Under the pieces are notes generated by a model that searched no databases, was not told the origin of the DNA, and saw only the letters and a program-made list of their open reading frames with translations. Source: a virus. From it: a DNA stretch of 28,714 nt. Below are positions 1 to 28,714 of the stretch, piece by piece (positions within the stretch are counted from its first letter, which is position 1; each line of letters opens with the position of its first letter). The stretch covers positions 1 to 28,714 of IMG/VR virus record IMGVR_UViG_3300036857_000183; one strand, given 5' to 3'. Position numbers and translations under genes: made by a program.

Positions 1-2
1 TC

Positions 3-350
3 CTCGCGTTGGTCATGGCGGCTCCGGCCGTCGCGGCGACTCCGCGAGAGCGGGCTCTGACCAAGCAAGTCCGTCAACTCAAGGCGGCCAACGCGAAGCT
101 CACGCGGGAGCGCAACAGCGCCCGGGCGAGCCTCGCCTCCTGCCAAGGCGGTGTCCCCTCGGCCATCGCCACCATGACGCCAGAGCAATTGAGCCGCGAT
201 GTCCTGCCGGTGGCCAAGGCCCGGTTTGACGCCTACCCCGGCTCCATCGCTCTCGGATGGAGCGCCTACACCTTGGACTCGCACACGGTGAGCACGGGCT
301 CTTACGAGTCGTGGACTTGGACCTTCGATTTCACCCGGTGGCTCTCATGA
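3..350 (+). CDS. Secreted coiled-coil protein, 5' end outside window
   Basis: The frame is open to the left edge. The first residues (LALVMAAPAVAA) look like the hydrophobic core and AxA cleavage site of a signal peptide, so the true start lies before the window. After cleavage there is a charged heptad-like coiled coil (from about TKQVRQLKAANAKL to the single Cys of SCQGG) and then a C-terminal part rich in Trp, Tyr and Phe that ends WTWTFDFTRWLS. No known family is recognised. Its stop overlaps the integrase start by four bases (ATGA), so the two are one transcription and translation unit. A phage-encoded surface or periplasmic protein made by the lysogen (for example superinfection exclusion) is an inference from location only; a truncated host gene is the alternative. 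An in-frame TTG (9) and ATG (15) exist but would cut the signal peptide. Confidence 0.6.
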   Translation, partial: LALVMAAPAVAATPRERALTKQVRQLKAANAKLTRERNSARASLASCQGGVPSAIATMTPEQLSRDVLPVAKARFDAYPGSIALGWSAYTLDSHTVSTGSYESWTWTFDFTRWLS

Positions 351-1837
351 GCCGCCTCCAGGGCAAGACGATTGACCTACTCGTCCGCGTCTCACGCATG
401 GGCGAGCGGGTGGAGTCGGCCGAGTCCACCATCACCGTGGATGACCAGGACGGCGCCATGCGGCAGGCAATCCACGCGGGCGGCGGCCGAGTTGGTCAGT
501 CCTTCAAGATGCTCGATCAGTCCGGGTTCACGATCCACACCTCTCCCGTCTACGAGGCCATCCTTGACCGGGTGCGATCCGGCAAGTCCGATGGCGTGGC
601 CGTGGCCTACGCCGACCGCCTCTCCCGAAACTGGCGGGCGGTCGGTCGCTTCTACGATGCCTTGGAGGAGGCCGGTGGCGAGCTCCTCATTGCCGGGATG
701 CCCGGCGTGGACTACCGCTCGGCCGATGGGCGCCTCATCCTCGGGATGATGCACGTGGCCGGGGAGACGCTCTCGCTCACGGCCAAGGCCCGAGGCAATC
801 GCATTGCCGATGAGGTCGTGGAGCGAGGCGTCCCCAACCGCGTCCCTTATGGCTACCGCCGTAATGCGTGGGCGGGTGAGAAAGAGCGCGAGGACTTGCA
901 CCCGAAGGCTCTCGTCCCGGACCCGAGCGCGGCGCCGGTCGTGGCGCGGGTCTTTTCGCTCCGCTCGGACGGCCACTCCTACGAGGAGATTTGCCGGACG
1001 CTCACGGGCGAAGGCATCCCTGCCCCGGGCGGTGGAGTGTGGGTGCAGTCCTCGATCCGACAAACGCTCCGCAATCGGGCCTACCTCGGAGAGGTCACGC
1101 TCGGCGGACGGGTCAAGCGGCAGGCTCATGAGCCTCTCGTCTCGCTCGCCCTCTTCAACCGCGTCCAGTCCTCGCGCAAGGTCAAGCGAACGGGGCGGAT
1201 GGCGTCCGGGATCGCGGGCTCCATCCTCGTCTGCTCGGGGTGCGGCAATCCCATGCGAGTCATCGGCTCCTCCGCCGCTCCGAGCCCGGAGGACAAGCGT
1301 GGCCACGCCGGTGGCGGGCGCCGTCTCTCCTACGGGTGCCCCGGGCTCCGCTCGGGCGGGGAGTGCTCGCGCCGGGTCTACGTCACCAAGGACGTTGCCG
1401 ACGATTACGTGGAGGACTTGCTCTGCGACTTACTAGAGCAGTCGGAGGGCGTGGACATCGTGGCCTCCGCGAGGGAGCTCTCCATCGCCCGCCAGGAGGC
1501 CGCCGAGGCCAAGGCCGAGGTGGAGGCTTTCCTCTCCCTGCAATCGGCCCTTGACCCGGAGGACTTCACGAGCGGCTACCGGATGAGGAAGGACCGGGCG
1601 GCCGAGGCGGAGGCTCGTGAGGAGGCTCTGCTCTCCGAGGCGGCCGAGGCGGACGGCCTGCCCACCTCGGGCTCGGCTTATGAGGCTCTCGACTTTGAGG
1701 CCCGCCGCCGAGTGGCCCGTACCGTCATTGACTCAATCGTGGTTTCCCCGCCGCTCTCGCGGGCTCGGGGCGCGGACATCACGGAGCGATTCTCGGTCCG
1801 CTTCCACGGCGCCGGGGAGGTGATGAGCACCGCGTAG
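347..1837 (+). CDS. int: Large serine recombinase (phage integrase)
   Basis: A 496-residue site-specific recombinase that inserts and excises phage DNA through a 5'-phosphoserine link. The N-terminal resolvase/invertase domain has the catalytic Ser at residue 16 (LLVRVSRMG) and the DRLSR motif at 90-94. The Recombinase domain begins near residue 161 (GVPNRVPYGY). A zinc ribbon follows with Cys296, Cys299, Cys331 and Cys340, then a long Ala/Glu-rich coiled coil (about 370-435), as in other large serine integrases. The ATG at 347 is chosen because it overlaps the upstream stop (ATGA) and directly precedes the conserved domain; an open extension to 257 lies inside the upstream gene. It is transcribed toward the early operon. 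A serine integrase would need a separate directionality factor for excision, and none is recognisable; any of the small unknown genes nearby could be it. Confidence 0.95.
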   Translation: MSRLQGKTIDLLVRVSRMGERVESAESTITVDDQDGAMRQAIHAGGGRVGQSFKMLDQSGFTIHTSPVYEAILDRVRSGKSDGVAVAYADRLSRNWRAVGRFYDALEEAGGELLIAGMPGVDYRSADGRLILGMMHVAGETLSLTAKARGNRIADEVVERGVPNRVPYGYRRNAWAGEKEREDLHPKALVPDPSAAPVVARVFSLRSDGHSYEEICRTLTGEGIPAPGGGVWVQSSIRQTLRNRAYLGEVTLGGRVKRQAHEPLVSLALFNRVQSSRKVKRTGRMASGIAGSILVCSGCGNPMRVIGSSAAPSPEDKRGHAGGGRRLSYGCPGLRSGGECSRRVYVTKDVADDYVEDLLCDLLEQSEGVDIVASARELSIARQEAAEAKAEVEAFLSLQSALDPEDFTSGYRMRKDRAAEAEAREEALLSEAAEADGLPTSGSAYEALDFEARRRVARTVIDSIVVSPPLSRARGADITERFSVRFHGAGEVMSTA

Positions 1838-1960
1838 CCTCCTGCCCGCCACGTGGGGGACTACCTCATAGCCCGGGTTGGTTGCCGAAAGCTCCTCGGC
1901 CACCGCCCGGGCTACGTGCTTGAGGACATCGGGTGGGAACACTCGACGGACCCTAGCCAT
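1733..1960 (-). CDS. Hypothetical protein, last gene of early operon
   Basis: A 75-residue predicted protein. Its ATG overlaps the stop of the upstream gene (ATGGCTAG), which fits the coupling used along this operon and is the main reason to believe the start. The N-terminal 45 residues look protein-like (ARVRRVFPPDVLKHVARAV, then VVPHVAGRRL). The C-terminal part is Arg-rich and lies antisense to the last 105 bases of the integrase gene, so it may be fortuitous. The middle of the gene coincides with a 46-bp imperfect palindrome. No family recognised. Confidence 0.45.
   Translation of the reverse strand: MARVRRVFPPDVLKHVARAVAEELSATNPGYEVVPHVAGRRLRGAHHLPGAVEADRESLRDVRAPSPRERRGNHD
1869..1914. 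other. 46-bp imperfect palindrome behind the integrase
   Basis: The outer arms are nine bases each (TAGCCCGGG at 1869-1877 and CCCGGGCTA at 1906-1914). Inside them GGT pairs with ACC and GCCGA (1884-1888) pairs with TCGGC (1896-1900) around a 7-base loop. That gives 17 paired bases with one mismatch and one bulge. It sits between the convergent integrase and early operon. It could be a bidirectional terminator without a U-tract, or a recombinase site, since serine-integrase att sites are imperfect palindromes of about this size. Its function is inferred, not shown. Confidence 0.5.
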
Positions 1961-2243
1961 CGCCACGCTCCGCGAGTGCCTGCCGCAGATAGAGGGCAAG
2001 GTCAAGCGCCTCCTCGTAGGCGTCCTGCAACGCATCGCGGCCGTTATGCGCCGCGAGCCGCTCCCCGTACTGCCTCACCCCGAGCCCGATTCGCCGCTCG
2101 ATGTCCGCGTGAACGAGAGCGGCCACGTCCCGAACGGTCCAGTTCCACCATCCACAAGCGGAGCACTTCCACCCGCGCCCCTTGCCGCTCACCGTCTCGA
2201 TGGGAGCACTCCGTCCCGAGTGGCACTTCTCGCATCGAGTCAC
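1953..2243 (-). CDS. Zinc-ribbon protein with helical MazG-like segment
   Basis: A 96-residue protein. The N-terminus carries two Cys pairs (TRCEKCHSG and KCSACGWWN, about residues 4-32), a zinc ribbon. The C-terminal half is helical and contains GRDALQDAYEEALDLALYLR, a pattern of paired acidic residues that resembles the small EExxD helices of all-alpha NTP pyrophosphatase (MazG-like) phage proteins. That resemblance is by eye and weak. The GTG start is chosen because it overlaps the upstream stop (GTGA). If the MazG likeness holds, a role in clearing unwanted nucleotides during phage replication would fit. Confidence 0.65.
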   Translation of the reverse strand: MTRCEKCHSGRSAPIETVSGKGRGWKCSACGWWNWTVRDVAALVHADIERRIGLGVRQYGERLAAHNGRDALQDAYEEALDLALYLRQALAERGDG

Positions 2244-2470
2244 GGGCGCCACTCCTCCCCGAGCGGTCCGCAACCGTAACGCTCTAGCACCTCGATCACC
2301 CGCCGGGCGGGCACCGAGCCCGGCCCGATATGCACGACCACTCCCTCCACGTCTCGGTCTCCGGGGCGGAGTGGATTGCCCTCCATGAGCACCCGGTCTC
2401 CAAGCCGGACGGTCTCCGGCGCCCACGCCGGAAAGGCGAGCTCGGCGCCGACTTGCACCACCACTCTCAT
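2240..2470 (-). CDS. Hypothetical small beta-rich protein
   Basis: A 76-residue protein starting MRVVVQVGAELAFP, with a motif like RLGDRVLMEGNPLRPGD followed by VEGVVVHIG, suggestive of a small SH3-like or KOW-like barrel. That fold guess rests only on the alternation of hydrophobic residues and the GDRV turn. The ATG at 2470 has a GTG one codon upstream, and either could be used; a GAGGAG sits somewhat far (about 13 bases) before it. It is coupled to the next gene by a GTGA overlap. Confidence 0.6.
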   Translation of the reverse strand: MRVVVQVGAELAFPAWAPETVRLGDRVLMEGNPLRPGDRDVEGVVVHIGPGSVPARRVIEVLERYGCGPLGEEWRP

Positions 2471-2492
2471 CACCGGCGGGGCTCCTCGCCGG

Positions 2493-2567
2493 TCAATCGC
2501 GTAGCACCAACCAAAGGACGAACGCGGCAAACGCGAGCGATGCCACGTAGATGACGGCCCCGGCCAC
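2493..2567 (-). CDS. 24-residue single-span membrane peptide
   Basis: A very short reading frame that starts with GTG two codons after the stop of the upstream gene and reads MAGAVIYVASLAFAAFVLWL followed by VLRD. Almost the whole peptide is one membrane span with a charged C-terminal tail. It fills an otherwise empty gap of about 100 bases in a tightly packed operon. The other frames here give only Arg-rich shadows. It follows the Rpf-like gene by one gene and is one of several holin candidates. The tiny size keeps confidence modest. Confidence 0.45.
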   Translation of the reverse strand: MAGAVIYVASLAFAAFVLWLVLRD

Positions 2568-2570
2568 GTC

Positions 2571-2828
2571 TCACCACGCCTCGCATTGAAAGCGCGAAGC
2601 CATCACTTCCGGCAGGGCGGAGCGGCGGCCGTCCACCGCTCCGCCTCCGGCACCAACGGCACACGGGTACGGCCTCGCCTGGAGTGCCACCATCGGCTCG
2701 GCCTCGCTCAAGCGGATTGAGTAGAGCCCGTTACGACCGGCTCCCCCCGGTCCATGCCGTTGGAATCTCACACCGCTCATAGCCCTCGCGCCTCGGCTCA
2801 CGCGAAGCGGCTCCACGCGGTAGCTCAT
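2571..2828 (-). CDS. Hypothetical protein downstream of the transglycosylase
   Basis: An 85-residue protein beginning MSYRVEPLRVSRGARAMSGV; the ATG overlaps the preceding stop (ATGA). It is basic in its first half and has no recognisable domain, signal peptide or membrane span. Translational coupling to the Rpf-like gene is the best sign that it is real. The C-terminus reads MASRFQCEAW. A longer frame extends upstream to 3029 but would lie inside the transglycosylase gene. Confidence 0.55.
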   Translation of the reverse strand: MSYRVEPLRVSRGARAMSGVRFQRHGPGGAGRNGLYSIRLSEAEPMVALQARPYPCAVGAGGGAVDGRRSALPEVMASRFQCEAW

Positions 2829-3376
2829 ACCCCGCACCGCCTCCGCGAGACCGGCCACGGCCCGAAGCCCCGCCCATCGAGCACGGCCGTGAGCCCCACC
2901 GCCACTTGCACGAACGGCGGCCACCGCTCGGCCGTCCCGAGCTCCCGGTAGTACGTCCGCCCATAGGCCCGCTGGAAGTCGCGGTCCATCTGCAAGCCGC
3001 CGAAGTAGGGAGCGCCCGGGTCGCTCCACGCTCCCTCAAAGCGGTGGATGCAGAGCAGCGCCCGCACCTCCCCGCTTGAGCCCGGCATCCGCACTCGCTC
3101 GCGGAGGCTTGCCCGGATTGCTCGGAGGGCATGATGCAGACGGCGCCCGCGCCGGGCCTGGGTGGCGAGCTCGGCGCGGGCCTCTCCAAGCTCGGTCTCC
3201 AAGTCCTCGGCGTAGAGCCCCCACTCCTCGGCGGTACGTCCGTGCCACGTCCCGGGCGGGTCCTCCCCCCGGGCGGTGGTCGTGACCACGAGCAGCACGA
3301 GCACAACGAGGAAGAGCGAGAGCGCGAGCAGCACGGCCACTCTTCGGTCCTTGCGGGATTCGCGCTCACGGCTCAC
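2825..3376 (-). CDS. Membrane-anchored Rpf/lysozyme-like transglycosylase
   Basis: A 183-residue type II membrane protein. A short basic N-terminus is followed by one strong membrane span (about residues 13-31), a coiled-coil stalk (50-90), and a C-terminal domain of the Rpf-like/transglycosylase type. In that domain I see CIHRFEGAW (109-117; Glu114 is the likely catalytic acid), PYFGGLQMD (123-131), FQRAYG and GRGFGPWPVSRRRCG near the end; Cys109 and Cys181 could form a disulfide. Such domains cleave the glycan strand of peptidoglycan outside the membrane. The GTG start overlaps the replication gene stop (GTGA). Sitting among replication genes rather than with the endolysin is odd; it may be a moron that alters the lysogen's wall, or an auxiliary lysis enzyme. 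Confidence 0.8.
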   Translation of the reverse strand: MSRERESRKDRRVAVLLALSLFLVVLVLLVVTTTARGEDPPGTWHGRTAEEWGLYAEDLETELGEARAELATQARRGRRLHHALRAIRASLRERVRMPGSSGEVRALLCIHRFEGAWSDPGAPYFGGLQMDRDFQRAYGRTYYRELGTAERWPPFVQVAVGLTAVLDGRGFGPWPVSRRRCGV

Positions 3377-3981
3377 GCTCGGAGCACCTCCGCGAGTCCC
3401 TCTAGCTCGTGGAGCTCCTCGGCCGAGAGCCCGGGGAATTCCTCGCGGAGCACTCGGCGGAGCGAGTCCGGCGGCACCTCTTGGGCGCCGACGTTCTCTA
3501 GCCACGCGATGGCTTGCCGGTGTAGGGGCGAAGGGCGCCGCCCGTTGTCCCGGGCTTTCGATCTTTCAACAGGGCTAGCCCCCTCATCTCTATGAGGGGG
3601 TAAGGGGGAGTCTTTCTCTCTCTCTTTCTCTCCCTCTCCCTCTGGGCTAGCGCCTTGATAGCGGAGTGCTAGCGGCTTGCTAGCAACAAACTGGATGAAT
3701 CCAGCATCACTAAGCCGTTTGAGTTGACCCTCAAGATGTCTTGACCCAAACTTGCGCCGGACTTGCGACTGTCTTGCTCCTGCATTGGAGCGGGCATGGA
3801 GCATCCATAGACTGACCAAGAGACCGCGTTCAGAAAGGCTCAGAGCGTCCCACTCCGGGTCATTTTCAAGCCGGGTGTAGAGCTTTATCCACACCGGGTC
3901 CCGGTCTCGGTAATGCTGGAATTCCTGCCACCGAGGAATCACGAGCCACCGATCCCGCTCGGTCTTGCGGCGCCGTGTCAT
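3373..3981 (-). CDS. Phage replication protein, DnaD/replisome-organiser type
   Basis: A 202-residue protein. The first 100 residues form the conserved N-terminal winged-helix region of phage replisome organisers (WLVIPRWQEFQHYRDRDP, VWIKLYTRL, LSLSERGLLVSLWML, then LKRLSDAGFI). The middle (110-150) is a low-complexity charged linker, and the C-terminus (152-202) has short helices that may load the host helicase. The ATG overlaps the upstream stop (ATGA). Base composition is clearly lower in GC than its neighbours (hand count about 52-55% in 3661-3780), consistent with separate acquisition or with an origin inside the gene. As in other phages, it probably binds its own coding region to start replication; that part is inference. 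Confidence 0.8.
   Translation of the reverse strand: MTRRRKTERDRWLVIPRWQEFQHYRDRDPVWIKLYTRLENDPEWDALSLSERGLLVSLWMLHARSNAGARQSQVRRKFGSRHLEGQLKRLSDAGFIQFVASKPLALRYQGASPEGEGEKEREKDSPLPPHRDEGASPVERSKARDNGRRPSPLHRQAIAWLENVGAQEVPPDSLRRVLREEFPGLSAEELHELEGLAEVLRA
3574..3893. other. Candidate phage replication origin inside the replication gene
   Basis: Within the replication gene are a perfect DnaA box (TTATCCACA at 3885-3893), four copies of the palindrome GCTAGC (3574, 3646, 3668 and 3679), an uninterrupted pyrimidine run on the plus strand at 3611-3643, and a perfect 9-base hairpin (CCCCCTCAT at 3579-3587, ATGAGGGGG at 3592-3600). GC drops locally. Iteron-like repeats plus a DnaA box and a strand-biased tract inside the initiator gene is the arrangement of lambda-type origins. 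Activity is inferred. Confidence 0.5.
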
Positions 3982-4199
3982 AGGAGCCCCACTTGGGCGG
4001 TGCTCACGCCGGACTTGAGCCGGTCGATGCACGTGGAGCAAGCCCACTCGTGCTTGAGCTCGCGGAGCGAGATGTCCGAGCCTCCGCGTCCTCCGCCTGG
4101 GCGCCGGAGACCGTGCCGCTCCCACCCGGTCACGCGCCGGTAGGTGCTCGGGGAAGCCGGGTCGAGCTCGCGCCCGCAGAAGTGGCAGTCCACCGTCAT
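3978..4199 (-). CDS. Small zinc-finger protein
   Basis: A 73-residue protein with two widely spaced Cys pairs, CHFCGREL near the N-terminus (about residues 5-8) and WACSTCIDRL near residues 52-57, typical of a zinc-binding fold closed by distant CxxC knuckles. Between them is an Arg/Gly-rich loop. ATG start coupled to the methyltransferase stop (ATGA) and coupled in turn to the replication gene. It probably binds nucleic acid or the neighbouring protein; no named family. Confidence 0.65.
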   Translation of the reverse strand: MTVDCHFCGRELDPASPSTYRRVTGWERHGLRRPGGGRGGSDISLRELKHEWACSTCIDRLKSGVSTAQVGLL

Positions 4200-5263
4200 G
4201 GCGCCGCCAGGAGCGAGAGTTGGGAGAGCCGCTCGGCCGTCATCGCGCAGTAGGCGGCCGACACTTCGATGAGGACCGCCCGGCGCCCGAGTGCGCGGGC
4301 CGACCATCCGGTAGTGCCGGTTCCGGCGAAGGGATCGAGGACGATGCCGCCCTCGGGGCAACCGGCGCGGATGCACCGGGAGGCGAGCTCGGGCGGAAAG
4401 ACCGCAAAGTGAGCGCCGGGGAAGGGCTTGGCCGGTATCTCCCACACGGAGCGGACGTTGCGCCCCTCGGGGTGCGGCCACCGCTCTCCATCTCGATGTT
4501 GAAGGGAGCCGGACTGGCCGAGCACGGTGGTCTTACGGCGGCCGTCTGCTCCTCGCGGCGCCTCGCCTTCGGAACCGTCCAAGGTCTCGGCTTGCACGGT
4601 GAAGCGGGAGCGGTGGGTGCCGCCTTGCGGTCCGTTCTCCACTCCGGCCTCTTCGCGGGCTCGCCCGAGCGGTTGCTCCTCGGTGGGCGTGAGCCGCTGT
4701 TGGGCTCGGGCCACGTAGGGCTCCCGGACCGCCTCTTGGTCAAAGTGGTAGCTCGGTGCCCGCGTCAGGAGAAAGACGTACTCGTGGGCGTTCGTCGGCC
4801 GGTCCTCGGCGGACTCGGGCATGGTGTTGGGCTTGCTCCAAATCACATCGGCTCGGAGCCACCACCCGTCCGCCTGGAGGGCGAGGGCGACCCGCCAAGG
4901 GATGCCCACGAGGTCTTTTCGCTTGAGCCCGGCGGGGATGGGCACTGGCCCGGCTCGGCGCGGGGAGGTGCCGCCGGTGACCTTGCCGCTTCCGGCGTAG
5001 GTGTCTCCGAGTACGAGCCAAGCGGTGCCGTCTCGGCGGAGCACCGGGCGTAACTCGCGGAACACCTCTACAAGCGCGTAGGCGTAGGCGTCCGGGCTCG
5101 CCTCGTGCCCGAGTTGGCCGGGCACCCCGTAGTCTCGGAGCCGCCAGTAGGGCGGGGAGGTGACCACGCAATGGACGGACTCCTCCGCGAGCTCCGGGAG
5201 CACGTGGCGGCAATCTCCGTGGTAGAGCGTCACGTCCGGGTCTTGGAGGTAGGGCGCCCTCAC
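4196..5263 (-). CDS. DNA (N4-cytosine/N6-adenine) methyltransferase, beta class
   Basis: A 355-residue DNA_methylase (N6_N4_Mtase) family protein. Motif IV is TSPPYW (35-40). The SAM-binding motif I, DPFAGTGTT, is near residues 310-318, and the target-recognition region lies between, so the order IV-TRD-I marks the beta class. The early motif VTLYHGDCRHVL is also typical. GTG start overlapping the SLOG gene stop (GTGA). No restriction endonuclease gene is adjacent, so it is most likely a solitary phage methylase that protects phage DNA from host restriction or marks regulatory sites. A roughly 90-residue charged insertion (about 195-280) is probably the recognition domain. The modified base and target sequence cannot be read from the sequence. 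Confidence 0.9.
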   Translation of the reverse strand: MRAPYLQDPDVTLYHGDCRHVLPELAEESVHCVVTSPPYWRLRDYGVPGQLGHEASPDAYAYALVEVFRELRPVLRRDGTAWLVLGDTYAGSGKVTGGTSPRRAGPVPIPAGLKRKDLVGIPWRVALALQADGWWLRADVIWSKPNTMPESAEDRPTNAHEYVFLLTRAPSYHFDQEAVREPYVARAQQRLTPTEEQPLGRAREEAGVENGPQGGTHRSRFTVQAETLDGSEGEAPRGADGRRKTTVLGQSGSLQHRDGERWPHPEGRNVRSVWEIPAKPFPGAHFAVFPPELASRCIRAGCPEGGIVLDPFAGTGTTGWSARALGRRAVLIEVSAAYCAMTAERLSQLSLLAAP

Positions 5264-5604
5264 GTGGTGAACACCTCCACGGGGATGCCTCTCCGGCGGG
5301 CCTCTTCGATGGTGTGCTCGGTGCCGGTGGAGCGGCCGTCCCAAAACGCAATCACGAGCTCGGGCTCTTGGTCCAGCAATTTGAGGTTGCGGAGCACTCC
5401 TGCCCGGCGACCGTGAAGCGGCCAGTCCGGCACCTCCGAGCGTTCGGGGATGCCGAGCGAGCGAGCGAGTCCGGCGGCCATTTGGTCCGCGCCTCGGGCT
5501 CCGCCGTGGATGATTTCGACTCCGAGCGGGAGCCGCAGGAGCCGCCGCCGGATGATTTCCGGGTAGGCCCAATCCCGCGAGCCGCATACGAGTACGAGCT
5601 TCAC
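5260..5604 (-). CDS. SLOG-family protein (DUF2493-like)
   Basis: A 114-residue Rossmann-like protein of the SLOG superfamily, DUF2493/YspA-type. Visible motifs are LVCGSRDW at the N-terminus, HGGARGADQMAA (about 33-44) that would bind a nucleotide phosphate, and ELVIAFWDGRSTGTEHTIEE with the final strand IPVEVF. Family members are thought to bind nucleotides or nucleotide-derived ligands and are common in phages, plasmids and conflict systems; the exact reaction is unknown. The GTG start overlaps the previous stop (GTGA), and the stop overlaps the methyltransferase start, so SLOG, methylase and zinc-finger proteins are made together. Confidence 0.85.
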   Translation of the reverse strand: MKLVLVCGSRDWAYPEIIRRRLLRLPLGVEIIHGGARGADQMAAGLARSLGIPERSEVPDWPLHGRRAGVLRNLKLLDQEPELVIAFWDGRSTGTEHTIEEARRRGIPVEVFTT

Positions 5605-5891
5605 TCCTCCTCCTCGCGTACCGGCTCGGTGAAGTCTCTGAGCTCGCGGCCGAGGGCTTGAATCACCCACCGGGGAAGGTCCATCGAGCCGCTCCCGTTG
5701 CCGTTGCACAAGGTGAGCCAACGGGTGCCATCCGTCGCCTGAAACTCGGCGATGACGGCCCACACGGTGAGCACTCCCTCAGTCGGAGTCTCCTCATCGT
5801 CCCCGAAGGGCACGAGCTCGGCGATGGCGTCGGCGAGCGTCCGCCGGGCGTGGGCGAGCCGCTCGGAGTCTCCGCCGAGTTGGTGGGTCAC
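5601..5891 (-). CDS. Hypothetical protein (early operon)
   Basis: A 96-residue protein, start GTG in a GTGA overlap. The N-terminal helix (SERLAHARRTLADAIAEL) is followed by an acidic loop and a beta-rich stretch (LTVWAVIAEFQATDGTRWLT, then SGSMDLPRWVIQALGREL). The W/dG turn and the final helix resemble small phage and actinobacterial proteins of unknown function. Ends in four Glu residues. No enzymatic motif. Confidence 0.65.
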   Translation of the reverse strand: MTHQLGGDSERLAHARRTLADAIAELVPFGDDEETPTEGVLTVWAVIAEFQATDGTRWLTLCNGNGSGSMDLPRWVIQALGRELRDFTEPVREEEE

Positions 5892-5998
5892 GACCGCTCC
5901 CCGAGAAGCCGGAGCACGGAGTCAAGGTGCTCGCCCCGATCTACGGTTGCCCACGGTCCGATGGCGGAGGTGAGCCGCTCCTCTCGCGGCCCGCTCAC
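5888..5998 (-). CDS. 36-residue hypothetical protein between RusA and next gene
   Basis: A short gene reading MSGPREERLTSAIGPWATVD and then RGEHLDSVLRLLGERS. Both ends overlap their neighbours by four bases (GTGA with RusA upstream, GTGA with the gene downstream), which strongly supports translation. It fills exactly the gap between the two larger genes. Mixed charge, probably two short helices; no known family. Confidence 0.6.
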   Translation of the reverse strand: MSGPREERLTSAIGPWATVDRGEHLDSVLRLLGERS

Positions 5999-6477
5999 GG
6001 GGTGCTCCCGGGAGGGTCCGGCCGGTTGCTCTCAATCTCGGCTACGAGCACCTCCGCCCGAGGAGGCTCTCCGGGCTCGGCGTACCACTTGGTGGCCTCT
6101 TGCGAGACCACTTGGCAGTCGTCGGCCCATACGATCCCCCGTAATGCGTCCTCAAGGGCTCGGAGTAACTTGGTGGTGTCCGGCTTTGTGGTGGGTCTCT
6201 TGGGAGCGGACGCCTTGACCTTGCCCGCGTTGCGGCCGGTGCCGAGGTGACCCTTGGGCCGGGTCAAGTAGAAGCCCACGTCTAGCCGGAGCTCCCCCGC
6301 GAGGAGTGCCCGGCCGTCCATCGCTTGGGTAGCGGCGTCGGCTACTCGTCGGCGCCATTCCTTGACGGCGGGGTTGGCCTCCCGGACAAAGCGGCGCCCG
6401 CTGTTGGTCACGCCGGGCGTCTTGGAGCCGCCGGGCTCGGGCTTGCCGCGGACCACGAAAAGGACGGCCTCGGGCAT
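5995..6477 (-). CDS. rusA: RusA-like Holliday junction resolvase
   Basis: A 160-residue RusA-family endonuclease that resolves four-way junctions formed during phage recombination and replication. The signature is KPDTTKLLRALEDALRGIVW followed by ADDCQVV (residues 98-124), with Asp100, Asp110 and the Asp119-Asp120 pair as metal ligands, and a Lys (130) after the motif. The N-terminal strand LFVVRGKPEPGGSK is also typical. The ATG at 6477 lies two bases after the previous stop. It acts with the upstream exonuclease and RecT genes as a recombination module. Confidence 0.88.
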   Translation of the reverse strand: MPEAVLFVVRGKPEPGGSKTPGVTNSGRRFVREANPAVKEWRRRVADAATQAMDGRALLAGELRLDVGFYLTRPKGHLGTGRNAGKVKASAPKRPTTKPDTTKLLRALEDALRGIVWADDCQVVSQEATKWYAEPGEPPRAEVLVAEIESNRPDPPGSTP

Positions 6478-6479
6478 CG

Positions 6480-6692
6480 CTACCGCCGCCACGTGGAGGT
6501 GTTCTCCCACACCTCGGCCGCCATGAGCGAGTCCTCGCGGTAAAGGCGGCGGCTACCGTCATCGTGCTCTACGACTGCGAGCCACACTCCGAGCACGGGC
6601 CGTCCGAAGATCGGTCTCGGGTTATCCCGGCGGAGGCGGACAATCACGCCGAGGAGCCCGGCAGGCGTGAGCACTCGATCCCCGGCCTGCAC
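6480..6692 (-). CDS. Small SH3/KOW-like hypothetical protein
   Basis: A 70-residue protein, GTG start directly after the stop of the small membrane protein (TAGGTG). The order GDRVLTPAGLLGVIVRL, then VLGVWLAVVEHDDGSRRLYR and EDSL is the usual spacing of a small beta barrel of the SH3/KOW sort seen in many phage early proteins. The fold is a guess from the pattern. Function unknown. Confidence 0.6.
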   Translation of the reverse strand: MQAGDRVLTPAGLLGVIVRLRRDNPRPIFGRPVLGVWLAVVEHDDGSRRLYREDSLMAAEVWENTSTWRR

Positions 6693-6785
6693 CTATGGCC
6701 TCCCCCTCACCGCAGAGAGGACGAGGAGCACAACCACGGGGATGAACACGAGGAGGAAGAGGGCACGGCCCGAGGTTGGCTCCAT
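6693..6785 (-). CDS. 30-residue single-span membrane protein
   Basis: Reads MEPTSGRALFLLVFIPVVVL then LVLSAVRGRP: a short N-terminus, one membrane span of about 18 residues and a basic tail, so N-out/C-in by the positive-inside rule. It starts with ATG two bases after the RecT stop and ends one base before the next GTG, so it exactly fills the gap. A small phage membrane protein; holin or membrane-targeting roles are possible but unproven. Confidence 0.55.
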   Translation of the reverse strand: MEPTSGRALFLLVFIPVVVLLVLSAVRGRP

Positions 6786-6786
6786 C

Positions 6787-7953
6787 TCACTCCTCCACAA
6801 GCCCACGCTCGGCCACGAGGTGCTCTAGGAGGGCTCCGCGTTCGGCGTCCTCCAAGTCCCCGAGGCTCCGGCCCGGGTAGAGCGCGTGGCCCGCCTCGGC
6901 CACGTCCTCCACGGTGAAGCCCTCATGAGTGAAGCGGGCTCGGAACATGACCACCGAGAGCGGCTCCGGCTCGGACTCGGGCGGAATCGGCGCGGCCGGA
7001 GTCTCTACCGGAGCCGCCGGGGTCTCCTCGGTGGGAAGGGGAGCCTCGGGCTCGGCGGCCGGGGAGGGAGAGGCGGCCTCCCCCGGGGCTCCCGTGGGCT
7101 CGGGCTCGGGCAAGCCGAAGGGAATGTCATCCGCGTTGAGCCGCTCGATGAGAGAGGTGCCCTCCAGCCGGGTGAGGTCGGTGAAGGACTCCACCTCTCG
7201 GCCGAGGACTTGCGAGGCCCACTTGAGACGCTCGTGGCGGTCCGCGCCTCGCTCCCGAAACATGGCGTGAAGCTTCCGGCGTTGCGGCTCGGAAAGCTCC
7301 TCCGTGTCGGCGTCGGCGGCGGCCGGTGCCTCATCGGGCACGGGCACCAAGGTCGTGCTCTCGCGGCGCCGGGCTCGCCCTCGCGGGCGGGCACCTTCGG
7401 CAGCCTCGGGCTCCAGGCTGTCCGTAAGAATCTCGAGCTCCTCGGTAGCCGAGAGCCCGCCAATCGCGTCCGCGAAGATGAGCCGGGCTAGCTCGGCGGT
7501 GGCTCGGGCTAGGAGCATTTGCCGTGGGTAGAGCCGCCAATTGGCCTTGCCCGCGAGATTTGCCCGCTTCGCGTCCTCGATGCTCCACGTAACGCGAGTG
7601 ACGTTGGAGGACTCGGCCCGCCGTCCGGCGACCACGGCCTTGACGGTGGATGCCTCGTCCACCCACACCTCGTGCCCGGCGGCGAAGATCAGAGAGCGCA
7701 TGGCCTCGGCCGCGAGCGTCGGCCTCCCGTCGATGACCGCAATCTTGGCCAGGGCTTGCATCGGCCCGAGCCCCACCTCATCTCCGTAGAGGACGCAAGC
7801 GGCGATGGCGGCCGGGTTGTCTCGCATCCCCTTGGGCACGAATTCGGTGCCCGCGATTTGGGCGGCGAGCTCGGCGGCCGGGCGCATGAGCTCAACCCAT
7901 CGGCGCCGTCCGGCCTCTAGCTCGGGAGAGCGGTAAAGCTCTAGCTCGCTCAC
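6787..7953 (-). CDS. recT: RecT-family single-strand annealing protein, extended
   Basis: A 388-residue protein. Residues about 14-175 are a RecT-type annealing domain (VPKGMRDNPAAIAACVLYG, LGPMQALAKIAVIDGRPTL, VTWSIEDAKRANLAGKANWR, YPRQMLLARATAELARLIF). After an Arg-rich linker comes a helical domain (221-272, SEPQRRKLHAMFRERG to EGTSLIERL) of a type often attached to phage annealing proteins, then a long Pro/Glu/Ala linker and a second small helical end (335-388). RecT anneals complementary single strands after exonuclease resection; the partner exonuclease gene is three genes upstream. GTG start in a GTGA overlap. Confidence 0.88.
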   Translation of the reverse strand: MSELELYRSPELEAGRRRWVELMRPAAELAAQIAGTEFVPKGMRDNPAAIAACVLYGDEVGLGPMQALAKIAVIDGRPTLAAEAMRSLIFAAGHEVWVDEASTVKAVVAGRRAESSNVTRVTWSIEDAKRANLAGKANWRLYPRQMLLARATAELARLIFADAIGGLSATEELEILTDSLEPEAAEGARPRGRARRRESTTLVPVPDEAPAAADADTEELSEPQRRKLHAMFRERGADRHERLKWASQVLGREVESFTDLTRLEGTSLIERLNADDIPFGLPEPEPTGAPGEAASPSPAAEPEAPLPTEETPAAPVETPAAPIPPESEPEPLSVVMFRARFTHEGFTVEDVAEAGHALYPGRSLGDLEDAERGALLEHLVAERGLVEE

Positions 7954-8222
7954 GACTCCACCGCCCGGCGCAGGAAGAGCACTTGCCCGCCCTCAACTCG
8001 ACGGCCGTAGAGGTGGTCTTGGCAGTAGAGCCACCATCCGTTGCTCCGGTGGCAGGCACCTACCGGCGGCCTGCCGCAGGCTTTCTCGCCCGTGCCCACT
8101 CGGCCGAAGCGACAACCTCGGGAGGCCGTCTCCTCCGGGGTAGCCACTCGCCAATGGGTCACCGGCTCGGGCACCCACTCGTAGCCCTCGGGCGTCACGG
8201 CATGGACCTCTAGCTCGCTCAC
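7950..8222 (-). CDS. Cys/His-rich small protein (early operon)
   Basis: A 90-residue protein with Cys and His spaced as a metal site: CRFG, then ACGRPPVGACHRSNGWWLYC followed by QDHLYGR. The last part (WLYCxDH) is a knuckle seen in small actinophage proteins whose function is unknown. GTG start in a GTGA overlap; its stop overlaps the RecT start. Both it and RecT begin with the same bases (GTGAGCGAGCTAGAG), a short local duplication of the translation start. Confidence 0.65.
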   Translation of the reverse strand: MSELEVHAVTPEGYEWVPEPVTHWRVATPEETASRGCRFGRVGTGEKACGRPPVGACHRSNGWWLYCQDHLYGRRVEGGQVLFLRRAVES

Positions 8223-8596
8223 GACGTCCGCTCCGGTCCGTGCCGCTCTTGAATCTTGCGCCCTCGGAGGTCTCGGAGGATGGAGGCCGGGGTGCTTCGG
8301 CATTGCACCGTCCACCGGCCCTCGGGGAGATGGAGGAGCCCGTAGTGGACTTGCTCGGCCATGGTCTCGCCGAAGCACCGAAGCGTCCGCACCCGGCCGT
8401 CACTCTCCCGAAAGGTCACGATGCTCTCCTCGTGCTCCACGGCGTGCACCGCGTCCTCTCTCGGGAGGTTGCCCACCGCGCCCCGCCCGTACCGGCAGGA
8501 AAGGCACCGCCGAGCCCGCCTCTCTTTTCGGCCGCCGCACTCGGGGCATACGACGCCATAGCCCGCCTGCCCGGGCTTGAGCATTGAGCCGCTCAC
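8219..8596 (-). CDS. Zinc-ribbon hypothetical protein
   Basis: A 125-residue protein. The N-terminal zinc ribbon is CPECGGRKERRARRCLSC (Cys17, Cys20, Cys31, Cys34). The remainder is beta-rich with a charged tail (ESIVTFRESDGRVRTLRCFG, HLPEGRWTVQCRS). GTG start overlaps the exonuclease stop (GTGA). Likely a nucleic-acid binding accessory of the recombination module; no family name. Confidence 0.65.
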   Translation of the reverse strand: MSGSMLKPGQAGYGVVCPECGGRKERRARRCLSCRYGRGAVGNLPREDAVHAVEHEESIVTFRESDGRVRTLRCFGETMAEQVHYGLLHLPEGRWTVQCRSTPASILRDLRGRKIQERHGPERTS

Positions 8597-9366
8597 GCCA
8601 CGTCCTCCACGGCCGCTCGCGGCTCCAGCGGGTCACCGAGTGCGGCTCGGCGCCGCTCGCGGTCTCCCTGAAAGCGGGCCACCTCGGCCACGTGCAGGAA
8701 GGTGCGAAAGGTGGCGTAGGAGGCGTCCACCGGGATGAGTTGGTAGCTCCGCTCTTGGAGCCACACGGCGCCCACGCGGTCCACCTTGGGGAGCGGTAGC
8801 TCGATGCCGTCCGGGGAGACGAAAAACTCGGCGTGGGCGTAGGCCGCGAGTTGGAGCGCCGTCTCCGGGTAGATGCCGCTCCCGGTCTTGAAGTCGAGAA
8901 GCCAGGAGAGCCCATCCACGAGCCGGGCCACCGAATCGAGCGTCCCCGCGTACTCCCATTCTCGGCTCCCGATGACGGCCTCCACCAAGATGTCCTCGGG
9001 CCGCCACTCCTGCTCAAAGCGCAGGTAGGCGTCCACGTAGTCCTCTAGCTCCACTGGCGGCTCCACGGTCTCCCCGGCGGCCAGGGACTTGATGAGGTGG
9101 TGCACGGTGGTGCCGCGATCCCCGGCCGACTTGCGGGTGAGGTGCCGGGCTTTCTGGAGGGTCGTGTACCGCTCCACCGGCCCGGCCTCCGCGAGCTCAT
9201 CCCAATGGTCCACCGCGTATTGGGCGGTCTCGTTCGCGGCCCAATTGATGAGGGCGGGCTTGGGGTAGCCGTCCCCGAGGAGCGTCGTGACGCCGGAAAC
9301 CGGCGAGCCGTCCAACGTGTAGCGATGGCCGCTCCCGTGGTCGGTCCGCTGGAGCCCGGTGCTCAA
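8593..9366 (-). CDS. RecB/Cas4-type PD-(D/E)XK exonuclease
   Basis: A 257-residue nuclease of the PD-(D/E)XK superfamily. Motifs in order: His89/His90 in GTTVHHLI, Glu129 in ILVEAVIG, GTLDSVARL with Asp144, WLLDFKTGSG with Asp158 and Lys160, and QLAAYAHAE with Gln172. This is the RecB/Cas4/lambda-exonuclease-like arrangement that resects double-stranded ends. The TTG start overlaps the upstream stop (TTGA). Paired with RecT downstream it forms a two-protein recombination system. The N-terminal 70 residues (TLDGSPVSGVTTLLGDGYPK) match the usual lead-in of this family. Confidence 0.87.
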   Translation of the reverse strand: MSTGLQRTDHGSGHRYTLDGSPVSGVTTLLGDGYPKPALINWAANETAQYAVDHWDELAEAGPVERYTTLQKARHLTRKSAGDRGTTVHHLIKSLAAGETVEPPVELEDYVDAYLRFEQEWRPEDILVEAVIGSREWEYAGTLDSVARLVDGLSWLLDFKTGSGIYPETALQLAAYAHAEFFVSPDGIELPLPKVDRVGAVWLQERSYQLIPVDASYATFRTFLHVAEVARFQGDRERRRAALGDPLEPRAAVEDVA

Positions 9367-9644
9367 CGGGCTACCTCTAGCGGCGTCGGCTCGGGCACCT
9401 CTCGGTCCCAGAAGGCCACGCCTCGGTGGACTTGGGCGGCGGCCTCCATCACGCGGCCGAAGGTGGGCGCCGCCGGGGAGAGTCCGAGCTCGGCGGCCCA
9501 TGCCTGGGCGTCTCGCAACTCGTCCAGGATTCGGCGGAGCCGCTCCTCTTCGGCAAGGGCGGCAAGGATGGCGTCGGCGTTACGTTGGAGAGCTAGTGCC
9601 CTGGGGTCCGGTCCGCGTCCCCCCATCGGTGTGGTGGCGTTCAT
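9363..9644 (-). CDS. Hypothetical helical protein (early operon)
   Basis: A 93-residue, largely helical protein (RALALQRNADAILAALAEEE and RLRRILDELRDAQAWAAELG). The ATG at 9644 has a strong ribosome site (GAGGAGG, six bases spacing) and starts inside the end of the Cro-like gene, whose last 22 codons overlap it in another frame. No known family. It links the regulator to the exonuclease in one transcript. Confidence 0.65.
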   Translation of the reverse strand: MNATTPMGGRGPDPRALALQRNADAILAALAEEERLRRILDELRDAQAWAAELGLSPAAPTFGRVMEAAAQVHRGVAFWDREVPEPTPLEVAR

Positions 9645-9879
9645 CGTGCTCCTCCTCGTAGTCCCAAGCCCGAGCGAGGGCCGGGTAAAGACGGATGAGA
9701 CGGCGCCGCATGGGCGGGTGGGGAAGCATCCGGCCGCTCTCCCAATTACTGACGGTTTGCCGGGTAACTCCGATTTCGGCGGCCATCTCGGTAGGCGTGA
9801 GATGGGCTCGCGTCCGCTCAAGTTTGAGGGCGGCGCCGAATCGTGCCCGTAGCTCGGCTAGCTCCTCCTCGGCGTCCAT
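9580..9879 (-). CDS. Cro-like helix-turn-helix regulator
   Basis: A 99-residue protein with an XRE-type HTH at about residues 14-55 (LTPTEMAAEIGVTRQTVSNW followed by ESGRMLPHPP). First gene of the leftward early operon and divergent from the repressor, the classic position of Cro. The ATG at 9879 is taken because it begins directly before the HTH domain; an open extension to 10077 runs across the control region and into the repressor gene, so it is rejected. It would bind the palindromes in 9943-9994. The C-terminal tail is His/Gly/Thr-rich and overlaps the next gene. Confidence 0.85.
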   Translation of the reverse strand: MDAEEELAELRARFGAALKLERTRAHLTPTEMAAEIGVTRQTVSNWESGRMLPHPPMRRRLIRLYPALARAWDYEEEHDERHHTDGGTRTGPQGTSSPT

Positions 9880-9917
9880 CGTGGCGGCGGCGGCATCTTC
9901 CTGCACGTTCGGCCCGC

Positions 9918-9946
9918 AACCTAGTAGGCAGGAGTTAGCCGTGCAA
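9918..9946 (-). promoter_or_regulatory. Predicted early leftward promoter
   Basis: On the minus strand TTGCAC (9941-9946) and TAGGTT (9918-9923) are separated by exactly 17 bases and lie about 40-65 bases before the Cro-like ATG. The -35 overlaps the 17-bp palindrome at 9943-9959, so a regulator bound there would block transcription. Prediction by pattern only. Confidence 0.5.
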
Positions 9947-9959
9947 GGTGATAACTTGC
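9943..9959. promoter_or_regulatory. 17-bp palindrome, likely repressor operator
   Basis: GCAAG (9943-9947), a 7-base centre GTGATAA, then CTTGC (9955-9959). Size and symmetry suit a dimeric XRE-type regulator. It lies between divergent repressor and Cro-like genes and covers the predicted early -35 box. Confidence 0.55.
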
Positions 9960-9966
9960 CCTCCGC

Positions 9967-9994
9967 TTTCCATCCGTTTGCCCGGAGATGGAAA
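9967..9994. promoter_or_regulatory. 8-bp inverted repeat before the repressor gene
   Basis: TTTCCATC (9967-9974) and GATGGAAA (9987-9994), perfect, with a 12-base spacer. It ends 27 bases before the repressor ATG. It may be a second operator used for repressor autoregulation, or a hairpin in the repressor leader RNA. Its half-site differs from the GCAAG palindrome, so two different proteins may read the region. Confidence 0.5.
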
Positions 9995-10021
9995 ACCACG
10001 CAAAGACCGGAGGAATCAGAA

Positions 10022-10432
10022 ATGCGGCAACGCAAGGCGAGCAAGACCTTGGACGGCCCGGCCATCGGCAAGCGCATCGTGAAGGCCCGAAATGAGGCGG
10101 GCGGGATGAGCGGGCGCGAGCTCGCGGAGTACCTAGACGTTTCCGAGCGAAGCGTCCGCGACTACGAGAGCGGCGCCACGATTCCGTGGAAGCACTTTGG
10201 GCGCCTGGAGCAACTCTCGGGCCACGCCATGGAGTGGTTTCTCTACGGACGCGAGCCGCGAGACCCGGCGGCCGAACGGCACGAGGAGCTCATGGCCACG
10301 CTCAAGTCCATGGACCGGCGGATGGGGGAGCGAGACCGGCGCCTCACCCGCGAGCTAAAGACGCTCGCCGGTGCCGTGCGAGACGCGGGCATTGACGCTA
10401 GGCGGGCGACTCATCGAAGTCCTCGGGGATGA
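10022..10432 (+). CDS. Phage repressor, HTH XRE family
   Basis: A 136-residue protein. The HTH domain is residues 15-75 (IGKRIVKARNEAGGMSGREL, then AEYLDVSERSVRDYESG and the IPWKHFGRLEQLSGHAMEWF segment). A charged, probably coiled-coil C-terminus (84-125) could mediate dimerisation. There is no LexA/CI-type Ser-Lys peptidase domain, so induction would not be by simple RecA-stimulated self-cleavage. The ATG at 10022 has GGAGG eight bases upstream; an open extension to 9695 only crosses the operators and the opposing gene. The sole plus-strand gene in the centre of the window, divergent from the Cro-like gene, as expected for an immunity repressor. Its 3' end overlaps the next minus-strand gene by 35 bases. 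Confidence 0.85.
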   Translation: MRQRKASKTLDGPAIGKRIVKARNEAGGMSGRELAEYLDVSERSVRDYESGATIPWKHFGRLEQLSGHAMEWFLYGREPRDPAAERHEELMATLKSMDRRMGERDRRLTRELKTLAGAVRDAGIDARRATHRSPRG

Positions 10433-10661
10433 TGTCCGCCCGGAGGCGGCGGAGGTGTTCGTCTCCCTCCACGATCCGGTCGCGGAGTTGGTGGAGGCCA
10501 TCGAGCACGTCCCCCACCTCGGCTATCCACCGCTCCACCATGGCTAACTCACCGCTCCAGCCGCCACCGGCCCGAGCCATGGCCTCCGCCAGGAGCGTGG
10601 CTAGCCGCTGGAGCTCGTGCTCCTCCACCCCATCCTCGCGGCCGTTCCGAAGCCCACGCAA
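10398..10661 (-). CDS. Hypothetical helical protein, end of late region
   Basis: An 87-residue frame (TTG start) or 76 residues from the in-frame GTG at 10628, which has GAGG five bases upstream. Composition is helical and acidic (RLATLLAEAMARAGG, MVERWIAEVGDVLDGL, RDRIVEGDEHLRRLRA). It is the last minus-strand gene after the tail fibres and runs head-on into the repressor gene with a 35-base overlap. No known family; could be a late tail/lysis accessory or a modulator of the repressor transcript. Confidence 0.55.
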   Translation of the reverse strand: MRGLRNGREDGVEEHELQRLATLLAEAMARAGGGWSGELAMVERWIAEVGDVLDGLHQLRDRIVEGDEHLRRLRADIIPEDFDESPA

Positions 10662-10715
10662 CTCACCCTCTTCGGGAGACCACCGGCCGCCGGAGGAGTC
10701 CCTCCGCTACCCACG

Positions 10716-10744
10716 CCTAAGCCTCGCCGCATCCGGGGCTTGGG
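10716..10744 (-). terminator. Weak hairpin after the tail fibre gene
   Basis: On the minus strand CC-C-AAGCC and GGCTT-A-GG can pair (7 bp with one mismatch) around a 13-base loop. It lies about 40 bases after the tail fibre stop. There is no U-tract, so it is at best a weak or Rho-assisted terminator of the structural operon. Confidence 0.3.
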
Positions 10745-10754
10745 CTAGGTTCTA

Positions 10755-10772
10755 TCACCTCCTCCTAGGTGA
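10755..10772 (-). promoter_or_regulatory. Hairpin with a ribosome site in its loop and no gene after it
   Basis: TCACCT and AGGTGA form a perfect 6-bp stem whose loop is AGGAGG, a full Shine-Dalgarno core, nine bases after the tail fibre stop. No start codon follows at a useful distance. It may be a relic of a lost gene, or a structure that ends or protects the mRNA. Confidence 0.4.
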
Positions 10773-10780
10773 AAGCGAGC

Positions 10781-11449
10781 TCACGAGATTCGGATTGGCC
10801 GGATTTTGAGCCACCGCTTATCGAAGCTCGTGACGCCTACGTCTGACTTGTACTGGAGCTTGTAGACATCACCCGCCGCCGCACCGAGCGCAAACAGGCA
10901 TCGAGAAACTGACACGTCCGAGCCGCCCGCTCCGGCTGGCCCTCCCCATGATGCACCGTCCGCGTCGGCGGTAGCCGCCGCTCCTCGCTTGAGTGCGATC
11001 CACCCGCGAAACGCGCTCGCGGGTGGGAGGACACGGGCGCCGAAATCCACCTCGTAGTCTCCCGCACGAGGGAGTGTGAATTGAGGGCCAACGGTCCCGA
11101 GGTCTCCGTAGGCTCCTGCACCGATGTTTTGGCTCGGTCCTACCTCGGAAGAGGCAGCAGCGCCACCGGCGAATTCCCACTTGAAGGCGGAGGCCGAGCC
11201 CGCGTTGTAGCGGAATCGCCAAATCACTCCGGCCGGATCGTTGGCGATGAGGTCCACCACGTCTCCATCCGTGAGCCCGGTGAGGGCCGCGAAGGCGGCC
11301 GGGGTGAGCCGCCCTCGATAGCGTGAGGTGCCCGCGATCCCGAAGAGGACGGTCTCCACGTCGGTGGCGAGCTCGGACATATCGGTGGGGACATCGGCGG
11401 GGTCCGTCGCGTCCGGGTAGCGCAAGGCGTATCTCGGAGTTACTCCCAT
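10781..11449 (-). CDS. Tail fibre / receptor-binding-type protein
   Basis: A 222-residue protein. The N-terminus (MGVTPRYALRYPDATDPADV, followed by PTDMSELATDVETVLFG) is the attachment segment often seen at the start of actinophage minor tail proteins. The remainder is Gly/Ala-rich and beta-structured (FTLPRAGDYEVDFGARVLPP, then WIALKRG and KRWLKIRPIRIS), like a jelly-roll C1q/TNF-type tip. It is the last structural gene. The ATG has GAGGAGGG with a short spacer. Likely host binding; the receptor is unknown. Confidence 0.7.
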   Translation of the reverse strand: MGVTPRYALRYPDATDPADVPTDMSELATDVETVLFGIAGTSRYRGRLTPAAFAALTGLTDGDVVDLIANDPAGVIWRFRYNAGSASAFKWEFAGGAAASSEVGPSQNIGAGAYGDLGTVGPQFTLPRAGDYEVDFGARVLPPASAFRGWIALKRGAAATADADGASWGGPAGAGGSDVSVSRCLFALGAAAGDVYKLQYKSDVGVTSFDKRWLKIRPIRIS

Positions 11450-11483
11450 CGTTTCCCTCCTCGGGATTGGTGATGAGAGCGGC

Positions 11484-12182
11484 TCATCCGATTAGCAGGA
11501 CGTAGCCCGCGACAACGCCGACAACGGGGGCTCCAGCGGAGTCAAACCACTGGAGGACCACTTGGGCGGCTGTTAGCTGATGCACCAACACCGTCCGGGC
11601 ACCGCCGGAGGTGGTCATGGCCGGGATGGCCACGGTAGGCACGACGCCGAGCGGGTGGGCGGTGGTCGTGCGCCCGGCACCATCGGCGGCGACCGGCCCG
11701 ATGGCTGTCCACCACGCTCGGCCCGAGATTGCCGCCCGGAGGAAGCCTGCCGAGTCGATGCCGTCGAGAGTGTCGGCGTTCGGGGCTTGATTTTGCGGGA
11801 CCCACGCTCCTAGCGTGGCGTTCCACACGGGCACTTGGTTGTTGCTCGTTCCGGCCGGGATCGTGGTGGGCCTCATCCCCGAGGCCGAGCCGATGGCGAG
11901 CGTGATGGAGTTGCCCATGAGGCACCACGCTCCCTCGCCGATGACCGGCACGTAGTTGGCGAGGCCGGGGATGACAACGCGAGACCCGGACACCTCTACC
12001 TCCACGTGCTTGGCGTCCGGGATCGCGGTGACCTTGCCTACGAGGAGCTTGACTCCAGAGCCCTCGGAGAGGAGACGGCGGAGCACAAGCGGAAGCCCTC
12101 GCGTCTCGGGTGGACCGCCGCCGGGCTCCCCGCCGATTTCCGGGACGGCGCGGGCGTCGAGCTCGGAGGTGCTCACGCTCAC
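11484..12182 (-). CDS. Minor tail protein, baseplate/spike type
   Basis: A 232-residue protein. After a Pro/Gly-rich lead (to about residue 30) there is a small beta-barrel-like section (VKLLVGKVTAIPDAKHVEVE, then SRVVIPGLANYVPVIGEGAW), as in OB-fold tail spikes, followed by NADTLDGIDSAGFLRAA, a short tail-fibre motif, and a C-terminal beta domain (AWWTAIGPVAADGAGRTTTA onward). The GTG start overlaps the hub gene stop (GTGA). Probably a tail-tip component next to the fibre. Confidence 0.65.
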   Translation of the reverse strand: MSVSTSELDARAVPEIGGEPGGGPPETRGLPLVLRRLLSEGSGVKLLVGKVTAIPDAKHVEVEVSGSRVVIPGLANYVPVIGEGAWCLMGNSITLAIGSASGMRPTTIPAGTSNNQVPVWNATLGAWVPQNQAPNADTLDGIDSAGFLRAAISGRAWWTAIGPVAADGAGRTTTAHPLGVVPTVAIPAMTTSGGARTVLVHQLTAAQVVLQWFDSAGAPVVGVVAGYVLLIG

Positions 12183-13342
12183 GCTGCTACCTCCGCTCCG
12201 GCGAGCTCATGCCATGCCTCGGCGTCCATGAAGGTGCGGAGCCTGGGCGCCTCCAGGGTGCCGAGCGCGGACCACACGGAGCGGCTCACAAACGTGCCGG
12301 GCTCCGTGGCGTTGAGCGGCACGTGGTGGGACTGGATTAGGTGAAGTTCGGAGCGGCCATCGGGAAAGACGAGACTCACGGTGTCCCCGGCCACAAGCAG
12401 CGGATTGGGCACCGAAGCGACCGCGACTTGGCGACCGAGCCCGAGTTGGTTGTTGAGCAGGGCGGTGGCGGTAGCGTCGGCCTGGGCTTGCGTTTGCACG
12501 GCCGAGGAGGTCTCCAGCCGGGCCACCTTGCCGAAGGGTCCTCCCCAATAGGTCTTGCTCGCCGGGTTGTTGTCCACCACGAGCGAGGAGACCGGCGCCG
12601 CCTCCGAGCTCGGCTGGCCTTGCACGAGCACTCCGTTGTAGACGTTCGTGCGGTCCAAGGACTCGGCGGCCGAGACCATGACGCCGGTGGCTCCGGCGTC
12701 AATCGTCCACACCGGCACGGCGGCCAACGTCGGGAGCGGCTCAATACGGAAATTGCCGTCCATATCGAAGTGGGCCGAGGCGCCCATGGCCTGGGCCAAG
12801 TCGGCCACCGCGTCCGCCCGGTTGCCGGTGTAAACCACATCCACGAGCGTGGGCTCCGTGAGCGGGTCAACGGTGGAGGTGTAGGTGATGGCGCCGCCGA
12901 ATACCTCGGTCACCAAGGCGATGGCGGCGGCCGAGGGCTTGCGCCCGGAGGCGGCCCACGGTGCGAGCAGTGGCTCATCCGAGACTTGCTGCATCCGGTC
13001 CGCGAGCTCAAGCGTGGCGGTGTCCTCGTGGGTTTGCCATCCCACGGACTCGACTCGGAGGTAGCCGAGCACCACGAGCTCCCGCTCTCCCGAGGCGTAG
13101 CGGATGCCTCGCTTGACCTTGACGTAGGAGCCGAAGGGCAGGCTCCGCACGTCGATGTCCAAGGTCATAGGGATGGCGATGGAGGCCGTCCGCCGGACGC
13201 GGGCGGTGCGGTCTACCTCAAGCCCGCCGGACTCCACCGGCAGGGTGAGCGGTGCTAGCCCCGGTTGGAAGAGCTCGCACTCCACGGCCACCGTGTGGGA
13301 GGTGCGAAGCGATGCCAAAAACCGGTCCGAGGCGGTGAGCAC
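12179..13342 (-). CDS. Tail hub protein, DUF5047-like
   Basis: A 387-residue minor tail protein. Features typical of the actinophage DUF5047/tail-hub group are the N-terminal helix and strands (FLASLRTSHTVAVECELFQP), the VDRTARVRRTASIAIPM strand pair, a YVKVKRGIRYASGERELVVL segment with GYLRVE, and later a receptor-like beta region ending in VWSALGTLEAPRLRTFMDAE. It sits between the distal-tail and spike genes, the place of the Tal/gp27-like hub. The GTG start lies three bases after the previous stop. Confidence 0.75.
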   Translation of the reverse strand: MLTASDRFLASLRTSHTVAVECELFQPGLAPLTLPVESGGLEVDRTARVRRTASIAIPMTLDIDVRSLPFGSYVKVKRGIRYASGERELVVLGYLRVESVGWQTHEDTATLELADRMQQVSDEPLLAPWAASGRKPSAAAIALVTEVFGGAITYTSTVDPLTEPTLVDVVYTGNRADAVADLAQAMGASAHFDMDGNFRIEPLPTLAAVPVWTIDAGATGVMVSAAESLDRTNVYNGVLVQGQPSSEAAPVSSLVVDNNPASKTYWGGPFGKVARLETSSAVQTQAQADATATALLNNQLGLGRQVAVASVPNPLLVAGDTVSLVFPDGRSELHLIQSHHVPLNATEPGTFVSRSVWSALGTLEAPRLRTFMDAEAWHELAGAEVAA

Positions 13343-13345
13343 GGC

Positions 13346-14218
13346 TCACACGTCCCTCGGCGGCCACGGCGCCACGGCGCCCGAGGTCCCGGCGGCGTAG
13401 TCGTAGAGCACTTGGTCATAGGTGCCCGCCGCCTTGACCGCCGGATAGGTGCCGTACTTGGTGAGGAGCGTGGCGTAGGTGAGCGGTGGGCGCGGCTTGT
13501 AGACCCTCGGGTCCGGCCGGTCAATCTGGACGGCTTGACAGGAGAAGCGCCGCTCGGGCCGGGTCGCCACCCGGCTCACCCGAGCGATACTCCACCCGGT
13601 CATGATGAGGTACATGTTGCCCGGGCCTTGCTCGGGGAGAGTGCGGAGGAGCACGGGCACTCCGTTGCCGAGAGCGTCCCGAGCCTTGATGCCGGAGTCG
13701 CCATCGAGCGTGACAAAGACGAGCTCGGCGTTGGGCGTCCACGCCAAGTCCGCCGTCACCACCGGGCTCCGCCGCTCAAGGACTCGGTGCAGTCCGAGCG
13801 GTTGCTCATAGGCCATCGGGTCAAGTTTCTCGACGGTCACGGGTTGCGAGTTGAGCGGCCGGGTGAGGTCGGTGAGCCACGGATCGAGGCTCGGCGGAGT
13901 GACGGTGATGGGCACCGCCGAGGCCGAGGCCGCTTGCGAGCCGTCCGCCTTGTAGACGGTGGCCGTGTAGGTCATCGGCACTCCAAAGGGCACCTCAAAG
14001 TCCCGGAGCACCACCGTGGTGGGCGCGGACGCAATCACCATCGCGTAGCCCTGCCGGACGTAGGCCACCGTCCCCGAGGGACCGACGCGGGAGATGTCCA
14101 ACCGCTCGGTCCCGGCGGGGACACCCACGGTGACCTTGACCGCCTGCACCGGCGTCTCGATGGCGAGCGCGATGGTGGGGACCGGAAGCGCGAGAGGTGC
14201 GGGCTCGGCCGCCATCAC
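13346..14218 (-). CDS. Distal-tail-like minor tail protein
   Basis: A 290-residue protein directly after the tape measure, the usual site of the distal tail (Dit) protein. It has beta-rich repeats (VPTIALAIETPVQAVKVTVG, a fibronectin-III-like segment VPFGVPMTYTATVYKADG) and a C-terminal domain ending in YDYAAGTSGAVAPWP. The stop of the tape measure overlaps the GTG start; an ATG follows immediately and may be used instead. The role is inferred from order; no diagnostic motif is seen. Confidence 0.65.
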   Translation of the reverse strand: MMAAEPAPLALPVPTIALAIETPVQAVKVTVGVPAGTERLDISRVGPSGTVAYVRQGYAMVIASAPTTVVLRDFEVPFGVPMTYTATVYKADGSQAASASAVPITVTPPSLDPWLTDLTRPLNSQPVTVEKLDPMAYEQPLGLHRVLERRSPVVTADLAWTPNAELVFVTLDGDSGIKARDALGNGVPVLLRTLPEQGPGNMYLIMTGWSIARVSRVATRPERRFSCQAVQIDRPDPRVYKPRPPLTYATLLTKYGTYPAVKAAGTYDQVLYDYAAGTSGAVAPWPPRDV

Positions 14219-17200
14219 GCGACTCCGTTGCTCGCCGCGAGCAGGACGCGAGCGGTGGCATCCCCGGCTCGGCGCACCTCGGTGCGGACGATGCCCTTGA
14301 GCTCGGTCTCACCGATGAACACCCGCACCTCAAGGTTGGGCTCGGCCGCCGCCTCGGGTTGCATCGCGGTCATGAGTTGCCGGAGGTTGTAGAGCGGCGG
14401 CGGTGCTCCGGCCAGGGCTCCCGTCCCGGAGCTCGCGCCCGCCCGCAGTCCGGCCGCCGGAGCGAGGGCTTGCATCGGTCCCGGCGCCCATGCCGCCGCC
14501 ACCTCGGGGGTCGCGCTCTTGAAGATGCCGGAGACCTTTCCCACCGCTCCGCCAAGCCTGCCGCCAATGCCTTTGATGGCCGCTTTGATGGCGTCCTTGA
14601 TGAGCTTGCCGAGCCCGGCAAGCCCGGCCACGATGGCGTCCCGAATCCACGTTCCCACCTCGGTGAACCACTTGACGATGGTGGCCTTGTTATCCACGAG
14701 GAATTGCCGGGCCTTGTCCATCCATCCCCACACCCCGAGTGCGAGCCCGGCCATGCCGTCCACGATGGCGTCCTTGATCCAGCCGCCCACGCTCGCGCCC
14801 CACGCCTTGACGGTGGCGATGCCTTGAGCGAAACGGTCCCCGATCTTGGCCACGACGGCCCACACCCCGGAGGCAATGCCGGTGGCGGCGTTGACCACCG
14901 CGTCCTTGATCCAGCCGCCGACCTTGGCGCCCCACTCCACGATGGCCGATGCCTTGCGGGCGATGGTCTCGCCTATCCGCTCAAGGACGGCCCATACGGC
15001 CGTGGCCACGCCGGTGAGGGCGTCTACCACTCCGTCCTTGATCGCCTGCCCCACCGCTCGGGCGGCTCCGGTCACCTTGTCCACGGCGCCGGTCAGTACG
15101 CCGAGCACGGCCTTGATGCCGTCCGCGATGGCGCCCTTGATGTCATCCCAATGCTTGACGATTCCCACGAGGATGAGCCCGAACGGGCCGAGGATGATGC
15201 CCGCCACGACGTACTGCCAATTGGCCTTGAAAAAGTCGAGTACCCATTTCGCGCCGTCCACGATGGCGCCAAAAAGCTTGTCGATGATTTCGCGGAAGGT
15301 CTCCGATTTCTTATAAGCGATGACCATGCCGACCGCGATAGCGGCGAGCGCCACGGGCACGAGGAGGAGCGGGGCAAAGCTCGCGTCCAAGAGCCATTGC
15401 ACGGCCGTCCATGCGGCGGTGGCGGCCTTCACCACGGCCGCTCCGGCGGCATACGCCTTCATCCCGATATTGACCGCGACGATTGCCCCGGCCAAAGCGG
15501 TGAAGGCAATTACGAGGGCGCCGGTCGCACCCTGGTGCTTAGTGATGAGCTCGAAAAATCGGAGCATGGCGGCGTTGAGCCGCTTCTGAGCGGGCAGGAG
15601 TTTCGTGCCCATAGCGGCGGCCGTGTCCTCGGTCCGGGCCGCAATGATCCGTTGCTGATTTGCCACCCCGGTGGAGGTGCGAGCGAAATCTCCCTGGGCG
15701 TCGCCGGTGTCCTTGAGGATGATGGAATAGGTGGCCGCCGCTTTCTGCTCGGCGGTGAGTTGCTTGGTAACAGCCGAGCTCGCCTTTTTCGCGGCGGCCT
15801 TCGCCTTGGAGAGTTGCTCTTGGGCGTCCTTGGCGGCGGCGGCCGTCTCCGTGTTTCGCTTCTCGGCCACGTCGAGGCGAGCCTGGGCGGCGGTGAGCCG
15901 GGCGGTGGCGGCGGCGTCATCGCGGCGAGCGGTCTTGAGCCGGGCCTGTACCGCGAGCAGGTTTTGGACGGCCACCCGCACTTGGTCTTGGGCCTTCGCG
16001 TAGGCGGCCTGGGCGGCGGTCACTCGACGGCTCGCCTTGTCCGCTTCATCGTCGGCCTGGGCCGCCGCCTTCTTCGCGGCAACCACGTCGTCCGAGCCCT
16101 CGATCCCCTTGCGCTCGGCGTCGGCCAAGTCGGAGGCAACGTCCCCCCGCTTCTCCTGGGCCTCCTGCAAGGACCGCTCCGCCTCCGCGAGCGAGAGCGC
16201 CGCCTCGCGCTTATCGAGGTCCGTGCTCTCGGAGTCGGCGGTCACCTCCGCGAGCCGTTGCCGGGCTCGCTCCACGCCGATGGAGGCTCGCTCCTCGGAG
16301 AGGGCGGCGTCCCGGGCCGAGTCCTTGAGCGCCTCTAGTTGCTCGGTCGCTCGCTTGCGGGCATCGGTGAGCGCCTCTTGCGAGGCTCGGGCGTTGTCCT
16401 GGGCGGCGCGGAGAGCTTGCTTGGCGGTGCGGAGAGTGTCCGTCGCCTTCTTTTGCCGGTCCTCGGCACTGCTCACTTGATCGGCCGCCACCTTGGCCCG
16501 AGCCTGGGCGACCGAGAGCGCCTCCGAGCTCGCCTTGGCGTTTTTCTGCGCGGCCGTCACCGCGTCGTGGGCGGCGGCCAATTGCCGCTCGGCCGCCTCG
16601 TGCGCTCGCGTCGTGGCGGCGGCGGTGGCCTGGGCGGCGGAGAGGGCGGCCATCGCAGGCTTGACGGAATCGGCGCCCTTGATGAGGCCGAGGTTGAGCG
16701 CCTCTTGCTGGATACGAGCTTGCGAGAGGAATACGCCGAAGCGGCGGAGCGGCTCGGTCTCCCCGGCGAGCCCGGAGCGGATCGCGTCCAACGTCTCCTC
16801 GGGGCTCGCGTTGTTGAAGCTCGCCATATCCGAGCCGAGTTGCACCATCCGCTTGCTCATTTGGGCCGCCTCTTTTCGGGCGAAGCCCATCGGCACGAGC
16901 ATGTTTCCGAAGGTGCCCGCCGCCTCTAGCGCCTGCCGCCGGGACTGCCCCATGGCGGTAGCGGCCGTCTTGGACCACTCCACGAGCTCCTTGCCGTTGC
17001 GGCCGAACACCACGCCGGTTTTGTTCACTTGCTCGGAGAGGTCGGAGGCAGCGTCTATCGCCTTGTGGGCTCCGAGCGCCACGAGCCCGAGCCCGGCGAG
17101 GGCGGGCACGAAAGCCTTTTGGAATCCGGCGCCCACGCTCTTGAGCGGAGCGGCGAATCCGTCCCGGAAGGACTTGCCCGCCTTGTCCCCGGCGGCCTTG

Positions 17201-17334
17201 GAGCGCCCGGCCGCCGACTGGCCCACCTCCTGCATCCCGGAGGTGACATCGGCCCGCACCTTGTCCAAGCCTCGGCGGATGCCGGTGGGATCGAGCGATA
17301 CGTCTACGTAGGCGGTGCCGACGGTCCCGGCTAT
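14215..17334 (-). CDS. Tape measure protein, apparent ATA start
   Basis: About 1039 residues, setting tail length and helping DNA entry. The N-terminus has a canonical tail-tape segment (KAIDAASDLSEQVNKTGVVF, then KTAATAMGQSRRQALEAAG, FNNASPEETLDAIRSGLAGE, LRRFGVFLSQARIQQEALNL). A long Ala-rich coiled coil follows (about 210-500), then membrane-like helices (ALVIAFTALAGAIVAVNIGM and LLLVPVALAAIAVGMVIAYK), four 44-residue repeats and a Gly/Ala-rich end. No ATG, GTG or TTG lies between an in-frame stop and 17268, yet the frame upstream is clearly protein (TAYVDVSLDPTGIRR). The ATA at 17334 overlaps the previous stop (ATAG) and has GGAGGT nine bases before it, so it is the likeliest start; TTG at 17268 is the fallback. 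Confidence 0.88.
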   Translation of the reverse strand: MAGTVGTAYVDVSLDPTGIRRGLDKVRADVTSGMQEVGQSAAGRSKAAGDKAGKSFRDGFAAPLKSVGAGFQKAFVPALAGLGLVALGAHKAIDAASDLSEQVNKTGVVFGRNGKELVEWSKTAATAMGQSRRQALEAAGTFGNMLVPMGFARKEAAQMSKRMVQLGSDMASFNNASPEETLDAIRSGLAGETEPLRRFGVFLSQARIQQEALNLGLIKGADSVKPAMAALSAAQATAAATTRAHEAAERQLAAAHDAVTAAQKNAKASSEALSVAQARAKVAADQVSSAEDRQKKATDTLRTAKQALRAAQDNARASQEALTDARKRATEQLEALKDSARDAALSEERASIGVERARQRLAEVTADSESTDLDKREAALSLAEAERSLQEAQEKRGDVASDLADAERKGIEGSDDVVAAKKAAAQADDEADKASRRVTAAQAAYAKAQDQVRVAVQNLLAVQARLKTARRDDAAATARLTAAQARLDVAEKRNTETAAAAKDAQEQLSKAKAAAKKASSAVTKQLTAEQKAAATYSIILKDTGDAQGDFARTSTGVANQQRIIAARTEDTAAAMGTKLLPAQKRLNAAMLRFFELITKHQGATGALVIAFTALAGAIVAVNIGMKAYAAGAAVVKAATAAWTAVQWLLDASFAPLLLVPVALAAIAVGMVIAYKKSETFREIIDKLFGAIVDGAKWVLDFFKANWQYVVAGIILGPFGLILVGIVKHWDDIKGAIADGIKAVLGVLTGAVDKVTGAARAVGQAIKDGVVDALTGVATAVWAVLERIGETIARKASAIVEWGAKVGGWIKDAVVNAATGIASGVWAVVAKIGDRFAQGIATVKAWGASVGGWIKDAIVDGMAGLALGVWGWMDKARQFLVDNKATIVKWFTEVGTWIRDAIVAGLAGLGKLIKDAIKAAIKGIGGRLGGAVGKVSGIFKSATPEVAAAWAPGPMQALAPAAGLRAGASSGTGALAGAPPPLYNLRQLMTAMQPEAAAEPNLEVRVFIGETELKGIVRTEVRRAGDATARVLLAASNGVA
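14600..15050 (-). repeat. Four 44-residue repeats in the tape measure
   Basis: Units begin IKDGVVDALTG, WIKDAVVNAATG, WIKDAIVDGMAG and WIRDAIVAGLAG and recur about every 132 bases. 44 residues is four 11-residue turns, the normal grain of tape-measure helices, so unit gain or loss would change tail length in steps. Confidence 0.7.
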
Positions 17335-17714
17335 GACCTACTCACCTCCCGAAGCTCGGCGGAGCCTTGCCGAGCGATGGCCGCAAGCCCGGGGAGGCGG
17401 ACAACCGGCACCGGCTCGGGCTCCTGCTCGCGGGCGCCCGGCCGCTCCACCTTGAGCGGCTCGTAGGCCACCCGCCGCTTGCCCGAGTTGGCCTGCACGA
17501 AGGCCCAAAGGTGGGCGTGGACGAGCTCAAGCGTCTGCGCGGCTAGCTCTAGCTCGGGCGGCCATCGTTCGGCCACCGCCGTGAGCACGGCCGCCCATAG
17601 CTCGGGGTCCTCCTCAAGAGCGAGAAGCTCCCGAGGCGGGATGCCCGTTTGTACCGCTACCCGAGCGATTAGCTCACGCCACTCATTGGAGCCCCGGCCG
17701 TTGCTTCCGTGAGT
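17331..17714 (-). CDS. Tail assembly chaperone, frameshifted downstream part
   Basis: This frame has no usable start and lies -1 relative to the gene before it, with long overlap, as in the G-T pair of lambda and most siphoviruses. It is read as an extension of the upstream chaperone: roughly SNEWRELIARVAVQTGIPPR, then an acidic helical domain (ELWAAVLTAVAERWPPELEL, QTLELVHAHLWAFVQAN) and a Pro/Glu-rich end. The left limit is the stop just before the tape measure. The right limit here is only nominal, because the slip site is not fixed; the frame is open back to 17927. Confidence 0.7.
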   Translation of the reverse strand, partial: THGSNGRGSNEWRELIARVAVQTGIPPRELLALEEDPELWAAVLTAVAERWPPELELAAQTLELVHAHLWAFVQANSGKRRVAYEPLKVERPGAREQEPEPVPVVRLPGLAAIARQGSAELREVSRS

Positions 17715-18061
17715 TGCTCCACGGCCGGGTCCCGAGGGCGCCCGTTCTCTTCCACCTCCTCGTCCACTCTCGGAATCTCCCCGAGCGCCATCCGGCGGGC
17801 GTCCTCGTCGCCCTCCATCACACGGCGGGCCAAGGCCACGTCCTCGGGTGCGGCCGAGATGTCCTCCAGCGTGGTGAGCCACACGTCGAGTGGCTCCTCC
17901 ACGCCGAGGGCTCGGTGGACCACCCACGCAATCTCGCGGATGGTCTCCGGCATCATCTTGCCGCCGTACTCATCGGAAAAGGCCACGAGCGTGGCGGGAC
18001 GGGAGGCGTTGACCACCTCGGCTCTCCCGTCTTGGTGAATGACGGCTACCTCAAGCCTCAC
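17669..18061 (-). CDS. Tail assembly chaperone, upstream part
   Basis: A 130-residue protein between tail tube and tape measure. N-terminal beta strands (VAVIHQDGRAEVVNASRPAT) precede helices (PETIREIAWVVHRALGVEEP, then LDVWLTTLEDISAAPEDVAL). This is the abundant G-type chaperone that coats the tape measure during assembly. The GTG start has GGAGGTGA upstream. A -1 shift near its 3' end yields the longer GT form. Confidence 0.75.
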   Translation of the reverse strand: MRLEVAVIHQDGRAEVVNASRPATLVAFSDEYGGKMMPETIREIAWVVHRALGVEEPLDVWLTTLEDISAAPEDVALARRVMEGDEDARRMALGEIPRVDEEVEENGRPRDPAVEQLTEATAGAPMSGVS

Positions 18062-18075
18062 CTATGTCACCTCCC

Positions 18076-18771
18076 CTACGCCGGTACCGGCTCCGCGAGG
18101 GCGCCGAGCTCGGCCTGCTTTTCCGCCACCGTGAGGTTGGTGCCGCTCCACGTGTGGTTGAGGGACTCGGCCAGAGCATCGAGCTCGGCGTGGCTAGAGG
18201 GCATCGAGCCCGCCTCCAGCGATGCCGCCGAGAAGCCCAAGAGGTCCGAGACGATTTGCCACGGGGTGGTGGACGCGAGCACCGAAAACTCAAGCGTCGG
18301 CTTGACGGCATCGGTGCGGATTAGCTGAAAGGCCACGTCCCCCGAGAGCGAGACGCGAGGGAAGCCGAAGCGGAAGGTAGAGCCTCCGTCCTTGCCGTCA
18401 ATGAGCATGGCCCGGACATCGGAAGTCCCGGCCGCCGGTGGGGTGTAGGTGAAGGGAGCCGCCGAGCCCGCGAAGGTTCCGCCTCGGAACGCGAGCAGGA
18501 TGCTCTCCCGGTCCCACTCCAAAAGATCGAAAGCGATGGTCTTGGGCTCGGAGGTCACGAGCACTCGGACCGGCTCCACGGCCTGCCATGCGTTGATGTC
18601 CTCCTGCTCTCGGGAGAAGGTGAATTGCACTCCGTCCTCCGAGATGTAGCCAATGTCCGTCCAGGCGGCGGGCGGCGGTGCAAGGTCCGCCGGGAGCACC
18701 GTTCCCTCGGGCGCCACGTAGACCGAGCCGGTGCCCGCTACCACAACGTGGGTGGGTTCTAGTCCTGCCAC
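18076..18771 (-). CDS. Major tail tube protein
   Basis: A 231-residue beta-rich protein located between tail terminator and tail chaperone, the normal place of the tube subunit. Typical opening for this family: a free beta strand THVVVAGTGSVYVAPEGT and then AWTDIGYISEDGVQFTFSRE. The middle holds the barrel strands (VRVLVTSEPKTIAFDLLEWD, FRFGFPRVSLSGDVAFQL). A C-terminal extension (about 190-231, Ser/Ala/Glu-rich) could project from the tube. The GTG has GGAGGAG with a three-base spacer, a strong site fitting a highly made protein. Confidence 0.8.
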   Translation of the reverse strand: MAGLEPTHVVVAGTGSVYVAPEGTVLPADLAPPPAAWTDIGYISEDGVQFTFSREQEDINAWQAVEPVRVLVTSEPKTIAFDLLEWDRESILLAFRGGTFAGSAAPFTYTPPAAGTSDVRAMLIDGKDGGSTFRFGFPRVSLSGDVAFQLIRTDAVKPTLEFSVLASTTPWQIVSDLLGFSAASLEAGSMPSSHAELDALAESLNHTWSGTNLTVAEKQAELGALAEPVPA

Positions 18772-18780
18772 TTTCTCCTC

Positions 18781-19266
18781 CTATCCAGGGCTATGGATGG
18801 CCTCGGGGAGAGCGGCTCCACGAGCTCCGGGCGCCGGGGCAACCGGCGTCCGCACGGCAACGGCCACGTCAAAGATGTAACGAGGCCGCCATGGGTCAAA
18901 GGTCTCATCCGGCAACCATTGGGATGAGCCGAAACGGACCGAGCCCACGACACCCTCGGGCCGGACTTGGCCCTCAAGCTCGGTGAGCACGGCACGGGCG
19001 GTGGCACTCAAGGTGGCGGCCGTCTTTTTCGGTCCGCCGTAGGCGTCTACTTGGAGTTGGGCGACATCGAGCACGAGCGGTTGAGAAAACGGTGGCTCGC
19101 CTCCCACGCGCTGCAAGAGGAGGAGCGGCTCCGGCCCGGCCTGGGCGGGAAACACGGTGTAAACGCGGTCCCCTACGAGGGCGGCAATCCGGGCGTTGGC
19201 CCGGAGGAAAGCGGACACCAATTGCTCCGCGTCCGGCAGGAGGTCAAGCTCGGGCCGGACGCTCAT
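18781..19266 (-). CDS. Tail terminator-like protein
   Basis: A 161-residue protein. The pattern LVSAFLRANARIAALVGDRV then YTVFP, LQVDAYGG, and a helix TAATLSATARAVLTELEG followed by VGSVRFGSSQWLPDETFDPW and a strand RYIFDVAVAVRTPV matches the gpU/DUF3168-like tail terminators that cap the tube and join it to the head. ATG start overlapping the small membrane gene (ATGA). Confidence 0.7.
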   Translation of the reverse strand: MSVRPELDLLPDAEQLVSAFLRANARIAALVGDRVYTVFPAQAGPEPLLLLQRVGGEPPFSQPLVLDVAQLQVDAYGGPKKTAATLSATARAVLTELEGQVRPEGVVGSVRFGSSQWLPDETFDPWRPRYIFDVAVAVRTPVAPAPGARGAALPEAIHSPG

Positions 19267-19397
19267 CGGCCGCCTCCGTCGTCCGCTTTGCGGCGGAGGT
19301 CGAAGCGGGCTCCAATCCAAAAGCCCACGAGGAGCCCCACGAGGAAAGCCGCCGGAGCCGCCGCCAATGCCGCCCCGAGTGAGTCCGCGAGAATCAC
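19263..19397 (-). CDS. 44-residue membrane protein in the neck cluster
   Basis: Reads MILADSLGAALAAAPAAFLV then GLLVGFWIGARFDLRRKADD and ends GGGR. It is a single span (about residues 9-29) with a strongly basic cytoplasmic tail. The GTG start overlaps the neck gene stop (GTGA) and its stop overlaps the tail terminator (ATGA), so translation is very likely. A membrane protein is unexpected among head-tail joining genes; it might be the holin, an assembly-site anchor, or a late regulator. Confidence 0.6.
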   Translation of the reverse strand: MILADSLGAALAAAPAAFLVGLLVGFWIGARFDLRRKADDGGGR

Positions 19398-19711
19398 TTG
19401 GGCACGTACCTCAGAGAGAGCCGCTCCACGGCTTTCTGGATGGGCCGATAGGGCGGATTGAAGCGGGTGCCGTATTCCAGGAAGTGCCAAAACGGGGAGT
19501 GCACTTCCACGACGGACTTAGGATGGATGCCGTCCTTGGCCTTGGGGTCCATAGTCACCCGAGTGAGCCGCTTGGCCTCTCCGTGGTGCACCGGAATCTC
19601 CTGGGGGACGCCTTGGGCGATGGCCCGAGCGGCCACCGGGAGTTGCGGTTGCGCCGCCCGCTCCACCACGAGCGCCGCCGCCGGGCTCTCGATGTAGGTC
19701 ACGCGGGCCAC
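19394..19711 (-). CDS. Neck/tail-completion protein, HK97 gp10-like
   Basis: A 105-residue protein. The final part SPFWHFLEYGTRFNPPYRPI then QKAVERLS is the usual HK97 gp10 motif (W/HFLEYGT..P..P.), and the beginning has helix VERAAQPQLPVAARAIAQG and strand EIPVHHGEAKRLTRV. It helps join tail to head. The GTG start shares one base with the previous stop (TAGTG). Confidence 0.75.
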   Translation of the reverse strand: MARVTYIESPAAALVVERAAQPQLPVAARAIAQGVPQEIPVHHGEAKRLTRVTMDPKAKDGIHPKSVVEVHSPFWHFLEYGTRFNPPYRPIQKAVERLSLRYVPK

Positions 19712-20043
19712 TACTCGGTGCCCTCCAAGTACGCCTCCACGTGGTGCACCTCTCGCGTCCTCGGATTGCGGGCCTGCCACGCCTCGCCGGTGAGCTCAAG
19801 AGTGCGGCCGTCCTCTAGGCGGACGGCATCCCATCCCGAGGCCGGGGCATCGGCGGGCAGGAACACCCGCCACGTGGTGACTTGCACGTTGTCATTGAGC
19901 TCCTCCCGAGCCCCGATGAGTTGAAGCTCGCACGTGGTGGCCTGCTCGGTCTCCACGTTCACCGGGTCTCCGTACTCGTCCGGGTCTCCCGGCTCGCGGT
20001 GCAGGAGCGTGACCGGCCGGTTCATGAGCATGGCGATGCTCAT
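19711..20043 (-). CDS. Head closure/stopper protein
   Basis: A 110-residue beta-rich protein that follows the head-tail connector, as the head closure (SPP1 gp16-like) protein does. Pattern: LLHREPGDPDEYGDPVNVET, then TTCELQLIGAREEL and VTTWRVFLPADAPASGWDAV, a small barrel typical of such joining proteins. ATG overlaps the connector stop (ATGA); longer frames to 20166 lie inside the connector gene. Confidence 0.7.
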   Translation of the reverse strand: MSIAMLMNRPVTLLHREPGDPDEYGDPVNVETEQATTCELQLIGAREELNDNVQVTTWRVFLPADAPASGWDAVRLEDGRTLELTGEAWQARNPRTREVHHVEAYLEGTE

Positions 20044-20519
20044 GGCACGGGCTCCGGGTCCGGCGGTGCCTCTAGCCGGTCGTAGTCGCGTTGCCACCAA
20101 TCCGGCGGCCACACGTAGGCGGTGCCGAGCGTGGAGAAGTCGAAGGCATCGGTCTCCCCGAGCCACGGCCCGAGGAGCTCCCGCTCGGCGTCGGTCAGAG
20201 CAAAGGCCGAGCCGAGCGAGTCCGGGGTGGCGAGCCTGTACGTGTAGCCGCCGATGGTCTCCGAGACCACCGGCCCGGCACCACCCGCACCGCCCGCCTC
20301 ACCCGCTTGAGCGAGGCGGACGGCAATGGATAGTCCAGCGGCATTGACCGGCGGTGGGAGAGGCTCGGGCACATCATCCGGCCACATAGCCGCCTGGAGC
20401 ACGAGCGTGGCGAGGGAGGCGTAGAGCGTGGCCTCCTCTTCCGTGAGATTCGGAAGGATCGCCTGCAAATCCGCCGGGTCGATGACCGGCGGCGGCAGGG
20501 AGGTGGGAACGACCGCCAC
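20040..20519 (-). CDS. Head-tail connector protein (gp6/gp15-like)
   Basis: A 159-residue protein with an N-terminal helical part (PVIDPADLQAILPNLTEEEA, then TLYASLATLVLQAAMWPDDV), a Gly/Ala hinge and GYTYRLATPDSLGSAFALTD followed by ERELLGPWL. The alpha-helical start and C-terminal helix after capsid genes fit the connector that docks on the portal. The GTG start shares a base with the stop of the acidic gene (TAGTG). A 226-residue frame starting upstream is only an Arg-rich shadow. Confidence 0.7.
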   Translation of the reverse strand: MAVVPTSLPPPVIDPADLQAILPNLTEEEATLYASLATLVLQAAMWPDDVPEPLPPPVNAAGLSIAVRLAQAGEAGGAGGAGPVVSETIGGYTYRLATPDSLGSAFALTDAERELLGPWLGETDAFDFSTLGTAYVWPPDWWQRDYDRLEAPPDPEPVP

Positions 20520-20692
20520 TAGGCGGGCACCTCCTCCTCTCCGTCCTCGTCCTCGTCGTCCTCGTCCTGGGGCTCGCCCTCGTTCTCGAGCTCCTGCTCG
20601 GCAGGGCTCTCCTCGGGCTCGGACTCGGGGCTCTCCGATTCCTCGCTTGGGACCGGCTCTGCGCTTGGGGTTTCGCTCTGCGTCTCGCCCAT
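20519..20692 (-). CDS. 57-residue highly acidic protein after the capsid gene
   Basis: Starts MGETQSETPSAEPVPSEESE and becomes almost pure Glu/Asp/Ser/Pro (later QDEDDEDEDGEEEVPA). The net charge is strongly negative and the chain is surely disordered. It starts two bases after the capsid stop and ends overlapping the connector start. Possible roles are a capsid decoration or head-assembly peptide, or a spacer; none is shown. A TTG upstream would add five residues but lies inside the capsid gene. Confidence 0.6.
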   Translation of the reverse strand: MGETQSETPSAEPVPSEESESPESEPEESPAEQELENEGEPQDEDDEDEDGEEEVPA

Positions 20693-20694
20693 GG

Positions 20695-21564
20695 CTAGGC
20701 CGTCCAATCCGCAAACTCAAAAGGCGCCTCGGGACCGCTCACGCCGAGCGGCTGTCCGATGGCCACGCCAACTCGCATGTAGCAGCGCATGGCCGTGAGG
20801 TCCTCTTGGAAGGCGTTGGCGATGATGGCGCCGGTGTTGTCCTGGAGGATGGCGTCCTCGGAGAGGTCGAAGGTGATGTCCTCGCGGACTCCCACAAGCA
20901 ACATCTCCCAATCGCCCACGAGGGCGTCTCCGGCGGTGTCATCCCAATGCCGCATGGTCACGACCGGCCACCCGTAGATGGACGGTGCGGGCGCCTCCGA
21001 GGGCGGCGCCATGATGTCTCGGTAGGCGGCACGGAGAGCCGTGCCGATGGCGGACCCGGCGGCGATGCCGTCCGGCGTTCCGCCCGTTGCCTCAATGGAG
21101 GCGGCGGCGGCGTCGATGGCCTCCAGGGCCGTGGCGCCGCTCTGAGCGGCTCCGGCGAGAGCCTTGATTCCGCCCACCGGGAATCCGGCCGGAGCACCCG
21201 TGCCGAATACCACGGCCTGGTCCAAAGCGTCCGCGATGGCACCGGCCACGATGGGACGCACTTGCTCCCAAATCGGATAGCCCGCGTCATTGATGAAGGC
21301 GTTAGGGATGGCGAGCACGCAAGCCAACTCCTCGGCCGTCACTTGCTGAGCGGTCCACTCGATCTTGGTGGCGGGCTTTCGTCCGCCGTAGCGGGGATTG
21401 ACGAAACCGGCTTGCGGGAGGAAGGACACCACCGGGATGCTCATGAGCCCGGACGGCATCACTAGGTTGCGGCCGAGGGAGAGCACGACGCTCCGCTCCT
21501 GGGCCTGCACCAACATCTCCCGAGCCATCGTGCGGGGGATGAGGTTCTCGTAAACAGTGGCCAA
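20695..21564 (-). CDS. Major capsid protein, HK97 type
   Basis: A 289-residue HK97-fold capsid protein lying between scaffold and connector genes. Visible elements are an N-terminal helix (TVYENLIPRTMAREMLVQAQ), the QERSVVLSLGRNLVMPSG turn, the E-loop region (VVSFLPQAGFVNPRYGGRKP, then TKIEWTAQQVTAEELACVLA), the P-domain helix (AFINDAGYPIWEQVRPIVAG then AIADALDQAVVFGTG) and the late A-domain (DWEMLLVGVREDITFDLSED). The start is a TTG with GAGGAGGT seven bases upstream; no ATG is nearby. A longer frame to 21654 is rejected because the ribosome site fixes the start. There is no separate capsid protease gene. Confidence 0.85.
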   Translation of the reverse strand: MATVYENLIPRTMAREMLVQAQERSVVLSLGRNLVMPSGLMSIPVVSFLPQAGFVNPRYGGRKPATKIEWTAQQVTAEELACVLAIPNAFINDAGYPIWEQVRPIVAGAIADALDQAVVFGTGAPAGFPVGGIKALAGAAQSGATALEAIDAAAASIEATGGTPDGIAAGSAIGTALRAAYRDIMAPPSEAPAPSIYGWPVVTMRHWDDTAGDALVGDWEMLLVGVREDITFDLSEDAILQDNTGAIIANAFQEDLTAMRCYMRVGVAIGQPLGVSGPEAPFEFADWTA

Positions 21565-21636
21565 CGCTCGGACCTCCTCAAGTTCGGAGTGGTCCGGCGT
21601 TGCACCCGTCGCGGCCGGGTATCGGGCTCGGTGGGA

Positions 21637-21687
21637 GTGGCGTCCACGCCACAAGCCACGGCCACCGCCGAGGATACTCCTAGGCGG
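21637..21687 (-). promoter_or_regulatory. Two hairpins in the capsid gene leader
   Basis: In the gap before the capsid gene there is a 7-base perfect stem GTGGCGT/ACGCCAC (21637-21652) and a second stem (CCGCC, one mismatch, AGGA, then loop and partner strand) at 21665-21687. They may stabilise or separate the capsid message after scaffold translation, or act as partial terminators. Confidence 0.4.
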
Positions 21688-21714
21688 CGGCCGTCGCCAA
21701 CTACCGAGCCCGGG

Positions 21715-22272
21715 TCAACGCTTCGCGGCCGAGCGGAGCCAATCGTCCGGGCTCTCCTCGGAGCGAGACGGAGTGCCCGAGCGTGGCCCTTGGCTCACGA
21801 GCTCGCGCCGCCGCTCGCCACCGCTCCCGTTGCCCGAGCCGAGGTAGGACTTGCTCTCCAAAAGCTTGGAGAGCGCCTCGTCTATCTCCGCGTCCGAGGC
21901 GTCCGCGTTGAGCTCGGAGCCGAGGTGGAGGACGGCATCCTCGGGGTCCGCGAGCCGTCCGGCCGCCCGCAGGCGGAGCCGGTTGTGGAGCCGCTCGGTG
22001 GCGTATTCGGCCGTGAGCCGCTCGCGTTCGGTCTCCACCGCCTCGCGGATCGCTTTCTCGGCCTCGGACTCGGACTCCTGCCGTCGCCGCTCGGCCTCCT
22101 CGCGTAGCTCATCCGCGACTTTCTGAGCGGCCCGAAGCTCGCGCCGGGACTTGACGGCCTCGGCCTTGAGTTGGTCAAACCGCTCTTGGGTGAGCTCCTC
22201 CTCGCCACCCGTCTCGGGCGTCTCAGTGGTCTCCTCCGTGCCGGTGTCGAGCTCGGTTTGCTGTTCGCTCAC
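21715..22272 (-). CDS. Capsid scaffolding protein
   Basis: A 185-residue, highly charged, mostly helical protein directly before the capsid gene. An acidic start (TELDTGTEETTETPETGGEE) precedes a long coiled coil (LTQERFDQLKAEAVKSRREL, RAAQKVADELREEAERRRQE, then SEAEKAIREAVE) and a basic C-terminus ending in DDWLRSAAKR, the usual capsid-binding end. It lines the procapsid and leaves or is removed later. GTG start in a GTGA overlap. Confidence 0.85.
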   Translation of the reverse strand: MSEQQTELDTGTEETTETPETGGEEELTQERFDQLKAEAVKSRRELRAAQKVADELREEAERRRQESESEAEKAIREAVETERERLTAEYATERLHNRLRLRAAGRLADPEDAVLHLGSELNADASDAEIDEALSKLLESKSYLGSGNGSGGERRRELVSQGPRSGTPSRSEESPDDWLRSAAKR

Positions 22273-22406
22273 TCCTCCTCCTCGGGCTTGCCGCCCTCGT
22301 AGGGCCGGTCACTCCCGAGATGCTCGGTTGTCCCCGGCTCGGCCGTCTGGTCCCCATCACCCGACTTGGGCTTGGGCTTGCTCGGTGTCTTGGCCTCCTC
22401 CGCCAT
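22269..22406 (-). CDS. 45-residue charged protein before the scaffold
   Basis: Starts MAEEAKTPSKPKPKSGDGDQ and ends KPEEEE. Lys/Pro then Glu-rich and disordered. It has one of the strongest ribosome sites in the window (AGGAGGAGGTGA, a few bases before the ATG), and its stop overlaps the scaffold GTG (GTGA). Translation is therefore likely high and coupled to scaffold synthesis. Function unknown; an internal head peptide is conceivable. Confidence 0.65.
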   Translation of the reverse strand: MAEEAKTPSKPKPKSGDGDQTAEPGTTEHLGSDRPYEGGKPEEEE

Positions 22407-22419
22407 GCGTCACCTCCTC

Positions 22420-23034
22420 CTAGCTCTCAAAGACCGGCGCCACTCCACACTGGTCTCGCTCGTGGAACGGCACCGAGTCCGCTTGGTGGTATCTCCCGCT
22501 TTGGCCGCTACTGCCCTCCGCGCCCGCCACGCTCCGGCACCACTCGCATGGGCTTGAGCTCAGGACCTTGCGCCATCCCTTGATCTTGCGCCCGGAAGCT
22601 CGGGCCGCCTCTTGGAGCCCGCCCCGCTCGGCCACTTGGAGGTCATTGCTCCCTAGCTCCTCGGCGTAGGAGGCGGCCTCCCGCTTGGCCTCGGTTACGT
22701 CCACTCCCTCCCCGAGACGCTTCCACATTCGGAGGACCGGGGAGCGGGCCACGGGTGAGGTCTCGTCCACGAGCACACCGGCAAGCGCCCGCTCGGCGGT
22801 GGGCGCCGCCTTGCCGGGAGCTCGCGGGGCGAGCCTGCCCACGTAAGCCATGCCGAGCGTGGCCGCCTTGTGCTGGCCGCCCGCCACGACGCGGGCCGCC
22901 GCCGGAGCGTAGGCATCCATGGCCGCCTGCTCGCCGGGCTCGGGCAGGGCACCGATGAGAGCCGCGAGCCGTCGTGCCGTCTCGGCCGCGAGTCGCTCTT
23001 GGGCGGTGCGGTGGAGGGTGTCCGTCCGGCTCAC
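22420..23034 (-). CDS. MuF-type head morphogenesis protein
   Basis: A 204-residue protein after the portal. A helical N-terminal region (ERLAAETARRLAALIGALPE) is followed by a C-terminal MuF-like metal-bound fold: SSSPCEWCRSVAG with Cys163 and Cys166, then ADSVPFHERDQCGVAPVF with His191 and Cys196. These are the SPP1 gp7/Mu gpF family residues; members bind portal and DNA and are carried in the head. The GTG start overlaps the portal stop (GTGA). Confidence 0.85.
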   Translation of the reverse strand: MSRTDTLHRTAQERLAAETARRLAALIGALPEPGEQAAMDAYAPAAARVVAGGQHKAATLGMAYVGRLAPRAPGKAAPTAERALAGVLVDETSPVARSPVLRMWKRLGEGVDVTEAKREAASYAEELGSNDLQVAERGGLQEAARASGRKIKGWRKVLSSSPCEWCRSVAGAEGSSGQSGRYHQADSVPFHERDQCGVAPVFES

Positions 23035-24464
23035 GGGTTAGGCACCGATGGCGTGGGCGGCGGCGGGAGAGCGGCCCGGGCTAGCTCCTCGGCGGCGGCC
23101 TCAATCGTCCACTCGGCTAGCTGTTGCGGGCTCGCGCCGATGTACTGCCACAAGGCCCGTTGCGGGACTCCGATGGCCTGGAGCTTGACGGCGGCATCCG
23201 CGACTTGAGCCGGGTTCCGCATCTCGGCGTCCTGCCATACCACCTCTAGCTCGCCGGGCTCGGCCTCGCCGGAGAGGCGGAGGCACAAGGCCACCGTTTG
23301 CTCCCACGACTCCCCGAAGCGGCGTTGCCGTTGCTCCACCTTGGCCACGAGCCCGGACTCCGAGGCCACGAGGCTCTCGGCCGAGGGCGGGTTGGCGAGA
23401 TTCTGTTGGAGGAGGTAGTGGCTCGGGACTCGGGAGATGGCCGCGAGGGCGGCAATCTCGGCGTCTATCGCCTCGATGTACTGGCGGAGGTCGGACGCCT
23501 CAAAGGTGCCGAAGCGGCCGTCCGCGTTGGTGTTCACCCATAGCCGGTCAACGGCGGACTTGAAGGGCTCGGTTGGCTGGCCGGTCTCGGGGTCCTTCGG
23601 CACCTTGAGCCCGGTCGCCCACTTCTGCTTGAAGGCGGCCACGTCCGAGGTGAGCATTTTGTCCAGGGTTAGCTTGTCGATTCGGCGGAGGATGGGGATG
23701 CAGTCCTCAAGCTCGGAGACGCCACCGCCGAGCACGGTCGCCCGGTTCTCGAAGGGCACGACCGGCACCGCTCCGAGCGGGTTGTCCTCGCTCCACTCGT
23801 CGGCGGGCTCCCACGTCACCTCCTCCCACTCGTCGTCCTTGAGGTCCACCGGAAAGCGGCGGGTGCCGTTGCGGTGCCGCTCGGGGAGGACCGTCTCCCA
23901 CCGATAGGTGGCCTCCGGCCGGTAGAGCTCGACGACCCACGTCACTCCGGCCCAATCCTCGGGGTAGAGCTTGAGAGCGGCGGACACGGTGCGCCGGTCG
24001 CCGGGGAGTGGCTCGTGGGTCACCTCAAAGGTGGACTCGACGGCCGCGATTCCGTCCGAGCTCACCGAGACGTAGCCCACGCCGGTGATGAGCGCCTCGG
24101 TGTAGACGAGCCACTCATCGGCGTTGAGCGTGGAGGCGTTGAAGGCGTCCCATGCGGCGTCCGAGGTGGCCACGCCATCGGCGGCGTTGAAGCCCTGCAC
24201 GTGGAGCCGCTCGGCGATGGTGTCCACCACGAGCCGAGCCCATGGCGTCCGGGCAAGCTCTAGCAGGAGCTCGTAGTCGCGCCGGTACTTGCCGGTCACC
24301 TCGGGATACGGTTGGTGCCCGTGGTACCACTCCCATAGCAGGAGCGAGTGGCGCCGCTGGCGGCCGAGCTTGCGAAGGAGCCGGTCTCGCTGGACGCTTA
24401 GCTCTAGGAGGAGCTCTTCCTCGGCTGAGAGTTGCGGCTCGGCGACCGGCAAGAGTGGACTCAT
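23031..24464 (-). CDS. Portal protein, SPP1 gp6 family
   Basis: A 477-residue portal (Phage_prot_Gp6 family): the 12-fold ring for DNA entry and exit at one capsid vertex. Seen: LWEWYHGHQPYPEVTGKYRR, LARTPWARLVVDTIAERLHV then QGF, the central YVSVSSDG strand, crown and stem helices (LEDCIPILRRIDKLTLDKML then SDVAAFKQKWATGL), and the clip LRQYIEAIDAEIAALAAISR with VPSHYLLQQ. ATG overlaps the previous stop (ATGA). Confidence 0.9.
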   Translation of the reverse strand: MSPLLPVAEPQLSAEEELLLELSVQRDRLLRKLGRQRRHSLLLWEWYHGHQPYPEVTGKYRRDYELLLELARTPWARLVVDTIAERLHVQGFNAADGVATSDAAWDAFNASTLNADEWLVYTEALITGVGYVSVSSDGIAAVESTFEVTHEPLPGDRRTVSAALKLYPEDWAGVTWVVELYRPEATYRWETVLPERHRNGTRRFPVDLKDDEWEEVTWEPADEWSEDNPLGAVPVVPFENRATVLGGGVSELEDCIPILRRIDKLTLDKMLTSDVAAFKQKWATGLKVPKDPETGQPTEPFKSAVDRLWVNTNADGRFGTFEASDLRQYIEAIDAEIAALAAISRVPSHYLLQQNLANPPSAESLVASESGLVAKVEQRQRRFGESWEQTVALCLRLSGEAEPGELEVVWQDAEMRNPAQVADAAVKLQAIGVPQRALWQYIGASPQQLAEWTIEAAAEELARAALPPPPTPSVPNP

Positions 24465-24619
24465 CGACTCTCTCCTCTCTCCTCGCGGAGGAATCCGCGC
24501 ACGAGGTCAAGTAGCTCGATGAGCGCAAGGCGGAGCCGCACCTCCACCGAGAGCCTCGCGTCCGAGCCCTCGTCATTGGCCCAATCCGCCGGGCCTTGCG
24601 GATGCTCGTGCTCACTCAC
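24461..24619 (-). CDS. 52-residue protein between endolysin and portal
   Basis: Reads MSEHEHPQGPADWANDEGSD then ARLSVEVRLRLALIELLDLV and RGFLREERGESR. An acidic head precedes one amphipathic helix (VEVRLRLALIELLDLVRGFL) and a charged tail. GTG start overlaps the endolysin stop by eight bases and its stop overlaps the portal (ATGA). The helix is amphipathic rather than a membrane span. It could be a portal-side accessory, or a lysis accessory given its neighbour. Confidence 0.6.
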   Translation of the reverse strand: MSEHEHPQGPADWANDEGSDARLSVEVRLRLALIELLDLVRGFLREERGESR

Positions 24620-25820
24620 CGGGGAACCTCACGCGGGCGTAGCCGCGCACCTCGGACGGGTAGCGCGTTCGCTTGTAAGCGCCGCCGCCGTTCGACTGAG
24701 AGCCCGAGGTGCCGGGAGAGGTGTTGCCGCCGTAGGTCAGTGTGTTCGATCCCGAGAAGCCGCGGACCGTCTCCACGTGGACGCCATAGCCGCCGATGAC
24801 CACGAGGTCTCCGGGCTTGACCTTGGAGCGGTCGGTCGTCCATCCCTTGAAGCACCCGGCGCCCTTGCGGGCGTAGTCCTCGATGCTCGCCACCGAGGCC
24901 ATCCACGAGCCGAGCCCGGCCACGTTTCCGGCCTGGAGCCCGTAGAAGCACCAACACCCGCACCACGGTTGCCCGATGAGCCACGAGTCGCCATCGGCCG
25001 TGTGCACCTCGGCGGTGCGGATGCCGTCCGAGCGGTTGTCAGTGTTGGAGCCCGCCGGTTGCTCGGTGTAGCCCACCCGCTTCTCGTGATGGTCCATCAC
25101 CGCGTCCCGGCCACCGCCCGAGCCCGGCACCTCGGCGCCCTTGTAGAGCTCGATCGAGCGAGCGTCCCAAGCCCACTCGTGCTTGCCCTCGGCCTTGGCC
25201 TGGAGCAAGGCGGAGTGGGTGCTCTTGCCGTAGTGGCCTTGCGGCGGACTCCCGCCCGAGCCCTTGATTCCCACCGCGTATTGGAACGCTCGGCACCCGG
25301 TCTCGGCTTGCTCCCCGTACACGTTGGTGAAGTCCTGCCACCCGATGAAGCCCGCTCGGGAGAGCACCCGCTTGACCGCGAGGCAATCATCTCCACTCAT
25401 GGGGTAGCGGTGCTCCGGGTCGTAGCCCGGTCCCCATAGGTCACGCTTGAAGGCGAACGAGGGCGGCTCTCCCGGCACCTCTCCCTCGTAGAGCTCGGTC
25501 GAGTAGGCGTCCCACGCGGGCTCGCCGGTGTGACCGGCTCGCTCGGCCTCGCGGAGTGCCTCGTGGGTGCTCTTGCCGTAGTGGCCTTGCGGAGCCCCGC
25601 CGTCTCCGCCGGTGATGCCCACCGATTGCTGAAACGCCTTGCAAGCCGTCTCCGTGTCCTTGCCGTAGACGTTGGTGAAGTCCGTCCACGGCAGGAATCC
25701 GGCCCGCGAGAGCACCCGCTTGACGGCAAGGCAATCGTCGCCGCTCATGGGGTAGCGGTCGTGAGGATCGTAGGCCGGTCCCCACAAGTCCCGATAGAAG
25801 GGCGGGCCGGTCTTACTCAC
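24612..25820 (-). CDS. Endolysin: two peptidoglycan-binding repeats plus CHAP-like amidase/peptidase
   Basis: A 402-residue endolysin. Two near-identical cell-wall modules (about 8-112 and 124-228) each run DLWGPxYDP, YPMSGDDCLAVKRVLSRAGF, FTNVYG, AFQ, GHYGKSTH, a PG_binding_1-like pattern. The C-terminal catalytic part (about 240-402) is CHAP/NlpC-like: GQPWCGCWCFYGL with Cys287 as likely nucleophile, GYGVHVETV with His348 and YGGNTS (363-368). It cuts peptide or amide bonds in peptidoglycan. There is no signal peptide, so a holin is needed. The GTG start overlaps the previous gene (GTGA); the frame is open to 26177, but that part is the shadow of the basic gene. Its place between terminase and portal is unusual. 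Confidence 0.88.
   Translation of the reverse strand: MSKTGPPFYRDLWGPAYDPHDRYPMSGDDCLAVKRVLSRAGFLPWTDFTNVYGKDTETACKAFQQSVGITGGDGGAPQGHYGKSTHEALREAERAGHTGEPAWDAYSTELYEGEVPGEPPSFAFKRDLWGPGYDPEHRYPMSGDDCLAVKRVLSRAGFIGWQDFTNVYGEQAETGCRAFQYAVGIKGSGGSPPQGHYGKSTHSALLQAKAEGKHEWAWDARSIELYKGAEVPGSGGGRDAVMDHHEKRVGYTEQPAGSNTDNRSDGIRTAEVHTADGDSWLIGQPWCGCWCFYGLQAGNVAGLGSWMASVASIEDYARKGAGCFKGWTTDRSKVKPGDLVVIGGYGVHVETVRGFSGSNTLTYGGNTSPGTSGSQSNGGGAYKRTRYPSEVRGYARVRFPGE
25105..25799 (-). repeat. Tandem 348-bp duplication in the endolysin
   Basis: Two in-frame copies, 116 codons apart, encode the cell-wall modules (FYRDLWGPAYDP and FKRDLWGPGYDP). They keep long identical DNA stretches (such as the codons for YPMSGDDCLAVKRVLSRAGF), so the duplication is probably fairly recent and could recombine. 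Confidence 0.8.
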
Positions 25821-26110
25821 CGCTTGCTCCTCCGCGAGCTCCGCCGTCGCTTGCCGCCGCCCTTGCCTTTGCGGTAGCCCGGCCGGGTCACGGTGCCCCG
25901 CTTGCGGCCGACTGTCGCCACCGTGTTGCCCCACTTCCGCCGGACCGCTCGGGCCACGTGGGTGTAGCTCCCCGAGGTGCCGGACTGAGCCGCCCGAGCA
26001 AGAGCGTTGCGAGCTCGCTTCGGGGTGTCTATCGGGTAGCGGCGGCTCCTCGGATAGGCGAAGGCCGAGGGCGGGAGCTTTCGGCGGCGGGCGGCTCGGA
26101 GCGGTGCCAT
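25817..26110 (-). CDS. Small basic head-region protein
   Basis: A 97-residue protein with very high Arg/Lys. The first half has LPPSAFAYPRSRRYPIDTPK followed by RARNALARAAQ, close to a recurring motif of small phage and prophage structural proteins (FAxPxxRxYPI..ARAAL). The end (KGKGGGKRRRSSRRSKR) is a basic tail suited to DNA. ATG start; its 70-base leader carries copy 2 of the 25-bp element. A role in DNA condensation or capsid decoration is inferred. Confidence 0.7.
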   Translation of the reverse strand: MAPLRAARRRKLPPSAFAYPRSRRYPIDTPKRARNALARAAQSGTSGSYTHVARAVRRKWGNTVATVGRKRGTVTRPGYRKGKGGGKRRRSSRRSKR

Positions 26111-26135
26111 TAGGCGGACTACCGAGAGGATAGGC

Positions 26136-26160
26136 GGCAGGATTCTGCACGTCCACCCCG
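26136..26160 (-). repeat. 25-bp element, copy 2 (before the basic protein)
   Basis: Minus strand CGGGGTGGACGTGCA, three bases, TCCTGCC. 22 of 25 bases match the copy at 28030-28054. It lies in the 70-base gap between the terminase and basic-protein genes, about 26 bases before the ATG. Confidence 0.7.
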
Positions 26161-26180
26161 GTTAGCGAAGGCGTCACTCG

Positions 26181-27647
26181 CTAAAACGTGAAGAGCTCGC
26201 CGACTTCCTCGGGCTCCTCGCCCGAGGCGAGGGCGTCGGCTCGGGCCTCGTAGGCGAGGACGGCGGCCACGGCGGCGTCTATCCGGTCCGGTGAGCCTTG
26301 GTAGTTCTTGCGGAGCCAGTACCCGCCCCGGGCCTCTCGGACTTGGGCGTTGAGCACGTGCCGAGTAAGCGTGGCGTCGGCCGGATGCTTGACCCGCCCG
26401 GCGATGACATCGGTGCGGAATCGCTCGGTGGCCGCCATCATCCGCGTCCGGTTGGTGTTGTAGCGAAGCACCACGTCCCCGTACTCCCGTGCCCACTCGT
26501 CTATCTCGGACTGCCAGAGCGGCGGGTCGAAGTAGCCCCGGCGCACGACGTACCGCTCCATGGCATCGTGGAGGCAGGCATCGACGGCGCCCACCGGCGT
26601 CTCCCAATCGCGGCCGTTGGATGGCGGCTCCCACACCCCGAGCGGAACGAGGAGCCCATCCTCCACCCGGCAGGCGACCAAGGCCGTGGCGTCCCCGAGC
26701 CGGGCACCGTCGAAGCCGAGCGTCACCTCATCTCCGTCCGCGAGCTTGGCCTCAGGCTCGGTGCAGGCGTCCCACTCCTCGCCCGAGACCCACCACTCTT
26801 CGGCGCCGGTCCACACCCCGCAAGCGAAGCGAGCCCATTGCCAAGGGAGCATGGAGGGCGACTCGTGCCGCTCGCGGAGCAACTCCACCGTTTGCCAGGA
26901 GGCCGGATTGACCGTCTTGACCACGGCCATATCGGCGGTGTCATCCTCCTCCTCCAAGGCCCACTCGTGCATCACAAAGCCGCCATCCTCGGAGCGGGCG
27001 TAGAGGTGGCGGCCGTCTCGCACGAGCCCGGGCAGGCGCCGGGCGGCCGTCCGCATTTGCCCGAGCGGCGAGCCCTCGTGGTCACCGGCCACGGAGATGG
27101 TGACCATCTGCCCGCGCCTCGGCCCGAGCCCATCGCGGAACACCCCGTAAAGCTCGGCCGAGGCTTGCCGATGAAGTTCGTCCACGAGCGCAAGCGTGGG
27201 AATCACTCCGTCCGCCGTGTCGGCGTCGGCGGCGAGCACCCGTAGGCGCCCGGCGTCTCGACGGGACCGAATCTCGCGGTAGCCCCGGCGCACGAGCACC
27301 CGCACTTGGAGCCCCTCCGAGCGGCGGACGAATCCGGCGGCTTGGTCGTAGAGGATCGTGGCTTGGTCGCGGGAGGCGGCGCCCACGACGCACTCGGCGT
27401 CCGGCGTCGTGATGAGGTGAAAGAGCCCGAGCGCCGAGAGCAGCGTGGTCTTGCCGTTCTTTTTCGGCAAGAGGATGAGCACCTCCCGAGCCCCGCCGAA
27501 GTAGTCCGCGAGGATCGCCCGTTGGAAGTCCTCTAGGAGAAGCGGCGTCCCCTGCTCAAGCGTGAGCGCCAAGCAGAATCGCTCAAAGGCTTGAAGCTCG
27601 CTAGACGGTGGCGGGTGCCCGAGTGCGGCGCCTGTCGGCAAGCTCAT
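26181..27647 (-). CDS. terL: Terminase large subunit
   Basis: A 488-residue packaging motor. The ATPase domain has a Walker A variant PKKNGKTT (61-68), Walker B TLALVDELH (151-159) and coupling motif MVTISVAGD. The C-terminal nuclease begins near VTLGFDGARLGDATALV (first metal Asp) and continues to MMAATERFRTDVIAGRVKHP and an Asp in DRIDAAVAAVLAYEAR. The start is the ATG at 27647 with GAGG three bases upstream, overlapping the small-subunit 3' end by 47 bases; a TTG 13 codons earlier is possible. The gene ends 20 bases before the 25-bp element. Confidence 0.92.
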   Translation of the reverse strand: MSLPTGAALGHPPPSSELQAFERFCLALTLEQGTPLLLEDFQRAILADYFGGAREVLILLPKKNGKTTLLSALGLFHLITTPDAECVVGAASRDQATILYDQAAGFVRRSEGLQVRVLVRRGYREIRSRRDAGRLRVLAADADTADGVIPTLALVDELHRQASAELYGVFRDGLGPRRGQMVTISVAGDHEGSPLGQMRTAARRLPGLVRDGRHLYARSEDGGFVMHEWALEEEDDTADMAVVKTVNPASWQTVELLRERHESPSMLPWQWARFACGVWTGAEEWWVSGEEWDACTEPEAKLADGDEVTLGFDGARLGDATALVACRVEDGLLVPLGVWEPPSNGRDWETPVGAVDACLHDAMERYVVRRGYFDPPLWQSEIDEWAREYGDVVLRYNTNRTRMMAATERFRTDVIAGRVKHPADATLTRHVLNAQVREARGGYWLRKNYQGSPDRIDAAVAAVLAYEARADALASGEEPEEVGELFTF

Positions 27648-28011
27648 CCACCTCACGGAATGGGTCTCCGCTTGGTGGTGGCTCAACGGCCGGTGGCACC
27701 TCGGCCTCTTCGGGTGGCTTGGTCGGACTCCTCAAGGCGGTGGAGACCTTGCCCCACCGCTCGGGGTGAGCTCGCTCCAGGAACCATGCCGCCGCCCGCC
27801 AGTCCTCGGCCGCCGCCCGGAGGATGGAGTCCACCGCCGTCTCCTCACCGGCGGCAAGCTTGCGGGCGAGCTCGGCGGAGAGCCGGAGCCGGGACTTGGC
27901 CTTGGGCTTGTCCCGCCGTCCGCCGTGGGAGTAGCACTTGCCGTCCGAGAGGACGTAGCCGCCACACGGCTTGCCCTCTAGGTTGGTCTCGGTGCATTGC
28001 ACGTGCTCCAA
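27601..28011 (-). CDS. terS: Terminase small subunit-like protein
   Basis: A 136-residue protein beginning MEHVQCTETNLEGKPCGGYV then LSDGKCYSHGG. The Cys6, Cys16, Cys26 and His29 cluster ending in CxxHGG is the metal-bound N-terminus of many phage small terminases. The middle is helical (SAELARKLAAGEETAVDSIL) and holds AWFLERAHPERWGK, another frequent signature. The TTG (28011) is taken as start, but GTG at 28002 is equally placed; both sit in a 10-bp tandem repeat. It recognises the packaging site and feeds DNA to the large subunit encoded next. Confidence 0.78.
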   Translation of the reverse strand: MEHVQCTETNLEGKPCGGYVLSDGKCYSHGGRRDKPKAKSRLRLSAELARKLAAGEETAVDSILRAAAEDWRAAAWFLERAHPERWGKVSTALRSPTKPPEEAEVPPAVEPPPSGDPFREVDELADRRRTRAPATV

Positions 28012-28021
28012 CGTGCTCCAA
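28001..28021 (-). repeat. 10-bp tandem repeat at the small terminase start
   Basis: ACGTGCTCCA occurs twice directly in tandem on the plus strand (28001-28010 and 28011-28020). On the minus strand each unit supplies TTGGAG, so one copy can be the ribosome site (GGAG) for the start in the other copy. Confidence 0.7.
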
Positions 28022-28026
28022 CGGTA

Positions 28027-28638
28027 CTAGGCAGGAAAGTGCACGTCCACCCCGATGAGTGGCGGGGCTCCGGCCGTCGCTCCCGGAGCCCCACCGCCTG
28101 CACCGAAGAGGTGCCACGCCTCTAAGCACTCGGCCGAGAGACGGTGAAGATCGGGCCGGAGAGGTTTGCGGCTCACTCTGAGCGAGAGAGCAAGCTTGCT
28201 CCCCGCATGAAAGCCCACCTCCCGCAACCACGGAAGCGGCACCACCCACCACGTGTCTATCGGGACGGCATGGCAGAGGAGAAAGTCCGGCTCACTCAAG
28301 GCCAAGCCGCCGTGCTTCCGAGTGCCGTCCGCGAGATACCACGTCCCGCCACCGGCAAAGGTGTAGGTGTTGCCGTTGGGCCACGAGGCACGGCCCGCAC
28401 TCTTGACTTGGACCCGGTGGCGGTAGTCCACCACGAGGTCCACGCCATCATCGTCAACCACCGGCACCGCCACCTTGCGGCCAAGGTCAAGCAAGCGGAG
28501 GATGGCCCGTAGCTCACTGAGCTTGCCTCGGCCAAAAGCGTTGAGCCCGCCGCCGTGACCGTTGCCGTTGGCGTGGGTCTCCGTCTCCGGGAGGTCAAAG
28601 AGCCGGAGCCGGGAGTCCGATGGTTGCGACGGGACCAC
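28027..28638 (-). CDS. PD-(D/E)XK nuclease near the terminase
   Basis: A 203-residue protein with the PD-(D/E)XK core: Glu42 in KLSELRAILRLLDLGRKVAV, Asp67 in DGVDLVVD, then RVQVKSAGR with Gln77 and Lys79, and EPDFLLCHAV. The pattern matches the group I intron-associated PD-(D/E)XK endonucleases and related resolvase-like nucleases. The start is a GTG with no clear ribosome site, and a Gly/Asn-rich lead comes first. The gene is bracketed by a 16-bp inverted repeat (28030-28045 and 28672-28687). It could be a free-standing homing endonuclease, or a packaging nuclease next to terminase. Confidence 0.78.
   Translation of the reverse strand: MVPSQPSDSRLRLFDLPETETHANGNGHGGGLNAFGRGKLSELRAILRLLDLGRKVAVPVVDDDGVDLVVDYRHRVQVKSAGRASWPNGNTYTFAGGGTWYLADGTRKHGGLALSEPDFLLCHAVPIDTWWVVPLPWLREVGFHAGSKLALSLRVSRKPLRPDLHRLSAECLEAWHLFGAGGGAPGATAGAPPLIGVDVHFPA
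28030..28054 (-). repeat. 25-bp element, copy 1 (before the small terminase)
   Basis: Minus strand CGGGGTGGACGTGCA then CTTTCCTGCC. It covers the last codons of the PD-(D/E)XK gene and ends 19 bases before the small terminase start. Its inner 16 bases (28030-28045) are a perfect inverted copy of 28672-28687. Confidence 0.7.
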
Positions 28639-28662
28639 CGGCGGCGGAGTCTAGTTGCTTGG

Positions 28663-28687
28663 GGGGGTTCCCGTGCACTTTCCTGCC
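28663..28687 (+). repeat. 25-bp element, copy 3 (inverted)
   Basis: The plus strand gives GGGGGTTCC then CGTGCACTTTCCTGCC. It matches copy 1 at 21 of 25 positions but points rightward, toward the right end of the window and away from the PD-(D/E)XK gene. Together with copy 1 it brackets that gene as a 16-bp perfect inverted repeat. The rest of 28639-28714 shows no gene. Confidence 0.65.
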
Positions 28688-28714
28688 GGACTTTCTCTCG
28701 CAGCCGTAGTGCCC

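Follow-up and report, generated by a model that had tools for sequence, protein, structure and literature searches.

A probable AUA start codon in the tape-measure gene of a G+C-rich phage, and candidate AUA starts in other phage genes

Introduction

The bacterial genetic code as tabulated by NCBI (table 11) includes ATA among the possible start codons, and most gene finders accept only ATG, GTG and TTG. Genes that begin with AUA are therefore liable to be shortened or given a false start.

The closest described systems come from Staphylococcus aureus, in which the AUA starts of infC, ccpN and citZ were found by Ribo-Ret and re-annotation; those of infC and ccpN carry extended Shine-Dalgarno (SD) sequences, and that of ccpN is conserved also in Bacillus subtilis (PMC13009471). 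Reporters with non-canonical starts gave approximately 10% of the AUG output, rising to as much as 30% for ccpN in rich medium (PMC13009471). For Escherichia coli, a passage of PMC12864459, citing Hecht 2017, places the efficiency of ATA at 1% or less of that of ATG, and an ATG-to-ATA allele of rpoS lowers the amount of protein up to 5-fold (PMC12864459). A second relevant group of systems is formed by overlapping genes: AUGA overlaps couple translation (PMC6728339), and NTGA is the commonest overlap spacing (PMC12548453).

The locus described here combines features of both groups. It lies in an IMG/VR virus record of 28,714 bases with a G+C content of 68%, the whole of which is referred to as the window, and it concerns the tape-measure protein (TMP) gene, which appears to begin with ATA. 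Like infC, ccpN, cvfC1 and citZ of S. aureus, the TMP gene has an AUA (or, in that set, AUU) start together with a strong extended SD, and the unusual start is conserved between species, as it is for ccpN and cvfC1 (PMC13009471). Unlike those genes, it is a structural gene of a high-G+C phage, has an AUAG overlap and is known from its sequence. Coupled ATGA/TGATG pairs likewise share bases between start and stop (-4 spacing) and have the SD inside the upstream gene (PMC6728339, PMC12548453), whereas the overlap in the window is ATAG, with a UAG stop, a non-NTG start and putative coupling. The rpoS allele, from E. coli O104:H4, is also a case of ATA replacing ATG, with reduced protein, but it arose in laboratory cultivation (PMC12864459), whereas the ATA of the window has been kept in evolution. 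A literature search, with most subscription journals outside its scope, returned no prior report of AUA starts in phages or TMP genes or of AUAG overlaps; neither an AUAG overlap nor a conserved AUA start in a structural gene of a phage seems to have been described so far.

Results

The tape-measure gene and its start site

The minus strand of the window carries the structural genes, among them the terminase large subunit, the portal, tail proteins, a G/GT-like pair and the TMP gene; all coordinates below are on this strand. The TMP gene with the proposed ATA start occupies 14215..17334, an open frame of about 1,039 codons in which the ATA is followed by 1,038 more codons until the stop at 14215. 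Its product matches phrog_4197 (E=1e-31, the match beginning at residue 7) and other tape-measure families, and is 42% identical over 1,129 columns to the TMP of the L004 contig, which has an ATG at the same place. The assigned role is supported by the profile match and by the location after G/GT in the tail module.

An ORF that resembles tail assembly chaperone G (17669..18061) immediately precedes GT and TMP and is conserved in the related contigs L088, L089 and L003; it is named by its position and has no match in PHROG. The GT-like extension (17331..17675) is shifted by -1 against the frame of G and lacks a start of its own, an arrangement seen in all four related contigs; as a listed ORF, the GT frame spans 17331-17927. 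GT is likely reached by a programmed -1 frameshift from G, as the arrangement of the frames suggests. No obvious classic slippery heptamer is seen in the pair.

Around the TMP start, the minus strand reads ...CTTCG GGAGGTGA G TAG GTC ATA GCC GGG ACC GTC GGC ACC GCC TAC GTA GAC... An in-frame TAG (17340-17338) closes the TMP frame upstream and is followed by the single codon GTC and then by the ATA (17334-17332), so that the stop lies two codons before the ATA. The last two bases of the ATA also belong to the TAG (17333-17331) that ends the GT frame, which creates the ATAG overlap. The first in-frame ATG, GTG or TTG is the TTG at 17268-17266, 22 codons past the ATA. The SD, GGAGGTGA (17349-17342), is an 8-nt match to the tail of 16S rRNA that ends 7 nt before the ATA, and the GGAGGT motif ends 9 nt before it. 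In each of these respects, namely the preceding TAG, the 22 codons free of standard starts, the GGAGGT nine bases upstream and the ATAG overlap with the previous stop, the first-pass annotation had described the site correctly.

As a sense codon, ATA is rare in the window, accounting for 6 of 4,642 codons (ATC: 122). A special tRNA reading ATA was considered; no tRNA genes were found in the window. The GTC at 17337 was rejected as a start for TMP, L088 having GCG at that position.

Conservation of the site among relatives

A scan of viral contigs with the TMP N-terminus retrieved four contigs. The nearest relative, L088 (IMGVR_UViG_3300036857_000394; its full contig is L098), has a portal 71% identical to that of the window, compared with 52-55% for the L089 (IMGVR_UViG_3300010362_000063) and L004 contigs. 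Gene order is collinear between the window and L088, and, judged from their sequences, the two are sisters. The start region of L088 reads GCGGGAGGTCCAGCG ATA GCT GGC TCT GTC GGA ACC, and its GT frame ends CAG CGA TAG; SD, ATA and ATAG overlap are thus all present as in the window, and in neither phage does the interval from the upstream stop to the conserved N-terminus contain an ATG, GTG or TTG. At the corresponding site L089 has TAG ATG GCC, and L003/L004 have CTG ATG GCG. Alignment of homologous tape-measure starts, a check proposed at the outset, places the ATA of the window opposite the ATA of L088 and the ATG of L089 and L003, the N-termini being I-AGTVGTAYVDVSLDPTGIRRGL (window), I-AGSVGTAYVDVELDPTGIRRGL (L088), M-AGKVGTAYVDTELDPSGIRKGL (L089) and MAAGKVGTAVVDTELDPTGIKKGL (L003).

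The interval from the ATA to the first standard start (17266..17334) is under purifying selection. Comparison of the window with L088 over the 22 codons after the ATA gives 15.0 synonymous differences for 19.3 sites and 4.0 nonsynonymous differences for 46.7 sites, and synonymous sites are saturated in this region. Together with the alignment to the N-termini of ATG-starting relatives, this bears out the earlier impression that these codons are a genuine TMP N-terminus. The AUA has therefore been kept across species past synonymous saturation, in one sister lineage only. Because its second and third bases are shared with the GT stop, part of their conservation could stem from that stop. The ATA may have been derived long ago from ATG, which the outgroups L089 and L003/L004 carry, and the two ATA codons may descend from one change.

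The L088 contig stops within the first approximately 70 codons of TMP. A megablast search of phages yielded no copy nearly identical to the window from any other sample, and a search for the exact start-site pattern matched unrelated DNA only. Profile scans of viral contigs with G, GT and the TMP N-terminus returned the same four contigs and no more, and one scan of a genome collection found only distant prophage-like relatives with other N-termini.

Candidate ATA starts in other phages

TMP loci were also collected by matches inside the gene, and of the 80 obtained a single one has no standard start ahead of the conserved region. This locus, L040 (IMGVR_UViG_3300014656_000442), reads GGAGGTGA GCC ATA GCC ACG CTG; here too the stop of the preceding gene overlaps the ATA as ATAG. 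In alignments, this ATA falls opposite the TTG that starts the PV036453 TMP (AGGAGGTGATAAC TTG TCG ACA TTA) and, if a gap of two residues is allowed, opposite the ATG of L108. An in-frame ATG occurs four codons after the ATA, 18 nt beyond GGAGG. In the public record PV036453.1 (L112, Syntrophomonadaceae phage IMGVR 15540650), the TMP is annotated at 1585, about 28 codons late; homology and the AGGAGGTGATAAC TTG arrangement indicate a TTG start at 1502.

Viral contigs were also scanned for AGGAGGTGA followed after 2-7 nt by ATAGC, with at least 120 matches. Among the matches listed, clean gene starts that immediately follow the end of a long ORF are found in L116, L196, L183, L198 and L171; the first two belong to portal families, and L183 and L198 are 44% identical to one another, have no family and both begin with ATA. 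Two Sak4-like genes, L143 and L169, which are 51% identical to one another, likewise both begin with ATA. A 1,018-codon TMP (L230) has no standard start for 42 codons, and its residue 1, the ATA, lies opposite the GTG at which the TMP of Geobacillus phage TP-84 starts. In L124, a terminase small subunit, the ATA is aligned to the GTG start of phi-SsuSSJ27_rum, and for the L123 portal the alignment pairs the ATA with the MT835491 ATG, allowing for a gap of two residues. Two RuvC-like resolvase genes (L139 and L160, 96% identical) have an ATA at SD spacing; the nearest upstream standard start is an in-frame GTG inside the SD.

As a control, frames of at least 150 codons with a stop a short way upstream and a free N-terminus were counted in each register among the listed matches to SD plus ATAGC: 4-9 qualify in the ATA frame, compared with 0 and 1 in the other frames. 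Some of the listed matches lie inside longer genes or in short frames that occur by chance, and no frequency follows from the listed cases, since they were chosen by that same pattern. When codons at SD spacing were tallied without bias over all collected loci, the numbers were too low and, in G+C-rich DNA, too noisy for an enrichment to show; the comparison of frames is the stronger of the two tests. The aligned starts show, at the level of sequence comparison, what appears to be a recurring use of AUA in phage genes.

Discussion

The combined evidence points to the ATA at 17334-17332 as the TMP start codon in use, presumably read by the initiator fMet-tRNA, with a probability of approximately 87%. 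Points that weigh against it are the single sister lineage, whose contig carries only the beginning of TMP, the in-frame ATG shortly after the ATA of L040, and the very low efficiency of ATA cited for E. coli (PMC12864459). The first-pass annotation had left three options for the ATA of the window: a non-standard start, a recent change from ATG and a single-base error. The first stands; the other two are disfavored because the ATA is shared with the divergent sister L088, so that the same change would be needed in both contigs. It is true that the window is an IMG/VR virus record, possibly a metagenome assembly, and that ATG occupies the site in L089 and L003/L004, as would be expected if the true base were G. 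However, the contig with the same ATA is independent, and a G would turn the GT stop TAG into TGG in both phages, which makes an assembly or sequencing error exceedingly improbable. A recent loss-of-start mutation, lowering expression and still unpurged, would take a single transition from ATG, and the rpoS allele illustrates that ATA lowers output (PMC12864459). Yet the two phages that share the ATA diverged long enough ago for synonymous sites to be saturated, so the ATA is old rather than recent, unless it arose in parallel, and such a mutation is accordingly judged highly unlikely.

The remaining alternatives concern where, or how, ribosomes enter the TMP frame. Initiation at the TTG at 17268, with the 22 codons before it untranslated, had been named as one of the outcomes that would overturn an ATA start; it is the first standard start of the frame, and the capsid gene of the window also uses TTG. 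Those 22 codons nevertheless evolve as coding sequence, being under strong purifying selection and alignable with the N-termini of ATG-starting relatives, and L088 has CTC in place of the TTG, its own first standard start being an ATG at a different position, about 29 codons after the ATA. Initiation at the TTG is thus scarcely credible. TMP might instead be a fusion product of ribosomes that reach the end of GT and there shift by -1 into the TMP frame; the two frames stand in a -1 relation and already overlap, and the GT extension is itself probably the product of a -1 shift. But the P-site codon before the UAG is TCA in the window, CGA in L088 and CCA in L040, none of which re-pairs after a -1 slip, and in the window the in-frame TAG lies so close, two codons upstream, that a slip has almost nowhere to occur. 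On these grounds the fusion is rejected as having very little chance of being correct, and the ATG relatives require no such shift.

With the ATA as start, the initiator tRNA would pair with the A and the U and face an A instead of a G at the third base, producing a C-A mismatch that could be offset by the strong SD, GGAGGTGA, anchoring the 30S subunit. The SD lies at functional spacing in both the window and L088, and its predicted duplex energy is -16.2 kcal/mol in the window, -15.6 in L040, -11.5 in L088 and -10.6 and -11.3 in ATG relatives. The SD of L088 is therefore weaker than that of the window and not stronger than those of its ATG relatives; compensation by the SD fits the window and L040 and is not visible in L088.

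Conceivably, ribosomes that finish GT re-initiate at the AUAG, a form of termination-reinitiation coupling that would constitute a UAG version of the AUGA/UGAUG overlap. Few ribosomes should arrive at the GT stop, given that GT is offset by -1 from G and has a start codon of its own in none of the four phages. A tail needs a few copies of TMP, and a weak start together with the small number of ribosomes shifting from G to GT could keep it at this low dose. The arrangement might have arisen from an ancestral ATGG, in which one G-to-A change would have converted ATG to ATA and at the same time created the GT stop TAG; L089 still has ATGGCC, one base away from ATAGCC.

The AUA start is probably weak and is of a kind that gene finders miss. 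A lowering of TMP expression by AUA is plausible by analogy with the S. aureus and E. coli data, although any regulatory meaning is held with much lower confidence than the start codon itself. More broadly, AUA might be a recurrent, selected and dose-limiting start in phages, used for tape-measure, portal, terminase small subunit and recombination proteins, accompanied by strong SDs, missed by gene finders and, in some TMP genes, coupled through AUAG to a frameshifted GT. This generalization is tentative and is given somewhat less than an even chance. If AUA starts are indeed selected in phages, the choice of start codon would provide another dose control for proteins with few copies per virion.

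In the public record of Streptococcus phage Javan124 (L233, MK448847.1, 590), the annotated start of the terminase small subunit is a GTG that lies within the gene's own SD, and alignment to a relative places it at an ATA 9 bases later; this would be an example of the misannotation expected from gene finders limited to standard starts.

Homology checks, where they could be made, gave standard starts for the remaining genes of the window with the exception of GT. The start of the capsid gene varies across four phages (TTG, GTG, GTG and ATG). The gene after it has an apparent CTG start, within CTGA, in the L004 and L089 contigs (in L100, reverse complement, near base 5,035, and in L099 near 18,940), the window having GTG and L088 ATG; in L004 the TGA of this CTGA is the stop of the upstream gene. 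Finally, a 521-codon ORF between terminase and portal (24612-26177) has two matches to endolysin families, one near the N-terminal third and one at the C-terminus; a lysis gene would be unusual at this location.
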